Positions 1 to 64,000 of a stretch of DNA of 64,000 bases are shown here, in pieces; position 1 is the stretch's first letter; each line of letters begins with the position of its first letter. Location: the NCBI GenBank assembly GCA_938021675.1, contig CALIFY010000020.1, positions 1-64,000 of the forward strand, in the 5' to 3' direction. The notes under the pieces were generated by a model that ran no database searches, had not been told where the DNA came from, and was given only the letters and a program-made list of their open reading frames with translations. This DNA comes from an uncultured Acidimicrobiales bacterium (lineage in GTDB: Bacteria; Actinomycetota; Acidimicrobiia; Acidimicrobiales; SZUA-35). A program made the position numbers and the translations under genes.

Positions 1-1397
1 CGAGCCCGGTAGCTGGCCCGTCCACCGACCGAATCCTTGTTTAGCCGCTTCGCTAGGTGTAAGCCTTCCAGCAGCAATTCGATGGCCGCGGCCTTGACCC
101 CATCGGACACCTCGTCACCGACCAATTCAGCCACCGGATCGGCCAACCCCGGCGTGTTGTCCAGCAGGTCGATATACGCCGAAATTGGGAGGTCGTCGCC
201 GGCGTTGACGACGAGGTCTTCGTCGAACGCGTCGACCACTCGGCGCACGTGCTCACCGGAGAATCGTGCCTTGAATACGGTCAGCACCGCAGCCCGGAGC
301 AGGTTGTCGATAACCTCACCATCCCGACCTTCCTCCAAGGTCTCGATCTCGATTTTGCCGGCGGTCGAAGCGATGAGGGCGTCGAGATCGCTGACGCGGG
401 GCACCACGTCGCCCTCGCCGAGACGGAGCGCTCGTCTGGTAGCCGCGGCAACCAACGTTTCGGTGTTGGCCACCGTGAGACGGACCGACACACCAGATCG
501 CTGGTTGATCTGGGGGCTTGAGCGAGCTAGGTGGGTAAACGTCGACACCAGCTCCTCCATGAACTCGGGCAGAGTCGTCACCGGGCCATCTGTTGGGAGC
601 CGCGCCTCTTGGCGGGCGATCGCCATCTCGGTTTCGACATCGATCGGATAGTGGGTTCGGATCTGCGCCCCAAAGCGATCCTTGAGCGGGGTGATCATGC
701 GACCACGATTGGTGTAATCCTCAGGGTTTGCCGATGCCACAAGCAACACGTCGAGCGGCAGTCGGACTTTGTATCCCCTGATCTGGATGTCGCGCTCCTC
801 CAGCACGTTCAACAAGCCGACCTGGATCCGTTCGGCCAAATCCGGCAGCTCATTGATAGCGAACACACCACGGTTGGTCCGGGGCACAAGCCCATAGTGG
901 AGAGTGAGCTCGTCGGACAGGTATCGACCCTCGGCTACTTTGATCGGATCCACTTCGCCGATCAGGTCCGCGATCGACGTGTCCGGTGTTGCCAGCTTTT
1001 CTCCGAAACGATGGTCGCGTCGAACCCACTCGATCTCGGTGTCGTCTTGGTGTTCGGCCACCAAGTCAATGGCGTACTTTGAGATCGGATGGAGGGGATC
1101 ATCGTTTATCTCCGATCCGGCGATGATGGGCATCCACTCATCGAGCAAGCCGGTCAGGGCGCGGATTATTCGGGTCTTGGCCTGCCCCCGCTCTCCGAGA
1201 AAAATCAGATCATGGCCAGCGAGAACAGCGTGCTCCAGCTGCGGGAGCACCGTGTCGTCATAGCCGAGCACACCGGGAAACAATCGCTCACCGGTCTTGA
1301 TCCGGTCGATGGCGTTCTGGCGGATCTCGTCCTTTATGAGACGCGAACTCCAGCCGGACCGCCGTAGTGCTCCCAATGTTTCAGGTCGACTATCCAC
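1..1397 (-). CDS. Magnesium-chelatase/MoxR-type AAA+ ATPase, partial (C-terminus beyond left edge)
   Basis: The reverse strand is open from the left edge to about 1397. Conceptual translation shows a Walker A LGERGQAKTR about 60 residues in, then NELPDLAERIQVGLLNVLEER and a sensor-1-type VASANPEDYTNRGR followed by TPLKDRFG. This order is typical of ChlI/BchI-like and MoxR AAA+ ATPases. The closest family I know is the stand-alone actinobacterial 'magnesium chelatase' such as mycobacterial Rv0958, which is usually paired with a VWA protein. It probably remodels a protein partner and is not a true chlorophyll enzyme. The chosen start is a GTG at 1395-1397; a TTG at 1376 is an alternative. The gene lies downstream of the 1492-2409 gene on the same strand. 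The missing end and any VWA partner would lie to the left of the window. Confidence 0.85.
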   Translation of the reverse strand, partial: MDSRPETLGALRRSGWSSRLIKDEIRQNAIDRIKTGERLFPGVLGYDDTVLPQLEHAVLAGHDLIFLGERGQAKTRIIRALTGLLDEWMPIIAGSEINDDPLHPISKYAIDLVAEHQDDTEIEWVRRDHRFGEKLATPDTSIADLIGEVDPIKVAEGRYLSDELTLHYGLVPRTNRGVFAINELPDLAERIQVGLLNVLEERDIQIRGYKVRLPLDVLLVASANPEDYTNRGRMITPLKDRFGAQIRTHYPIDVETEMAIARQEARLPTDGPVTTLPEFMEELVSTFTHLARSSPQINQRSGVSVRLTVANTETLVAAATRRALRLGEGDVVPRVSDLDALIASTAGKIEIETLEEGRDGEVIDNLLRAAVLTVFKARFSGEHVRRVVDAFDEDLVVNAGDDLPISAYIDLLDNTPGLADPVAELVGDEVSDGVKAAAIELLLEGLHLAKRLNKDSVGGRASYRA

Positions 1398-1491
1398 TCT
1401 CAGACAGTAGAGTCCGGCAGGCCGGAACGATGAATCGGGTCGACAATCTTGCGTTGGCCAGTCTTGCGTTGATTGGTGATGCGCTCGCTGG

Positions 1492-2409
1492 TCACGCGCT
1501 AATCGTGAACGAGATCGTCTGGGCCGCCAGTTGCCGGCCTAAACCATCGGGTCCATCGAAGGCTTGAATGTCCACCACGTAGGTGCCGGGGCCGAATGAT
1601 CCACCAGCGTATGCAGGTCCGGCGTTGCCGAACATGGAATAAGGAGGGACGTTTTCGATCTTGAAATGGTCGAGGGCACCGAAGACCTCGAAGGCGACAC
1701 TCTGCGTACCCTCGGGTGCACCGAGTAGGTCGAAGGCCAGGGCGTCTGCCGGGATGGAGGCCAACGGCACGGTTTGGTCAACTCGGTCGAAAACCACTCC
1801 AACGTCGCGTTGAGATCGGGCGTCGATGATTCGCAGCGACATGGCCGCCAGTTCCGGTTGTTCGCTCGTCGTCGGTGCCGTCGACGTTGTGGCCGGCACG
1901 GTAGTCGTTACCTCGGGCGCAGAGGCAAGTTGGAGGAAACTGAGATCCCATGTTGGTCCGGTGTCGCTGTTGCAGGAGACCCCATCACCGACCCGGCCGG
2001 GACACACCAATTCGTCTTGCAGCACCTCGCCGTCCAAAGAACGCTCTCCAACGCCGGCAGGTTCACTCCCGCATTGGACCGTGTTGTAGTGGATCCGCCC
2101 AACGATGGGACCTGACCCGATACGAGAACATATCGAACCGACGCTTTGACCGTCGTAGTCTGTGCTGGCGATGTCGTCGCTCAGATCGCCGGAGCAGTAG
2201 CAGACACCGTCGACGGCGTAGCTACTGGCCCAGGCCAGGCTGGTATCGACCGCCGGCGATGGCCGGGCGCTGGCAACGATCACCAAAAGCATGCTCACGA
2301 CGACGAAAATCCCGATTAGCGTGCCAGCCCGACGCTCCGAAGTGGCTGCCAACACACTGCGCAGCCGGGACGAGAACTCCTGAATCCCCGAACTCGCACT
2401 CTCCACCAC
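1492..2409 (-). CDS. Membrane-anchored secreted protein with C-terminal Ig-like domain, function unknown
   Basis: The 305-residue product has a short cytoplasmic N-terminus, one hydrophobic segment at about residues 31-48 (signal anchor), and an exported remainder. Residues about 68-150 carry several cysteines, including a CYC triplet, which suggests disulfides. A Thr/Ser/Pro linker follows (about 165-185, TTTVPATTSTAPTTSEQPE). The last 110 residues have the alternating pattern of a beta-sandwich (VFDRVDQTVPLASIP ... FDLLGAPEGTQSVAFEVFG ... GTYVVDIQAFDG), resembling Ig-like modules of extracellular actinobacterial proteins. I do not recognise a catalytic motif. The gene sits directly upstream of the chelatase-type ATPase on the same strand. 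It could be a cell-surface or wall-associated protein; function is unassigned. Confidence 0.7.
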   Translation of the reverse strand: MVESASSGIQEFSSRLRSVLAATSERRAGTLIGIFVVVSMLLVIVASARPSPAVDTSLAWASSYAVDGVCYCSGDLSDDIASTDYDGQSVGSICSRIGSGPIVGRIHYNTVQCGSEPAGVGERSLDGEVLQDELVCPGRVGDGVSCNSDTGPTWDLSFLQLASAPEVTTTVPATTSTAPTTSEQPELAAMSLRIIDARSQRDVGVVFDRVDQTVPLASIPADALAFDLLGAPEGTQSVAFEVFGALDHFKIENVPPYSMFGNAGPAYAGGSFGPGTYVVDIQAFDGPDGLGRQLAAQTISFTISA

Positions 2410-2505
2410 CTAACCATTGTGTCTCGAATCGAACGAGACGCAACTTTGTCGGGCTAACGGAATCGCGACCCACCGTCGCATCGGACTACTTCGTAGACTC
2501 TCCCC

Positions 2506-4710
2506 ATCGACAACACAGACCTCTCTGGACGCTGGCGCGCCGCTCCGCTAAACAACGAGCTGCAACGAACCGGCGCCGATGCCGACCTCGACGACAGCAA
2601 CTGGCCCCTGATCGACGTGCCCGGCCATTGGGCCGAAGTCGAACCATACGCCGACCACACCGCCCCGCTGCTGTATCGGCATCGCTTCACCCACCCATCC
2701 CCTGCCGAGGATCAGCGGCTGTGGCTTCGCTTCGATGGTGTGCTCAGCACAGCCGAGGTGTGGCTCGACGGCACCTATGTCGGTGATGCCGAAGGGTATT
2801 TTTCGGCTAACAGCTTCGAGGTGACGACCCAGATGGCGGCGGCCGATGAGCACGTACTGGCCGTCGAGGTTTCATGCCCGGTCCAAGGGCAGGGCAGTCG
2901 AACCAACACCTCGTTAACCGGGTCGCTGCAAACCGGTCCCCTCGCCCCATCGGTTTGTCCTGGTGGCATTTGGCGGCCGGTGTCGATCGAGCGGACCGGT
3001 CCGGTGGCCATTCGTCATGCCCGCCTACTTTGTACCAAGGCCGACGCCGACCAAGCCGAGTTGTTGATCCGTCTCGTACTTCACGCCGTCGAACACCAAG
3101 AGGTACGGATAGACACCTCTGTCCTCGCACCGGACGGCGAAGCGGCCGCTGGTGGAGCCGAACATCATCAGCTGGCGTCCGGGGAGAATCGAATCGAATG
3201 GACCGTGCCTATCGATAGGCCACAACGGTGGTGGCCGGCCGCTTTGGCCGGAGTCGATGCGGGCCATAGCGCCGACGGCGGCCGAGGCGACCAACCTCGT
3301 TACGATGTTTCGGTGGCGGTTCGGTTGGCCGATGGCGCTGTCTCGGACCGAACCGATTGGCGGACCGGGCTTCGTCGGATCGACATCGACAATCACCTGT
3401 GGTCGGTCAATGGTCATCGTCTGTTTGTGAAAGGCATCGCCTACGGGCCAGCCGACCCCTTCCTCAATGCCGTTCCAGCAGATACGTTGCGGGACGACCT
3501 ACGCACCGTGCGCGAGGCGGGCCTCGATATGGTTCGCGTCTTCGGCCACATCGGCCGACCTGAGATCTACGAGGAGGCGGACCGCCTCGGCCTATTGATC
3601 TGGCAGGACTTGCCGTTGGTCGGCGGCTATTCCTCCAAGGTCCGTACCCGGGCGAAGGCCCTCGCTCGGGCCGCGGTGGATCAGCTTGGCCATCACCCAT
3701 CGGTTGCGTTGTGGTGCGGTCACGTCGAATCTAACCAGCCGGTCCTCCCCGAGCCGGGTCGCGGCGGTATCGGGCGGTGGCCGTTCTCCGTTGGCCGCCA
3801 TTTCGCCCGCCATATTTTGCCAACCTGGAACCGTTCGATTCTCGATCCGATCGTTGGCCGCGAACTCAGAAACGCCGACAACACTCGATCGACGATCACC
3901 CGCTCCGGTAGTTTGCCAAGCCCCGGCGATCCTGCCGGGTCCGACGCCCATCTGTGGCTTGGGTGGCACGCTGGCCAAGCCTCGGATTTGGCGGAGGTTC
4001 TTCGACGTTGGCCTCGCCTCGGTGCGTTCCCCGGAGGTATCGGTAGCCAATCGGTGTCGGTCGAAGACTGGGACGAGACGGCACCGACGTGGGCCGGAGC
4101 AGAGATCGGTGCGTTCAATCGCTATCTACCTCGGCGGGCGTACGGCAACGGCACGTCGTGGGCAGCAGCCACTCGGGCCTACCAGGCCGACATGATCCGA
4201 ACTCAGATCGAGACCCTCCGCCGACTCAAGTACCGACCGACGGGCGGGTTTTGTGTCTTCGCCCTGGCCGACGTTGACCGCGCCGGTGGTTTCGGGGTTC
4301 TCGATTCTGAGCGACGACCCAAGCCAGCTCATGCCACGTTGATCGATGCCTGTCGTCCGGTGGTCATCATCGCCGACTTACCGCCGGAACTCGTCGTGCC
4401 GGGGGAACCGCTCACCTTGGCCGTTCACGCCGTCAACGACTTACCGTATGCGCTCGGTGCCGTGCGGGTCATAGCCAGAGCATCGGCCGCCGACGGCTGG
4501 CGTCGCACAACCACCTGGGCGGGGGAACTCGGCGCCGATACCTGCGTGAAGGTCGGCGATTTCGCTTTCGATGCCCCGGGGCGACAGGGGGCGGTGGAAA
4601 TCGATCTTGAGCTGACCTCCGATGACCGCCTGGCGACCAACCGGTACCAGACCGTCGTTATCCCCTCAGCCGAAGCGATGCGACCGGCCACTCAGGCGAC
4701 AGCCGACTAG
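2506..4710 (+). CDS. Glycoside hydrolase family 2-like (beta-mannosidase-like) protein with altered catalytic motifs
   Basis: This is a GH2 architecture: an N-terminal jelly-roll sugar-binding domain (LRFDGVLSTAEVWLDGTYVG), an Ig-like domain, a TIM barrel (VNGHRLFVKGIAYGPADPF ... LGLLIWQDLPL), and a C-terminal beta domain. The acid/base region reads HPSVALWCGHVES, keeping Glu but with Val in place of the usual preceding Asn. The nucleophile region reads GAFPGGIGSQS, where family members usually have SEFG-QS, so the nucleophile Glu appears to be Gly. The protein may be inactive or use other residues. Conserved GH2 N-terminal sequence (LSGRWRAAPLNNELQ from 2521) is in frame before the first usual start, GTG 2617, yet an in-frame TAG lies at 2494-2496 and no ATG/GTG/TTG lies between. 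A -10-like TAGACT at 2494-2499 would place a transcript start near ATC 2506. The start is therefore uncertain. Confidence 0.8.
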   Translation: MDNTDLSGRWRAAPLNNELQRTGADADLDDSNWPLIDVPGHWAEVEPYADHTAPLLYRHRFTHPSPAEDQRLWLRFDGVLSTAEVWLDGTYVGDAEGYFSANSFEVTTQMAAADEHVLAVEVSCPVQGQGSRTNTSLTGSLQTGPLAPSVCPGGIWRPVSIERTGPVAIRHARLLCTKADADQAELLIRLVLHAVEHQEVRIDTSVLAPDGEAAAGGAEHHQLASGENRIEWTVPIDRPQRWWPAALAGVDAGHSADGGRGDQPRYDVSVAVRLADGAVSDRTDWRTGLRRIDIDNHLWSVNGHRLFVKGIAYGPADPFLNAVPADTLRDDLRTVREAGLDMVRVFGHIGRPEIYEEADRLGLLIWQDLPLVGGYSSKVRTRAKALARAAVDQLGHHPSVALWCGHVESNQPVLPEPGRGGIGRWPFSVGRHFARHILPTWNRSILDPIVGRELRNADNTRSTITRSGSLPSPGDPAGSDAHLWLGWHAGQASDLAEVLRRWPRLGAFPGGIGSQSVSVEDWDETAPTWAGAEIGAFNRYLPRRAYGNGTSWAAATRAYQADMIRTQIETLRRLKYRPTGGFCVFALADVDRAGGFGVLDSERRPKPAHATLIDACRPVVIIADLPPELVVPGEPLTLAVHAVNDLPYALGAVRVIARASAADGWRRTTTWAGELGADTCVKVGDFAFDAPGRQGAVEIDLELTSDDRLATNRYQTVVIPSAEAMRPATQATAD

Positions 4711-4808
4711 CGTCGGAAACAACCCCAATCGCACGTCCACGCCAAGCAAGACGCACCAAACAAACCCCCCGCCCGTTTCTGCGCAAGTCATCGCTTCCGG
4801 CGCGAGAG

Positions 4809-5405
4809 TTGGGCCGCCCCGAAGTCCTCTTATCAGGCACAGAACCGCATCGGTTGGCCACCGTCGGTCACTGCTTGGACGTCTTCGACGATGTGTGGGA
4901 CCTAGAAAACGGTTGGGGCGACGCTACCTATATCGGCGACACCTATCTCAGCAACTTCCAGGATGGTTCGGGAAACGATATTGCCCTCGTCCACCTCCAC
5001 AACGACCTTAACCACGGCGCCCGCGGCGAAGTCATGTACGACGAAGACTTCGATTTTGACAATCGACCCGATGAACGTCTCGACGGCGACCGGGTGGACA
5101 TCAAGGAAATCGCCACCGCCTACGTCGACATGCCGGTCTGTTTTACGGGCGGATCGAGTGGCACCCACTGCGGCCGCGTCACATCCGTCGGAGCGTTCAA
5201 CCGCGGTTTCGACGGCGTGACCCACATCACCGAAGCGATCGAGACCGACATCTGCGCCTTGCCAGGCGACAGCGGCGGCCCGTTGTACACCCTCGATGGG
5301 AAAGCCATCGGCATTTTGAGTGGCGGTGCAGACTGTCCCGACGGCGAACGTTCCCTCTACCAACGAATGGACGAATTGTTGGGGTGGGGTTACGACGTCT
5401 GGTGA
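4809..5405 (+). CDS. Trypsin-like (S1) serine protease, apparently 5'-truncated
   Basis: The catalytic triad of a chymotrypsin-fold protease is readable: His in ATVGHC (about residue 21), Asp in GNDIALVHL (about 56), and Ser in LPGDSGGPLY (about 153), with paired cysteines around them. S1 proteases of this kind are normally secreted and have a signal peptide plus at least one beta strand before the His motif. Here only about 20 residues precede it, the start is a TTG, and nothing like a signal peptide occurs in any frame of the 98 bases after the GH2 gene. The 5' part of the gene therefore seems to be lost, and this is probably a remnant or pseudogene although the catalytic residues remain. 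An unusual cytoplasmic protease is less likely. Confidence 0.65.
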   Translation: MGRPEVLLSGTEPHRLATVGHCLDVFDDVWDLENGWGDATYIGDTYLSNFQDGSGNDIALVHLHNDLNHGARGEVMYDEDFDFDNRPDERLDGDRVDIKEIATAYVDMPVCFTGGSSGTHCGRVTSVGAFNRGFDGVTHITEAIETDICALPGDSGGPLYTLDGKAIGILSGGADCPDGERSLYQRMDELLGWGYDVW

Positions 5406-5573
5406 TCCGCTTGACGTATCACTTCGGCCGGTAAGCGGACCGCTGTGTGCGGGCCGGTGGGCCGAGACACGAAGGTGACAAGTGAAAACAGCATGAGGTT
5501 GGCCCGAAAAGAGGGCTGGGCGCTATCGTCATCGAGTGGGTTGAGCTCGATCTAGCGAACGGGGAGGTTCCCG

Positions 5574-6380
5574 GTGGCAGCACCCACAACCACATCGGCA
5601 GTGACGGGCGGCAATAGTGCCAGCCGGCCACTCCGCCCAACGCAGAGGAAATTGCCGTTCCCGGCCAGCCTCTACCAGACGGCGGTCGGCAAAAAGTGGG
5701 TGATGGCCCTCACCGGGCTGATGTTGATCGGCTTCGTGCTGGTCCACATGGCAGGAAACCTCAAGCTCTATCTCGGTGTCGTTCAACACCAGGGCGAGCT
5801 GATCTACGACGCCGACGCCTACGGTGAATCGCTGCGGGAACTGCTGGTGCCAATCGTGCCCCGCACCCACCTGCTCTGGGTGCTCCGCCTCGGCCTCATC
5901 GGCGCGTTCGTGCTCCACATCCACTCGGCCTACAGCCTGACAAGAATGAACCTGGCCACGAACTTCGCCTACGAGTCCAAACGCGACTGGCTGGCAGCAA
6001 ACTTCGCGTCGCGCAGCATGCGTTACACCGGCGTCATCTTCCTGGCCTACTTGATCTTCCATTTGGCTGACCTGACGTGGGGTCTCATTCCCGGCTACGA
6101 GTGGGAACGAGGCGAAATTCAGCACAATGTGGTCGGCTCCCTATCCAACCCGGTCGTCGCCATCATCTACGTGGTGGCCAACCTGGCGCTGGCCATGCAC
6201 ATCTACCACGGCATCTATTCGATGTTCCAGAGCCTCGGCATCAACAATCCCCGCTACAACCAGCTCCGCCGCCCGCTGGCCATCGGCGTGGCGACCATCG
6301 TTCTCGTCGGCAACGTCAGCTTTCCCATCGCCGTGTTGACCAACATCATCGAATACGACCCGAGCCTCCTCGCCGGATAA
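5574..6380 (+). CDS. sdhC: Succinate dehydrogenase cytochrome b subunit (b558 type)
   Basis: This is the 268-residue membrane subunit of a type-B succinate:quinone oxidoreductase, which anchors SdhA/B and carries heme for electron transfer to quinone. The chain shows five hydrophobic helices. Histidines lie within or near them (GFVLVHMAGNLKLYLG, LRLGLIGAFVLHIHS, AYLIFHLADL, NLALAMHIYHGIYSMFQ), as expected for diheme ligation. The start is GTG 5574 with a strong GGGGAGG 6 bases upstream. The gene begins an sdhC-sdhA-sdhB operon (36-base gap to sdhA). No sdhD is present, which is normal for this type. The first 35 or so residues are low-complexity and cytoplasmic. Confidence 0.93.
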   Translation: MAAPTTTSAVTGGNSASRPLRPTQRKLPFPASLYQTAVGKKWVMALTGLMLIGFVLVHMAGNLKLYLGVVQHQGELIYDADAYGESLRELLVPIVPRTHLLWVLRLGLIGAFVLHIHSAYSLTRMNLATNFAYESKRDWLAANFASRSMRYTGVIFLAYLIFHLADLTWGLIPGYEWERGEIQHNVVGSLSNPVVAIIYVVANLALAMHIYHGIYSMFQSLGINNPRYNQLRRPLAIGVATIVLVGNVSFPIAVLTNIIEYDPSLLAG

Positions 6381-6416
6381 CTCGCCTTCCCCAAGCCCAG
6401 CAAAAGGAGTCACCGG

Positions 6417-8333
<1,917 letters not shown>

Positions 8334-8370
8334 TCGCTGGAGCTAGCGAGCGCATCGAAGGAGCAATTGA

Positions 8371-9144
8371 ATGAGCAAGAGGCTCAACCTCACCCTCAGC
8401 GTCTGGCGCCAGGCAGGGCCTAGCGCCCCCGGCAGTTTCATGACGTACCACGCCAAGAACATTCCCGACGATGCCTCATTCCTTGAGATGCTCGACATCG
8501 TGAACGAAGAGCTCATTGAAACCGGTGAGGTGCCAATCGAGTTCCCCCATGACTGCCGGGAGGGCATCTGCGGCACGTGCGGCGTGATGATCAACGGCCG
8601 AGCCCACGGTCAAGAAAAGGGCACGGCGGCCTGCCAGCTTCACATGCGGAAATTTTCTGATGGCGACACGATCGTGATCGAGCCGTGGCGGGCCCGGGCG
8701 TTTCCTATCGTCCGTGATCTCGTCGTCGACCGGTCGCCGCTCGACAAAATCGTCGCCGCCGGCGGGTACGTCTCGGCTCCCACCGGCACCGCCCAAGACG
8801 CAAATGAAACACCAATCCCCAAAGAGGTCGCCGACTCCGCCATGGATGCCGCGGCCTGTATCGGGTGTGGGGCCTGCGTCGCCGCCTGCCCGAATTCGGC
8901 GGCTCAGCTTTTCACCTCGGCCAAGCTCTGGCACCTCAACTCGCTCCCCCAAGGTCAAGCCGAACGATTTCGGCGCACCGAACACATGGTGGAGACGATG
9001 GAGCAGTTCTTCGGATCATGCACCAACCACGGTGAATGCACCGAGGCCTGCCCCAAAGAGATCAGCCAGGATTTCATCGCCTACATGAATCGTGACTACA
9101 TCAAGTCTCAGATCGTCAACCGAAAATTGGCGGGCCAGAAGTAG
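8371..9144 (+). CDS. sdhB: Succinate dehydrogenase iron-sulfur subunit
   Basis: This is the 257-residue electron-transfer subunit linking SdhA flavin to the membrane anchor. The N-terminal ferredoxin-like domain has [15 protein letters not shown] for the [2Fe-2S] cluster. The C-terminal domain has [16 protein letters not shown] and [16 protein letters not shown] for the [4Fe-4S] and [3Fe-4S] clusters. The start ATG is preceded by GAAGGAG. It lies 37 bases after sdhA and is the last gene of the operon; a convergent gene begins 16 bases beyond its stop. Confidence 0.95.
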
Positions 9145-9160
9145 CGAACCCCGGCGGCCA

Positions 9161-9883
9161 TCAATCCCCGTCCTTCGATGGGTAGTGCCAACGGGTTGAC
9201 AGTCCTCGCTCGGTGGCCGTTACCCACCAGATGCCATCCGGGCCGGGAAGCGCGACGGGTTCGGCTGTCGAGGCCAGCACCGAATCCATCTCCAACACAT
9301 CAGGGCTCGCATCTTGCAAGGCGAACCCCCACCGGTGGCGTCGAAGGGCCGGGCCGGTGAACGGATGGCTCCCGGTCGCCGACAACAATTCACCGTCGAC
9401 TCGGCCCGGCTGTGTGTACCCACCGGCCCGCTCCGACAGCGGCTGAGCGGAGACAACCCGATCGGCGTCGCCGACGAACTCGATCTCCCAACCGAGCGGC
9501 ACCCGATGCCCGTACCCTCGATCGAGCAATTCTCGACCGTCGTCAACGACGAGCGCGAAGGCCTCAAGCCCATAGCTCCAATGCTCCAATGGGGTCTCGC
9601 AGACGTGATCGGCCCAGATTCCCGATGCCCGAAGTTCCCACCGGTCGACCGGAAGCGGTATCGCCTGCTCGACCAGGACCACCGGTTGGGGGTCGAGGCC
9701 GATCACCACAAGTTGAAAGACGGCGGTCCGCCGACCCGGATCGGCCGACACCGAAAGCGCGATGGCACGCGTCCCATCGTCAGCCGTCGTCAGAAGTTCA
9801 TGGCGGTCGACCCACCGCCCCGTACCGACGTCACGTAGCGCATCGGGCGGGTGGCGACGCCGTTCGTAGACCGATGAAATCAT
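9161..9883 (-). CDS. Conserved hypothetical protein (actinobacterial type)
   Basis: The reading frame is open further upstream (to 10072), but that extension is Cys/Arg/Pro-rich and non-protein-like, so I chose the ATG at 9881-9883 (MISSVYERRRH). The 240-residue product is soluble, without signal peptide or membrane segment. The most striking stretch is WELRASGIWADHVCETPLEHW followed by YGLEAFALVVDD and PLGWEIEFVG. This resembles a family of uncharacterised, mainly beta proteins that I have seen in actinobacteria but cannot name with certainty. No catalytic motif is evident. It is convergent with sdhB and divergent from the GTPase pair. Confidence 0.65.
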   Translation of the reverse strand: MISSVYERRRHPPDALRDVGTGRWVDRHELLTTADDGTRAIALSVSADPGRRTAVFQLVVIGLDPQPVVLVEQAIPLPVDRWELRASGIWADHVCETPLEHWSYGLEAFALVVDDGRELLDRGYGHRVPLGWEIEFVGDADRVVSAQPLSERAGGYTQPGRVDGELLSATGSHPFTGPALRRHRWGFALQDASPDVLEMDSVLASTAEPVALPGPDGIWWVTATERGLSTRWHYPSKDGD

Positions 9884-10299
9884 GAGCCATTCACCGTCAC
9901 AGTATTGTCCGCACCGTGGTCCACAGTATGGTCCGCGGTCACAACGTGGACGAGGGTGTGAAAAAGGGAGCAGGTCGACGGAAAATCCGGGCGACTGGAT
10001 CCCCCGCCGACCTGCGACCGTTGGTTGACACGCTGTGCACATCGCAACGCATCGACGATCGTCGTAACTCAAGTGTACTTCCGGTTGACGCCAGGTGTAT
10101 CAACCAGGTCCTGAGTTTAGCAACCCGAACTATACGCACGGTTGCATCAGGTCCACCACCTAGAACGCACGTTTTTACCAGAACAGCGCCCCCAGTCGAA
10201 CGCAAACCGCCGGCAAGGTCGCTCCAACCACCAACATCGCGCCTTTCGGGCTCGGATCAACGCAACCGGTGGCGGGAAACCCTAGCCTTTGATCCCAAG
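9884..10299. other. 416-base intergenic region between divergent genes
   Basis: The plus frame through here is open, but its translation is Arg/Pro/Ser-rich without family resemblance, so I treat it as noncoding. Plausible promoter elements for the GTPase operon are a TTGACA at about 10024-10029, a TTGACG at about 10083, and a TATACG at about 10132, but no pair with ideal spacing stands out. No hairpin or repeat is obvious. Confidence 0.4.
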
Positions 10300-11997
10300 A
10301 TGGCGATAGACCCACCACTCGTTGTGGCCCTAGCCGAACTGGGCGACGCGCTCCGCGCAAATCAGCTTCAGCTCGACATCGGCCCCGCCGAAGCAGCGCG
10401 CGCCGGCCGTGACGAGCTTGCCGCCCAAATAACCGACTACTTGGTGCCAAGACTGCGACGCCTCGACGCCCCAATGCTGGTGGTATTGGGCGGCTCGACC
10501 GGGTCGGGAAAGTCGACCATAACCAACACGATCGTCGGCCATCAGGTCTCCCCGGCCGGCGTCCTGAGACCGACGACCAGAGCACCGGTACTCATTTGCC
10601 ATCCCGATGACGAAGCGTGGTTTCTCGATGGCGACGTCCTTCCGGACCTCCCTCGGATCACCGGCGAATCGGACGCCACCGGTGCGGTCCTGCGGGTGTC
10701 ATCAAACCCCGCGCTCGATCCGGGCCTTGCCATCATCGACGCCCCAGACATCGACTCCGTCGAGGAAGCGAACCGCGATCTCGCAACCCAACTGCTGGCG
10801 GCGGCTGACATGTGGCTGTTTGCCACCACCGCAATCCGATACGCCGACGCCGTGCCCTGGGACTTTCTCCGCCAAGCTCAATCTCGGGGTACGTCGTTGG
10901 CCATCATCATCAACCGCATCCCAACCGGAGCGTCAGCCGAAATCGTGCCCCATTTGGAGTCGATGCTGACCGAGGCCGAACTCGATGGCACCCCGATCTT
11001 CGCTATCGAACACCATGAACTCTCCGACGAGATGCTTCCGGCCACCGCCATCAGTTCGCTTCGTGGCCTTCTGATAGAACTGGCCACCGATGCTGAGCGC
11101 CGTGCCGAGGTAGTGAAGGCCACCCTAGATGGCGCCATGGGAAGCGTCGCCGCCCGAGCCGATGCGGTCGCATCGGCCAGCGAAGAGCAACAGGTGGCAG
11201 CGTCCAACCTGAAACGGGCCATCGATGACGTGTACCGAGACGCCGGCACGACCCTCCACGACGACATAAGCTCCGGAAACCTCCTGCGGGGCGAGGTCCT
11301 CGACCGCTGGCAGGAGCTGATCGGCACCGCCGAATTGATGCAGGCCGTCCAGAGCCGTATCTCACTCATACGAGATCGGATCACCTCGTTGGTTACCGGA
11401 CGAACCGGGGCGACGGCCGAAGTGCAAGGTGAGATCAATTCCACGCTGGAACAGCTACTCATCGATCACGCCGACCGGGCGGCAGCGACCGCCGTTTCGG
11501 CATGGAAGCGCCTTCCCGCTGGTCGCCAGGTGCTCGACGGTGACCGTTCCCTCGACAGGAGTTCCGACGACTTCCGCGCCGCCGTCGGTCCCGAGGTTCG
11601 ATCCTGGCAGGACGACATTTTGGATCTGGTTCGAGAACGAGGGGCGACCAAACGAACCACCGCTCGGGTGCTCGCCGTTGGCATAAACAGCATCGGCATC
11701 GCCCTGATGGTCGTCCTCTTCGCCCAGACCGGCGGTATTACCGGTGGCGAGATCGCCATCGGCGCAGGCACCGCCGGCCTGTCACAGACACTGCTGTCCG
11801 CCCTGTTTGGCGAACAGGCGGTTCGAGAGCTCGCCACCGACGCCAGGCGACTGTTGGTCGAGCGGGTAACGTCGCTACTCGAAACCGACGCCGACCGATA
11901 CCGCTCGCTCCTTTCGGCATCTGTGACACCGCCGGAACATGCGACCAACCTGCGAGCTGCGGTCGACAAGTACCAGGCTGCACGGGTCGGCTCGTGA
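10300..11997 (+). CDS. Dynamin-like/YfjP-type membrane GTPase (first of a pair)
   Basis: The 565-residue protein has an N-terminal P-loop GTPase domain: G1 is GGSTGSGKST at about residues 66-75, and switch-II-like DAPDIDS replaces the usual DxxG. The usual base-recognition NKxD appears only as NRIP. A long helical region follows, then a hydrophobic hairpin at about residues 455-505 (INSIGIALMVVLFAQ ... IGAGTAGLSQTLLSALF) and a helical tail. This is the layout of bacterial dynamin-like or YfjP-type GTPases associated with membrane stress or remodelling, but the exact role is unknown. I chose ATG 10300 because the preceding 128 codons do not resemble protein. It is followed after 13 bases by a second GTPase of similar design, which suggests a hetero-oligomer. 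Confidence 0.8.
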   Translation: MAIDPPLVVALAELGDALRANQLQLDIGPAEAARAGRDELAAQITDYLVPRLRRLDAPMLVVLGGSTGSGKSTITNTIVGHQVSPAGVLRPTTRAPVLICHPDDEAWFLDGDVLPDLPRITGESDATGAVLRVSSNPALDPGLAIIDAPDIDSVEEANRDLATQLLAAADMWLFATTAIRYADAVPWDFLRQAQSRGTSLAIIINRIPTGASAEIVPHLESMLTEAELDGTPIFAIEHHELSDEMLPATAISSLRGLLIELATDAERRAEVVKATLDGAMGSVAARADAVASASEEQQVAASNLKRAIDDVYRDAGTTLHDDISSGNLLRGEVLDRWQELIGTAELMQAVQSRISLIRDRITSLVTGRTGATAEVQGEINSTLEQLLIDHADRAAATAVSAWKRLPAGRQVLDGDRSLDRSSDDFRAAVGPEVRSWQDDILDLVRERGATKRTTARVLAVGINSIGIALMVVLFAQTGGITGGEIAIGAGTAGLSQTLLSALFGEQAVRELATDARRLLVERVTSLLETDADRYRSLLSASVTPPEHATNLRAAVDKYQAARVGS

Positions 11998-12010
11998 CAA
12001 GGAAGGCGTC

Positions 12011-13669
12011 ATGATCGCCCGTCTGGGAGCCCGAACGGCGACCGGGTTGCCGGAGCGGATCGAGGCACTCAACGAAGCCGTCGAGCTGGCTCACGGGCGT
12101 GCTGACGAGGAAGACGTGGCCTTCGGTCGCCATGTGGTCGCTAAGGCCGGGGAGCGTCTGCGGCACGGCACGACCCACACCCTTGCGGCCCTGCTCGGAG
12201 CGACCGGGAGCGGTAAGTCGTCGATCACCAACGCCGTCGTTGGCAGCGATATCGCCACGACCGGCGTCCGCCGACCTACCACGTCGAGCAGTCTGGCTTG
12301 TTTCTGGGGCGATGACGACGCCCAACCGCTCCTCGATTGGCTTGAGATCAGAAACCGCCATCACGTGGTCTCCGCTTCCCGTCATGACGACGCCGACACC
12401 GACGCCACCGATCCTGCCGGTACCGATTCGACGCTGGCTGGCCTTGTGCTTCTCGATGTACCGGATCACGATTCGGTGGCGGTCGAACACCGGTTGGAGA
12501 TGGAACGGATCGCCGAGCACGCCGACTTGCTCCTGTGGGTCACCGATCACGAGAAGTACGGCGACAAAGCAATGCATGAATACCTCCGGCGGCTGTCAGG
12601 CCATGGTGCGGTCACCGCCATGATTCTCAACAAGGCCGATCAACTCTCCCCCGCCGACCTCGACGCCTGCCAAGGTGACCTCCGACGGCTCCTCGCCGAT
12701 GACGGGTTGACCGATGTCGACGTGGTTCCCATCTCAGCCACCACCGGATCTGGGGTCGATCGACTTCTCGGGTTGTTGGCCGCCGCAGTCGATCGCCAGC
12801 AGGCGGTCGTCGAGCGGCTCGGCGCCGATGCCCGACTCGCAGCCGACGCCCTCAGCGATGGCCTCGCTACCGACAACGCCGACCGACACAACAAAGCGAT
12901 CGACCGGGCGGCGTCGACACTAGCCGCCGAGTTGGTCGGCGCATCCGGTCTCGCGACGGTGACCGATGCGGTAACCAACGGCCACCGACGAGATGCCGCC
13001 TCCATGACCGGATGGCCTTTCTCTCGATGGGTGAGGCGCCTTCGCCCCCACCCACTCCGTAAACTCCATCTTGGCCAAGGCTCGGCGGGCCGAGCGACCC
13101 TACCGCAGGCTTCCGGTGTCCAACGCGCTCGTTCGGAAAACGCCGTCCGCCAAGCCACCGCAGCGGTAACCGACGACCTCCCCGACCCGTGGCCAGAACT
13201 TGTCCGCGACGCCGCCACTCCGGATCAACAGGTCCTCGACGATCGGCTCGACCGTGCCATCGCCGACTCGGTCAGGGCCAACCACAATCGCCGACCTCGA
13301 TGGTGGGCCGCGGTCAACGGGTTGCAGTGGGCGATCGCCGCCGCCACGGTCACCGGCGTGGTATGGCTTGGACTTCTCGCCTTCGCCGCGTACCTGCAGA
13401 TCCCCGAACCACCGACGCCGTCGTGGCGCAACATCCCCGTGCCGACCGGACTGCTGATCGGTGGAATCGCGCTTGGTCTTGTCGTCGCGTTCGTCTCGGC
13501 ACGGTTCGCGGCCCTCGGAGCCCGGCGGAGAAGCCGGGCCGTCCGGATCGGGGCTGAGTCGGCGGTGGCCGACGTTGCCGACGAGCTCGTAATGGAACCG
13601 ATCCGGGCCGAACTCGACCGGAGAAGCCAACTCCACGAACTCCTCGAAACGGCCGCTGGTAAGACATGA
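12011..13669 (+). CDS. Dynamin-like/YfjP-type membrane GTPase (second of a pair)
   Basis: This 552-residue partner has intact GTPase signatures: G1 GATGSGKSS near residue 63, switch-II-like DVPDHDS, and G4 ILNKADQL. A Ser motif, ISATTGSG, could be G5. The C-terminal half has two membrane segments, about 430-455 (AIAAATVTGVVWLGLLAFAAYL) and 473-495 (TGLLIGGIALGLVVAFVSA), ending in a short helical tail. The start ATG 12011 has AAGGAAGG just upstream. Because the first GTPase lacks the NKxD signature and this one keeps it, the pair may work asymmetrically (inference). The stop overlaps the next gene by four bases (ATGA). Confidence 0.82.
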   Translation: MIARLGARTATGLPERIEALNEAVELAHGRADEEDVAFGRHVVAKAGERLRHGTTHTLAALLGATGSGKSSITNAVVGSDIATTGVRRPTTSSSLACFWGDDDAQPLLDWLEIRNRHHVVSASRHDDADTDATDPAGTDSTLAGLVLLDVPDHDSVAVEHRLEMERIAEHADLLLWVTDHEKYGDKAMHEYLRRLSGHGAVTAMILNKADQLSPADLDACQGDLRRLLADDGLTDVDVVPISATTGSGVDRLLGLLAAAVDRQQAVVERLGADARLAADALSDGLATDNADRHNKAIDRAASTLAAELVGASGLATVTDAVTNGHRRDAASMTGWPFSRWVRRLRPHPLRKLHLGQGSAGRATLPQASGVQRARSENAVRQATAAVTDDLPDPWPELVRDAATPDQQVLDDRLDRAIADSVRANHNRRPRWWAAVNGLQWAIAAATVTGVVWLGLLAFAAYLQIPEPPTPSWRNIPVPTGLLIGGIALGLVVAFVSARFAALGARRRSRAVRIGAESAVADVADELVMEPIRAELDRRSQLHELLETAAGKT

Positions 13670-14040
13670 CCCGCTACTTGAGCGACGAGTGGATCTCGCT
13701 GGCCGACGAAGCGCTCGGGGCGCTGACGCCGCTCGAAACCAAGCTGGAGGTCGGTGTCCGGGTGACCGACGGACCCGATGGCGAGCGTCGTTACCGACTG
13801 GTGCTCGGTCCAGACCGGGTCGGGATGATCGAAGGGCCCGACGAGAGCGATGTCCGGTTGACGATGACCTGGCCGATAGCGGTGGCCATCGCCACCGGGA
13901 ACACGAGCGCTCAACGAGAGTTTCTCGATGGGCGACTCCAACTCGGCGGCGACCCTGGCCTCTTACTCGGTCACCAAAAGGCGCTGGCCGACATCGACGA
14001 CCGCCTCGCCGACCTCCGGCAACGCACCAACTTCGACTAG
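13666..14040 (+). CDS. SCP2 sterol-binding-domain protein
   Basis: The 124-residue protein matches the SCP-2 fold: a beta-sheet N-terminus (KLEVGVRVTDGPDGERRYRLVLG) and the characteristic VRLTMTWPIAVAIATGNTSA followed by EFLDGRLQLGGDPG. These small proteins bind hydrophobic ligands such as lipids or sterols, and the ligand here is unknown. Four-base overlap (ATGA) with the preceding GTPase gene implies co-translation, so it is probably the third gene of a membrane-related operon. No signal peptide is present. Confidence 0.82.
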   Translation: MTRYLSDEWISLADEALGALTPLETKLEVGVRVTDGPDGERRYRLVLGPDRVGMIEGPDESDVRLTMTWPIAVAIATGNTSAQREFLDGRLQLGGDPGLLLGHQKALADIDDRLADLRQRTNFD

Positions 14041-14099
14041 CTGAGCAATGCCCTCGGCTCTCCGTCCCTGACGACGGTGGAAGCGACTAGCGTACAGAC

Positions 14100-14951
14100 A
14101 TGCCCGAAATGCCGGAGGTTCAGGCACACGCTGAGCGTCTCACCGAGGCCATCGCCGGCCGGACGCTCGCCAAGTTCGAGTTGCTCAACTTTGCCGCTCT
14201 CAAAACCTTTGATCCGCCGGCCGATGGCGCCGTTGGATCAAACCTGTCCCGGGTGGGTCGCCGCGCCAAGTACCTCCTGTTGGAGTTCGACAACGGCCAC
14301 ACTCACGTGGTTCACCTGATGCAGGGAGGTCGGCTCCGCCACGACCCGAAGCGTTCCAAGAAGCCACGGCTTGGCTTGGCCCGTTGGATCTTCACCGACG
14401 ATCACGGAACGGAGACGGCTTGGATACTGACCGAGGCCGGCACCGAGCGGAAGGCTGGTGTGTGGGTCACCGAGGGCGAAACCCCCGACCGGCCGCCGTT
14501 CGATGGCCTTGGCCCAGCCGCCGAGTCGCTCACCCGCGACGAACTGGCCGAAGTGGTCGGTGGTCATTCAAAGCGCCTGCACGGAATCCTCCGCAACCAA
14601 CGGGTGGTATCGGGCCTCGGTCGGATGCTCGCGAACGAGATTTGTTATGAAGCCGGCATCTCGCCGTTCGCCAACGGCGCGAAACTCGATGACGGTCAGA
14701 TCGACCGTCTCCACGCGGCGATCGGCTCGGTTATCGCATCGGCTGTCGACCACGAGCGAACCCTCGACGACATCGGCAAGAGCGCCGATCGGCCGTCGAA
14801 AGTTCATAACCGGTCCGGCGAACCGTGCGTCGATTGTTCCGACACGATCCGAACCGTCGAGTACCGGCGCTACACCGTCTATTACTGCCCGACGGCGCAG
14901 ACCGACGGCAAGATCTTGGCTGACAACACGACAAGCAAGTTCCTCAAGTAA
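14100..14951 (+). CDS. Formamidopyrimidine-DNA glycosylase/endonuclease VIII family protein with incomplete zinc finger
   Basis: The 283-residue protein starts PEMPEV after the initiator Met, giving the N-terminal Pro nucleophile and the following Glu of Fpg/Nei DNA repair enzymes. The helix-two-turn-helix region (RLHGILRNQRVVSGLGRMLANEICYEAGISPF) is clear. The C-terminal zinc finger reads CVDC ... YYCPTAQTDG, so three of four Cys are present and the fourth is replaced by Ala. This may weaken or change zinc binding. It would remove oxidised bases and cut at abasic sites, but substrate preference cannot be told. It is alone between an SCP2 gene and convergent mdh. Confidence 0.88.
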   Translation: MPEMPEVQAHAERLTEAIAGRTLAKFELLNFAALKTFDPPADGAVGSNLSRVGRRAKYLLLEFDNGHTHVVHLMQGGRLRHDPKRSKKPRLGLARWIFTDDHGTETAWILTEAGTERKAGVWVTEGETPDRPPFDGLGPAAESLTRDELAEVVGGHSKRLHGILRNQRVVSGLGRMLANEICYEAGISPFANGAKLDDGQIDRLHAAIGSVIASAVDHERTLDDIGKSADRPSKVHNRSGEPCVDCSDTIRTVEYRRYTVYYCPTAQTDGKILADNTTSKFLK

Positions 14952-14967
14952 CGGACGCCTCCCGACC

Positions 14968-15957
14968 TCAGATCAGACCGAGCTCTTTCACCGTGTCGCG
15001 CTCGGCGACCAGTTCGGCAGCGGACGCATCGATCTTCTCCCGGCTGAAATCGTTGATGTCCACCCCTTGGACGATCTGGTACTCGCCGTCGGTGGTGGTG
15101 CAGGGAAAGCTAGAGATGATGCCCTCGGGCACGTCGTATGACCCATCCGACGGGACAGACATAGAGACCCAGTCTCCTTCGGCGGTACCGAGAGCCCAAT
15201 CGCGCATGTGATCGATCGCCGCGTTGGCGGCCGAAGCGGCGGACGACGCACCACGGGCGTCGATGATGGCCGCACCTCGCTTGGCCACCGTTGGAATGAA
15301 CTCGCTCTCCAACCATGCCTGGTCGCCGATCAACTCGGCCGCCGGCTTTCCATCGACCTCGCAGTTGAACAGGTCGGGGTACTGCGTCGTCGAGTGGTTG
15401 CCCCAGATCGTCATCTTTGTGATGTGATTGACCGTCGTGTCGACCTTGGCGGCCAGCTGGCTCATGGCGCGGTTGTGGTCGAGCCGGGTCATAGCGTTGA
15501 ACTGACGAGGATCGATATCGGGGGCAGCCGACATGGCGATCAAGGCGTTGGTGTTGGCCGGGTTGCCGACGACGAGGACCTTGATGTCCGGGCTAGCGGC
15601 AGCGTTGATGGCCCGGCCTTGGGGGCCGAAGATCCCGCCGTTCGCTTCGAGAAGGTCGGCTCGTTCCATCCCCTGCTTGCGGGGCATAGCCCCAACCAGA
15701 AGCGCGTAGTCGGCGTCACCAAAAGCGACATCGGCGTCATCGGTCTTGACCATGCCGGCCAGGAGGGGAAACGCGCAATCATCGAGTTCCATCCCAACGC
15801 CGTCGAGTGCGCCGAGCGCCGGCGTGATTTCGAGCATTTGGAGGATCACCGGCTGATCGGGCCCAAGAAGTTCGCCGGCAGCGATCCGAAACAGGAGGCT
15901 GTAGCCGATCTGGCCGGCGGCACCAGTAACTGCGACACGTACGGGAGCGTTGTCCAT
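14968..15957 (-). CDS. mdh: Malate dehydrogenase
   Basis: This 329-residue NAD-dependent dehydrogenase interconverts malate and oxaloacetate. The N-terminal Rossmann motif is [13 protein letters not shown]. Substrate-binding Arg lies in [15 protein letters not shown], the nucleotide contact in [10 protein letters not shown], and the catalytic Asp/His region in MTRLDHNRA and [12 protein letters not shown]. It has the length and N-terminus of the cytosolic-type MDH common in actinobacteria. It is monocistronic, convergent with the Fpg-like gene. With sdhCAB and sucCD it supplies TCA-cycle steps in this window. Confidence 0.95.
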
Positions 15958-16058
15958 GCCGAAGGAGGCTAGCGGGGCCGGCCGGTGACCGGGCGGGCGC
16001 CGATCGGCCCGGTCATGTCGTTTGGCCTCGGGCCGATATCGAGCACCTGTCGGAGCCG

Positions 16059-17906
16059 TTAGCGGAAGTGAGAGGTCCGGGTGTTTCCGATCCAGGCCCG
16101 GTGAAGTTCGGTGTAACGGCCACCGGCGGCCACCAATTCGGCATGAGAACCACGTTCGACCAGGCGACCATCGTGGAAGACGAGCACCAGATCGGCCGCC
16201 TCTGCGGTGGCTAACCGGTGAGCGACGCTGACCAACGTCCGTCCTTGAGCCAGGCTTCGGATCGCAACCGTCAACGCTTGGTCGATCTCTGGATCGACAG
16301 CCGAGGTTGCCTCATCGAGCACGAGCAAGCCTGGGTCGGCCAACTGTGCCCTGGCCAGGGCAACCAGCTGACGTTCGCCGACCGAGAGGTTCTCGCCTCG
16401 TTCGCCGACCTCGGTGCCAAGCCCGTCGGGGAGTTTCTCGACCCACCAACCAAGGTCGAGGGCGTCGAAGGCGGCCCGCACGTCCTCGTCGGTGGACCCT
16501 TCGTTGCCATACCCCACGTTCGTCCCGACAGAGGTGTCGAACAGAAAGCCATCCTGGGGAACCATACGAACCGACGCCAAACGGGACACCGGGTCGACTT
16601 GGCGGAGGTCGATGCCATTCAGGTCGATTCGACCCTCGACCGGATCGGCGAGTCGACACAGCAACTTGACAAACGTCGTCTTACCGGACCCCGTCTCTCC
16701 CACGACCGCAACCTTCGTGCCAGCGGGAATCTCGACGTCGACATCGACCAGGACAGGACCCGAATCCCGGTAGGCGAAGCTGACCGAACGAGCAGCGATG
16801 CCAATAGGCCCGGCCGGCAGAATCGAGCCATCTGCCGGCTCGATGACATCGATCGGATGGTCGAGCAACGTCAGGATTTTTCGCCAGCCGGCGACCGCCA
16901 TCTGCGTCTGATCCATGGTCTCGGCCAGCTCTCCAACCGGGCCGTACACCAGCGTCGTCAGGAAGAGACAGGCCACCAACTCGCCGGCGGTCAAACCGAG
17001 GGCATCCCGCTGCCAGACCCCGACCGCCAGCACTCCACAAAAGGCGATGCCGCCAAACAGATCACCGACGACGAACACCCCGGCCACGTACCGGTTGGTC
17101 TTCAACCTGGCTCGGTATCGACGATCGATGCTGTCGTGAAGCGCGGTACGAGACCGGCTTTCAGCGCCATAGGCCCGAATCACTGCGGCCCCAGTCACCG
17201 ACTCGGAGAACGCCGCCAGCATGTCGGCTACCGTCGTTCTCAGCCGGTCGTAGGCCAACATCTGTCGCCGTTGAATTTGTCGCAGTACGGGAAACACCGG
17301 TAGGTAGGCGACAACCACGACGAGGGCCATCGCCCACGAGTAGTACGCCAACACGGCCACGATCCCAACGATGACCGACGGGTTTATGGTCCAGGAGAAC
17401 AGCCCCCATTGAGCAAACCGGGCAAGCGCTTCGGCATCGCTGGTGACCCTGGCGACGAGGACACCCCGCTTCGTATCGTTGTGGTCGGCGACGGAGAGCT
17501 GATGGATGTGGTCGAAGGCCAACACGCGGAGGCTGGCGATGCCGGTCTCGGCCCGCTCGACCAACCGCCGCTGGGTCCACCAGCTCCCAAGCGCCGACGC
17601 GGCCACGATGAGGAGGGCCACACCGGCGTTTACGATCATGAAGCCGGTATCGACCTCACCGTTCGGCAACAAGTCGCGGTCCAGCGCCCGCTGGATCACG
17701 ATAGGAACGGTGAGCTTGCCGGCCGCCACGGCGATGCCAGCAAAGGCTGTCACCACCAGCCCTTGACGGAATTCAGGACTGACCGTAAGCCCTCTCCTGA
17801 GAAGTCTCATAGCCCCCAGGTGCTCGGCCATAGTGGGGTCTTCTCGACGCGGTACCGAGGCCTCGAAATCATCGGTGGCTTCGGTGGGCTGCGATGCGGC
17901 GGTCAT
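16059..17906 (-). CDS. ABC exporter half-transporter (TMD-NBD), second subunit
   Basis: The 615-residue half-transporter has a six-helix domain (about residues 45-330) and a C-terminal nucleotide-binding domain with Walker [12 protein letters not shown]. Its signature is degenerate (LSVGERQ in place of LSGGQ), while Walker [15 protein letters not shown], keeps the catalytic Glu. Such complementary degeneration with the upstream partner marks a heterodimeric exporter of the BmrCD/TM287-288 kind. The substrate is not predictable; drugs, lipids or peptides are possible. The start overlaps the stop of the partner gene by four bases (17903-17906). Confidence 0.9.
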
Positions 17907-19810
17907 TGACTGGCAACCTCATAGGCCCGTACCAGCGACTGGTACCCCGGATGGTTCAGTAGCTCTTGGTGGATCCCGTCGGCCACGATTCGGCCGTTGG
18001 ACAAATAGAGCACGCGGTCCGCAATCTCTATGGTCGACACCCGCTGGGCAACGATCACCGACGTGGTGGCCAACTCTGTCCGCAGAGCAGCCAAGATCCG
18101 CTGCTCGACCTTGGCATCGACGGCACTGGTCGCGTCGTCGAGCAAGAGCAGTCTCGGTCGTCTAATGAGCGCCCGAGCCAAGGCCACTCGCTGCCGCTGC
18201 CCGCCGGACAGGGTCACGCCCCGTTCGCCAACCACGGTGTCGAAACCAGCTGGAAGGTCGGCCACGAAACCGGAAACCTGGGCGATCTCGGCCGCCCGTT
18301 CGACCTCAGCAACATCGGCCTGCCCGCTCAAATCGATGTTGGACCGAACCGTGTCGGCGAACAGGAATGTCTCCTGGAACACCAGGGAGACGGCGTCGGC
18401 CCGTTCGGCGGGTGCAATCCGGTCCAACGCGATGTCGCCAAGAGCGACCCGGCCGGCGGTTGGCGGCACGAGGCCAGCCAATAAAGAACACAACGTCGAC
18501 TTGCCGGCCCCGGTGGAGCCGACGAGCGCCACTACCTCTTCGGGCTCGATGATGAATGTGACGTCGGAAAGAACCCTCTCACCAACCACCGGTGTGCGAT
18601 GTGTCTGTTCGGTTGCCGGTTCGGCACCGTTGGCCTCTGACGTCGTGGGTTCTGAACTGCTGGGCGGCACGGGGTAGGAATACTGGACGCCTTCCATCGA
18701 CGCCGAAAGGGCCGTATCGGGGAGCGGTAGCGGCTGATCTAGCGGAGGCGGGGTGGGTTCGATCAACACGGTCTGTAGCCGGTCTCGCGAGACCGTCGAC
18801 GGAGGAACCGATTCCAAAAAGAAGCCGAGCACCCGCATCGGCAGAGCCAAGATGGTGAACAGGGCGGCCACCTGCACTAGGTCACCCTGGGTAATGGCCT
18901 CGGCCTGCACCCGGTAGGTACCGAATACGACAACGACCACGATCCCGATGTTTGGCAGCGTGTCCATCACCGACTCAAACGCAGCCCGGATATAGCCGAC
19001 GGTAATCCGCTGGGCGCGAAGGTGGCCGGCAGCATCGGCAAATCGACTGCGTTCCGCATCGGCTCGACCGAGGGTCTTGACAATTAGCGCACCGTCGAAG
19101 CTTTCATGGGCGGTCGCCGAAACCTGTCCGACCGCTGCTTGCACCGCCGCCGCCGGCCGTTCGATCCGGCGGCTATAGAACTGGTTGAGCACGGTGAGGG
19201 CTGGGAAGATAAGGAAAGCGACGGCGGCCAACGGCACGTCGACGACCAGCAGCGAAATAGCGGAGAACACCGCGAGAAAGACGACGCCGAGGGAGAACGG
19301 CAACGGGTGGAGCAGCTCGGTTGTCACCTCGGTGTCGTTGTCGGCGTGAGCCAGCAACTGTCCGGTCGGCTTTCGTTGATGCCATGACAGGGGTAAACCG
19401 AGGTACTGATCGATCAGCCGGCGACGAAGTGTGCGTTGGCATCGCTCCGACGTCATCCCGGCGAAGTACCGGCGGATCACCACACCGGCCACCCGGAGGA
19501 CGGTAACGGCGAGGACAGCGGCGATCGCCCACCCGACGGTGCCAGCGGACACATCCGACCCGTCTCCGTCGAATGCCGGGAGGACCACCAAGTCGACCAC
19601 TCGACCGATAACGACGGTCGAGATAACGGTGGCGCCAGCAAATAGGGCGGCACCAAATATGGCCACGGCGAACGGAATCGGATGGAGACGAACCAGCTCG
19701 GCCACAAGGCTGGCCCCCCGACGAGCCACGCTGCGGCCAGCGGCATCCGAGTCGGCCCCATCCGATTCGGCCATGGGATCAACCATGTCTTCAGCCGTGG
19801 ATTCAGCCAT
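17903..19810 (-). CDS. ABC exporter half-transporter (TMD-NBD), first subunit with non-catalytic Walker B
   Basis: The 635-residue half-transporter has a membrane domain at about residues 45-330 and an NBD with Walker A LVGSTGAGKST and a canonical LSGGQRQRVALARAL signature. Walker B is LLLLDDATSAVD, with Asp where the catalytic Glu normally stands. This is the usual pattern of the degenerate-site subunit in heterodimeric ABC exporters. The NBD linker includes an extended Ser/Thr/Glu-rich insert at about residues 375-400. It is translated before, and overlaps, the second subunit. About 295 bases separate it from the divergent kinase gene, which share a regulatory region containing a large inverted repeat. 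Confidence 0.9.
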   Translation of the reverse strand: MAESTAEDMVDPMAESDGADSDAAGRSVARRGASLVAELVRLHPIPFAVAIFGAALFAGATVISTVVIGRVVDLVVLPAFDGDGSDVSAGTVGWAIAAVLAVTVLRVAGVVIRRYFAGMTSERCQRTLRRRLIDQYLGLPLSWHQRKPTGQLLAHADNDTEVTTELLHPLPFSLGVVFLAVFSAISLLVVDVPLAAVAFLIFPALTVLNQFYSRRIERPAAAVQAAVGQVSATAHESFDGALIVKTLGRADAERSRFADAAGHLRAQRITVGYIRAAFESVMDTLPNIGIVVVVVFGTYRVQAEAITQGDLVQVAALFTILALPMRVLGFFLESVPPSTVSRDRLQTVLIEPTPPPLDQPLPLPDTALSASMEGVQYSYPVPPSSSEPTTSEANGAEPATEQTHRTPVVGERVLSDVTFIIEPEEVVALVGSTGAGKSTLCSLLAGLVPPTAGRVALGDIALDRIAPAERADAVSLVFQETFLFADTVRSNIDLSGQADVAEVERAAEIAQVSGFVADLPAGFDTVVGERGVTLSGGQRQRVALARALIRRPRLLLLDDATSAVDAKVEQRILAALRTELATTSVIVAQRVSTIEIADRVLYLSNGRIVADGIHQELLNHPGYQSLVRAYEVASQ

Positions 19811-20034
19811 GCGAGTACACCGTGGGGTCAGGCTAGCAGCGCGTCTGCGCTGGCAGATCCGAATTTCGGGTGTCGCTCCCGTTCCGGGATCTGGTGGTAC
19901 GACTATGAACGACTACCGAGTAGGCGGATGCACCGCCGGGGGCTAATGGCAATGATCCGGCGGTGCATCCCAACATCGAGACGGCCGAGGCCAACCCGAT
20001 GCCATGAATGTCGATCGTAGGACGACCGCTGTCC

Positions 20035-20068
20035 CGATGTGGATGGGGACCGGTCCCCACCCACATCG
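20035..20068. repeat. 34-bp inverted repeat centred on GGGGACCGGTCCCC
   Basis: The arms 20035-20051 and 20052-20068 are reverse complements apart from one base, with the core GGGGACCGGTCCCC shared with a second palindrome at 21111-21128. It lies in the space between the divergent ABC exporter and kinase genes, 38 bases before the kinase start. It may be an operator or a dispersed palindromic element. It is not an obvious terminator, since neither gene ends here. Confidence 0.75.
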
Positions 20069-20105
20069 ACGGGCTAGTCGAACATTGGACGCCTATGGTG
20101 AGGGT

Positions 20106-21095
20106 GTGGCTAACGACCGGCCGATCCATCACCGGGTTGGGGACGCGGTAGATCTCGGCATCGACGGGCTTACCAACGTGTCGCTTGTCGGAAGTGGCGG
20201 GTCGTCAACGGTCTATCGGGCCCGACAATCGGCGCTCGATCGAATCGTCGCCGTGAAGGTTGTTCATGACGCATGGAACATGGACACCCTGCAACGGTTC
20301 GAACATGAACGGAAGGTCATGGGTGGTTTGTCAGGGCATTCGCCGGTCGTCCCTATCTTCGAGACTGGCATCACCGATCGAGGCGAGCCATACCTACTCA
20401 TGCCCCATTATCGGCGGGGCTCGCTGTTCCGATTGATGAAAGACCGCGGGCCGCTGCCGTGGAGAGAGGCAACGTTCATTCTGGAAACATTGGCTCAAGC
20501 GGTGGCCGATAGCCACCGGGAAGGCATCGTTCACCGCGATATCAAACCAGGAAACGTGCTTTTGACCGACTACCTCCAACCCCGGCTTTCCGATTTTGGC
20601 ATCACGTTGCCTGCGGGGTCGACGACGAGTGGCACGTCGGTTGCCTACACACCGTCGTACAGCCCACCGGAAGCCTTCCAACCGGGGCGCGTCGAACCGA
20701 CGACCGATGTCTACAGCCTTGGGGCCACGCTGTGGGCCCTGCTCGCTGGCCGGGCTCCGTACACCGATGTCGGGACATCGGTGGAAGTGTCGGAGGTGAT
20801 GCAACGATCGGCTTCAGAGGTACTCGACCCTCCGACGGGGACGACCCCGAAGCCGTTAGCCGAGTTGTTGTCGCGAGCGATGGCCAAGGCCCCGGAGGAC
20901 AGGCCGACCGATGCCGGCGTGTTCGCTTCTGAGCTTCGACGTGCGGTTCGGCTCAGCGAGCCACAAAAGGAGGTCTCGATCCGGAAGTCGAGGAACCGTG
21001 AGGATCTGGTGGTCAGTTCGCTCTTGATCGGTCTCGTCGTTGCCGGAGCACTCATCAGCACCGGCTCGGTTCTTTGGTGGGTTTTTGGCTCGTAA
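20106..21095 (+). CDS. Membrane-anchored Ser/Thr protein kinase (PknB-like, no sensor domain)
   Basis: The 329-residue protein has an N-terminal Hanks-type kinase: Gly loop VGSGGSSTVYRA, catalytic Lys in VAVKVVHD, HRDIKPGN, DFGI, and a SPPEAF in the APE position. A single transmembrane helix near the C-terminus (about residues 300-325) is followed by only a few residues, so no extracellular PASTA or sensor domain exists. The GTG at 20106 is the first in-frame start after the inverted repeat. A -10-like TATGGT at 20094-20099 would put the transcript start on that GTG, so it may be leaderless. The next genes encode an FHA protein, a natural phosphothreonine reader, and a prepilin peptidase, suggesting phospho-control of the adjacent Tad system (inference). 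Confidence 0.88.
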   Translation: MANDRPIHHRVGDAVDLGIDGLTNVSLVGSGGSSTVYRARQSALDRIVAVKVVHDAWNMDTLQRFEHERKVMGGLSGHSPVVPIFETGITDRGEPYLLMPHYRRGSLFRLMKDRGPLPWREATFILETLAQAVADSHREGIVHRDIKPGNVLLTDYLQPRLSDFGITLPAGSTTSGTSVAYTPSYSPPEAFQPGRVEPTTDVYSLGATLWALLAGRAPYTDVGTSVEVSEVMQRSASEVLDPPTGTTPKPLAELLSRAMAKAPEDRPTDAGVFASELRRAVRLSEPQKEVSIRKSRNREDLVVSSLLIGLVVAGALISTGSVLWWVFGS

Positions 21096-21110
21096 CGGAC
21101 CGGTCGGGCG

Positions 21111-21128
21111 ATGGGGACCGGTCCCCAT
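21111..21128. repeat. 18-bp perfect palindrome ATGGGGACCGGTCCCCAT
   Basis: This perfect palindrome starts 15 bases after the kinase stop and is followed by a short T run. It has the same 14-base core as the inverted repeat at 20035-20068, so two copies flank the kinase gene. It could serve as a terminator for the kinase transcript, an operator for the FHA gene, or be a dispersed palindromic repeat. Confidence 0.8.
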
Positions 21129-21167
21129 TTCAGCCTCGGCGGTGAGGCCGCTAGGGTGTGCGGGGTC

Positions 21168-21641
21168 ATGGAGTTAGAAGCAGTCTCAGATCTCGACGCC
21201 ATGGATGCAACCCTGTGCCCGTCCGGGCATCCAAACGACCCCGGCCAAACCGAGTGCCGCCTGTGTCGACAGCCGATCTGCCAGACCGCCGAGGTGGTTT
21301 CGGCGAGACCAGCCGTGCTCGGCCGTCTACTGTTTGAGGACGGGACCGCGATCGATGTCATAAGCAAACTGGCGATCGGGCGGGCCCCGACCGCAGGGTG
21401 CGAGTCGACCGACACGCTGACCGTCACCGGGCCTCAGGTGTCTCGTCGACATCTGATCGTCGAGGCGAAGGGATGGCAGTTGTACGTCCGCGATTGCGAT
21501 TCGACCAACGGCACGTTTCTGACCAGACCAGGAGAGCGCGGTCGTCGCCGCCTCTCGGCCGACGAGGCCCAGCCGGTGCTGATCGGCGATTCAATTCATT
21601 TCGGCTCTAGGCAGGCTCGTGTCGTCGCCGCTCGAACCTAG
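21168..21641 (+). CDS. FHA-domain protein with N-terminal zinc-ribbon-like motif
   Basis: The 157-residue protein has Cys pairs at the N-terminus (CPSGHPNDPGQTECRLC, then QPIC), like a small zinc ribbon. A forkhead-associated domain follows, with IGRAP, VSRRHLIVEAKGWQLYVRD and DSTNGTFL, the residues that bind phosphothreonine. I chose ATG 21168. The ORF extends upstream to an ATG inside the palindrome at 21111, but those residues are not FHA-like. It sits between a Ser/Thr kinase and a prepilin peptidase and probably reads the kinase's phosphorylation signal. Its 3' end overlaps the next gene by 23 bases. Confidence 0.82.
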   Translation: MELEAVSDLDAMDATLCPSGHPNDPGQTECRLCRQPICQTAEVVSARPAVLGRLLFEDGTAIDVISKLAIGRAPTAGCESTDTLTVTGPQVSRRHLIVEAKGWQLYVRDCDSTNGTFLTRPGERGRRRLSADEAQPVLIGDSIHFGSRQARVVAART

Positions 21642-22227
21642 AAAGGACCCGGGGTCGGCAGCGGAGGATCAGCCGACGAAGCACTCCGAGGTTGGCACCA
21701 GCCATCCGATATTGGTCGGTGCCGTCATCGCCATCGGACTGGCGGCGTCGATCGGCGTCTGGACCGCCCACCGGTCTTCTCCGCTGGTGGCTTTCGGCCT
21801 GGTAGCGGTGGTTCTCGTTTCGACCTGGTTAGCGATTATCGACTTCCGGGAATATCGATTACCGAACCGGATCGTTGGTTCGTTGGCTCTTGCGGTAACT
21901 GTCGGCGCCCTTGTCGCCGCCGTCGCCGATGATGACCTCGACCGAGCGTGGCGGGCCATCGGGCTCGGAGCAGCCATGTCGGTCGTGCTGTTCTTCTTCA
22001 ACCTTGTCGGCGGGCTCGGGATGGGCGACGTCAAATACGGGTACCCGATGGGGGTGAGCGTCGGTTGGTTCGGTTGGGATGCGTTGGTTACGGCTTTGCT
22101 GGTCACCACCATCGCCAGTGGGATAGTGGCCGTCGGTGCGCTGGCACTCGGCAAGGGCCGACACTATCGACTGTCGTACGGGCCGTATATGGCATTGGGG
22201 CTCGCGGTCGGGCTCGTGCTCGCCTAA
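21619..22227 (+). CDS. Type IV/Tad prepilin peptidase (A24 family)
   Basis: The 202-residue membrane protein has about six hydrophobic segments and both catalytic Asp motifs of the A24 family: IDFREYRLPN (about residue 76) and GMGDVKYGYP (about residue 135). It lacks the zinc-binding N-methyltransferase domain, as TadV/CpaA enzymes do. It would cleave the class III leader after Gly in the pilin and TadE-like proteins encoded by the facing operon. The GTG start overlaps the FHA gene, and the first 28 or so residues are hydrophilic, so a later start is possible. Confidence 0.88.
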   Translation: MSSPLEPRKDPGSAAEDQPTKHSEVGTSHPILVGAVIAIGLAASIGVWTAHRSSPLVAFGLVAVVLVSTWLAIIDFREYRLPNRIVGSLALAVTVGALVAAVADDDLDRAWRAIGLGAAMSVVLFFFNLVGGLGMGDVKYGYPMGVSVGWFGWDALVTALLVTTIASGIVAVGALALGKGRHYRLSYGPYMALGLAVGLVLA

Positions 22228-22249
22228 CTCGCAACCTCGGGTGTTGCCG

Positions 22250-22960
22250 CTAGGGCAGGTCGTCGAGTAGCGCAAGGTCATCGGCCCCGACCACGCTTGC
22301 CGACAGCGCGAACTCGACCAACCGTTCTCTCCTTTTGGTGGCTAGGGCGCCGACGTCGCCCCGCAATCCCGATACCCCGGCGTTGCCCATTTTTGTGCAG
22401 ACGTTGTCCAGCTTCCGATTGAACTTGGTGAGTTTCCATCCCAAGCGGGCGGCCGCCTGTCGGTTCGTCGGCAGGTCGACCGCCGACGGGTCGAGAAGGC
22501 GACGTTCGGCCAACGCCACGATGCATTGAAGCTGTGCTGGGGTGAACGACAACTCGGCCGCCGTAACCGTCGGTGTACCTTGGCCGTCGTCGGTTACCGA
22601 AGCCTCGGGTGGTGACAGAGGTACGTCGACGCTGAGTTCATAGCTCGTGGCCCCAGCCTGGAACCGCAACGCCGCTTCTTCGAAGACTAAAGCCATGGTG
22701 GCTCCAGGGGCCAGGGTCAGCCGGGAGGGCGAGTTCCGGTCGACGACTTCGATGGTGAGCGCCGACCCGACATTATGAAGCCACCACATGCCATCGGCGA
22801 AGTCGATAAGGCCAAGGCGGCGATGGAGCCGAGCGTTCTCGTCAATCACAAGATCGGCACTCCGCCCGAACGACAGATTGCCGGTTGTGGACACCGGATA
22901 CTCTTCGCCGAGGAACTCGACGACCAGTTCTGGTGTGCTCTTCACCGGCTCAACCGACAT
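22250..22960 (-). CDS. FHA-like protein with C-terminal helix-turn-helix region (Tad locus)
   Basis: This is a 236-residue protein. The N-terminal half has an FHA-like beta sandwich (FGRSADLVIDENARLHRRLGLID ... MWWLHNVGSALTIEVVDR), although the usual SxxH and N residues are only partly kept. The C-terminal part (FTPAQLQCIVALAERRLLDP ... TNRQAAARLGWKLTKFNRKL) reads like a winged helix-turn-helix. It is the last gene of the Tad operon and overlaps the LysM-BTAD gene by 11 bases. I chose ATG 22958-22960 over upstream in-frame starts. It may be a DNA-binding phospho-reader regulating pilus genes (inference). Confidence 0.7.
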   Translation of the reverse strand: MSVEPVKSTPELVVEFLGEEYPVSTTGNLSFGRSADLVIDENARLHRRLGLIDFADGMWWLHNVGSALTIEVVDRNSPSRLTLAPGATMALVFEEAALRFQAGATSYELSVDVPLSPPEASVTDDGQGTPTVTAAELSFTPAQLQCIVALAERRLLDPSAVDLPTNRQAAARLGWKLTKFNRKLDNVCTKMGNAGVSGLRGDVGALATKRRERLVEFALSASVVGADDLALLDDLP

Positions 22961-25900
22961 GAGGAACCGCCACCTCCGGTTGCCGGAACTGATCCATCTC
23001 CGCAAGGGCCCCGCGAGCGCTTAGCGGGGCGGGACGACCAACAACCTGCCGATAGTTGACCTCCCACTCGTCGACCACTTGTTCGGCTTTCTCGGCATGT
23101 CCAAGAGCGGCGGCAAGCTGAACCCGCCGTATGACGATCGTCTCGTGTAACGGATCGATCGAGGCCCCGACTTCGCACGCCCACTCTGCGAGATGAAGGT
23201 CGTCGACGTCATAGGCGATATCGCACAGATCAAAGCAGGCATCGATCAGCATGGCGCTGGCCTGAGTCAACAACGCCATCTTGTGATCCTGGATCCACTG
23301 CCAATGTCGCTGATCGACCCCGGAGAACGGTGCACCACGCACGTCGGACAACGCCAGTTGCATGAGGTTCGCCGCTCGCTCTTCAGCCATCGCCCTAGCC
23401 GCGGTAATCCACCGTCGGGCGGAACCCAGGTCGGTGACTACCGACCTGACGCGGTATCGCCCGTCGGTTCCTTCGGAGAAACGCGGGCCAAGTTGTTCCC
23501 GGAAACGGTCGATCTGCTTCGTCCACTCGCTGTCAGAAAACGACTGCGCCGGGAATACTGCGTCTCGTACCTGTTGAGCCGTCGATGGTCCGGCGATGGC
23601 CAGGAAGGCCAGCATCGATCGCTCCGGTTCGGTCAATCCGTCGGGGGCGCCCTGAAACTCAACCGGGCCGAGAACTCGGATCAAAATGCCGGCGTCATCG
23701 TCGGCTTGATCGGTGATCTCATGTTCCTCAATCGGAAGTTCGGTGAGAACCTCGCCATCGGGTGTCTCTTCGGTCGGGACCTGAGCCGGGTCGGTCGGAA
23801 GCTCGACCATGGGCAGGATCGTGTCCTGATCGTCGGAGCGAGGCACCATCGGCGCTCGACGAGCATGATTGATGAGAGCTTCGGTCCCGAGGACAAGGTC
23901 AACGTCGAGATACTGCATTGCGGCGGTGAAGCCGTACGGTTCGAGTCGGAGCACTTCTCCATCGAGTCGTATCGTGGCGTTGACCTCGATCGGCTCGGCC
24001 GTCGCTGGCTGTTCCCCCGATAACACCACAGCTACTGGCAGGTTGTGACGACGAGCCGCTGCGATGATCGGGCCGAGCCGGCCGACCTCGGCGGCGTTGG
24101 CAAAGACGACTTTTGGACCCGGCATTGTCGTTGCCCGACCGGCGGCCCGGAGTGCATACGCGCTGTGGGCCCCCGAGGCGGTCAGGCTGAGCTCGACCTC
24201 TTCAATCCATGGTCGCAGTTCGTTGGCCAATCCGTCCAAGGGACCACACACCACATGTTCGTGAAGGTCAGCGCCGGGCAAGAGTTCGGAGATGCGGAGA
24301 TCGATGGAGAGGCGGGCTGGTCCGGTGGCCAGCTCATGGACCATCGAGCGGATAAGACCGGCGGTCAGCTCCGCTGGGCCTTCGATAGCCAACACCCCAA
24401 TGGTTTCGAGGTTGACGAGCAGACCGCCGCCGACGGTCACCATTGTTGGTGCTGCGGTATCGAACGGTGCTCCGTCGTCGAGCAGATCCTGTTCGTCGGG
24501 AAAAAACTCGGCGGCCAACACCGCTGATGACCACATGGCGGCCGGCCCGTCACCAACCCGTTCCGTTGCCCGCCACGCCGCCGGTAGATCGAGGTCCGGT
24601 CCTTGCTGCACAACCTCGATGCGATCGCTGGTCATTCGCACTACCTCGGGGGCGACCAATGGCTCCCCTGGTTCGATCGGGCGGTCGAGCAGCGACTGGA
24701 TAGCGCTATGGACCGACAACGCCTTGTGTGTATCCGCCCGATCCCGCAGCACCGTTTCGAGGTCGACGAGTTCCATCGGCGGCGGTGCCGGCACGGTCCG
24801 CTCTTCGGCCTGAGATCGCCGGAGGCGTCTGGCTCGTTCGACAAGACCGAGCAGACCGCCCGCTACCAGCAACCCGCCGACTCCAAACGCCGTCCCTTGC
24901 GGGGTGGTCAGCGCGTCACCGACCAGGTCGACGACCCCATCTTCGGTGGTGGTGTTGTCGTTCGCTTCGGTTGGCTCGGAGCCATCATCGGTCCGTTGTT
25001 TGTCGCCATCAGAGTCGGGCGGGGTGGTGGGAGCCGCTTCGCTCGATCCTTGGTCGAGGGAAGGTGTAGACCCGTCGTCGGTGTCGACTGGAGAAACGGG
25101 GCCGATCACTTCTGCAACCAACTCAGGATCGGCTCGCGGGACGTTGTCGGCATCGCTCGGCAACCAAAGAACAGCATCGGGCCAGATGAGGTTTGGGTCG
25201 GTGATCCGAAGCCCGAACGGTTGCTCAAGCTGGTCGGAACGCTCATAAATTTCAGGCCAGCGGAGCGGGTCACCGAGGTGTCGTTCGGCGATGTCCCATA
25301 AGTTGTCTCCCTCAACGACCTGATACGGCACCCCCGGACCGTCGTCGACCACGTCTGTCGGGCCCTCGTATACCAACGTGTATGGCTTGATGGCGGCTAA
25401 CAGCGGGCTCAGTTCCTCGTTCTCGTCATCCCGGTCTGTGTCTGTCTCGGCGTCGCCTCCGGATGAGGTTGGTTGCTCTTGGAATCTGGCGAGCAACGAG
25501 GAATCGGCATCGGTTGGCACATCGAGCCGCCACCCGGCGTCGACGGTTTCGGTACGATCGGTGATGGTGGAACCGTCGAGCATGGTCCGCCCCTTGTTGA
25601 GGTCACGAAGCTCACTCCATCGCATCCCGTCTCCCAGCAAGCGTTCGGCCATATCCCACCAGTTGTCGGATGGCCCCGTCTCGTATTGTCCGGCCGCGGC
25701 GACGACGTCGGACGACGAGCCCGTCTCGGCAAATGACAGCGACTCGCCACCGGTCGCGTACGCCGTCACCGATTCTGATGGCATGACATCGATAGCAACG
25801 ATCTCACTGGCGTCGATAGGTGCGATCGGTGCTGCTGGCGCCGACTTGTTTGGCGAGAACGCTGAGATGAGCAGCAGCATGGAGGCGACGAGGTTTCGGG

Positions 25901-26213
25901 CGAACAGTTGTAGGGCCGGCAGCACCGGCGCTCGCCCCGCGTTTCGGCCTCGCAGCACGGCGAAGATCTCGCTCAACACGGCGACCGCCAACTGAATCCA
26001 CACGATCCATACCACGACCGCCAGGGATTTGACGACGAACTCGTTCGGGACGTCGCCATCTTCGATGTGGTTTCTGACGACGTTGAGGTCGGGCATTTCC
26101 GTCGGAAGTGGGAAACCGATGAGGACCAGCAGAAGCGCTGGCACGCCGACGAGCAGCGCGAGCACGACGGCGAGGCCGACGATGCCCTTTAGGAAATCGA
26201 GTAGTCGAGACAT
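22950..26213 (-). CDS. Large membrane LysM-BTAD protein of the Tad locus
   Basis: This is a 1087-residue protein starting at ATG 26213 with an AGGGGG site; the frame's upstream extension is Arg-rich noise. Order of parts: two to three transmembrane helices (about residues 8-32, 62-86, 100-120); a LysM-like segment (NWWDMAERLLGDGMRW); a clear LysM (YQVVEGDNLWDIAERHLGDP); an acidic disordered linker; a transmembrane segment (FGVGGLLVAGGLLGLV); a long middle domain; and a C-terminal bacterial transcriptional activator domain with its winged helix (IRVLGPVEFQGAPDGLTEPE ... HWQWIQDH). Similar proteins accompany actinobacterial Tad loci. Placing a peptidoglycan-binding module and a BTAD in one chain suggests surface sensing, but this is unproven. 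Confidence 0.82.
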   Translation of the reverse strand: MSRLLDFLKGIVGLAVVLALLVGVPALLLVLIGFPLPTEMPDLNVVRNHIEDGDVPNEFVVKSLAVVVWIVWIQLAVAVLSEIFAVLRGRNAGRAPVLPALQLFARNLVASMLLLISAFSPNKSAPAAPIAPIDASEIVAIDVMPSESVTAYATGGESLSFAETGSSSDVVAAAGQYETGPSDNWWDMAERLLGDGMRWSELRDLNKGRTMLDGSTITDRTETVDAGWRLDVPTDADSSLLARFQEQPTSSGGDAETDTDRDDENEELSPLLAAIKPYTLVYEGPTDVVDDGPGVPYQVVEGDNLWDIAERHLGDPLRWPEIYERSDQLEQPFGLRITDPNLIWPDAVLWLPSDADNVPRADPELVAEVIGPVSPVDTDDGSTPSLDQGSSEAAPTTPPDSDGDKQRTDDGSEPTEANDNTTTEDGVVDLVGDALTTPQGTAFGVGGLLVAGGLLGLVERARRLRRSQAEERTVPAPPPMELVDLETVLRDRADTHKALSVHSAIQSLLDRPIEPGEPLVAPEVVRMTSDRIEVVQQGPDLDLPAAWRATERVGDGPAAMWSSAVLAAEFFPDEQDLLDDGAPFDTAAPTMVTVGGGLLVNLETIGVLAIEGPAELTAGLIRSMVHELATGPARLSIDLRISELLPGADLHEHVVCGPLDGLANELRPWIEEVELSLTASGAHSAYALRAAGRATTMPGPKVVFANAAEVGRLGPIIAAARRHNLPVAVVLSGEQPATAEPIEVNATIRLDGEVLRLEPYGFTAAMQYLDVDLVLGTEALINHARRAPMVPRSDDQDTILPMVELPTDPAQVPTEETPDGEVLTELPIEEHEITDQADDDAGILIRVLGPVEFQGAPDGLTEPERSMLAFLAIAGPSTAQQVRDAVFPAQSFSDSEWTKQIDRFREQLGPRFSEGTDGRYRVRSVVTDLGSARRWITAARAMAEERAANLMQLALSDVRGAPFSGVDQRHWQWIQDHKMALLTQASAMLIDACFDLCDIAYDVDDLHLAEWACEVGASIDPLHETIVIRRVQLAAALGHAEKAEQVVDEWEVNYRQVVGRPAPLSARGALAEMDQFRQPEVAVPHVG

Positions 26214-26227
26214 GAACGCAGCCCCCT

Positions 26228-26653
26228 TCAGGGTGTGAGTACGGAGTCGATGGCGTTGGCGCTTTGCGTCACTTGGACCTGGCGGTCGCCGAAAAAGTAC
26301 CCATTTGTGGTGATCTGGACCGTGACAGAAACGGTGACGTCCGCATCGGGGCCGGTCGGAGTTGGGACGGTGTATCCGTATCCGGTGCCACCGAGAAAGC
26401 CGGCGATAGCACTCGACGCTGCGGGCCGGTCGATAACCGGTCGACCGGTCGTCCGCCACGTCTCGATGTCGACTTCCTGGGCCCCGAACCGGGCCGCGTT
26501 GTCTGCCATGTTGCGAGCCTCGGTTATGGCCCCGAGCTGCCGTCCGCCGTCGACGACAAGGCCGACGGCGGCGAGGATGGCGATCCCGAGCAGGGCCATC
26601 ATCACCGAAACAGCGCCGCGCTCTTCGTGTCTCACTGGCCCGACCGCCATCAT
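26228..26653 (-). CDS. TadG-like pseudopilin/Flp-associated membrane protein
   Basis: This 141-residue protein has a class III-like leader ERGAVSVMMALLGIAILAAVG and one hydrophobic helix. The residue corresponding to Glu+5 is Met here, so prepilin peptidase cleavage is doubtful. The following VVDGGRQLGAITEARNMADNAARFGAQ is typical of TadG-type proteins, which usually have an exported remainder. The start overlaps the upstream TadE gene stop (ATGA). The gene lies 14 bases before the LysM-BTAD gene and is one of three consecutive TadE/G-like genes. Confidence 0.75.
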   Translation of the reverse strand: MMAVGPVRHEERGAVSVMMALLGIAILAAVGLVVDGGRQLGAITEARNMADNAARFGAQEVDIETWRTTGRPVIDRPAASSAIAGFLGGTGYGYTVPTPTGPDADVTVSVTVQITTNGYFFGDRQVQVTQSANAIDSVLTP

Positions 26654-27087
26654 GGTTCGCCCCGGTATGAATCGATGACTTCGGTTGCGTCGTACGCAAA
26701 CACGTTGGTCGGTCCCAAACCGATGGCTCCGACCAGGCGAGCGGTGCATTCCACTCGGACGGTCACGAAGCCGTCCCCGGGGGTGAAGTCGCTGCTACTG
26801 CTGATGATGGTGGTCACACCACCGCCCACACATGAGACACCACTGTCGGCCAGGTTCTCCCCGGCCACCCGACGAGCGTCGTTGGTCGCATCACCGAATG
26901 TGTCTCGAAGGCTGGCGGCCCGGGCCGCAGAATGGGCTGCTGACCGGACGTCGTTTTCTTGTTGGAGGATTCGCCCTGCGGTGACCATCAGTGTGACGAA
27001 CGACACCAAGACCGCCCCCATGACGATAGCGAACTCGATCGAAACGGAGCCGTGCTCGCGTCGGACCCCGTGGGCGTGATTCGTCAT
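26650..27087 (-). CDS. TadE-like pseudopilin (second copy)
   Basis: This 145-residue protein has a basic N-terminus and the prepilin-like segment HGSVSIEFAIVMGAVLVSFV, where Gly is followed by a mature start with Glu at position 5. This makes it a substrate for the A24 peptidase. The exported part contains QQENDVRSAAHSAARAASLRD, typical of TadE families, and two Cys. It overlaps both neighbours by four bases. I chose ATG 27087; the ORF's upstream extension is unlike protein. It probably helps assemble Flp fibres. Confidence 0.78.
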   Translation of the reverse strand: MTNHAHGVRREHGSVSIEFAIVMGAVLVSFVTLMVTAGRILQQENDVRSAAHSAARAASLRDTFGDATNDARRVAGENLADSGVSCVGGGVTTIISSSSDFTPGDGFVTVRVECTARLVGAIGLGPTNVFAYDATEVIDSYRGEP

Positions 27088-27491
27088 CGTTCGTTTGCCG
27101 GCACGAATTCCTCGATCCGCCCCTCGGCAACCGAGCGGACCTGCCACGTTCCCCAGCCGGCGACTCTTGGCGCCTGGGCGGTTACGGTCACGGTCACGAG
27201 ATCATCGGTCGGGAACCGTACATCGATGTTTTGGTTTCTGGTCGATGACGAGTCGAGGATCAGTTGTGCTGCCGATCGAGCGCCCCCGGCATCACCTCCG
27301 TCGAGCTGGCCGGCATCGAGACCCTCGTCGGCGGCGACCCCGACGACGTTGGAAGTGTGCCAGTAGAGGCTCACCTGGAAGAGGAAGAGCACGATGAAGA
27401 GGGCGACCGGCATCAAGATGGCGATTTCGAGTGTGGAGACACCGGAATCTGTGGAGACACCGGAATCGACGACTGTCCCCTTCTCAGCCAT
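27084..27491 (-). CDS. TadE-like pseudopilin (first copy) with duplicated leader segment
   Basis: The 135-residue protein has the leader GVSTLEIAILMPVALFIVLF, with Gly before a mature sequence having Glu at position 5. The exported domain includes WHTSNVVGVAADEGLDAGQ. Just before the cleavage site the sequence DSGVST is repeated twice because of an exact 18-bp tandem duplication in the DNA. This gives two possible Gly cleavage points, of which only the second is followed by Glu at +5. The start is uncertain (ATG 27491 or 27560). The gene is followed by the second TadE gene with a four-base overlap. Confidence 0.76.
   Translation of the reverse strand: MAEKGTVVDSGVSTDSGVSTLEIAILMPVALFIVLFLFQVSLYWHTSNVVGVAADEGLDAGQLDGGDAGGARSAAQLILDSSSTRNQNIDVRFPTDDLVTVTVTAQAPRVAGWGTWQVRSVAEGRIEEFVPANER
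27432..27467. repeat. Two exact 18-bp tandem copies inside a TadE-like gene
   Basis: Copies at 27432-27449 and 27450-27467 (TGTGGAGACACCGGAATC) are identical and in frame. They encode DSGVST twice right before the hydrophobic helix of the TadE-like protein. Confidence 0.95.
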
Positions 27492-27572
27492 CGAACGTCG
27501 GGCGCGACACTCTGCCCCGATCGTCGGGGGTTCATGCCGGAGACCGTGGACGGTCATCATCAGCTCGGCGGA

Positions 27573-27785
27573 TCAGCAGGTGGTGCCGGCACCTGGAGTC
27601 TGCGGTATGCAGGCGGTATGTGAGCTTGCCGAACTGTTGATCGCCGCGGCCAAGGCAATGGCGACGACGACCAATACGGCGACGAGGATCGCAAGTTCGG
27701 TCGTCAGTGCGCCGACCTCGCGACGGAGTCGCCGGGCACTCGGAAGCCGGTCGATCAGGCTCACCCTCTCGCTCTCGGTAGTCAT
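27573..27785 (-). CDS. Flp/Tad-type major pilin candidate
   Basis: The 70-residue protein starts at ATG 27785 with AAGGAAG upstream. Its leader ends REVG, cleaved before ALTTELAILVAVLVVVAIAL, with Glu at +5 as in Flp prepilins. The mature peptide would be about 48 residues with a hydrophobic N-terminal helix and a short tail containing two Cys (HTACIPQ ... GTTC), which may form a disulfide. It is placed between TadC and the TadE genes, and is the natural main subunit of the pilus. The tail is shorter and more hydrophilic than the helix, as in other Flp pilins. Confidence 0.82.
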   Translation of the reverse strand: MTTESERVSLIDRLPSARRLRREVGALTTELAILVAVLVVVAIALAAAINSSASSHTACIPQTPGAGTTC

Positions 27786-27823
27786 AATTTCTTCCTTTCT
27801 CACGGAATTCCTCGCCTGAAGAC

Positions 27824-28780
27824 TCATTCGAGGACTTGTCCATCGTTCTGTGCGTCCGGTTCGTTGCTGCTGATGGCGAACACCGCGCCGCGGCCGATGA
27901 ACACCATCAACGCCAGAACCATCACGGCCACCGGGACGATCATCTTCTCGGTGTTCGACTCAGCTTGACTCTCGATCTCGGCGCTTTGCTGGGCTCGAAG
28001 CGCTTCGGCCTTCGCGATCAACGACTGTCGGACGCGTGCGCCGTGTCCGCCGGCCAGTGATACCGATGCCGCCAACTCTCTGAGCTGGTCGACGCCGTAG
28101 TGGATGCCGAGCTCCTCGAACATCTCCCATGGCGTGCGACCGGTCAGTTCCCCCCGACGGAGGGCCTGGCGAAGTTCGGCAAATACCCAGCTATCACCAG
28201 CTTCGGCCGCACCTATCAGCGCACTCTCGGTGCCTCCTCCACCGGCCAGAATGATGGTGACCAGATCGAGGTAGCTCGACAGCGAGTGTCGAAAAGCCTG
28301 CTGCCGTTGCTTGACCTGCTCGCCGAGGGGCAGGTCGGGGTACAAGAATCCGAGCCCACCAAAGATGAGGGCTGCAACGACTATGAGCAGCGGCGACACC
28401 GCCAGACCGTTCGCGGTCAGAACAAGACCGAGCACCATCGGGAGAAGGACTCCGGCCAGCCCGGCGAACATCTTTTCGTAGGCATGACGCTCAACCGATT
28501 TATCGAGGATGCGTAGCTGTTCGCGCAGTAGGCGCTGATCGGTAAGCCCGACGCTCTCCAAGATTCGGAGCCCTGGCCGGCTGAGGTATCGCTGGACACC
28601 GTTGAGTGGATCGTCGACCTTTCGGATCAGCGGTGACACAAGGTATGTGGTGTGGTCGCGCTGAAGTGCCCGCACCGTCTCGGCCAATGGGACCGGGCGA
28701 GGCCGCAGGGCGCGGAGGATGATGAAGATACCGAAGCCGCCGCCGGCGGCCAGCAGCGTGGCCAGGATTGTGTCGTTCAC
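27824..28780 (-). CDS. tadC: Tad secretion inner-membrane protein TadC (T2SSF domain)
   Basis: This is a 318-residue integral membrane protein with an N-terminal helix, a cytoplasmic region, a pair of helices (GLAGVLLPMVLGLVLTANGL, LIVVAALIFGGLGFLYP), a T2SF domain (SSYLDLVTIILAGGGGTESAL), and a C-terminal helix (MIVPVAVMVLALMVFIG). T2SSF proteins form the platform that the CpaF ATPase drives. The start overlaps TadB's stop by four bases. It ends 38 bases before the pilin start on the same strand. Confidence 0.85.
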   Translation of the reverse strand: MNDTILATLLAAGGGFGIFIILRALRPRPVPLAETVRALQRDHTTYLVSPLIRKVDDPLNGVQRYLSRPGLRILESVGLTDQRLLREQLRILDKSVERHAYEKMFAGLAGVLLPMVLGLVLTANGLAVSPLLIVVAALIFGGLGFLYPDLPLGEQVKQRQQAFRHSLSSYLDLVTIILAGGGGTESALIGAAEAGDSWVFAELRQALRRGELTGRTPWEMFEELGIHYGVDQLRELAASVSLAGGHGARVRQSLIAKAEALRAQQSAEIESQAESNTEKMIVPVAVMVLALMVFIGRGAVFAISSNEPDAQNDGQVLE

Positions 28781-29646
28781 CGGAGTCGTCCCAAATCGAC
28801 ACGGGATCCGGTACGGCGAGCGGTGAACCGTTCCGGCATTTGGATTTGAGCGAAGTACTTCATCAAGCCCAGCGACGCGATGAACATAGCGAACACCCCG
28901 ATCAGCCAGATCTGGCCCTCTGCGGTGTCGTACACCTGAAGGAGGTCGCGAGACGTGGCGTATACCAGGCCGATGGTGAAACCGATGACGCCGAGCACGA
29001 TCTTGGATGACGTTTGAATTCGGGTCCGCCCGACCTGTACCCGCATTCGCATACGGACGTCGCCCCGGATGGATTCGGCGAGCCGGGTCAGCAGCGGTCC
29101 GAGATCTCGGCCCTCCATCCTGGCTGCGTTGGCCAACGATACGACGACGAGATCGGCGGCTGGACTCTCCAGCCGTTCGCCAAGCAACGCGAGCGCCTCG
29201 GCGATCGGTCTGGCCTCCAGCTCGTTGGCAAACACTCGGACCTCGTTGGCGATCGCTGGTGGGGCAATATCGGCGGCGGCCATCAAGGCCTGTTCAAGCC
29301 CGGCCGCGCCGGCCATGTTGTCGCGGACCATCTCTGCCCACGTAGCGACGGCCTGGGTTCGATCGATCTCACCCTTCGTCAATCGAGCACCGCCGAAGAA
29401 CCACGGCAGCGTAAGTCCAACCATCACGACGCCGATGCCGGCGCCGATCCACCGGGTGATGGCCAGCACGATCAACCCGGCCATCAAGGCGCCGACCAGC
29501 CAGGCCGTCGCTGCCGCGGCCGAGGTGCCAGAGGGGAAAAATCGGTCGCTGGTGGGCAGGATCCGACGACCCCGTATGCCCTGGACGATGAGTAGCAGCC
29601 CGAGGCCAACGCCAGCTCCGAGCACCGCCATGAAAATCGTCGCCAT
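28777..29646 (-). CDS. tadB: Tad secretion inner-membrane protein TadB (T2SSF domain)
   Basis: This is a 289-residue membrane protein with helices at the N-terminus (FMAVLGAGVGLGLLLIV), a second set (AWLVGALMAGLIVLAIT, GAGIGVVMVGLTLPWFF), the cytoplasmic T2SF region (WAEMVRDNMAGAAGLEQAL), and C-terminal helices (IVLGVIGFTIGLVYA, WLIGVFAMFIASLGLMKYF). The ATG overlaps the CpaF stop (TAATG). I took the ATG at 29646 and not the upstream in-frame start. It pairs with TadC in the platform. Confidence 0.85.
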   Translation of the reverse strand: MATIFMAVLGAGVGLGLLLIVQGIRGRRILPTSDRFFPSGTSAAAATAWLVGALMAGLIVLAITRWIGAGIGVVMVGLTLPWFFGGARLTKGEIDRTQAVATWAEMVRDNMAGAAGLEQALMAAADIAPPAIANEVRVFANELEARPIAEALALLGERLESPAADLVVVSLANAARMEGRDLGPLLTRLAESIRGDVRMRMRVQVGRTRIQTSSKIVLGVIGFTIGLVYATSRDLLQVYDTAEGQIWLIGVFAMFIASLGLMKYFAQIQMPERFTARRTGSRVDLGRLR

Positions 29647-30953
29647 TAGAGCCACGCTCCTGGTGTGTCGAGCCATCGCCGATCAAAACCGGCGCGTTCT
29701 AGGCGGGCCAGCCGCTCTGCACTGAATCGGAAGCGGGCGGTCGCCCTCCCGTCGGCGTCCGGACCGTACACCTCGTTGGACACGACCATCTCGGCGTCGG
29801 ATCCGGTGACCTCGCGAACACTCGTGAGTGCTCGTGTCCCGTCGGGGAGCTTGGAGATGTGGATGATGGCGTCGATGGCTTGGGCCACCATCAGGTTGGA
29901 CGCTTCGGGTTCAAACCGTTCTCGGGTCATCGCCAGGTACATCTGAAGCCTCCCAAATACGCCGGCCGAAGAATCAGCGTGCACCGTACACATCGCGCCG
30001 TCGTTGCCCTGGGTGCAGGCCAGGAGAAGGGTGAGCGCTTCGTCGCCCCGGACTTCGCCCACGATCAGCCGGCCGGGGTTCATTCGGAGGGCGTTGATAG
30101 CCAAGTCGTCCATCGACAGTTGACCAACGCCTTCGACGTTTGCCTGGCGGGATTCCATGTCAACGTAGTCCGGGTGCAGATCGGAGAACCGTTCCAGCCC
30201 AATCTCCAAGGAATCTTCGACCGAGACCAATCGCTCCTCAGCCGGCACTTCATTGAGCATGCAGCGCAGCAGTGTCGTTTTTCCGGCCCCGGTGCCGCCG
30301 GCCACGATGATGTTGAATCGGGCGAGCACCATGGCTTTCAGCAAATGAAATAGCGGTTCGTTGATCGTGCCAAGACCGACGAGCTGCTTTAGCCGGTGGA
30401 TATCGAAATCGTGACGACGAATCGAAATCGATGGTCGTCCCGACACCCAGGCGATGGCGTTCAACCGGTCTCCGGACTGAAGCTGGAGATCGAGCATCGG
30501 TGACGACGGATCCCAGCGCTGTTCAGACCGACCCCGCCGTGCTGCGGTTTGAATAATCTCGATCAGATGCTCGTCGCTATCGGCAACCGGCTCAACCCGA
30601 ACTTTTCTGCCGTCTCGTTTGGTCAACCAGACGGTGTCGTAGCCGTTGATGGCAACGTCGGTATTCGATGGATCATCGACGTATTGTTGGATTCGCCCCA
30701 GTTCAAACAGCTCGGCGATTACCGATTTGGTCAGCTCTTCACGATCCTCGGTCGCCAGAACCGGCGCACCTCGGTTCATTGCCTCGGTGTCGACTTTTTG
30801 CAGCTGTTCGATGATGAGCTTGTGGGCCAACATCCGCCGATTCTCTCCGAGTATCGGCGGTCGGCCAGCCGATTCGGCTTGAGCGGCGCGGCGGTTCAGC
30901 TCTTCACCGACGAGGCCGCGAACGCGATCGACCAATACGCGGTCGACGCTCAT
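29646..30953 (-). CDS. cpaF: Tad pilus secretion ATPase CpaF/TadA
   Basis: This 435-residue secretion ATPase powers pilus assembly. Walker A is VAGGTGAGKTTLLRC (about residues 215-229), an Asp-box and Walker B region is MNPGRLIVGEVRGDEAL, and the His box is CTVHADSS. The N-terminal part has the helical ISPTNTDVAINGYD-like segment (SNTDVAINGYDTVWL). This matches CpaF/TadA of the type II/IV family. It is preceded by CpaE with a four-base ATGA overlap and followed by TadB with an overlap, so these genes are co-translated. Confidence 0.93.
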   Translation of the reverse strand: MSVDRVLVDRVRGLVGEELNRRAAQAESAGRPPILGENRRMLAHKLIIEQLQKVDTEAMNRGAPVLATEDREELTKSVIAELFELGRIQQYVDDPSNTDVAINGYDTVWLTKRDGRKVRVEPVADSDEHLIEIIQTAARRGRSEQRWDPSSPMLDLQLQSGDRLNAIAWVSGRPSISIRRHDFDIHRLKQLVGLGTINEPLFHLLKAMVLARFNIIVAGGTGAGKTTLLRCMLNEVPAEERLVSVEDSLEIGLERFSDLHPDYVDMESRQANVEGVGQLSMDDLAINALRMNPGRLIVGEVRGDEALTLLLACTQGNDGAMCTVHADSSAGVFGRLQMYLAMTRERFEPEASNLMVAQAIDAIIHISKLPDGTRALTSVREVTGSDAEMVVSNEVYGPDADGRATARFRFSAERLARLERAGFDRRWLDTPGAWL

Positions 30954-32785
30954 GTGCTCGGCCCGTCATCGTCCTCGTTTGAGAACGGCGAAGGTATCGC
31001 GGTATCGCGTTCGGTCGGACCACCTCGACGCGACGGCGCGATGGTCGGCTGCTCACTCCAATGGTCGATACGACGCTCAAGCGCTGACCACACATCGTCA
31101 ACCCCTGGGTTGGGCCGACCTGTCCGATCCGATTCGGAGCCGGGTTCACCCACTGTCGACCTTGCCGGACGATCCTCAGCCACATGCGACCTTGGACGGC
31201 CACCGACGGGACGACGAATCGATTCGGCCGATGGCTCTTCGTCGGCGTCGACGGCAGGCCAACCGTGCTGGTCGGCATCCTCGGGGGGCATCCGGGTTTG
31301 GAACGTCCCGTTCGTGGCCCTGAGGGGGTTCGGCTGAGTTGACGGCCCGACGGCCCGGGCATGATCGCCATTCGGAATGGACGACGGCGACATCGGAGGG
31401 CCGGTGTCGCTCCGGCGATGGGTACCGCCTGCGGCGGGAGTCGATGCCGGTGCCGACGAGGAGGGCGGCTCCAATCCCGATCGACGATCCCCCGTGCCTT
31501 GTGTATCAGGAGGCAACGGTGGCGATGATTCGGACGACGAGGCCGCGCCCGACCGCCCTCGGGCTTGTACCGACCTTGGCTCGACGGGCGCTTCGGCTAA
31601 CGGCGGCCGGCGTCTCGACGCCGTCGTTCGTACCGATGCTGATGATGGTGGCGATGATGGGGTTGCCGCCCTTGTCGAGCGAGCGGCGGAACGAACCGGC
31701 TCGGGAACCGGCCGTCGGCTATCACCGGGCTGCGGACGCTCGACATCGACTGAATTCTTCTCCGGTACTGACGGCGGGTCGGACCGAACCCCGGTGTCTA
31801 CCTGTTCGGAGATTGCGAAACCGATTGGGATATCGGCGGTCACGCTTGGCGAGAATGTCAACTCGTCATCTATGGCCCCGGCCGGCGTCGAGGAGGCCAG
31901 CGATGTCGACGATGAGGTCGGGGGCGACTGGCGTTTGTCGTCGTCCACCTCCGATGACGGCATCGGCGTAACTGCCACTCCATTCCGGGAATCGTCATCA
32001 CGTGGCGTCTCAGCCTCACGCGGTGACTCAACGATCGATTCGACGTTGGTAACGACCGATTCGCTGTCGGGAAGCAACCAATCGGCCAGGGTGTTCGCCA
32101 AGGTGGTGGCCGACCGAACGAAGGGGGATCGACGGATTTTCTTCGTCACTACACCGTTTTCGAGCCGGAGCACCGATCGAGGATCGTCGGCCATGACGCC
32201 GACGACCGGGAACCCGTACGTCGACTCGACCTCAGCTGCCCCATATGGCTTCTCACCGACGAGAACCCATCCGACGTTGTGGACCTGCGTCCGCAGCATC
32301 ATCATTCTCCGGGCTGCCGGCTGGAGCTGTTCGGCGTTTGGCCGAGCCACCATGAGAACGGCGCTGGCGCTGGCCACGAAGGCCTGGACCGGCGAATCGG
32401 GTGAGAGGCGCCCGACGTCACAGAGAACGTCGACGTTGTCCAGGCCGGCGAGAAACTGACCGAGTATCGCCCCGCTAGCAGCCATTGCCGCATGCACTTG
32501 CTCCGGCCCATCGGGGCTCACAACGACCCGAAGACCACCGGGCAGCTCCTGGGTGTGGTGCCACAACCCGTCTTGAGCCGGCCCTGAGCGCACAGCAGCC
32601 GCGAGCGTTAGAAGACCCGGCTCGACGGGCAGCCGGTATCGAATGGCCAGCGTGCCGCCGGTCGAATCGGCCTCTACCAACAGCTTCTGACGGCCATCGG
32701 GCAGGCGAAGTGCGGCCGCGACCGCAAGCGCGGTAGCGGTCGCTCCCGGGGACCCTTTTTGAGAGGCGAAGCAGATGAGAGTCAA
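30950..32785 (-). CDS. CpaE/TadZ-like localisation protein with degenerate P-loop and long disordered tail
   Basis: This is a 611-residue protein. Residues 1-250 resemble the MinD/ParA-like domain of CpaE (ASQKGSPGATATALAVAAAL, then LLVEADSTGG). The usual Lys of the Walker A motif is replaced (GATAT), which suggests altered or no ATP hydrolysis. From about residue 260 onward the chain is low-complexity, rich in Ser, Pro, Thr, Arg and Asp, and looks disordered. TTG 32785 is the likely start, with GAGG upstream and only 7 bases from the previous stop. TadZ/CpaE proteins place the Tad apparatus in the cell; the tail may be a flexible partner-binding region (inference). Confidence 0.75.
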   Translation of the reverse strand: MTLICFASQKGSPGATATALAVAAALRLPDGRQKLLVEADSTGGTLAIRYRLPVEPGLLTLAAAVRSGPAQDGLWHHTQELPGGLRVVVSPDGPEQVHAAMAASGAILGQFLAGLDNVDVLCDVGRLSPDSPVQAFVASASAVLMVARPNAEQLQPAARRMMMLRTQVHNVGWVLVGEKPYGAAEVESTYGFPVVGVMADDPRSVLRLENGVVTKKIRRSPFVRSATTLANTLADWLLPDSESVVTNVESIVESPREAETPRDDDSRNGVAVTPMPSSEVDDDKRQSPPTSSSTSLASSTPAGAIDDELTFSPSVTADIPIGFAISEQVDTGVRSDPPSVPEKNSVDVERPQPGDSRRPVPEPVRSAARSTRAATPSSPPSSASVRTTASRRRPPLAEAPVEPRSVQARGRSGAASSSESSPPLPPDTQGTGDRRSGLEPPSSSAPASTPAAGGTHRRSDTGPPMSPSSIPNGDHARAVGPSTQPNPLRATNGTFQTRMPPEDADQHGWPAVDADEEPSAESIRRPVGGRPRSHVAEDRPARSTVGEPGSESDRTGRPNPGVDDVWSALERRIDHWSEQPTIAPSRRGGPTERDTAIPSPFSNEDDDGPST

Positions 32786-32792
32786 GCTGGCC

Positions 32793-33467
32793 TCAGCTCC
32801 GCGGGACCTGCACCAGACGGATCCGCTCACCAGCGTCGGCCACCGCGACCTGATCGGCCAGTTCAGCTGGCATGGTCAACGACACAAATCGCCCGTTGCC
32901 GCCGACGTCGACCACTTCGGCCACCTCGGCCTCTTCGATGAGTACGCTGCCTTGCGGTTCGCCAACTTCGGATCCCGACACGGGAAGAAGAACTACCCGC
33001 ACCCGGTCGCCGACCCGCAACGACAGGCTCGGGAACTCACCTGGTTCAAGACTTAAGCCAACGATGCCAGAACCGGCCGGAATTTGAGCCTGTTCAGCGA
33101 ACTGATCGGCGGTGACGATCGTACCGATCTTAAGGTCGGCGAGTGCCACCTGGCCTACCAGCAACTCGGTATCAGCGGCCCGAAAACCGAGCACCGGATC
33201 GTCGGTCGACAACCGAAATGGCACGAGGTCATCGCTCTCGAGCACCTCGCCGCGGGCCACATCCTGCCGGAGCGCCAGATAATCGACGCTGCGGGTCGAT
33301 GAGGAGAAGAACCATGCCCCACCCAACGCAAAGATGGCGACGAGGAACGTACCAACCAGTATTTCCGGAACCCTGCTTCGACTCTTTGCCGATTCTGCAT
33401 CGCCCAGGTCGAAGGGTGTGGCACCTGTTACATCAGTACGTCTATCACCCTTAATTGTCGCCGCCAT
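32793..33467 (-). CDS. SAF-domain pilus assembly protein (RcpC/CpaB-like)
   Basis: The 224-residue protein has one transmembrane helix (EILVGTFLVAIFALGGAWFF) and an exported SAF domain (LRQDVARGEVLESDDLVPFRL ... LADLKIGTIVTADQF). This is as in CpaB/RcpC proteins that sit in the periplasm or wall side of Tad systems. The start ATG 33467 follows a GAGG site. It is the first gene of the Tad operon, and the 317-base region upstream holds the likely promoter. The upstream in-frame extension lacks protein character and was excluded. Confidence 0.8.
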   Translation of the reverse strand: MAATIKGDRRTDVTGATPFDLGDAESAKSRSRVPEILVGTFLVAIFALGGAWFFSSSTRSVDYLALRQDVARGEVLESDDLVPFRLSTDDPVLGFRAADTELLVGQVALADLKIGTIVTADQFAEQAQIPAGSGIVGLSLEPGEFPSLSLRVGDRVRVVLLPVSGSEVGEPQGSVLIEEAEVAEVVDVGGNGRFVSLTMPAELADQVAVADAGERIRLVQVPRS

Positions 33468-33784
33468 TTCCGCCTCACTCCACCGACCGATAGAACACGT
33501 TTGGGACCTGCTGAGGTCCGAAAAGCAGAGAATGGTGGTATGAGTTACCCTCGAACGCTCATACCCCAACCCATCCACCGCGACTAAGTAAGCATCATAT
33601 GCAAGTTGTCTGACGTTTACGATCGCCCCGGATCGAATTGTCGCCATTCAAACAAAATGTCAAGACGGCAGTCGATCTGGTATGGAAATGACACCGCCAG
33701 CCGATTCTGGCCCAAATTCCGTAAAACGGCGGCCAGCGGTCAGTCCACCACGATAAGCGACGAGGATTGCCGAGCCGCTACGAC
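33468..33784. promoter_or_regulatory. Intergenic region with likely minus-strand Tad operon promoter
   Basis: No gene is seen in these 317 bases. On the minus strand a TTGACA (33664-33659) has only a poor -10 at proper spacing. A TATGAT-like -10 at 33599-33594, about 125 bases upstream of the first Tad gene, is a second possibility. The composition is locally AT-richer than the flanking coding sequence. The 3' end of folD forms the right border, so this region may also carry its terminator; no clear hairpin with T run was found. Confidence 0.4.
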
Positions 33785-34669
33785 TCAGCTGGCACGAGAC
33801 GCTCGATTGCGCTCAGCGGCCGCAACCGTGTTCTGGACCAACATGGCGATCGTGGTTGGACCAACCCCGCCAAGTCTGGCCGTAATCCAACCCGCCACCT
33901 CACCGACGGACTCGTCGACGTCCGGTCGCAAGGTACGGCCTTCCCACGTGATGCCACCGCTAATAGCGACCGCACCGGGCTTGACCATGTCGGGCGTAAT
34001 GACACTCGGCGAACCGACGGCCCCGACGACGATGTCGGCCCGTTTCGTGTACTCGGCCAGATCTGGAACACGAGAGTGCACAACGGTCACCGCCGCGTCT
34101 GCTCCGTCTCCCCGGTTCGACAACAGTAGAGCCAGCGGCCGGCCCAACGTTGGGCCCCGGCCAACGACTACCACGCTGCGGCCGGCAACCTCGATGCCGT
34201 AGTGCTCCAGCATGGCCTGAATCCCCGCTGGGGTGCACGGCACCGGACCAGGTTCTTGCAACACCAATTTGCCGAGGTTGGTCGGGTGTAAGCCGTCGGC
34301 ATCCTTGTTCGGATCCATACGGGTCAATGCTTCGCTAAAGTCGAATCCGTCCGGGACCGGATGCTGAATGAGGAACGCATCGACGGAAGGGTCGGCATTA
34401 AATCGGTGGACGGCCTGGAGTAATGTGTCTTGGTTAGCGCCGGCCGCTATCTGGGCCGCATCTATGTGGACGTCGAACGACGCCATCCCGATTTGTTGGC
34501 ACGTCTCGTGTTTACGGCGAACGTATCCCGCCGATGCCTCATCATCTCCGACCAAGATCGTTCCAAGACCAGGCGTGACGCCGACGTCGGCCAGCGCATC
34601 GATCCGACGACGGACGTCGTCGAGCACCGCCTGAGCCACGGGTTTGCCTTCCATAACGCGCGCCGACAT
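33785..34669 (-). CDS. folD: Bifunctional methylene-THF dehydrogenase/cyclohydrolase
   Basis: This 294-residue FolD interconverts 5,10-methylene-THF and 10-formyl-THF with NADP. Recognisable parts are SAGYVRRKHETCQQIGM with the catalytic Lys, DPNKDADGLHPTNLGKL, the nucleotide site VVVVGRGPTLGRPLALLL, and the C-terminal LGGVGPTTIAMLVQNT. One altered spot is IQHPVPDG, where the usual sequence is QLPLP. It follows purH after 25 bases, and their products share the formyl-THF pool, so an operon is likely. Confidence 0.94.
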   Translation of the reverse strand: MSARVMEGKPVAQAVLDDVRRRIDALADVGVTPGLGTILVGDDEASAGYVRRKHETCQQIGMASFDVHIDAAQIAAGANQDTLLQAVHRFNADPSVDAFLIQHPVPDGFDFSEALTRMDPNKDADGLHPTNLGKLVLQEPGPVPCTPAGIQAMLEHYGIEVAGRSVVVVGRGPTLGRPLALLLSNRGDGADAAVTVVHSRVPDLAEYTKRADIVVGAVGSPSVITPDMVKPGAVAISGGITWEGRTLRPDVDESVGEVAGWITARLGGVGPTTIAMLVQNTVAAAERNRASRAS

Positions 34670-34694
34670 GGCTTCCTCCGAATCGTCTGGTCGC

Positions 34695-36224
34695 TCAGTG
34701 TCTGAACTGGCGTTCGCCGGTGAAGATCATGGCCAAACCGTGACGGTTTGCCGCTTCGATCACATCATCATCGTTCACCGACCCGCCCGGTTGAATCACG
34801 ACGCCGACCCCAGCTTGAGCGGCGGCATCGATGCCATCAGGAAACGGGAAAAAGGCATCGGAGGCACAGGCGCCGCCCTTTGCCCGTCCGTCGGCTTTTT
34901 GGGCCGCTAGTTCGCTCGACTCGACCCGATTCTGTTGCCCAGCCCCGATGCCCCATGCTGTGCCGTCCTTTACCAGAACGATGGCGTTCGACGTCACGTG
35001 GCTACAGATCCGCCACGCCGCCTCAGCATCCTCAAACTCCTGAACGGTCGGGCGTCGATCGCTCACAACCGTCCATTCGTCGCGGCTGGCGGCGAAGGCA
35101 TGCGACTCCTGGACGAGGTATCCGTCGCTGAGTTGGCGGACCGACAGACCGGCCCCATCGGGGACCGGGGCGGTCAAGATGCGGGTGTTTTTCCGCTTCG
35201 CCTTCAGGCGGTCGATGACCCCACGCTCGTAACCGGGGGCGATAATGAGATCGGCTTGGGCCGCGGCCTCCATGGCCTCGACCGTGGCGGTATCGATGAC
35301 CCGGTTGCAGGCGACGATGCCCCCGAATGCGGACCGTTCGTCGCACGAAAACGCCCGGGCGTATGCGGTGGCGACATCTTTGGCCACCGCGGCCCCACAT
35401 GGATTGGCGTGCTTGATGATTGCGCAGGCGGCGGACGTTTCATCGGATGACAACTCGCCGAGCGAATGCACGAGGGTCCACGCCGCATCGGCATCGAAGA
35501 TGTTCAGATAGCTGAGATCGAGGCCGCTGTGCTGGACGACCGCATCCCACCAGGAGGCGGTCCCACTCGACCGGTACCGTGCACCCGCTTGATGGGGGTT
35601 CTCCCCATAGCGAAGGTCTGTCGCCTTTTCCATGGCGACGTGGATCGATGCCGGCAGTGACGAGTCTGGATCGGTGACATCCTCATTGAACCAGGTAGCG
35701 ATGGAGGCATCGTAGGACGCGGTGTGAGCGAAGGCCTTTCGGGCCAATCGGTGACGCAGGCCGGCCGACGTCGTTCCCGCCGTTGCCAACTCGTCGAGCA
35801 CCGATGGGTAATCCTCGGGGTCGACGAGAACGGTCACGTACTCGTGATTTTTGGCCGCGCCCCGAATCAGCGTTGGGCCACCGATATCGATCAAATCGAT
35901 CGACGGCTTCGAATCGAATGGGTAGAGGTTGCCGACGACGATGTCGATGAGATCCAGGTTGTTGGCCTCAAGGTCGCGCAGATGAGACACATCGCGCCGA
36001 TCGGCCAGGATGCCGCCGTGGATTCTCGGGTGAAGGGTAACCACCCGGTGACCGAGCATCGGAGCAAATCCGGTGATGTCCGCAACATCGGTGACTGGGA
36101 TACCAGCCTCGGCGATCGCCGCCGCCGTTCCCCCGGATGACACAAGGTCGATTTTGAGTTGGTGGAACTGTGTTGCTAGTTCGACAATTCCCGACTTGTC
36201 GTAGACCGATAGCAGTGCCCTCAT
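34695..36224 (-). CDS. purH: Bifunctional AICAR transformylase/IMP cyclohydrolase
   Basis: This 509-residue enzyme catalyses the last two steps of purine biosynthesis: AICAR formylation with 10-formyl-THF, and ring closure to IMP. The N-terminal cyclohydrolase begins MRALLSVYDKSGIVELA and has SSGGTAAAI and HPRIHGGILADR. The C-terminal transformylase has the typical CAIIKHANPCGAAVAKD and FFPFPDGIDAAAQAGV with final GLAMIFTGERQFRH. It is followed by folD, which supplies its cofactor. The upstream gap has a structured leader. Confidence 0.96.
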   Translation of the reverse strand: MRALLSVYDKSGIVELATQFHQLKIDLVSSGGTAAAIAEAGIPVTDVADITGFAPMLGHRVVTLHPRIHGGILADRRDVSHLRDLEANNLDLIDIVVGNLYPFDSKPSIDLIDIGGPTLIRGAAKNHEYVTVLVDPEDYPSVLDELATAGTTSAGLRHRLARKAFAHTASYDASIATWFNEDVTDPDSSLPASIHVAMEKATDLRYGENPHQAGARYRSSGTASWWDAVVQHSGLDLSYLNIFDADAAWTLVHSLGELSSDETSAACAIIKHANPCGAAVAKDVATAYARAFSCDERSAFGGIVACNRVIDTATVEAMEAAAQADLIIAPGYERGVIDRLKAKRKNTRILTAPVPDGAGLSVRQLSDGYLVQESHAFAASRDEWTVVSDRRPTVQEFEDAEAAWRICSHVTSNAIVLVKDGTAWGIGAGQQNRVESSELAAQKADGRAKGGACASDAFFPFPDGIDAAAQAGVGVVIQPGGSVNDDDVIEAANRHGLAMIFTGERQFRH

Positions 36225-36417
36225 TGCTGATGCCTTCGATTAGGAGCTAGTGAGCGGTGGGGTCCGCTCACTTCGCCACGGATGGATTTCCGCTCTCTGA
36301 GCCGAGATTTCGACGCTGTCAAACGGGTCGTTGCGCCGTCTGGCGCGACTCCTTAGGCGAAACCTACCGGCTTACGGCAACGGTGCCTCGATTTGACGAC
36401 AAGTCCCGGTTCAAGTG
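36225..36417 (-). promoter_or_regulatory. Structured leader/promoter region of purH-folD
   Basis: On the minus strand a TTGACA lies at 36322-36317, with a weak -10 about 17 bases on (CAGAGA). Upstream of it is a compact segment that can pair (GCGCC-AGAC-GGCGC and TAGG-TTTCG-CCTA). Between promoter and start is a perfect 8-bp hairpin at 36250-36271. I tested it against known ZTP, THF and purine riboswitch consensus by eye and found no match. It also contains the downstream border of the amidase gene and may hold its terminator. Confidence 0.4.
36250..36271. promoter_or_regulatory. Perfect 8-bp hairpin in the purH 5' region
   Basis: GTGAGCGG at 36250-36257 and CCGCTCAC at 36264-36271 are exact reverse complements with a 6-base loop. 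It sits 26 bases upstream of the purH start. It could be a transcript hairpin or a dyad operator; no T run follows. Confidence 0.55.
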
Positions 36418-37575
36418 TCACTGCAGCGGCGGGTCGATACAGCCGTCCTCGCCGCCGCCGTCACTGCTGGGGTTGAACACGCGGGCCTCGTCGACGAACC
36501 CGGCACCGGGATCCTCCGTTGTCAGGTAACGCTCGATGCCATCGGCTATTCCCTCCGCAGCAGCATCGACGTAGTCCTGCGTTACCAGTAGCACCGCTTC
36601 CTTAGGGTTCCCCAGATACGCGACCTCGAGGAGTGCCGATGGCGTTTGGGGATACCGGGCGATGCCGTAGGCGTCCTCACCGTCATCGTCGAGGACGGTC
36701 AGTACGCCAGCATCAATGCGAGAACTCCATTCGACATCGAACTGGCCGAGGGCGGCCACGATGTCCTCATAGAGGACCCCACCGAGACGCTTCGAGACGT
36801 CCGAACCCGATTGGACGTAGACCTCGGTCCCCGGTGTCGGCGACGGCGCCGAGTTTGGCGTGTTGTGATGGATCGAGACGAACACATCGGGGCCGATCCG
36901 GTCGGCGAGCGCGGCCCGTTGACGGATCGGGATCCGATAGTCACCGTTGCGGGTGAGTACCGCGGTGATCGACCGGTCGGCCAGAAGGGCGGCCGTCCGT
37001 CGAGCCACCCGGAGATTGAGCACGGCTTCGGTCATCTCCGGAACGTCAGCGTCGGGATCTTCCTCGGTCGGGCCGCTCACCGCGCCAGGTTCATCCCCTC
37101 CATGACCGGGGTCGATAACCACCTGGACATCACCCAAAGGCTGGCCCCACACCACTTTGGACCGGTGGCCGCACGGGGTCTCGACCACATAATTGCCATC
37201 GAGTTCGCCGGCGACCCCGACGAGCACACCCGTAGGGGATAACAACGCTCGAACGTCACCGCCTGCCGGCTCAATTTCGACAGCCGGATCGATGGTCTCG
37301 GGAGGCCCCGAGGAGGCGGCAGGCGTTTCTTGATCGGTTTGTTCTCCCGTATCGGGGTCATCAGCCTCGGTGACCGAGCCAGCGGCATCGACGACCGAGC
37401 CGGCGTCGTCGGCTGGGGAGCCGGCTGGGGAATCAGCCGCCGACCGACCGACGGCAGGCACATCGAATGGTTGGTCGCCGCCTGGGTCCGCCGAGTCGCC
37501 GCCGGGGGCGCACGACGCCCCGGCAGCGACCGCTACCACCAGAATGCACATGAGCTTTTTAACCGATCGACCCAC
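36418..37575 (-). CDS. N-acetylmuramoyl-L-alanine amidase, probable lipoprotein
   Basis: The 385-residue protein begins with a hydrophobic stretch ending AAGASCAPGG, a plausible though imperfect lipobox, then a long acidic/Thr/Ser/Pro linker (about residues 25-110). The C-terminal Amidase_3 domain shows the zinc residues: His in VVIDPGHGGDEPGA, Glu in MTEAVLNLRVAR, His in VFVSIHHNTPNS, and Glu in SALLEVAYLGNP. It would cut stem peptides from peptidoglycan at the outer face of the membrane. It lies 33 bases after sucD on the same strand. Confidence 0.9.
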   Translation of the reverse strand: MGRSVKKLMCILVVAVAAGASCAPGGDSADPGGDQPFDVPAVGRSAADSPAGSPADDAGSVVDAAGSVTEADDPDTGEQTDQETPAASSGPPETIDPAVEIEPAGGDVRALLSPTGVLVGVAGELDGNYVVETPCGHRSKVVWGQPLGDVQVVIDPGHGGDEPGAVSGPTEEDPDADVPEMTEAVLNLRVARRTAALLADRSITAVLTRNGDYRIPIRQRAALADRIGPDVFVSIHHNTPNSAPSPTPGTEVYVQSGSDVSKRLGGVLYEDIVAALGQFDVEWSSRIDAGVLTVLDDDGEDAYGIARYPQTPSALLEVAYLGNPKEAVLLVTQDYVDAAAEGIADGIERYLTTEDPGAGFVDEARVFNPSSDGGGEDGCIDPPLQ

Positions 37576-37608
37576 CGAAAGTCCTAAGACGCCGACACCG
37601 AACCGACG

Positions 37609-38493
37609 CTATAGGGCGGCGACGATCTCAGCCATGAGCTCGCCAGCCTCGGTCGGGTTATCGCCCACCTTCACGCCGGCGTCGGTGAGCGCTTCCATCT
37701 TAGCTTTCGCCGTTCCCTTCCCTCCAGAAACGATGGCGCCGGCGTGGCCCATCTTCTTGCCCGGAGGAGCGGTGACCCCGGCGATGTAGCTCGACACCGG
37801 TTTCGTCATGTTGGCCTTGATGAATTCGGCTGCCTCTTCTTCGGCGGAGCCGCCAATCTCACCGATCATCATGACCGCCTTGGTGTCGGGGTCGGCCTCG
37901 AAGGCAGCCAGGCAGTCGATGAAACTCGTGCCGGGGACCGGGTCGCCGCCGATGCCGACACAGGTGGTGACGCCAATATCCTTCTGTTTCAATTCGTAGA
38001 GCGCCTGGTAGGTCAGGGTGCCCGACCGGCTCACGATGCCGACGGGGCCACCGGCCTTCGCTATGTGGCCAGCCGTGATGCCGATATTGGCCTTGCCGGG
38101 GCTGATGATGCCAGGGCAGTTCGGGCCGAGCAGCTGCGTGTTGGGATGGTCGGCCTTTAGCTTGTTGTAGAAGTACGCCTCATCGTGGGCCGGCACCCCT
38201 TCGGTGATGGCCACGATGAACTCGATCCCGGCCTCCGCCGCTTCGAGAACGGCGCCCTTCACCCCGGGAGCGGGGATGAAAATACAGCTGGCGGTCGCTC
38301 CCGTGGCCTCCATGGCTTCGGCCACGGTGGCATAAATGGGAATGCCTTCGACGTCGGTACCGGCCTTTTTCGGATTGGTCCCGGCGACGACTTTGGTGCC
38401 GTACTCCTGGTTGAGAAGGCCGTAGTAGCGGCCTTGCGAACCGGTCAGGCCCTGATAGATGACTTTGGTGTTCTCGTCAACAAAGATGCTCAT
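37609..38493 (-). CDS. sucD: Succinyl-CoA synthetase alpha subunit
   Basis: The 294-residue alpha subunit carries the CoA-binding Rossmann domain ([20 protein letters not shown]) and the ligase domain. The active His is in [13 protein letters not shown]-preceded [26 protein letters not shown]-like [14 protein letters not shown] is also present. With sucC (10 bases upstream) it makes succinate and ATP/GTP from succinyl-CoA, feeding sdhCAB in the same window. Confidence 0.95.
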
Positions 38494-38502
38494 GGTCTCT
38501 CC

Positions 38503-39657
38503 TCAGTTCGCGTCGCCGGTGGCGGCCAATGCAACAGCCCGGCGGGCGGCGTCGAGCATCGTCGATTCCATCATCAACTGTTCGTTCAGGTGGGGTTCCA
38601 AGATCGCTCGGCCCTCGTTGGCGTTCGTTCCGTCGAGACGAATCACGATGGGTGAACTGATTGATACCCGCTTCATCGCTTCGATAATCCCGTTCGCCAC
38701 TTCTTCACCTCGGGTGATGCCACCGAAGATATTGATGAAGATGGACTTGACCGCCGTGTCGTTGTTGATGACTTCGAGTGCGCCGGCCATCACATCGGCG
38801 TTCGCCCCTCCCCCGATGTCGAGGAAGTTTGCCGGTGATCCACCGACCTGATTCACGACGTCCACGGTACTCATGGCCAAACCGGCGCCGTTGGCGATCA
38901 CACCGACCGAGCCGTCCAGACCAACGTATTGCAGCCCCTTGGCATGTGCCGCCTCTTCCCGCTCATCGCGGGGCTGAGTGGCGTCGTATTGTTCGTAGTC
39001 GGGATGCTCGAACGTGGCGTTGCCGTCGAGGCTGACCTTAGCGTCGAGAGCATGAACTTCGCCGGTCGGCTTCAAGATGAGCGGGTTGATCTCCACCAGG
39101 TCGGCGTCGCCTTCGACGTAGGCCGTGTACAGCTTGGTCAGAATGTCTACCGCGCCTTCGGTGGCCGCTGGATTGAGGTTTGCCGCCTCCACCCAGGCCC
39201 GGCAGGCGTCTGGCGTCAAACCGACGACGGGGTCGATGTGAATCTTGGCGATGGCTTCCGGATTGGACTCGGCCACCGACTCGATCTCTACGCCGCCCTC
39301 GGCGCTGAGCATCCCAAGGTGCTGTTTCGCCGAACGGTCGAGGGTGAAGCTGGCGTAGTACTCCTCGGCGATATCGGAGGCGTTCTCGATCCAGATCGTG
39401 TTGACGATGTGGCCTTTGATGTCGAGGCCGAGGATGTTGGCGGCATGGGTGCGGCATTCATCGGCATTCTCGGCCAGTTTGACCCCACCGGCTTTCCCCC
39501 GGCCTCCGGTGTGTACCTGGGCCTTGACGACGACCGGGTACCCGACGCGGTCGGCGATGGCCACCGCTTCGTCGACGGTGCCCGTGGCCTCTCCGGCCGA
39601 CACCGGAATGCCGTAGCTGGCAAAAAACTGCTTGCCCTGGTATTCGAGTAGATCCAC
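38503..39657 (-). CDS. sucC: Succinyl-CoA synthetase beta subunit
   Basis: The 384-residue beta subunit has an ATP-grasp N-terminal half (MDLLEYQGKQFFASYGIPVS, VVVKAQVHTGGRGKAGGVKL) and a C-terminal CoA-ligase part (FLDIGGGANADVMAGAL, NIFGGITRGEEVANGI). The GTG start at 39657 has GGAAGGGG upstream. It is followed by sucD at 10 bases and probably co-transcribed with the amidase. The upstream gap of 169 bases is divergent to a small membrane protein gene. Confidence 0.95.
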   Translation of the reverse strand: MDLLEYQGKQFFASYGIPVSAGEATGTVDEAVAIADRVGYPVVVKAQVHTGGRGKAGGVKLAENADECRTHAANILGLDIKGHIVNTIWIENASDIAEEYYASFTLDRSAKQHLGMLSAEGGVEIESVAESNPEAIAKIHIDPVVGLTPDACRAWVEAANLNPAATEGAVDILTKLYTAYVEGDADLVEINPLILKPTGEVHALDAKVSLDGNATFEHPDYEQYDATQPRDEREEAAHAKGLQYVGLDGSVGVIANGAGLAMSTVDVVNQVGGSPANFLDIGGGANADVMAGALEVINNDTAVKSIFINIFGGITRGEEVANGIIEAMKRVSISSPIVIRLDGTNANEGRAILEPHLNEQLMMESTMLDAARRAVALAATGDAN

Positions 39658-39826
39658 GAGTGCCCCTTCCGGCTCCTGCTGCGATCTGACCGCTGACCAC
39701 CGAGTTGATCAATGAGATGACGGCCGATGCTGCGATACTAGGGGTGGATCCGCTTCGTTCCCGACGTTCGGCACGTGGTGATGAGGCGATGCCCCCAGTT
39801 TCCCAACTTTTCGAGAGGCGCGGCCA

Positions 39827-40303
39827 ATGCCCGTTGCACAAGGATCTCGGACTCCGGCCCGTCAAGCGCTCGTCGTTGGCGCCGCCGCTGTCCTCGGCGT
39901 GGTAGCTGTAGTCTTCCTCGTTTCGAGAGCAGATCAGCTAGCCGGCGATGGCGAGGCAGAAGTAGACCTCGCCGATGCAACTTTTACGATCGGCCAAGCC
40001 GAAGAGGTGGCCGAAGTCATTCGCTCCGGCCAGCCGATTCTGCTTCCGGACGCGGCACGGGGCGACCGGGAAGTGTGGATCAACCACCAGGGTGACGACG
40101 CCAACGTCGGTTGGGTGGCGTTCGCCGCCCGGGCCGATGGTGCGCCCCGTGATTGTGTCGTCCAATGGGATCCGGACGCCGATTCGTTCGTCGATACCTG
40201 TGATGACACCGTGTATCCAGATGACGGTGATGGCCTCGAACAATACGAGGTATCGGTGAGCCCCGAGGGAAGTCTCGTTATCGATCTGGACTCCACCAGT
40301 TAA
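39827..40303 (+). CDS. Small membrane-anchored protein, Rieske-like without cluster ligands
   Basis: The 158-residue protein has an N-terminal transmembrane helix (ALVVGAAAVLGVVAVVFLVS) and an exported domain. It includes DCVVQWDPDADSFVDTCDDTVYPDDGDGLEQYEV, which resembles the shape of Rieske-like domains where the Cys-His pairs are not conserved. Two Cys could form a disulfide. It starts at ATG 39827 with GAGAGG upstream. Function unknown; it precedes the phosphoesterase gene by 26 bases. Confidence 0.7.
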   Translation: MPVAQGSRTPARQALVVGAAAVLGVVAVVFLVSRADQLAGDGEAEVDLADATFTIGQAEEVAEVIRSGQPILLPDAARGDREVWINHQGDDANVGWVAFAARADGAPRDCVVQWDPDADSFVDTCDDTVYPDDGDGLEQYEVSVSPEGSLVIDLDSTS

Positions 40304-40329
40304 CCAGCGAAGCCGAGGGGACCCAGCAC

Positions 40330-41121
40330 GTGTTACTGGCACAGATAACCGACACACACATCGTCGATCCGGCAACCGATGCCGAGCTGTTCGTCGACAA
40401 CAACCAACGATTGGCGTTGGCTGTGGCTCGGCTGAACGCCGAGACGATCCGTCCCGAAGCCGTCCTCGCCACCGGAGATTTGACCGAGAACGGCACGGTC
40501 GCTGAAATGAGGGCGCTGGCCGAACTCCTCGATCCGCTGAACATCCCGGTGCTGGCCCTTCCCGGTAACCACGACAGGCGATCCACGTTTCGGGACACCT
40601 TCCACATGCCCTGGGCAACCGACGACGGCCACCTCGGTTGGGTCGTCGATCTCAGCGAACTACGGGTAATCGGGCTTGACACGGTGGTGCCGGACAGCGA
40701 TCGGGGCCTTCTCGACGCGGAACGCAGCCGGTGGTTAGCCGACGCCCTCGACGAGGCGGGAGATCGCCCGACGGCGATCGCCATGCACCATCCACCGTTC
40801 CACAGCGGAATCCATTGGATGGACGCCATGCCGCTCGACGGTATGGACACCTTCAGCCAGATCGTGGCGGGACGCAAGAACCTGACCCGGATCTTCTGCG
40901 GTCACCTCCATCGGCCGCTCGTCTCAACCGTCGGCGGGGTCACAACCACGGTCGGCATCTCGACGGTCGTGCACGTGGAACTCAACCTGGATCCGGCGGC
41001 GCCGGTCGAGCTGATCCGCGACCCGGTCGGATACCAACTGCACCGCTTCGATGGCACCCATTGGGTGACCCACACCCGGTACATCGACACCGGCGAAGTC
41101 CCGATCCGGCCGTCTTCGTAG
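40330..41121 (+). CDS. Metallophosphoesterase (3',5'-cAMP phosphodiesterase CpdA-like)
   Basis: This 263-residue calcineurin-like enzyme shows the metal ligands in order: QITDTHI, ATGDLTENG, LPGNHDRRSTF, AMHHPPFHSG, and FCGHLHRPLVS. This matches class III cyclic nucleotide phosphodiesterases such as CpdA and Rv0805, although the substrate cannot be fixed from sequence. The GTG 40330 start is placed 26 bases after the small membrane protein gene. It is followed by a GGDEF-EAL gene, so two nucleotide second-messenger genes are adjacent. Confidence 0.88.
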   Translation: MLLAQITDTHIVDPATDAELFVDNNQRLALAVARLNAETIRPEAVLATGDLTENGTVAEMRALAELLDPLNIPVLALPGNHDRRSTFRDTFHMPWATDDGHLGWVVDLSELRVIGLDTVVPDSDRGLLDAERSRWLADALDEAGDRPTAIAMHHPPFHSGIHWMDAMPLDGMDTFSQIVAGRKNLTRIFCGHLHRPLVSTVGGVTTTVGISTVVHVELNLDPAAPVELIRDPVGYQLHRFDGTHWVTHTRYIDTGEVPIRPSS

Positions 41122-41160
41122 CCCCTTGGAGCGCGAGGAGAACTCCTAAGGCAAACGATC

Positions 41161-43002
41161 GTGGTCGCCGATACGTGGAAGGTGGATTGGGATCGTCTTG
41201 ATCGTGTGCAGTTCCCCATCGGGTTCCTTGAGGATCTCGCCGCGGCCGGATCCTTGCGTGGCGTCATGGACGTTGCGGCGTCATGGCTGCTGCTGATCGT
41301 CGAGGCCGACCGGGCCAGCATCGCCTTGTTGGACGACGACAAGAAGAACCTCTCGGTGTTCTCGTTGGGCGGCAACGAAGCCATTCCACTCGAAACGAAA
41401 GTACCGATGGTCAACACGCTGGTCGGCGAGGCCGTAGCCCGGCGAGACACGCTCTACACCCCGGACCTCGCTGCCAGTGACCGGCTCGACGCCGTCAAGT
41501 TGGTTCAAGGAGGACTTTCCTCTTCGCTGAGCGTGCCGCTGATCAGCTCAGGCCGTACCTACGGGTCTGTCAACGTAGGGAGCGCAAACATCGATGCCTT
41601 TTCTACCGACGACAGTCGGAACCTCTCTGGTCTAGGTGGGCTTGTCGCCTCGTATCTGCGAGTTCACTCCCAGGTCGAACGAGAGCAAGATTTGGCTCGG
41701 ACCGATGAGCTGACCGGCCTCCTCAGCCGACGGGCCATCATCGGTAAGGTCCGAACCAGGTTGCGGACGGCAGACCTGTGCCCCACCGCTCTGCTTTTCG
41801 TCGACCTGGACGGATTCAAGCTCATCAACGATGCTTATGGTCACATCGCCGGCGACGTGGTTCTCCGCCATGTGGCCGAACGATTCACCCACGTGCTCCG
41901 CAACGACGACACTATCGGCCGGCTGGGAGGAGATGAGTTCCTCATCCTGCTCGGGCAGTCGAGTGACGAATCGGCAGCGCTCGGGGTGGCGAAACGACTT
42001 GTCGAGGTCTGCTCCCAGCCGGTATCGGTCGGGTCATCGACCGTCAGTGCCAGGGCCAGTATCGGCGTCGCCATCTCCACCGACAACAGCGACGCGGCCG
42101 AAAGTTTGCTCTCCGAGGCCGACCTGGCCATGTACCGGGCGAAACGCTCACGATCTCAAGTCGTACTGGCCGACGCTTCGGTACGACGGCACGCCGACCT
42201 GGTGGCCGCGGTAGACCGTGACTTGGAACGAGCGTTGCAAGACGGCGGGCTCAGTTTTCACTATCAACCCGTCCGACGTCTCGACACGAACGAGATCTTG
42301 GGTTGCGAGGCGCTGGTCCGGTGGGTTCACCCCGTCCACGGATGGGTACCGGCCCAGATGCTGGTCGATCGGGTTGAGGCCAATGGTTTGACCGCGTCGT
42401 TTAGCCGGTGGTGTCTCGATCGAGCGGCACGAGATCTTTGTCAGCTCCGGAAACTGGACCCGACATGGCAGACAAAAACCTTCTCGCTCAACCTCAGCGC
42501 AACCCAGCTCGAATGGCCCGGCTACACAAAGGCTCACCTCGGCACCCTCGTCCAATACGGTCTCAAATCGAGCGACCTGGGAATCGAGCTCGTCGATTCG
42601 TGGACGGTGAAAGCGGGGAGCGTCGCCGAACAGACCCTGCAAGAACTCGGCTCTCACGGAATGCCTATCGGACTCGACGACTTTGGAACCGGCCACAACG
42701 TATTCAGCTATTTCAGTAGGTTTCCCGTCAAGTCGATCAAGGTCGACCGCAGTCTCATCGCGTCGATCGGCGAGAACGAAACCGCCCGCAAGGTAGTGGA
42801 CGGCCTGGTGCGCCTGGCCCGTGACCTGGACATCGAAGCGACGGCCGAGGGGATCGAACGGCCAGAACAAGTCGACATTTGCCGCCAGATCGGGATCAAT
42901 CGTGGCCAGGGTTACCTGTTGGCCTACCCCATGTCGATCGAGGAACTCATCGAACTCGACGAACTCGGCGAACTCGACGAAGAACCGGTGGCTAGCCGGT
43001 AG
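41161..43002 (+). CDS. GAF-GGDEF-EAL c-di-GMP turnover protein
   Basis: This is a 613-residue soluble protein. An N-terminal GAF sensor (about residues 25-165) is followed by a GGDEF domain with intact RLGGDEFLIL and an inhibitory-site RNDD five residues before it. A C-terminal EAL domain then has GCEALVRW, SLNLSATQL, LDDFGTGHNVFSYFSRFPVK and EATAEGIERPEQ. The catalytic Glu of EAL is present, but the second acidic motif reads ELVDS in place of ELTES, so phosphodiesterase activity may be reduced. A start (GTG) at 41161 leaves a 39-base gap after the phosphoesterase. It may link c-di-GMP to the pilus or polysaccharide loci (inference). Confidence 0.9.
   Translation: MVADTWKVDWDRLDRVQFPIGFLEDLAAAGSLRGVMDVAASWLLLIVEADRASIALLDDDKKNLSVFSLGGNEAIPLETKVPMVNTLVGEAVARRDTLYTPDLAASDRLDAVKLVQGGLSSSLSVPLISSGRTYGSVNVGSANIDAFSTDDSRNLSGLGGLVASYLRVHSQVEREQDLARTDELTGLLSRRAIIGKVRTRLRTADLCPTALLFVDLDGFKLINDAYGHIAGDVVLRHVAERFTHVLRNDDTIGRLGGDEFLILLGQSSDESAALGVAKRLVEVCSQPVSVGSSTVSARASIGVAISTDNSDAAESLLSEADLAMYRAKRSRSQVVLADASVRRHADLVAAVDRDLERALQDGGLSFHYQPVRRLDTNEILGCEALVRWVHPVHGWVPAQMLVDRVEANGLTASFSRWCLDRAARDLCQLRKLDPTWQTKTFSLNLSATQLEWPGYTKAHLGTLVQYGLKSSDLGIELVDSWTVKAGSVAEQTLQELGSHGMPIGLDDFGTGHNVFSYFSRFPVKSIKVDRSLIASIGENETARKVVDGLVRLARDLDIEATAEGIERPEQVDICRQIGINRGQGYLLAYPMSIEELIELDELGELDEEPVASR
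42943..42978. repeat. Four imperfect 9-bp repeats encoding an acidic C-terminal tail
   Basis: Units GAACTCATC, GAACTCGAC, GAACTCGGC and GAACTCGAC are in frame at the end of the GGDEF-EAL gene and encode ELIELDELGELD. Likely a slipped-strand expansion. Confidence 0.8.
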
Positions 43003-45240
43003 CTAGGACGCCTTTTCTAGTGGGGCCCAAGCTAAGAGCAGCGTTTTCTCTCCGACCCCGCCGAAGTTGACGATGACCTCGGTTTTGTCGCCGGTGCCCC
43101 GCCGTTCGAGTACGACACCTTCACCCCACTTTTTGTGGACGACGTCGTCGCCGATCTTTATACCGAGCCCCTCGGCTCCTGATGGGGTCGGGCCGCGGGG
43201 CTTGAGAGCGGTATCGACTATCCGGTCGCGGCCGCCGAACGACTTGGCGGTGCCGCTGGCCCCGAAAACCGATGTCTTCAGCCCTCGTTTCGACCCGCGG
43301 GAACCCTCGGCCTCGGTGATCAATTCGTCGGGGATCTCATCGAGGAAACGGCTCGGTGGGTTGTATTGGGTTTGGCCGAAGAGCATCCGAGCCCAAGCGT
43401 GGGTGAGGTAGAGACGCTCCTGAGCTCGAGTTATGCCGACGTAGGCCAGACGCCGCTCTTCTTCCATTTCGTCTGGGTCGGTCATGGACCGCATATGGGG
43501 GAAAATGCCGTCCTCCATTCCCAACATGACTACCACCGGGAACTCAAGCCCTTTGGCGGCATGCATCGTCATGAGGGTGACGGCTGATTCGTCGCCGTCG
43601 ATCTGGTCGGAGTCGGTGACGAGGCTCACCTGTTCGAGGAACTCATCGACGGTTTCGAACTGATTCGCGGTGCCGATCAGCTCCTGTAGATTCTCCATGC
43701 GAGATTCGGCTTCGATCGAGCGTTCATCCTCTAGTTCGGCGACGTAGCCGGTGTCCCGCAGGATGGCTTCCATGGCGTGGCCCGGGCCCTTTTCAAGGTC
43801 CTGGCGGAAACTATCGAGCAGTTCGAGGAACGACGCGATGCCTTTCGCCGCCTTGCCGCTCACCCCGGCGTCTGCCGCTCGGCGGAGGCCATCGGTGAAA
43901 GTCATACCGTGCATACGAGCGAAGGCGTCGACCTTGCCGACCGAGGTGTCGCCGACCCCTCGCTTCGGGACGTTGATCACCCGTTTTACCGACACTTCAT
44001 CGGCCGGGTTTGCTGCGGCTTTCAGGTACGCGACCGCGTCTTTGACCTCACGGCGGTCATAGAACCGGGTGCCTCCGATGACCTTGTATGGGATGCCGAC
44101 CCGGAGGAAGTACTCCTCTAGCACCCGAGACTGGGCGTTGGTCCGGTAGAAGACGGCCATGTCACCCCACCGGTATTCGGCGGCGTCGTGAAGCTGGGCC
44201 AACTCCCCTGCCACGTACTGGCTCTCGTCGATCTCGTCGTCGGCGTGGAACCGAATGATCTTGTCGCCGTGGCCTTCGTCGGTCCACAGCGTTTTCGGTT
44301 TGCGGCTGAAGTTGTTGGCGATCACCGAGTTGGCGGCATCGAGGATCGTTTGGGTCGACCGGTAGTTCTGCTCGAGGAGGACGACGGTCGTGTCGGGGAA
44401 GGCGTCCTCAAACTGGATGATGTTGCGAATATCGGCGCCGCGGAACCGGTACACCGACTGGTCGGAATCGCCGACGACGGTCACCGCTCTGGTGGCCTCG
44501 GCCAGACGGACGACAAGTTCGTTCTGTACGCCGTTTGTGTCTTGGTATTCGTCGACCAGCAGGTGCCGGAACCGGTGCTGATATGAGGTAAGGGTCTCTG
44601 GGGATTCTCTGAAGAGGCGAACGACGTTCAATAGAAGGTCATCGAAGTCCATAGCCGACGACTGCTGGATTCGCTTCTGGTATTCGGTGTATACCTCGGC
44701 TGCTTTTCGCTCGATCGGATTGTTAGCCCGTTCGGCGAACTGAGCCGCTCGGTGGCCTTCGTTCTTTGCTGAGCTGATGACGTTGTGGATCGATCGAGGT
44801 TGGAACCGTTTGGGGTCGAGGCCCAGATCGCGGATCACGTACCCGACCAGTCGGACGGCGTCGGTCTGGTCGTAGATAGTAAAATTCGATGGGAAGTCGA
44901 GGACCTTCGCCTCTCGGCGCAGGATTCGGACGCATGCCGAGTGGAAGGTGCTGACCCACATTTTCTGAGCCACCGGGCCGACCAGTTCGGACACCCGGTG
45001 CTTCATCTCGTTGGCGGCCTTGTTGGTGAAGGTGATGGCCAAGATCTCGAACGGGGACAGGCCTTGGTCGATCAACCAGGCGATCCGCCGGGTCAAGACC
45101 CGTGTTTTGCCCGACCCGGCCCCGGCGACCACGAGCAACGGGCCGCCGTCGTGGGTCACCGCATCGAGCTGGGCCGGGTTTAAGCCATCGGAGATCGAAC
45201 CCAGCCGTGACGCTTCCGGGCCGGTCTGGGTGGTCGCCAT
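43003..45240 (-). CDS. pcrA: ATP-dependent DNA helicase, UvrD/PcrA type
   Basis: This 745-residue SF1 helicase has motif I VVAGAGSGKTRVLTRRI, Q-motif GLNPAQLDAV, DEYQDTNGVQ, VVGDSDQSVYRFRGAD, YRSTQTIL, TMHAAKGLEFPVV and VGITRAQERLYL. A C-terminal tail with KIGDDVVHKKWGEGVVLERR resembles the RNAP-binding Tudor-like end of PcrA/UvrD. It unwinds DNA in repair and at stalled transcription. It is convergent with the GGDEF-EAL gene with no gap between stops. Confidence 0.95.
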   Translation of the reverse strand: MATTQTGPEASRLGSISDGLNPAQLDAVTHDGGPLLVVAGAGSGKTRVLTRRIAWLIDQGLSPFEILAITFTNKAANEMKHRVSELVGPVAQKMWVSTFHSACVRILRREAKVLDFPSNFTIYDQTDAVRLVGYVIRDLGLDPKRFQPRSIHNVISSAKNEGHRAAQFAERANNPIERKAAEVYTEYQKRIQQSSAMDFDDLLLNVVRLFRESPETLTSYQHRFRHLLVDEYQDTNGVQNELVVRLAEATRAVTVVGDSDQSVYRFRGADIRNIIQFEDAFPDTTVVLLEQNYRSTQTILDAANSVIANNFSRKPKTLWTDEGHGDKIIRFHADDEIDESQYVAGELAQLHDAAEYRWGDMAVFYRTNAQSRVLEEYFLRVGIPYKVIGGTRFYDRREVKDAVAYLKAAANPADEVSVKRVINVPKRGVGDTSVGKVDAFARMHGMTFTDGLRRAADAGVSGKAAKGIASFLELLDSFRQDLEKGPGHAMEAILRDTGYVAELEDERSIEAESRMENLQELIGTANQFETVDEFLEQVSLVTDSDQIDGDESAVTLMTMHAAKGLEFPVVVMLGMEDGIFPHMRSMTDPDEMEEERRLAYVGITRAQERLYLTHAWARMLFGQTQYNPPSRFLDEIPDELITEAEGSRGSKRGLKTSVFGASGTAKSFGGRDRIVDTALKPRGPTPSGAEGLGIKIGDDVVHKKWGEGVVLERRGTGDKTEVIVNFGGVGEKTLLLAWAPLEKAS

Positions 45241-45328
45241 ATGACTACCCTACCCGAGGCCTTGGCCAGGCTCAGACACCTGTTCGATTCCTTGTTTTTC
45301 GGTTAGCTGAGGATGGTTTTCGGGTCGC

Positions 45329-45991
45329 TTACGATTTGGTCTTGGCGTACTCGATGACGCGGGCCATCACGTCCGCTCCGGCCTTGTCGACACTTCCGGC
45401 ATCGAAGGGAGGCTGGGGGTCGTACTCGACCATGAGCTGCATGGCTTTGGCTGCGGTCTCATCTACTAGGAGCTCCGACAGGCGGATAGCCATGTCGATT
45501 CCCGAACTCACCCCTGCGGCGGTGATGATGCGGTCATCGAGGTGTTCGACGACGCGGTCGCCAATCGGTTCGGCCCCCAATGCGGCAAGCGCGTCATAGG
45601 CGCCCCAGTGGGTGGTCGCTTTCTTGCCGTCGAGGAGGCCGGCTTTGGCCAACACCAACGAGCCGGTGCAGACCGATGTGGTGTACCGGGTGGTCGGGTG
45701 GACGGCGGCTATCCAACCGACGAGTGGATGATCGTCGTCTTGCACGATGGGCCGGGTTCCGACCCCGCCGGGGACGACGACAACGTCGGGTGACGGGACG
45801 TCGTCATAGATGGCGTCGGCGGTGAGGCCGAGGAAGCCGTTCTCGGTCCGGAACTCGCCGAGCCGTTCACCGACGAATGTTACCGTCGCTCCGGGGAGGC
45901 GCTGAAGTACCTCATATGGCCCGATTCCATCGAGCGCGGTCAAACGGTCGAAGATCGGGATAGCGATCTGAATGTCAGGTGTGTCGGTCAT
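45329..45991 (-). CDS. DJ-1/PfpI family protein (GATase1-like)
   Basis: The 220-residue protein has the class I GATase-like fold. The nucleophile elbow is SVCTGSLVLAKAG (Cys about residue 107), His is in KKATTHWGA, and VVVPGGVGTRP precedes them. It is a member of the PfpI/isonitrile hydratase-like group, with no clear substrate. The gene is just downstream of the GlxA-type regulator on the same strand with a 108-base gap. Start chosen at ATG 45991. Confidence 0.85.
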   Translation of the reverse strand: MTDTPDIQIAIPIFDRLTALDGIGPYEVLQRLPGATVTFVGERLGEFRTENGFLGLTADAIYDDVPSPDVVVVPGGVGTRPIVQDDDHPLVGWIAAVHPTTRYTTSVCTGSLVLAKAGLLDGKKATTHWGAYDALAALGAEPIGDRVVEHLDDRIITAAGVSSGIDMAIRLSELLVDETAAKAMQLMVEYDPQPPFDAGSVDKAGADVMARVIEYAKTKS

Positions 45992-46099
45992 GGGGTACTC
46001 GCTTCTCTCGGTGTCTCTGTGTGTCGGCCGGCTTGGCGTCGGTCGGCGTTGGCCCGTTTGTATCTGTTCGGGTTCGGGGCTGATCATCGTGCGTGCGGT

Positions 46100-47155
46100 T
46101 CAAGAGGCGGTTAAGGCGAACCGACGCCGGTACGTGTCTGGGGCAATACCAAGGTGGCGGTGGAAGACTCGCCTGAGTGTTTCGGCGGTGCCGAAGCCAG
46201 CCCGGCGAGCGATTTCGTCGAGGCTGACGGCGGTTTGCTCCAGCTCGGCGCGAGCGGTGGCGAGGCGAACTTGTTCTACAAACCTTGCGGGCGTGCAGTC
46301 CAGCTCTGCGGCGAACAAGCGACTGAGGTGTCGGCCCGACACACCGACGTGATCGGCAAGTCGTTCAACGGTGAGGTCGGCCGTTGGGTCCGCCGTCACC
46401 AGTTCCTGTGCCCGCCGCACCGGATCGGCCGTCGAGGTCGGGAACCACACCGGTGCCGCATACTGGGATTGGCCTCCCGGTCGCCGGAGGTGAATCACCA
46501 ACCACCGAGCCACGATCTGAGCCACCCGAGCGTCGTGATCTGCCTCGACCATGGCAAGCGCCAAATCCATTCCGGCCGTCACCCCGGCCGAACTCCAGAC
46601 ACGGCCGGAGCGGCAGTAGATAGCGTCGACATCGACGTCGATCTCCGGGTACTCCTGAGCCAAGCGATCACGCCGAGCCCAATGAGTCGTCACCGTGTGA
46701 CCATCGAGCAACCCAGCTTTTGCCGCCAGGAACGTACCGGTGCAAACCGTCGCCAGTCGGGTTGTTCGGCTGCCGACGTCTGCCACCCATGCAACCAACT
46801 CAGGATTTTCGGTCGCGCCGTCAACGCCACGGCCGCCAGCGATCATGAGCGTGTCGGGCGGTTTGGTTACGTCAAGCTCGTCGAGGGGTGTCGTAGCCAG
46901 GCCGAGGCCAGAGTCGGTCTCGATCGTCGTCCCGTCAAGCGAGACCAGGAGCTGTCGGTAACGAACTCGGTTTGGCTGTTGTTGTGATGGCTGCCGGGCC
47001 ACGACGTGATTGGCGGTCCCGAAGACCTCAAACGGCCCCACAGCATCCAACGCTTCGCAACGCCGATACACCAGGTGCCAGATCGCGTGTGTCGAGGTCG
47101 GTTCGGTCACCTCCTCATGATGGGAGCGAACCGCAGTGTCGTCAATGACACGCAA
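46100..47155 (-). CDS. GlxA-family transcriptional regulator (DJ-1/PfpI domain plus AraC helix-turn-helix)
   Basis: The 351-residue regulator has an N-terminal GATase1-like domain (WHLVYRRCEALDAVGPFEVFG, VCTGTFLAAKAGLLDGHTVTTHW with Cys) and a C-terminal AraC-type double HTH (TVERLADHVGVSGRHLSRLF ... SLDEIARRAGFGTAETLRRVF). The Cys-containing elbow may be sensory and not catalytic. The start is uncertain: TTG 47155 or GTG 47110, the latter having AGGAGG touching it. It probably controls the neighbouring PfpI gene. Confidence 0.86.
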   Translation of the reverse strand: MRVIDDTAVRSHHEEVTEPTSTHAIWHLVYRRCEALDAVGPFEVFGTANHVVARQPSQQQPNRVRYRQLLVSLDGTTIETDSGLGLATTPLDELDVTKPPDTLMIAGGRGVDGATENPELVAWVADVGSRTTRLATVCTGTFLAAKAGLLDGHTVTTHWARRDRLAQEYPEIDVDVDAIYCRSGRVWSSAGVTAGMDLALAMVEADHDARVAQIVARWLVIHLRRPGGQSQYAAPVWFPTSTADPVRRAQELVTADPTADLTVERLADHVGVSGRHLSRLFAAELDCTPARFVEQVRLATARAELEQTAVSLDEIARRAGFGTAETLRRVFHRHLGIAPDTYRRRFALTAS

Positions 47156-47273
47156 CCCACGAATTCGGACATCGCTCCGGACAGGGATTGTGAGGTCGAA
47201 CGGCTACAACGACGACGGCCATAGACAATCAGCTAAGGTCTACCTGCCCAGATAATGACAGCACCACAATGGT

Positions 47274-47279
47274 TACAAT
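47274..47279 (+). promoter_or_regulatory. -10-like element TACAAT, possible leaderless promoter
   Basis: TACAAT lies 6 bases before the ATG of the nucleotidyltransferase gene, which would make the transcript start coincide with the ATG. No good -35 is seen. This would be the first promoter of the lasso-type cluster. Confidence 0.4.
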
Positions 47280-47285
47280 CGCCAT

Positions 47286-48434
47286 ATGAGACCGGATTCG
47301 ACTCTCGTCGCCATCGTTAAAGGTGAACCCGTCACCTTAGACAGTTCGAGAGTCTCGGAGCTGCTTGATCAAGCAGTTGAGCACCGGGTTTTGGGATCGA
47401 TACGCAATTCGTTGAATTCGGGCCGACTAGAGGTCAAGGAAGAAGCTGCGGTTCACTCATTTCTGACGGCACAAGAACTACGGATTGACGCACGCACGAA
47501 GAAACACATGAAAGCAGCACGGCACGCCATCAAACTACTTCAAGCCGCCGGCTGCGACGTAGCGGTATTCAAAGGCTCTTGGTCGATGCACGTTTTGTAC
47601 GACAGACCGACTGACCGAGTAACCAGCGATCTAGATCTATTTGTTGAACCATCCTGGAGAACAAGACACTCTGACATCGCCAATCTATTCTTGCCAACTG
47701 AAACCGAACCAGACAAAAGAGATTCACAAGGCAATCAACCCGGTATTTGGACATTCAGCACCAAGGATCTTGACGTAGACCTTCACACCAACCCGTTCGG
47801 CACAATGTTTGAACTAGACAACGACACCCTCCATCACATCTGGAACGAGCACACGACCAAGGGTGAAGATTTTCTGTCGGGAGCACGCGTCCCATCGCTG
47901 GAACTTGCCCTGACCCAGGCATTGATCAACTACTGCAAAGATCGGTATGCCTGGTTGTTCCAGATGGAAGAAGTGCGACGTCTAACACTCCACCCCGATC
48001 TGGACTGGGATCGGTTCGACCGACTCGTCGAGCTTGCTGGAACAAAAAGGGTAGTCGATGCATCACTCCACTCAGTTGCGGAGACCTTCGACCTTCGCAT
48101 CGCAAACAGAGCGGGGAAACCTTCACCCCTTCTCCTACCCTGGACGGCTCCACGAATGACCCTTCGCGGGCGACGGTCACGGTGGCTGAAAGGGCGCCGA
48201 CTTATCTTCGGCCTGCTTACTTTCGACAGCTGGCGGACTGGCTTGACCAAGCTTCGACAGTGGTTCGCTCCAGACGCCACCGTTCTTGGCGCTCACCTCA
48301 GAGCCGTTGGCGAGCGCGATGACCGCGGGTACTGGCATAGTTTGGCCTCACTTACAGTGCGTCGAGCAAAACGGTTGACTCCCCCAACATCCTCATTCCG
48401 GACTGGCAAACCGACGATCGGACGCTCGAGGTAA
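47286..48434 (+). CDS. Nucleotidyltransferase of the NTP_transf_5 group (lasso cluster)
   Basis: The 382-residue protein has the nucleotidyltransferase motif VAVFKGSWSMHVLYDRPTDR followed by TSDLDLFVEPS, with paired Asp as metal ligands. A second Asp occurs in DLDVDLHTNPFG. This is the PF14907-like family, often found in lasso-peptide loci of the paeninodin type. Its role could be nucleotidylation of the peptide or of a sugar, and it is not known. It opens a plus-strand run and overlaps the next gene by three bases at the TAATG. Base composition drops relative to the upstream genes. Confidence 0.85.
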   Translation: MRPDSTLVAIVKGEPVTLDSSRVSELLDQAVEHRVLGSIRNSLNSGRLEVKEEAAVHSFLTAQELRIDARTKKHMKAARHAIKLLQAAGCDVAVFKGSWSMHVLYDRPTDRVTSDLDLFVEPSWRTRHSDIANLFLPTETEPDKRDSQGNQPGIWTFSTKDLDVDLHTNPFGTMFELDNDTLHHIWNEHTTKGEDFLSGARVPSLELALTQALINYCKDRYAWLFQMEEVRRLTLHPDLDWDRFDRLVELAGTKRVVDASLHSVAETFDLRIANRAGKPSPLLLPWTAPRMTLRGRRSRWLKGRRLIFGLLTFDSWRTGLTKLRQWFAPDATVLGAHLRAVGERDDRGYWHSLASLTVRRAKRLTPPTSSFRTGKPTIGRSR

Positions 48435-48820
48435 TGACAGCGAACAACCCGTCAAACATCCTGGAAACCGCCTCACCTTCGATCACCCAGGCGCTTGAAG
48501 CAACGATGTGGTCAGTCTTGGTTCGATGCCTACTGAAAACACTGTCGATGAAGCGTTCTCTAACTATTCTCAGCTGGTTTCCTAAATCGCGCCGAGCGGC
48601 AATGAACGTATCGGTCCCGACCGAAGGTCATTTCCGACGAGCTGGAGCGTGCCTCGGCCGACAACTGGCGCGCAGCCAGTACATCCGCTCACATGGCGGC
48701 GAGTCAACAATTCTCATCGGTGTCATTCCCACCAAGGGTTCGTCGCTGGATGCTCACGCATGGCTTGATCGACTAGACGAACTCGGGCCGCACCAGGTCT
48801 TACATCAGATCCACCGGTGA
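48434..48820 (+). CDS. Lasso peptide B2 leader peptidase (transglutaminase-like)
   Basis: The 128-residue protein has the lasso B2 active-site pattern: Cys in GACLGRQLARSQYI, then IGVIPTKGSSLDAHAWLDRLDE with His and a following Asp. The B2 protease removes the leader peptide of the precursor together with B1. The size is near the usual 130-150 residues, and the N-terminus is hydrophobic in part (TMWSVLVRCLLKT). The GTG start of the cyclase overlaps its end by four bases. Confidence 0.86.
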   Translation: MTANNPSNILETASPSITQALEATMWSVLVRCLLKTLSMKRSLTILSWFPKSRRAAMNVSVPTEGHFRRAGACLGRQLARSQYIRSHGGESTILIGVIPTKGSSLDAHAWLDRLDELGPHQVLHQIHR

Positions 48821-50430
48821 AAGAACTTGAAATGACCGAAACGTCCTCACCCCACGTTGTGAAATCCGAGCGAGGTGGCGTGATAGCCACCACTTCTGCA
48901 GTTCCGCCAGATCTCCTGTCCGCTGCAGTATGCGCGGCACCGTGGCGTGGATCGCTCACCTTCCAGGAGTCGATTTCGGGCTCGACCATAGCAGCGACGG
49001 GCAACGCTGATATCTGGACAGAAGCACGCTGGCTAGCGGTCTGCCATGGCTCAATCACTAACGGCGAAGAAGCGGCTGAGCAGCTCGGATGCTCGTCGAC
49101 CCATCCGGCAGCGCTAGTCGCTGCGGCATTGAACCCGGACATGCAGCGACCGTCGCTTCTCCGGGGAGCCTTTCGTGGCGTAGCGGTCGACAGCGTTACG
49201 GGAGAGGTTCGAGCCATCCGCTCACTCGGCGGGGCCCGCGGCTTGGCCCACTCTGTGGGGACCAAAGGCATCGCTGTTTGCGCAGAGCCGGAACAGGCAG
49301 CAATCCTGGCCGGTCATGGCTGCCAGCCTGATCTGACCGTGATCGAACGCTACCGAAAGGGCTATTTAGGTCGGTCGGATTCCTTTATCAGCGGCGCCGA
49401 TTGGCTCCTGCCTGGCTCATGGATGATCGCTGATTCTTGGTCATTCTCGATATCACTTTTTGACATCTACGTTCCAGTCAAGAGACGACCGGCTGAACAA
49501 GCGGTCCTGGAGGTGACCGAGACCATCGACCGGGCAGTTGGCCGTGCGATTTCCGGGGCGAAGTCCGTTGCATCGCTGGCGACCGGCGGTCTCGACAGCT
49601 CCTCATTGATTGGATTTGCCGCCCGACGACGACCAGTCGACCTGGCCCTGACTTCTCGGGTGTACGGCCTCGCCGATTCCGCCGAAGAAGCCGAACTAGC
49701 GGAGTCGTCACTCGCTCCGGTCGTCCGAGAGCACCGCATCATCGATCTTACGATCGAGGACTTGTTTGAAAAGTCGGCGAGTTGGCTTTCAGTCACAGGC
49801 CCACCGGGTGTACTAGTTTTCGGCCTGATGGAAGCCGGGTACTCGGCCGCTGCCGAGGCAGGAGCCGATGTTGTGATGGACGGCATTGGAGGGGACCACG
49901 CGTTTAGTTTCGATCCGGTTGCCGAAGCCATCACTGAACGTCGCTGGACGCTATTGCCGCGACAGTTCGTTCGCAGGCCACGCGGTTCAATACGACGAGC
50001 AACCGATGCCACCATCCGCCTCATTGGGTCCGACCAACGACACAACGCTCGACTTTCTCAGCGGTTACGGGAATGGGCAGTCCACGCAGACGCCGTTGCC
50101 AGGAACCGGTACGCTGCCCACCTCGATATTAGACTCGAATGTCCTTACCTCGACGAGGACGTGTGGCGGGTAGTAGCCGGAGTTCCTCCAATGCTACGCC
50201 TGCACCGACGAGGCCTTCAACGGCAGGCGATTAGGTGCGTTGTGCCGCATGCTGAGACATCAATTAAAGCGATGTACGGTGACGCCCAAGAGTCATATTT
50301 CGGAGTCCGGGGACCCGATGCCTCAAAGCGAGCGGCCCTCTTCTTCACGGAAAAATGGCTGCGGGCCCCTCAACCGAGAGACCCGCAGCCGCATCCCACA
50401 AGTGATCGCTCACCAGCAGGATCAAACTAG
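48817..50430 (+). CDS. Asparagine-synthetase-like lasso cyclase (C protein)
   Basis: The 537-residue protein has a degenerate N-terminal glutaminase-like domain without the initial Cys, and a C-terminal ATP-pyrophosphatase domain. It carries a PP-loop SLATGGLDSSSL (about residue 252) and DVVMDGIGGDHAF. Lasso cyclases adenylate a carboxylate and form a ring amide. In this cluster the candidate precursor has no acidic side chain in its core, so the true acceptor is unclear. Starts are GTG 48817 or ATG 48832. Its stop overlaps the end of the opposite-strand precursor gene by four bases. Confidence 0.88.
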   Translation: MKELEMTETSSPHVVKSERGGVIATTSAVPPDLLSAAVCAAPWRGSLTFQESISGSTIAATGNADIWTEARWLAVCHGSITNGEEAAEQLGCSSTHPAALVAAALNPDMQRPSLLRGAFRGVAVDSVTGEVRAIRSLGGARGLAHSVGTKGIAVCAEPEQAAILAGHGCQPDLTVIERYRKGYLGRSDSFISGADWLLPGSWMIADSWSFSISLFDIYVPVKRRPAEQAVLEVTETIDRAVGRAISGAKSVASLATGGLDSSSLIGFAARRRPVDLALTSRVYGLADSAEEAELAESSLAPVVREHRIIDLTIEDLFEKSASWLSVTGPPGVLVFGLMEAGYSAAAEAGADVVMDGIGGDHAFSFDPVAEAITERRWTLLPRQFVRRPRGSIRRATDATIRLIGSDQRHNARLSQRLREWAVHADAVARNRYAAHLDIRLECPYLDEDVWRVVAGVPPMLRLHRRGLQRQAIRCVVPHAETSIKAMYGDAQESYFGVRGPDASKRAALFFTEKWLRAPQPRDPQPHPTSDRSPAGSN

Positions 50431-50528
50431 GCATTTGGGTTCGGGTTGTTACCTTGCGAATTACTCGACAAAGTAACGGTCTTAAGCTTTCCTAGCTCAC
50501 GTACTGCGGGCTTTGTGTATTCGTTCAT
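50427..50528 (-). CDS. Lasso-family RiPP precursor with acid-free core (33 aa)
   Basis: This 33-codon gene is read on the minus strand, with GAGGAG 7 bases before its ATG. The leader matches the YxxPx(L/V)xxxGxxxxxT recognition motif residue for residue: Y4, P7, V9, G13 and T19, where T19 is the conserved -2 Thr. If cleavage follows residue 20, the core is SSNSQGNNPNPNA. This core begins with Ser, has six Asn and two Pro, and lacks Asp or Glu at positions 7-9 or anywhere. A normal lasso macrolactam is therefore impossible unless another carboxylate, such as the C-terminal one, is used. The gene overlaps the cyclase end and is divergent from PqqD/B1. Confidence 0.8.
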   Translation of the reverse strand: MNEYTKPAVRELGKLKTVTLSSNSQGNNPNPNA

Positions 50529-50626
50529 ATCATTCTCCTCAAATTTGCCTGGTGGGCGTTCGGCTAATATTTTTGGTATCCCACCTTGCGAACAACCACC
50601 ATACCATTCCGCAGGACATGATGTTC

Positions 50627-50649
50627 ACTAAGGCTCGGCGAGCCTTAGT
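50627..50649. promoter_or_regulatory. 23-bp near-perfect palindrome upstream of the precursor
   Basis: ACTAAGGCTCG (50627-50637) and CGAGCCTTAGT (50639-50649) are exact reverse complements around one base. It lies about 99 bases upstream of the precursor ATG, in the gap shared with the B1 gene. It could be an operator or a terminator without T run. Confidence 0.7.
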
Positions 50650-50716
50650 CAATTCAGCCCAAAGGTAGAACCGGTTAGAAGCTCTAAAGACATCATGATA
50701 TATCTATCTTGTTATT

Positions 50717-50746
50717 GCATGTATCTTGATGTATTTGAATGTACGT
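50717..50746. promoter_or_regulatory. Three 10-bp-phased direct repeats (ATGTAT/C), likely operator
   Basis: ATGTAT at 50719-50724, ATGTAT at 50729-50734 and ATGTAC at 50739-50744 are spaced exactly 10 bp apart, so they fall on one face of the helix. The region around is AT-rich. A TTGTTA (50709-50714) is followed 17 bases later by TATTTG (50732-50737), which could be a plus-strand promoter for B1. Phased repeats suggest cooperative binding of a regulator that controls the divergent genes. Confidence 0.6.
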
Positions 50747-50860
50747 TGGCCTGCCACCGGCATCTCTACCCATATTTGCCAGTCAACCACTTGCTACCAT
50801 TGCGGCAAGAAAAGCAAACGTGCAAGCTACTAAAATGCCACAAAATGAGAGGAGCAGGTC

Positions 50861-51160
50861 TTGCGAGAGCTAGATTCCCAATATTCACTAGCAGGCCCTC
50901 GGGTTACCTCACAGAGGGTCTCCGCAGCCGAAACTATTGTCCTCGACCTTGAGTCCGAGCGCTATTACACTCTGAATGAGACCGGCACCAGGATCTGGGA
51001 TTGTCTAGCGGAAGGCAGCTCGCTCGACAACCTTGCAAAACAGATCGCCGACGAGTTCCGCGTACCAAAACCAATGGTGTCGAGCGACATGGTTGAGATG
51101 CTAGATGACCTCGTCTCGGCTGGACTACTTGAGAGCGCCACGCAACCCCAAAGACGATAA
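50861..51160 (+). CDS. PqqD-family leader-binding protein (lasso B1)
   Basis: The 99-residue protein matches PqqD/RRE domains: ETIVLDLESERYYTLNETGTRIWDCL and the C-terminal helical part (LAKQIADEFRVPKPMV, VEMLDDLVSAGLLE). Such B1 proteins bind the leader peptide and deliver it to B2. It starts with TTG 50861 with AGGAG 7 bases before. It begins the second plus-strand run, followed by the ABC gene after 9 bases. Confidence 0.88.
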   Translation: MRELDSQYSLAGPRVTSQRVSAAETIVLDLESERYYTLNETGTRIWDCLAEGSSLDNLAKQIADEFRVPKPMVSSDMVEMLDDLVSAGLLESATQPQRR

Positions 51161-51169
51161 AGGCGAGCC

Positions 51170-52975
51170 GTGACAGCCTCAATCGGACTCGCCACAGCGA
51201 TCAAGAGAGTAGTGACGGCGGTAGCCAAGAGTTCACCGAAACGGTCTGCGCAAATCGTCTCTTGGCAGCTTGCGGGATCACTTGCATCCGTAGGGCAGCT
51301 GCTGGCCATTCGAGAGCTTGTCTCATCCGTCAACTCAACTCCACCCGGACCCAGTTTGACCGACCTCGTGCCCGTATTGACCGTGCTTTCTGTTTCTGCG
51401 CTGGCGTCAACTCTTGCTACGGCAATGCTTATGGAGATGCGATGGTTGCTGGCCGAAGACCTAGGCCGCGAGCTCAGAGGGGCCCTCGCCGGCATCGCCA
51501 GTAAAGCGAAGCAGCATCATCTCGACGATCCCAGTCTCCACGACCGAATTCGGATCGCTCACGACACAATCGTCCAACGAGTCGACACGTTCGCTTGGGC
51601 AGTTCTGCGAACCGGGCTTGGGGGTTTAGGAATTCTCGCCATCGGACTTGTACTAGTCCGGGTAACACCGTCTGTGTTGCTAGTAGTTGCGTTAAGCAGT
51701 ATCCCCGTACTTGCCGTGTCACGATACAAAAGTCAGGTGCTTTTTCAGTTCTTCTACAAAGAAACCCCGGCGGACCGTCGCCGCGACTACTTGGAGGGCA
51801 TGCTGTTCGATCGGAGAGCACTAGCAGAACTGATAGCTCACGGAGCTAGGCCCCTCATAGTCGAATGTGTCGATCAGATGTTTGCTGACCGAGTGGAACG
51901 GGCGCACAAGATCTACCGTCGACGCTTGCCCGCCGTTGTATTGGGCGCTGCGACCTCGGTGGCCGGTCTTGCTATCGCGCTTGGCTCACTCTTGTACCTG
52001 ATCGAGACCGACAGTGTGAGCCTTGCCGATGCAGCGGTTGCTGCGTTGGCCCTCCACCAACTGAGGTCACGAATAACGACATTCACCATCGGTATCGAGG
52101 AAATGCAGCAAGCAGCTCCGTTCATTGGGGTAATCGACGGGTTACGGACCGAGCTATCAGACGAACACTCGCCTCCCGCTATAGAGCCCGTTCCCTGGCT
52201 TGAGCAACTGACTATCGCTGACGTCTCGTTCAGCTACCCTGGCGCAAGCGTTCCAGCACTGACCGAAATTTCCATGACCCTGGAACGGGGTACCGTTGTG
52301 GCCTTGGTGGGTGAGAACGGAAGCGGCAAAACGACACTGGCAAAGCTGGTAGCCGGCCTGTACCAGCCGACGGCAGGTCAGATTCTTTGGAACGAAACCC
52401 CTCTCAAGCAAGTGCTCGATACGGGTCTCCCTCTTGTCGCTCAGCAATTTCAGGATTTCAACCGTTACGAGCTTTCCGTACTCGACAACATCACGCTGGG
52501 TGACCCGACAATACCGGCAGATCATGAGAAGGCTGTGAGGGCCGCCCACGCTGCCGGTGCCGCCGAGTGGATCGAACAACTACCGGACTCGTACGAGACG
52601 GTGGTTTCGCGGTCACTATCGGAAGGGACGGAGCTGTCGGGCGGACAGTGGCAACGACTCGCCCTAGCCCGAACTATTTACCGGCAGGGCACGGTTGTCG
52701 TCCTCGACGAGCCGACTGCAGCTCAGGACCCAATTCGAGAAGCCGATCTCCTTCGGCGGGTCAAGGCGGCCTTGTCCGATTCAACTGTTCTGCTCATCAG
52801 CCATCAGCTCTCTGCAGTCCGTTGGGCAGACACTATCGGCGTGTTGAACGACGGCTGTCTGGTTGAATGGGGCAGCCACGAGGAGCTTATGGCCGAAGGC
52901 GGCCGATACCAGACCATGTTCAATCTCCAAGCTTCACGATACGCGACCAGCAACGACGCGTTTCACAAACCATGA
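51170..52975 (+). CDS. ABC exporter of the lasso cluster
   Basis: The 601-residue half-transporter has a membrane domain (about residues 20-320, six hydrophobic segments, though the first is preceded by a hydrophilic stretch) and an NBD. The NBD has Walker A VALVGENGSGKTT, signature ELSGGQWQRLALAR, Walker B VVVLDEPTAAQDP and a switch His in ISHQL. In lasso loci the D transporter exports the mature product and gives self-protection. GTG start at 51170. Its stop overlaps the kinase start (ATGA). Confidence 0.88.
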   Translation: MTASIGLATAIKRVVTAVAKSSPKRSAQIVSWQLAGSLASVGQLLAIRELVSSVNSTPPGPSLTDLVPVLTVLSVSALASTLATAMLMEMRWLLAEDLGRELRGALAGIASKAKQHHLDDPSLHDRIRIAHDTIVQRVDTFAWAVLRTGLGGLGILAIGLVLVRVTPSVLLVVALSSIPVLAVSRYKSQVLFQFFYKETPADRRRDYLEGMLFDRRALAELIAHGARPLIVECVDQMFADRVERAHKIYRRRLPAVVLGAATSVAGLAIALGSLLYLIETDSVSLADAAVAALALHQLRSRITTFTIGIEEMQQAAPFIGVIDGLRTELSDEHSPPAIEPVPWLEQLTIADVSFSYPGASVPALTEISMTLERGTVVALVGENGSGKTTLAKLVAGLYQPTAGQILWNETPLKQVLDTGLPLVAQQFQDFNRYELSVLDNITLGDPTIPADHEKAVRAAHAAGAAEWIEQLPDSYETVVSRSLSEGTELSGGQWQRLALARTIYRQGTVVVLDEPTAAQDPIREADLLRRVKAALSDSTVLLISHQLSAVRWADTIGVLNDGCLVEWGSHEELMAEGGRYQTMFNLQASRYATSNDAFHKP

Positions 52976-53835
52976 TCTGCCCTCCTACTCAGACCGTCTC
53001 GATTTATGGCCTGAAGCTGGTTCTTCCATTTGATGCACCGTGTGGATTAGGCCGGATCGATCCGAACGGCGGCTGCCATCCGGCCGAGCGGACCATCACT
53101 TTTCGGTCCGGCAGCATCGATCCGATCGATGTGCCCAGGTGGGATTCAGCCGACGAAAGTAGGATTCTGATCGACCGACGTGGAGCGTCGACAGTGGTTT
53201 CGTTCGGCGACGATCTGTTGGAGCTGAGCGGTACTGACGTGTCTTTCAGTACGAACCGGCCAACCGAAATGCTCGATCTCAATTACAATCCATTGTCAGC
53301 TCTCATCTTACCTCACGTCCAGATGGTGGCCTTTCACGCGTTCGTCGTAGATACTCCATGGGGAAGACTCGCTGTGACCGGCGAATCAGGCGCAGGCAAG
53401 ACCACACTTGGCCGAGAGTTTCTGACCCGCGATGGCAGGCTCGTCGCTGACGACCTGTTAGCACTCGACGCAAGCGGGCGGGCCCATGACGGTCCGCCGT
53501 TCATCAGAGTGGTAGAGGCAGATAGGGTCAAACAAGATATTGGCGGCAAACACCGCCGGATAGAGCCACCGGGCCACCGGGAGGCAGCACCGATCGACGT
53601 ATACGTCGTACTTGATGACGTATACAAAACGCCTACACCGTTGGAAGCAACGGACGCTCTTGACGCAATCCTTTCTCGGCCATATTCACCAGCGGCCAGC
53701 ACTCGAGAGGAAACTCTTCTTCGCCTGACCACGCTGTTGAAATCGCTGGCTAGCGCCACCGTTCTCGGGCTGCCCTGCCGGTGGCGACCGCCCGCACACC
53801 TCGCCGATACCGTTACAACGTATATCAATCGGTAA
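52972..53835 (+). CDS. HPr-kinase-like peptide kinase (PadeK-type)
   Basis: The 287-residue protein has the P-loop LAVTGESGAGKTTLGREFL and downstream RLVADDLLALD, as in HPr kinase/phosphorylase C-terminal domains. Homologous kinases in paeninodin-type lasso clusters phosphorylate the precursor peptide at a Ser. Here the putative core has Ser at positions 1, 2 and 4 but ends with Ala, so the target site may differ. It starts at ATG 52972, overlapping the ABC stop. The ORF is open upstream to 52867, but that part does not align. Confidence 0.85.
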   Translation: MICPPTQTVSIYGLKLVLPFDAPCGLGRIDPNGGCHPAERTITFRSGSIDPIDVPRWDSADESRILIDRRGASTVVSFGDDLLELSGTDVSFSTNRPTEMLDLNYNPLSALILPHVQMVAFHAFVVDTPWGRLAVTGESGAGKTTLGREFLTRDGRLVADDLLALDASGRAHDGPPFIRVVEADRVKQDIGGKHRRIEPPGHREAAPIDVYVVLDDVYKTPTPLEATDALDAILSRPYSPAASTREETLLRLTTLLKSLASATVLGLPCRWRPPAHLADTVTTYINR

Positions 53836-53988
53836 ACCCGCCCAGAACATCAAGAACCAACAATGGTCGGGGCCCAACCGAGCTGGATGCCTTCCAACTT
53901 TCTGAGAGAATCACCTCACCCTCAGACCCCACGAGGCATTGTACGGTTATGGAGCATAAGGACGTGCAAGCGCGATCGAACCAAATAT

Positions 53989-54765
53989 TCAACCTCTATT
54001 CCAAATCGAAAAATCTAGGTCGGGATAGAGGCATTCCATACGTTTTCGGTCTTCGGCAAACAATTCTCTATACTTCGTCCGCCATTGCCGACCTTCAACC
54101 GCCCCAGTTTGCGTGCTACGATTTACACTTAGGTCGACATCTTTTGGTACGAACTGACGCTTGCCGAGATGTTGGATAGCATCATCGTACAATTGCTGGA
54201 AGTTACTACAACATTCTTCAAGCAACTGCACTTTTACTCTTTCTCTTCCCACATTGTTGAGGAGCATATGAAGCTGCAAGCCGTACATTGATCGCCAAAT
54301 CATATCACTACTAATGCCGCGCCTTCCTCCCAAGTAACGTTCATTCCGATAAGTCAAAGCAGATTCCACACGACTAAACGGGTTCCGCAGCAAGACCAAA
54401 AACTTCGTCGACTCTGGCAATAGCCTCAGAAGCATGAAGACGTCGGGTCGTGCCAAATACGATGGCGACCACTCCCCTCGGCAGAGTCCATCGTCTTCGA
54501 ACTGCCGACTGTACAACTCAAGGAGATCCGTACCGTTCTGTCCGCTCCTGTCAAGAATATGAAGCTCCTTGTTTTGTGAGCGTGGTCCGCCTATATCAGG
54601 ATGCTGCAACAGCATATTGAACCACCACGTGGTGCCACAACGTTGGGCCCCCAAACCCACGAATGACGGAAACACTGGCGCGTCAGAGACACGCGAGTAC
54701 CACTCCTGCCGAACTCGTCGGTAACCATAATGACACTTAGTACTTCGCAGCAATTTCCGCATCAA
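53989..54765 (-). CDS. Sulfotransferase (PAPS-dependent)
   Basis: The 258-residue enzyme shows the PAPS 5'-phosphosulfate loop VGLGAQRCGTTWW and the 3'-phosphate site VLLRNPFSRVESAL. It has a nucleotide-binding fold length typical of carbohydrate sulfotransferases, and no signal peptide. It is the last gene of the polysaccharide operon on the minus strand, overlapping the preceding glycosyltransferase (ATGA). It converges on the lasso cluster, with 153 bases between stops. Confidence 0.88.
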   Translation of the reverse strand: MMRKLLRSTKCHYGYRRVRQEWYSRVSDAPVFPSFVGLGAQRCGTTWWFNMLLQHPDIGGPRSQNKELHILDRSGQNGTDLLELYSRQFEDDGLCRGEWSPSYLARPDVFMLLRLLPESTKFLVLLRNPFSRVESALTYRNERYLGGRRGISSDMIWRSMYGLQLHMLLNNVGRERVKVQLLEECCSNFQQLYDDAIQHLGKRQFVPKDVDLSVNRSTQTGAVEGRQWRTKYRELFAEDRKRMECLYPDLDFSIWNRG

Positions 54766-55916
54766 CTTTCAACCACACTCTCCGTCGGCAGTTTCAACAA
54801 CCCACCAAAGACTTTTCGATAATCCTCCATGATCTGGTCGTGCTGCCACGACGCGAACATCGACTCATCCAAGGGCCCCTTTGGGTCCTTCGTCCTCAAC
54901 ACGTCAACAACTTCATCAACAAACGACTCCTCCTCGAACAATGAGACCGAACGACCGAAGCAGCCCATCTCGATAAGTTCCCGAACGCCATCCACGTCGT
55001 ATGAAACAAAGGGGGTCCCCACCATGGCAGCCTGGACCAGAACCTGAGGCAACCCCTCAGCAGCTGTCGGCAACATCAACACGTCAGCCGACCTCATCAG
55101 TTCCGGCACACGAGTGGAATAACCAAGAAACCGAACATCGACATCAGGCAACACAGCCGATGCCCGCTCCTGATGCTCCCGCAAGGGGCCTTCGCCAGCA
55201 ATCAACAGAACGACTTGCCTTCCAATCTTCTCTGACACCGACTCCGCGATGGCCACCAAACGATTTGCACCTTTTCGCTCAACGAGCGAGCCCACAAACA
55301 ACAGCACAGGCACAAGCTCATCAAGACCGAATTCGCGTCGATAGCCACCCCTAGGCTTTGACCTCTCAGCGAGGAAGCGATCAGTTCCACAGTATGATCG
55401 AACAACGCTACATCGATCTCGGGAGACTCCAGCCGCCTCAAGCCGGACCGCGAGGTCCACACCAACGGCGACATAACGACTGACGTTATCCGAACCCAAA
55501 CGTTCGACTAGTCGAAACCCTCTAGACTTTATAGGAGTGTATCCGGGGCCGGAACTTGCCATCGATTCCGACTGAACAAGTTTCGGCTTCCACCCTCGGC
55601 CAATCATCGACATTCGACCGATAGCACTAGCCTTAGATTGATGTGTCACAACTACGTCAGGCCGACAACGCTGGATGTGTTTTCGGAACCATACCAACGA
55701 TGCAAGATCTCGCCAGATGTTTGGGTTCCGGGAGAGAGACGGACAAATAGCCACGTCAGCGCTTCCAACTGCGCCAACCAGACGCTTGACGTCACTGTGC
55801 GGTCCGGTGACGATCGAATGACGAAAATCAGAGCCGAGGGCGTTCTGCATATCCAGAAACCGCTGCTCCGAACCGCCGTCTGTGAACCTTGTCATAAGAT
55901 GGGCTATATGCAGCAT
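54762..55916 (-). CDS. Family GT4 glycosyltransferase
   Basis: The 384-residue protein has a GT-B fold. The N-terminal domain reads MLHIAHLMTRFTDGGSEQRF, and the C-terminal domain has LLFVGSLVERKGANRLV, IAGEGPLRE and the EX7E-like motif LPTAAEGLPQVLVQAAMVGTP with GVRE. The sugar transferred is unknown. It starts at ATG 55916, inside the end of the ligase gene, which extends to 55828. Confidence 0.88.
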   Translation of the reverse strand: MLHIAHLMTRFTDGGSEQRFLDMQNALGSDFRHSIVTGPHSDVKRLVGAVGSADVAICPSLSRNPNIWRDLASLVWFRKHIQRCRPDVVVTHQSKASAIGRMSMIGRGWKPKLVQSESMASSGPGYTPIKSRGFRLVERLGSDNVSRYVAVGVDLAVRLEAAGVSRDRCSVVRSYCGTDRFLAERSKPRGGYRREFGLDELVPVLLFVGSLVERKGANRLVAIAESVSEKIGRQVVLLIAGEGPLREHQERASAVLPDVDVRFLGYSTRVPELMRSADVLMLPTAAEGLPQVLVQAAMVGTPFVSYDVDGVRELIEMGCFGRSVSLFEEESFVDEVVDVLRTKDPKGPLDESMFASWQHDQIMEDYRKVFGGLLKLPTESVVES

Positions 55917-57141
55917 TTGTGACCTTCGTCTTATTGTTAGACAGAACATAAAATATTATCGACATTATTGCAATGCGGAATATTGTTACTGGCAGTAGAC
56001 CACTACTTGATACAAGTTGAGTAGTCAGCAGTGCGAGCATGGAGCCACTCACCCATACACGCTCACAACTAGAAGCGCGAGAGGAATACACAAAGTGACA
56101 GGCGAATAGGATTACCATCAGTGAACCAAGAAGGCCAAGTTCTATTTGCATTTGCAGGAAGGCATTGTGGACTGAATCGTGCTCAAAATCGACGCCTGCA
56201 CCAGTGGCGCGATAGTTGTCAAACACATTTGGCGTTTGGCGGAAGCCATGCCCAATCAGAGGCTCGGTCAATATTGCATCTAAAGCTGTAGGCCAGATGG
56301 TGTCCCGGTTATTTAGATCACCCACACCCTGGGATTGCAGTCGTGTTCCGACAGACGCTGCCCCAAGCGCTAGAATCGCTACCGGAACACTCACCAGGAG
56401 CGCTGCGATTCGAAAAGCTCTTTTTTCTCCTCGAGACGTGAGGTGGATAACCATGAATACAAGACTGGCCATCAGGTAAGACCTGGATCCCGAAATCGCT
56501 ACAACTGACAGCGATACGATCGAAATCGCGATAGCTCTTCGCAAATTCTCATGAATCGAATACCATCCGAAAATGAGAAAGATTAGACCCAACTGAGCGA
56601 AAGTATTCGGATGAGAAAAAAGGGATCCTGTCCGGCCAAGTGTCCCTGACGACTCCCCGCCAACCAACAACCAAATTGCGCCGATTACGATTCCGAATAG
56701 CGCGGAACCTTTCAGCGAGCGACGGACCGCCAACCAACCGGCCTCCGTTCGAATTAATAGCAGAATAGCAAAGAGGGAAATACAATCCGACACTGCTCGG
56801 AATATGACCATTCCACTTAATGTCCGAACGGCTTGGGTTAACTCCAAGGCAAAAAATGCGAGAATGAAAACACGGCTGATACCGAAAGATCGCTCGCCAT
56901 GAATCAAACTCAGGTTGCCAGACCATCCAATGTGGGCGACGAGCAAGATGAAAAAGAGAGTAGACAGTCCGATAGCCGACATTCGCACTTGAACAGCCGA
57001 AAGGAAGCCCACACCGAATCCCACTCGAGTTGCCACAGATGAACCGATGGCAATCGTAAGAAGGCCCGAAGAAAGATTTGCCCGTCCGATATGACCTTCT
57101 GCAGCTCCATCAAACGAGATCAACACGACCTCGACTTCCAT
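55828..57141 (-). CDS. O-antigen ligase/polymerase-like membrane protein (Wzy_C)
   Basis: The 437-residue protein has about 10-11 hydrophobic segments and the Wzy_C-type loop NRDTIWPTALDAILTEPLIGHGF followed by HDSVHNAFLQMQIELGLLG with the conserved His. It is either the polymerase or the ligase of the polysaccharide. Start chosen at ATG 57141, which overlaps the flippase by 32 bases. The 3' end overlaps the following glycosyltransferase. Confidence 0.82.
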   Translation of the reverse strand: MEVEVVLISFDGAAEGHIGRANLSSGLLTIAIGSSVATRVGFGVGFLSAVQVRMSAIGLSTLFFILLVAHIGWSGNLSLIHGERSFGISRVFILAFFALELTQAVRTLSGMVIFRAVSDCISLFAILLLIRTEAGWLAVRRSLKGSALFGIVIGAIWLLVGGESSGTLGRTGSLFSHPNTFAQLGLIFLIFGWYSIHENLRRAIAISIVSLSVVAISGSRSYLMASLVFMVIHLTSRGEKRAFRIAALLVSVPVAILALGAASVGTRLQSQGVGDLNNRDTIWPTALDAILTEPLIGHGFRQTPNVFDNYRATGAGVDFEHDSVHNAFLQMQIELGLLGSLMVILFACHFVYSSRASSCERVWVSGSMLALLTTQLVSSSGLLPVTIFRIAIMSIIFYVLSNNKTKVTNAAYSPSYDKVHRRRFGAAVSGYAERPRL

Positions 57142-58411
57142 TCGTAGCGACAAACCGGGTGTTCTCGGTTCGAAGTAGAACGAGAGTGTAAATCGCAGCC
57201 ACAAGAACAAGAGCGCCTGTCGACACAGTAGCCGCACCCAGCACTCCGTACGCTGAGACCGCAGGTTCTATTGCCAACAGTGACAACAGCAAAGCGATGG
57301 CCGGTGCGCCAAAGCGGACCCACCCTTTACCTTTAATTGCAAGCAGCGGCCTGATTATTCCAGACGACATTCCAGCCGCGGTTCCTGCCATCATTATCAG
57401 AGCAACGTGAACTATTGCAACTTCACTAGCTGGCGCTCCAACAAGTAGTTCGAGTACTTGCTTGCCGAAGATAAGAGTAACAACGGCCAACGCAGCAATC
57501 GGCAGACAACTAATCAGCCAGGCTTCGCCGACTAGTCGACCCACATAGGGAGTACTTGGGTAGTCGACCTCACGTCGAGCAGCTGCGCCCAGCGTGAGTT
57601 GTGAGAAAACCATTGCTAGCACGTTGAGCAACCGCAGAATGGCGACCAAAGAAATTAGAATCGTTAAAGCTGTCGGGCCGGCCACGGAGCGAGTCACGAG
57701 CCGAATAACAAGAAGCCGAATGGAGACCAGGATCGATCCTAGTGAGATTGTTGCGCCGTGGCTCATGATAGAAGCGAGTCCCCACTCCGATACGCCTGCA
57801 TGACCGCCAACACCACCTATCCAAACGTTCGACAGCCGTCGACGCTCGGCGACTAGGGTGACCGCCAGGTTCGCTAAACCTGCAATGGTTAAAGCGAGTA
57901 GGACGTCGGATCCTGCAAATAGCAGGACCCAGTAACACGCCAGCGCTGCCGCACCTCGGGCTATTGCTGTGCGATGGTGATCGACTAGTCGTCCCGACCG
58001 GCCACACCAAGCGAAACCAAGGTCGGCGATGCCATCGGCCCACTTCGTGGGCATCCAGGCCAATCCGACGAAAAAGACCGTCGCGCCCTGGGCGTATCCA
58101 AGTATCGAAAGGGTGACGATCGAGCCGATGACAAGACAAAGTGTCCGCAATATCAAGATTGTCCAGTCACCAAATTTGGTCATTCGCGGGTAGTTCGCGA
58201 TCTCGCGAAATCCAAACTCGAGCGCATTGAAGACTGGACCAGCAACACCCACGCACAAGGTGATCGCCTCGAGATCAGTTTCGGAGCCGAAGATTCGGGA
58301 ACCGGCGATTGCGGAAAACATATATGAGATAACAAGCGATCGCGCCGCTAGCGTCGCGATCGAATCAATGGCGCGTCTTAGCGCTCCGGACTCAGAAGGC
58401 CGAAACACCAT
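57110..58411 (-). CDS. Polysaccharide flippase (Wzx/MATE-like)
   Basis: The 433-residue protein is almost entirely hydrophobic, with roughly 12 membrane helices, for example LCLVIGSIVTLSILGYAQG and AWLISCLPIAALAVVTLIFG. It lacks family motifs, as is usual for Wzx-type flippases. It would move the lipid-linked repeat unit across the membrane. Start chosen at ATG 58411, 16 bases after the preceding sulfotransferase stop. Confidence 0.78.
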   Translation of the reverse strand: MVFRPSESGALRRAIDSIATLAARSLVISYMFSAIAGSRIFGSETDLEAITLCVGVAGPVFNALEFGFREIANYPRMTKFGDWTILILRTLCLVIGSIVTLSILGYAQGATVFFVGLAWMPTKWADGIADLGFAWCGRSGRLVDHHRTAIARGAAALACYWVLLFAGSDVLLALTIAGLANLAVTLVAERRRLSNVWIGGVGGHAGVSEWGLASIMSHGATISLGSILVSIRLLVIRLVTRSVAGPTALTILISLVAILRLLNVLAMVFSQLTLGAAARREVDYPSTPYVGRLVGEAWLISCLPIAALAVVTLIFGKQVLELLVGAPASEVAIVHVALIMMAGTAAGMSSGIIRPLLAIKGKGWVRFGAPAIALLLSLLAIEPAVSAYGVLGAATVSTGALVLVAAIYTLVLLRTENTRFVATNGSRGRVDLV

Positions 58412-58427
58412 CTGGAGCCTCAATGTT

Positions 58428-59351
58428 CTAGGACATTTCTCGAGTGGCACGGGATCGTCGATGGTGACCTACCCGCCTTAGCACTCGTCTGGTGCCGCCA
58501 GCCGTCACCATCCACGCAGCCTCTCCAACTGTATCGAGCGTCCGTTCCCACCGACCAGCAAGCGATTGTGGATAGATGGGTTGGTAACCAAGCGACCGCA
58601 ACGTTGGGCCGGCAATTGATTCGAACTGCCTCGTCTCGTCGGAGGATAAGGTCCTCCGCCAACCGTCTACTCGATCCAATCGCGGATCGCCACCTACCAG
58701 AGAATGCTGTTCCTTAGTATATTCGCCAATAGTCGGCTGGGCGGTAGGACGTTTCGGCCCGCTGCCCGACATGACACCCAAGTCGGACAGGACATTCTCG
58801 GGCGCGGCCTGATCGAGCAACATTCGCTCGAATCTTACTTCGGCGAAGCGATTTGAACCACGGGCCAAAAGACCGGGAGCGATCGAACTTTCCCACCAAG
58901 TAGCCGCTGACATGGGCTTACGAGGACCCCACTCAAGCGGTCTAACACTAGAGTAAACGGCCCGCCCATCACGAAGAACGTGCACGAAGAAGGAGTTCGG
59001 GAAGTTTTCTGCCAACAATGATCGATACCGCAAGTTCCATGGACTGGACTCCACAATCACCGCATGACCTGTAGCAGGGACGACTGTTGAGGCCAGTTCT
59101 CTTATCACAGCCGCTGGAGGCAAACCTTGAAGCAAGGTGAGTTTGCGCCGCAGCACATCGACAGGAGTAGGCCAAGTAGTCAAACGCCAGTCCTCCATTA
59201 CGGCGCGACTGAAGTCACGATATCCACCAATAAGGCTCCGCACGATGAACTGTGACTCAGGCAAGCAAATTCCTCCTGCCGCATTTGCTATCTGCCGCGC
59301 AACGAATGTAGTGCCTGATCGCTCACAGCCACCCACAAAAATGAAAGTCAT
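58428..59351 (-). CDS. Sulfotransferase family protein (second)
   Basis: The 307-residue enzyme has the PAPS loop FVGGCERSGTTFVARQIA at the very N-terminus and VHVLRDGRAVYSSVRPLEWG as the 3'-phosphate site. It fits the PF13469-type sulfotransferases found in bacterial polysaccharide loci. It overlaps the preceding glycosyltransferase gene by four bases and has a basic C-terminal tail (RRVLRRVGHHRRSRATRE). Confidence 0.87.
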   Translation of the reverse strand: MTFIFVGGCERSGTTFVARQIANAAGGICLPESQFIVRSLIGGYRDFSRAVMEDWRLTTWPTPVDVLRRKLTLLQGLPPAAVIRELASTVVPATGHAVIVESSPWNLRYRSLLAENFPNSFFVHVLRDGRAVYSSVRPLEWGPRKPMSAATWWESSIAPGLLARGSNRFAEVRFERMLLDQAAPENVLSDLGVMSGSGPKRPTAQPTIGEYTKEQHSLVGGDPRLDRVDGWRRTLSSDETRQFESIAGPTLRSLGYQPIYPQSLAGRWERTLDTVGEAAWMVTAGGTRRVLRRVGHHRRSRATREMS

Positions 59352-60379
59352 TTTCTTTCAGACGTCTCGGTCGACTGCTTGCCCAACAAGTTGTTGTAGA
59401 GCGATGCGAGGGTCTCTGTATTACTTTCGATGCTATAGGGCTCCGCAGCTCGCTGACCTTGAACAGATCGTTTTAACCATGCAGCCTCGTCCATACCCGC
59501 CACCTTCAAAACCTGGTCTGCAAAGTCGTTCGGAGTCGAGCGCAAGGGCAGTAAATCTACTGCATCGCCAGCGACCTCTGGGATAGCACCAACGCTCGTG
59601 GCAACCACAGGTGTACCGAGTGTCATAGCTTCGACTACGACATTACAGAACCCTTCATGACGGCTAGCAACAACGACCACGAAAGATTCCTTCATTGCGT
59701 TTTCCACTACATCTCGATCAACTAGACCTTCAAACGCAACTCGACTGTCAACGCCTAAATCACTAGCCAGATCCCGTAGAAATTGATTTTCGGGACCATC
59801 ACCTAACACCCTAAGTCGAAAAGACGCAGGAAGAAGGACCATCATTCGAATAATGGTATCGACCTGCTTAGATTCCACCAGCCGGCCGACGGTAAGGATG
59901 TCGTATCCAGAAGGGCGAGCCTTTCGAGCAATAACTGGCCCAACATCAACACCGTTGTAGATGACGATCGCCTTTCTCGAAAGTAGGCGTGGCAAGCTGT
60001 CTTTGGTGGCCTCGGAGTTGCAAACCAGTATCTCAGCAAGTGAATGCTTCAAGAAATCCACGATTCGTCGACGCAGAGAGACGGAAGTAAACAAAGAGTG
60101 TTGAGACGCAACAACTCTCGCCCGCAACAATCTCGAAAGACTTCCAATGACAAGAGCTCTGTACCCGTGATGAAGATGCACTACGGATTTAGCATGACCT
60201 CTAAAGAGTGCCACGATTGTTTCTTGGAACGATAGTACGTTCCATTCATGTGGTGTTTTTTGAGAGTCTTTTCGCTTCCCACAAATATAGATCGGCTCAC
60301 CAACGGCCGACTGGACATGGTTGACCGATTGAAGTGGAATACTCATGGGACCAATTCGTCCAACTACCAAAAGAATCAT
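59348..60379 (-). CDS. Family GT4 glycosyltransferase (second)
   Basis: The 343-residue GT-B enzyme has an N-terminal acceptor domain (SVVHLHHGYRALVIGSLSRLLRARVVASQHS), a hinge (VIYNGVDVGPVI), and a donor domain with ILTVGRLVESKQVDTII, RVLGDGPENQFL and the EX7E motif SRHEGFCNVVVEAMTLGTPVVAT. It overlaps the sulfotransferases on both sides by four bases, so the three are translationally coupled. The donor sugar is unknown. Confidence 0.88.
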   Translation of the reverse strand: MILLVVGRIGPMSIPLQSVNHVQSAVGEPIYICGKRKDSQKTPHEWNVLSFQETIVALFRGHAKSVVHLHHGYRALVIGSLSRLLRARVVASQHSLFTSVSLRRRIVDFLKHSLAEILVCNSEATKDSLPRLLSRKAIVIYNGVDVGPVIARKARPSGYDILTVGRLVESKQVDTIIRMMVLLPASFRLRVLGDGPENQFLRDLASDLGVDSRVAFEGLVDRDVVENAMKESFVVVVASRHEGFCNVVVEAMTLGTPVVATSVGAIPEVAGDAVDLLPLRSTPNDFADQVLKVAGMDEAAWLKRSVQGQRAAEPYSIESNTETLASLYNNLLGKQSTETSERK

Positions 60380-61284
60380 GGTTTAAACTGAAATCCCTTT
60401 GAACCACTAATAGCAGTGATAGCTTTCGCTAAGAAGCGATTAGCCAGGTGAAGAAGCCCCGTCCGGAATGGTCCGGCTTCTTCGACCCAACGGACATCAG
60501 GCCGGAACTCGCCCCCGACGGCCTTGAAGTCGGTTCCACCAAGTTCATGCTCTCCGAATAGGCCATCCGTAGAACTAACGCTGGCGCCGCAAGGAATCTG
60601 AACCTTTTCAAGAGCCAACAAAACCACAGTTGGGTCAGACATGACGTCCTCGTAGTGCAGCACCGCCCGGCGCGCCAGCGGAACTTGCCGATATGCGGCG
60701 GCACACCGCAGTAGACCGATTGCGACCGCTAAATACCCTTGAAGCCACCCCCTAGACAACCCGCGCCGAAGCTTCGACGCCACCACGGCGATGGGATTCC
60801 TCACAACCCAGACAGTCAAAGTCGGCCACGCACCGGCATGGCCGAGCAGCACAAGCGGTTCGAGGACCTTTGTCGAATCGACGATTCCGCGCGTGTCGAG
60901 CTTGCGCTGCCCAGTCACCTTTTGCAACACCTCGGCGCGGCCTCCGAGGCGATTCCTCGACAAAGGACCGACAACAGGCAAGATCAGAGTGGTGCGGCGA
61001 ACCCACGAAAGGTCCCGGGCGCGAACACTCGGGCTATTTGCGAGATTCTGCTGAACTGTTGACCATCGATCGCATTTCTCAATCAGCAAGCCGCAAGCGC
61101 AGGTTTCAGTCGGTTCGAGCTCGCCAACACGACCCAGTTCACCCACGAACTCCAGGTCCGACGAGCTTTTGGCAAGGATACGACCGACAATCGTCGACCC
61201 AGACCGACTCAGGCCAAGGAGGTAAACATGGGGACGCGTTTTTACCCGGAGGGTATCGCATGAGCTATCCATTGGTAGAGGCAT
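60376..61284 (-). CDS. Sulfotransferase family protein (third)
   Basis: The 302-residue protein has the PAPS-binding loop YLLGLSRSGSTIVGRILA and a later VWVVRNPIAVVASKLRRGL as the 3'-phosphate site. Between them is TCACGLLIEKCDRW, a Cys cluster seen in some sulfotransferase families. The start is ATG 61284 or 61272, overlapping the epimerase stop. It is the third sulfotransferase in this operon, pointing to a multiply sulfated product. Confidence 0.86.
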   Translation of the reverse strand: MPLPMDSSCDTLRVKTRPHVYLLGLSRSGSTIVGRILAKSSSDLEFVGELGRVGELEPTETCACGLLIEKCDRWSTVQQNLANSPSVRARDLSWVRRTTLILPVVGPLSRNRLGGRAEVLQKVTGQRKLDTRGIVDSTKVLEPLVLLGHAGAWPTLTVWVVRNPIAVVASKLRRGLSRGWLQGYLAVAIGLLRCAAAYRQVPLARRAVLHYEDVMSDPTVVLLALEKVQIPCGASVSSTDGLFGEHELGGTDFKAVGGEFRPDVRWVEEAGPFRTGLLHLANRFLAKAITAISGSKGFQFKP

Positions 61285-62215
61285 ACCACTCCCAGAACAA
61301 CCTTACTCCCAGCGCTATACCGACCCTTGGTTTGAAAGCCAGTAGCGACTCCGCCTTCGAATTGTCGGCATAGGTCATCAACATCTCACCCGGTGGCGGT
61401 TTTGTCGGCCGGAGGTTAGCTTTGCCTCCAGAAACTAGCTCGAGCTCAGACACAAAGTCCGCCAAACTTACTGGATGTCCGCGACCCAAGTTGATTACGT
61501 CATACCCTAGAGCCGGCACCAACGCCGCACGAATACCATCGCAAATGTCCGTGACGTACGTCCAGTCACGAGACATGCCCGATCCATAATATGGAACCTC
61601 AGCACCAGTCAGAATCGAGTCGGCAAGCTTGAACGGCATCATGTCCGGACGACCTCGTGGCCCGTAGACGGTAAAGAATCGCAAGACAGTCGTGTGTAGC
61701 CCATAAACATCGAAATACGTCTTGGCTATCAACTCCGAAGCGCGCTTCGAAAAGGCATAGGGTTGCGGAGGATCGACTGCGGGGTCCTGCTCGTCAAAGG
61801 GTGTTTTTGGGCGATGTCCGTAGACAGACGAGGTAGAGGCCAATAGAACTCGGTCCGCTCCATTGTCTAGCGACTCCTGGAGAACATTGTGGGTTCCGAT
61901 GACGTTAGTTTCGATGTATTCGGCAGGTGACTCAATCGATGCGCGCACTCCGGCCTTGCCGGCCAGGTGGACGACGTACTTCGGTTGGAATTCGACAAAT
62001 ATGTCGCCTAGGGCAGCTCGATCGAGTACATCGACAGCCCAGACCTTTACACCGGCCCTACCGAGAGCTTCAGCGTTTCGACGTTTTGATATTGGTGAAT
62101 AGTAGGGATCGAAATTGTCGATCCCGACGACTTCATGGCCAGAATCTTGCAGACGTTCACATAGGGTCGACCCTATGAAACCAGCAGCACCCGTGACCAA
62201 TACAATGGAACTCAT
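61265..62215 (-). CDS. NAD-dependent sugar epimerase, probable UDP-glucuronate 4-epimerase
   Basis: The 316-residue SDR enzyme has VTGAAGFIGSTLCERL at the N-terminus, the active-site triad STSSVYGH and YAFSK, and the stretch AGKAGVRASIESPAEYIETN. This stretch is typical of UDP-glucuronate 4-epimerases (UDP-GlcA to UDP-GalA). Start ATG 62215, 127 bases after the sugar transferase stop. It would supply a uronic acid for the sulfated polysaccharide; the exact sugar is inferred, not proven. Confidence 0.85.
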   Translation of the reverse strand: MSSIVLVTGAAGFIGSTLCERLQDSGHEVVGIDNFDPYYSPISKRRNAEALGRAGVKVWAVDVLDRAALGDIFVEFQPKYVVHLAGKAGVRASIESPAEYIETNVIGTHNVLQESLDNGADRVLLASTSSVYGHRPKTPFDEQDPAVDPPQPYAFSKRASELIAKTYFDVYGLHTTVLRFFTVYGPRGRPDMMPFKLADSILTGAEVPYYGSGMSRDWTYVTDICDGIRAALVPALGYDVINLGRGHPVSLADFVSELELVSGGKANLRPTKPPPGEMLMTYADNSKAESLLAFKPRVGIALGVRLFWEWYASTNG

Positions 62216-62341
62216 TACATGTCCACCTGAACTTGAGAAGGCCATCCGAAAGTTGAGACACAAGGTTTAGACACCACATACCGATACTCAAGACGATCAG
62301 CCATGGCTCGGGGAATTAGGAGATCTACTGCAAGTTGAGTT

Positions 62342-63331
62342 CTATTCAATGCGCTGTGCCGGGTCGACCAACATCTGCGCTGTGCGCAGCAAGAGTGCAA
62401 GATTGACTGCGACCGACTGTCGTTGCGCGTAGCTGACATCCAGCATGACCCTCTGCCAGTGCGGCAGACGATTTCGGCCGCTTACCTGCCACAACCCTGT
62501 CATGCCTGGCTTTACCGACAACACGGTCCCCAAATCCGAACCGAACAACTCAACTTCGTTTAGGGGGATGGGGCGCGGTCCGACCAAACTCATCTGGCCA
62601 TTGAAGACGTTCCACAGCTGAGGCAATTCATCTAGGTCATACCTCCTCAGAAGCCGCCCCAATGGGGTTATTCTTGGATCACTACGAAGCTTCTGCGAGT
62701 GCTTCCAATCGGCCGCGTGTTGCGGGTCTTCAAGTACCTTTTGCAGTCGGACTTCTGCGTCTACATGCATGGTACGAAACTTGAGGCAGTGAAACGTTTC
62801 ACCAGATCGACCCATCCGTTCTTGAGAAAAGAAAACGGGCCCTCGATCGGTTAATCTCAAAATCAAAGCAATGCAAGCCACTACTGGCAAAACAGCCAGT
62901 CCGACCGAGACGGCGCCGATCACATCCAACACTCTTATGACAAAGCGTTTCCGACGTTGCCTTAGCTGCGGTTGTTCATTCCGAACCCGTTCCAGATGCG
63001 AGCCCGGTCCTGGCAGCTCCAGCGTCGTTGTGGCCGATTCAAGAAGGTCGCCGTGACTAGAGACAGCCACTCGGCCACGAGGCCGCTTACTTCCCTGCTG
63101 GTGCTCAGCTCGAAGATCGACGACGGTCGACTCCCGGATGTCGAGAAGAACATCTCGATCACCTTGTCGCTCGGCGACTGGCCATTGTGTTCGCTGGTTT
63201 ACCCGCAAGAAACTTCCTCCCGCTTGACCGAGCGCGCCAATCCAGGCCGAAGGCCTACCAACACACTCAATCGTTCCGATATTGAACCGTGCGATAACGG
63301 CGGCGCATCGCACTCTTTTTGGTTCGCCCAC
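62342..63331 (-). CDS. Bacterial sugar transferase (undecaprenyl-phosphate glycosyl-1-phosphate transferase) with atypical N-terminus
   Basis: The C-terminal 210 residues match PF02397: one membrane helix (IRVLDVIGAVSVGLAVLPVV), KFRTMHVDAEVRL, LRRYDLDELPQLWNVFNGQ with MSLVGPRP, and KPGMTGLWQVSGRN. This enzyme starts the lipid-linked repeat unit. The preceding about 120 residues are hydrophilic and unlike the usual four-helix/CoA-binding N-terminus, so the N-terminal region may have been replaced or lost. The GTG 63331 start has AGGAG only one base away, so the true start is unsure. It opens the minus-strand polysaccharide operon. Confidence 0.8.
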   Translation of the reverse strand: MGEPKRVRCAAVIARFNIGTIECVGRPSAWIGALGQAGGSFLRVNQRTQWPVAERQGDRDVLLDIRESTVVDLRAEHQQGSKRPRGRVAVSSHGDLLESATTTLELPGPGSHLERVRNEQPQLRQRRKRFVIRVLDVIGAVSVGLAVLPVVACIALILRLTDRGPVFFSQERMGRSGETFHCLKFRTMHVDAEVRLQKVLEDPQHAADWKHSQKLRSDPRITPLGRLLRRYDLDELPQLWNVFNGQMSLVGPRPIPLNEVELFGSDLGTVLSVKPGMTGLWQVSGRNRLPHWQRVMLDVSYAQRQSVAVNLALLLRTAQMLVDPAQRIE

Positions 63332-63535
63332 GCTCCTAAGAGGAAGTGACTGTAGAGCCGGATCGCTACTGAGACAACGACCCTGAAAATTTGCTTATGT
63401 TCGCTGTATTCGCGGACGTATGGAAACAAAAGAACGTTGGTGCATGGTGCTGCATGGTGGCAATAGTCAAACACCGCTTGAAACCTAAGTCGTCACTACG
63501 TTTTCGGCTAACTCCAGCCGATACCGAGCCAACTG

Positions 63536-64000
63536 ATGGCGGCATCTACACTCGACGTGATGGGACTTGCCGCAACCCGTAAACGGTCGCAGCTCAACCG
63601 ATACAGGTCGAACAGACTGCTGATTGATTCAGTACCCACGGGCGCGCTCCTAAAAGAGGCCGAGGCGTTAACGGCGAGGCTTCGCTTGCGAGCCGCGACA
63701 GACGTTCTGGCTACGGCGGCGGCCAACGCTGGCGACACGGACCGCCGGCTCGTCCTCGAACGACTGGCCGTGACCGCAGCCGACGCTGGCCGGCACAACA
63801 TTTCCTCGGAGGCCGTCTACCGCCTACAGGAACTGGCACCACCCACGGCAGACACGTGGGTTGCGTTTGCCCAGGTGGCGCTGGCCAGAAACAACTACGA
63901 ACACGCCGACACGGCCGCCAGATCGGCGCTGTCGATCGAACCCGACCATCACCGCGCCTGGGCCACCTTGTCCGCCAGTTACGCCGGGCTCGGCTGGTTC
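63536..64000 (+). CDS. TPR-repeat protein, partial (C-terminus beyond right edge)
   Basis: The frame from ATG 63536 is open to the window end (155 codons). It begins MAASTLDVMGLAATRKRSQL; the last 60 residues show a TPR-like helix pair pattern (DTWVAFAQVALARNNYEHAD, TAARSALSIEPDHHRAWATL, SASYAGLGWF). It is divergent to the polysaccharide operon with a 204-base gap. No clear ribosome site precedes the ATG. GC content rises again here, so it may mark the right end of the low-GC island. Confidence 0.75.
   Translation, partial: MAASTLDVMGLAATRKRSQLNRYRSNRLLIDSVPTGALLKEAEALTARLRLRAATDVLATAAANAGDTDRRLVLERLAVTAADAGRHNISSEAVYRLQELAPPTADTWVAFAQVALARNNYEHADTAARSALSIEPDHHRAWATLSASYAGLGWF

Follow-up and report, generated by a model that had tools for sequence, protein, structure and literature searches.

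Lasso cyclisation is described in reviews as closure between residue 1 and an Asp or Glu at core positions 7-9 (PMC9266682, PMC10368454). The locus analysed here raises the question of what a full set of lasso-type genes might do with a precursor whose core contains neither residue. It lies in the window, that is, the whole 64-kb stretch of DNA under analysis, which comes from an uncultured member of the Acidimicrobiales in the class Acidimicrobiia.

Gene content of the locus

Six lasso-type genes and an antisense ORF of 33 codons, all present within the window, were delineated by ORF calls and by comparison with Pfam and NCBIfam families:

47286-48434, + strand: NTP_transf_5 nucleotidyltransferase-like protein, 382 aa (Pfam PF14907, E 1e-19; SDLDLF motif)
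48434-48820, + strand: B2 leader peptidase, 128 aa (NF033537, 25.9 bits, cut-off 33; PF13471, 25.9, cut-off 26)
48817-50430, + strand: C, asparagine-synthetase-like cyclase, 537 aa (PF00733, E 1.1e-13; GTGA overlap with B2)
50427-50528, - strand: precursor A, leader MNEYTKPAVRELGKLKTVTL (residues 1-20) and core SSNSQGNNPNPNA (residues 21-33)
50529-50545, - strand: ribosome-binding site region of the precursor, Shine-Dalgarno AGGAG 7 bases before the ATG
50861-51160, + strand: B1, PqqD-like RiPP recognition element (RRE), 99 aa, TTG start (PF05402, E 3.2e-17)
51170-52975, + strand: D, ABC transporter permease/ATPase, 601 aa (PF00005, E 5.9e-30)
52972-53835, + strand: HPr-kinase-like protein, 287 aa (PF07475, E 2.6e-4, under the cut-off)

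The gene calls confirm each of the six enzymes and transporters named in the original prediction (NTP_transf_5, B2, cyclase, B1, ABC and HPr-like kinase), including the B1, B2 and C genes by which a lasso cluster is recognised. The six genes follow one another in the order NTP_transf_5, B2, C, B1, ABC, HPr-kinase-like on the + strand of a compact locus, with stop-start overlaps between NTP_transf_5 and B2, B2 and C, and ABC and the HPr-kinase-like gene. The mechanical ORF call begins the HPr-kinase-like gene at 52867, but the ATG at 52972, overlapping the stop codon of the ABC gene, is preferable as its start.

Both family scores of B2 fall short of the cut-off, that for PF13471 just barely, and its active-site motifs are conserved (the Cys of GACL and the His of DAHAWL). 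B1 reaches 49 bits against NF033530 (lasso_PqqD_Strm), which is under the cut-off. When aligned with other cyclases, C displays the hallmarks of lasso cyclases, namely, the ATP PP-loop (S/T-GGxDS), the metal Asp and the C-terminal Lys, in the motifs TGGLDSS, GIGGDH and SIKA, respectively; it departs from them in the Thr that replaces Ser in the PP-loop and in the His after GGD. The HPr-kinase-like protein shares with its sisters, in alignment, the conserved H, TGESGAGKTT (GxxGxGK) and ADD (DD). The NTP_transf_5 protein is a PsmN/LppN-like tailoring enzyme, and sister copies are present in loci L097 and L111. The cluster is adjoined by a polysaccharide locus (53989-63331, - strand) that encodes several sulfotransferases, glycosyltransferases, a Wzy-like ligase, an epimerase and a sugar transferase.

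Validation of the precursor

The antisense ORF at 50427-50528 translates in full as MNEYTKPAVRELGKLKTVTLSSNSQGNNPNPNA, and its stop overlaps that of C in a common CTAG. The bases upstream of its ATG, TTTGAGGAGAATGATATG, contain AGGAG. The leader conforms to the pattern YxxPx[LVI]...T(-2), with Tyr at -17, Pro at -14, Val at -12 and Thr at -2. Against a leader matrix constructed from 31 other Acidimicrobiia leaders, with the window leader left out, the precursor scored 32.0, within the training range of 30.5-48.7; the next best six-frame score in the 64 kb was 13.5, and the maximum over 30 shuffles was 19.9. The leave-one-out score and the shuffles rule out a chance ORF and, together with the Shine-Dalgarno sequence, indicate that the 33-codon precursor with its leader motif, as first proposed, is real. 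The NCBIfam model lasso_leader_L3 matches it weakly (15.8 bits, cut-off 19). The Tyr -17/Pro -14 spacing holds in the ungapped alignment of 21 leaders (A1) as well as in the clade leaders described below, and 17 residues from Tyr to the core start is the spacing reported for lasso leaders (PMC10368454); thus, the core start is not arbitrary.

A second precursor nearby, with Asp or Glu in its core, would have counted against the original prediction, as the latter acknowledged. None was detected in the window with the six-frame leader matrix or in its own genome, a 95% complete assembly of 99 contigs, with the general and clade leader models. The general model yielded a single strong match (E 2.2e-5, the remainder at about 0.85 or worse), and the clade model one match at E<=1 (E 3.4e-16); both of these values are flattered because both models contain the window row, which leaves the leave-one-out score unaffected. 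With one real leader match in the genome, no acid-bearing second precursor was found.

A rare cyclase clade and its sister clusters

Lasso-type loci were gathered by a B2 family search of the class, which returned 27 of 395 genomes, and their surroundings were fetched. Coverage comprised 39 genomes of the family and samples of the order and the class of about 300-400 genomes each. The window cyclase is single-copy in its own genome, was not found in the other genus members searched, and is rare beyond them, with one relative in the family (G005) and two in the order (G538 and G640). In a phylogenetic tree built on 23 cyclases, almost all of which come from Acidimicrobiia, the window C groups with L030 (G005), L059 (G538) and L111 (G640) with support of 100/99, a clade of four Acidimicrobiia genomes in which the window cyclase forms the longest branch (2.16 changes per column). 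The window proteins are 39-44% (B2), 34-37% (ABC) and 24-26% (C) identical to those of the sisters. A scan of public contigs with the single window cyclase recovered no relatives; the same scan with alignment A2 recovered only the clade's own public contigs, CALKGG010000079.1 and CALHCB010000044.1, and a distant Polyangiaceae cyclase. No relatives were found on plasmids or viral contigs, and no solved structure matched by sequence. AlphaFold prediction of C from a three-row alignment gave no usable model (pLDDT 31).

The G538 cluster is split between contigs C14 and C79, the ends of which overlap inside C. One strand carries B1, a 2OG-Fe(II) oxygenase, a family-25 glycosyltransferase and NTP_transf_5, and the other carries B2-C-ABC-kinase; two precursors are encoded, ...TL|ASTGSKGSPANPSGDENDEGNNPAEQP and ...TL|ASTGSQGQGKGDDNGVEEP. 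The G640 cluster contains B1, two oxygenases, a glycosyltransferase and an NTP_transf_5-like gene, with B2-C on the other strand, and a precursor ...TL|SSSASAGVGKGDDNGEEINPGGN. The 2OG-Fe(II)/PhyH oxygenases and the family-25 glycosyltransferase of the sisters (L097:1372-2660, L111:2552-4799) are absent from the window cluster. As in the window, polysaccharide genes with sulfotransferases border the G538 cluster. No precursor was seen on the G005 contig, which begins inside C. The clade consists of four members, one of them without a known precursor; the genomes analysed are mostly fragmented assemblies. Conservation of the 33-codon gene, the other point on which the original prediction could have fallen, is borne out by the sister clusters, where the leader and the core start are kept.

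Core peptides without a ring acid

The window core of 13 residues contains no Asp or Glu at all and ends in Ala. Read-through of the TAG was considered as a source of an acid and rejected: it adds FDPAGERSLVGCGCGSLG and still places no acid at 7-9. An acid-free 13-mer is expected by chance with a probability of about 0.16, given the D/E frequency of other cores, and is thus not rare alone, so that the weight rests on the clade. The three sister precursors, from two of the clade genomes, have their first acids at positions 12, 12 and 15. Asp or Glu at core positions 7-9, by which a lasso product is recognised, is therefore absent from the window core and from all three sister cores, and, judging from these predicted cores, the acceptor rule is broken for a clade. 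What this clade has in common is the lack of an acid at 7-9 rather than of any acid; only the window core is wholly acid-free. The three sister precursors share the core start [AS]S...S[QKA]G, and Ser2, a second Ser and a Gly are kept across the clade.

The first interpretation of the locus is partly borne out: its central point, that the canonical ring cannot form, is supported and gains strength from the sister cores, and the acid-free core of the window is confirmed. The support does not extend to acid-freeness as a conserved trait, as the sister cores bear acids from position 12 on, or to the "paeninodin-type" label considered below. To the extent that cores can be read from precursor genes, what is new here is a rare, well-supported cyclase clade whose known cores all lack Asp and Glu at 7-9. 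A search of one open-access library (titles, abstracts and term counts) found no paper on lasso cores without an acid at these positions.

Among the precursors on cyclase-bearing contigs of the class, 17 of 23 are canonical and 6 are not, 4 of the latter belonging to this clade. The remaining two are L051 and L037; the latter (VPGSIT) lies on a short contig. In L051 (7454-7624, - strand), the precursor lies near a cyclase, and the first and only acid of its core is at position 13. Locus L047 (11011-12817, - strand) has B1 and B2 close to three precursors of the lasso type, but no cyclase was detected there, and two of these precursors have cores with no acid at 7-9. Locus L036 (6912-7661, + strand) encodes a tandem array of seven small lasso precursors; their cores are short, and every one has Asp at 7, 8 or 9.

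In L045 (10455-10592, - strand) and L040 (6163-6237 and 10462-10557, + strand), leaders ending in LTR are followed by cores of 3-4 residues (FSF, FSVV). L045 and one L040 copy adjoin NTP_transf_5-like, HPr-kinase-like, B1 and B2 genes, the first two called by reading the sequences, without scores, and no cyclase was detected. These loci possibly represent a cyclase-free phosphopeptide system in Acidimicrobiia. Given their acid-free Ser cores (FSF), the leader/B1/B2/kinase/NTP set seems able to do without a ring.

Proposed function and alternative explanations

The closest relatives, too, have no acid where it is normally found, so the function of this rare cyclase branch is probably not classical lasso formation. 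The best reading is a phosphorylated or glycosylated RiPP made by lasso machinery, in which the cyclase would either use a later carboxylate or no longer cyclise. We tentatively interpret the cluster as a lasso-type RiPP locus whose cyclase belongs to a small, divergent clade that closes a ring without Asp or Glu at core 7-9, a proposal we hold with somewhat less than even confidence. B1 would bind the YxxPxV leader and make it available to B2 as well as to the kinase; a core Ser, either the clade-invariant Ser2 or Ser4, would be phosphorylated and probably glycosylated by the HPr-like kinase and NTP_transf_5; B2 would cleave after Thr19-Leu20, the predicted cut site; and the ABC protein would export the product. 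C, which has the ATP site and the catalytic Lys, would, if it acts on the core, have to activate a carboxylate at position 12 or beyond. In the sisters this would be Asp12/Asp13 or Asp15, and in the window the alpha-carboxylate of Ala13. The outcome would be an enlarged or head-to-tail macrolactam. Modification of core Ser3 by a kinase and tailoring by an NTP transferase are known in related systems (PMC10368454, PMC9266682), and we infer from the examples of BsfK acting on Ser3 (PMC10368454), PadeK, PsmK and PsmN (PMC9266682) and LppK (PMC13381572) that Ser is phosphorylated and glycosylated here; any bond made by C is likewise a prediction. That all details hold, with larger macrolactams closed through a carboxylate at 12-15 across this Acidimicrobiia branch and a head-to-tail, Ser-phosphorylated 13-mer in the window, is rather unlikely. 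With first acids at 12, 12 and 15 in the sisters and none in the window, no single acceptor is conserved, which counts against ring closure of this kind.

Alternatively, the B1-B2-kinase-NTP module may produce a linear phosphorylated or glycosylated Ser peptide resembling the linear polyphosphorylated peptides (LPPs), with C vestigial or minor. The core of an LPP cluster is made up of a kinase, an NTP transferase, an RRE and an ABC exporter (PMC13381572), the cyclase-free L040 and L045 (leader + FSF) provide relatives with acid-free Ser cores within the class, and the window C is the longest branch of its clade; the long branch, the PP-loop Thr and the His after GGD fit either a changed enzyme or loss of the ancestral reaction. 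However, the 537-aa frame of C is intact, translationally coupled and open, with the PP-loop, Asp and Lys kept at very high divergence, as would be expected if an active enzyme were under selection, and LPP clusters are without C and carry a signal-peptidase-like protease, whereas the window keeps both B2 and C. We consider a linear product doubtful, though a serious contender. It is unlikely that the window precursor is instead a degraded or truncated copy that lost the acid-rich block of its sisters, in a decaying cluster or in one whose true precursor lies on unassembled DNA. The sisters' acid block does align to a gap in the window core, the assembly is in 99 contigs at 95% completeness, and no copy of the cyclase turned up in the remaining genus members searched; but the leader, Shine-Dalgarno sequence and stop are intact, all enzyme genes are open, B2 keeps its active-site residues at about 40% identity to the sisters, and the untruncated sister cores also have no acid at 7-9.

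A cut four residues later (ASTG|SQGQGKGDD, SSSA|SAGVGKGDD) would leave ordinary rings of 8 or 9 residues in the clade and only the window core odd. It would place Asp8/Asp9 in the second G538 precursor and in that of G640 (the GKGDD precursors), with Thr or Ser at -2, and GDD is present also in canonical L112 cores. We rate this as very unlikely: it requires Tyr at -21, against Tyr at -17 in ungapped leader alignments (PMC10368454), and would put the first acid of the other G538 precursor at 11 and leave none in the window. Finally, C might couple the peptide to another molecule, such as a polysaccharide or a second peptide, by an intermolecular amide. Polysaccharide genes with sulfotransferases adjoin the cluster in both the window and G538, and G538 encodes two different precursors; yet paeninodin and LPP clusters, too, are found close to capsule loci, to which no link is known (PMC13381572), and such conjugation appears extremely improbable.

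Returning to ring closure at a later carboxylate, a cyclase that acts on such cores would have a wider reaction scope than thought and could serve in macrocycle synthesis. If it leaves them untouched, the clade would be a step from lasso to linear phosphorylated peptides inside one enzyme family. A genome-mining filter that demands an acid at 7-9 would discard clusters like that of the window.

Comparison with known systems

The window cluster shares with the split-B1/B2 lasso systems (fusilassin-type machinery) the YxxPxL/V leader with Tyr -17 and Thr -2, B1, B2, C and the ABC exporter. It differs from them in that the clade has no Asp or Glu at core 7-9, the window core has none at any position, and the window cyclase is only about 25% identical to its nearest relatives. 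With phosphorylated lasso peptides of the paeninodin/pseudomycoidin type, it shares an HPr-like kinase (weak PF07475 match plus motif) and NTP_transf_5 (PF14907) beside B1, B2, C and ABC. In paeninodin, however, the leader motif is WxxP and the kinase acts on a C-terminal Ser (PMC13381572, PMC9266682); the window precursor has YxxP (YTKP), a C-terminal Ala and no ring acid, and its host belongs to Acidimicrobiia rather than Bacillota. The "paeninodin-type" label is too specific, given the YxxP leader and the lack of a C-terminal Ser. The Bsf type of Bradymonas sediminis is likewise a kinase-bearing lasso cluster, with a phosphorylated Ser near the core N-terminus (Ser3 in Bsf), but BsfA has Gly1 and Asp8 for the ring and Ile at -2. 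LPP clusters resemble the window cluster in the RRE, HPr kinase, NTP transferase, MsbA-like exporter, YxxP leader and polysaccharide neighbourhood; they are without C and have an SpI-like peptidase, whereas the window has C, and B2 is the only peptidase among its cluster genes. By its genes, the window locus is a lasso-type cluster, but by its predicted core it lacks the acceptor, and it is neither strictly paeninodin-type nor LPP.
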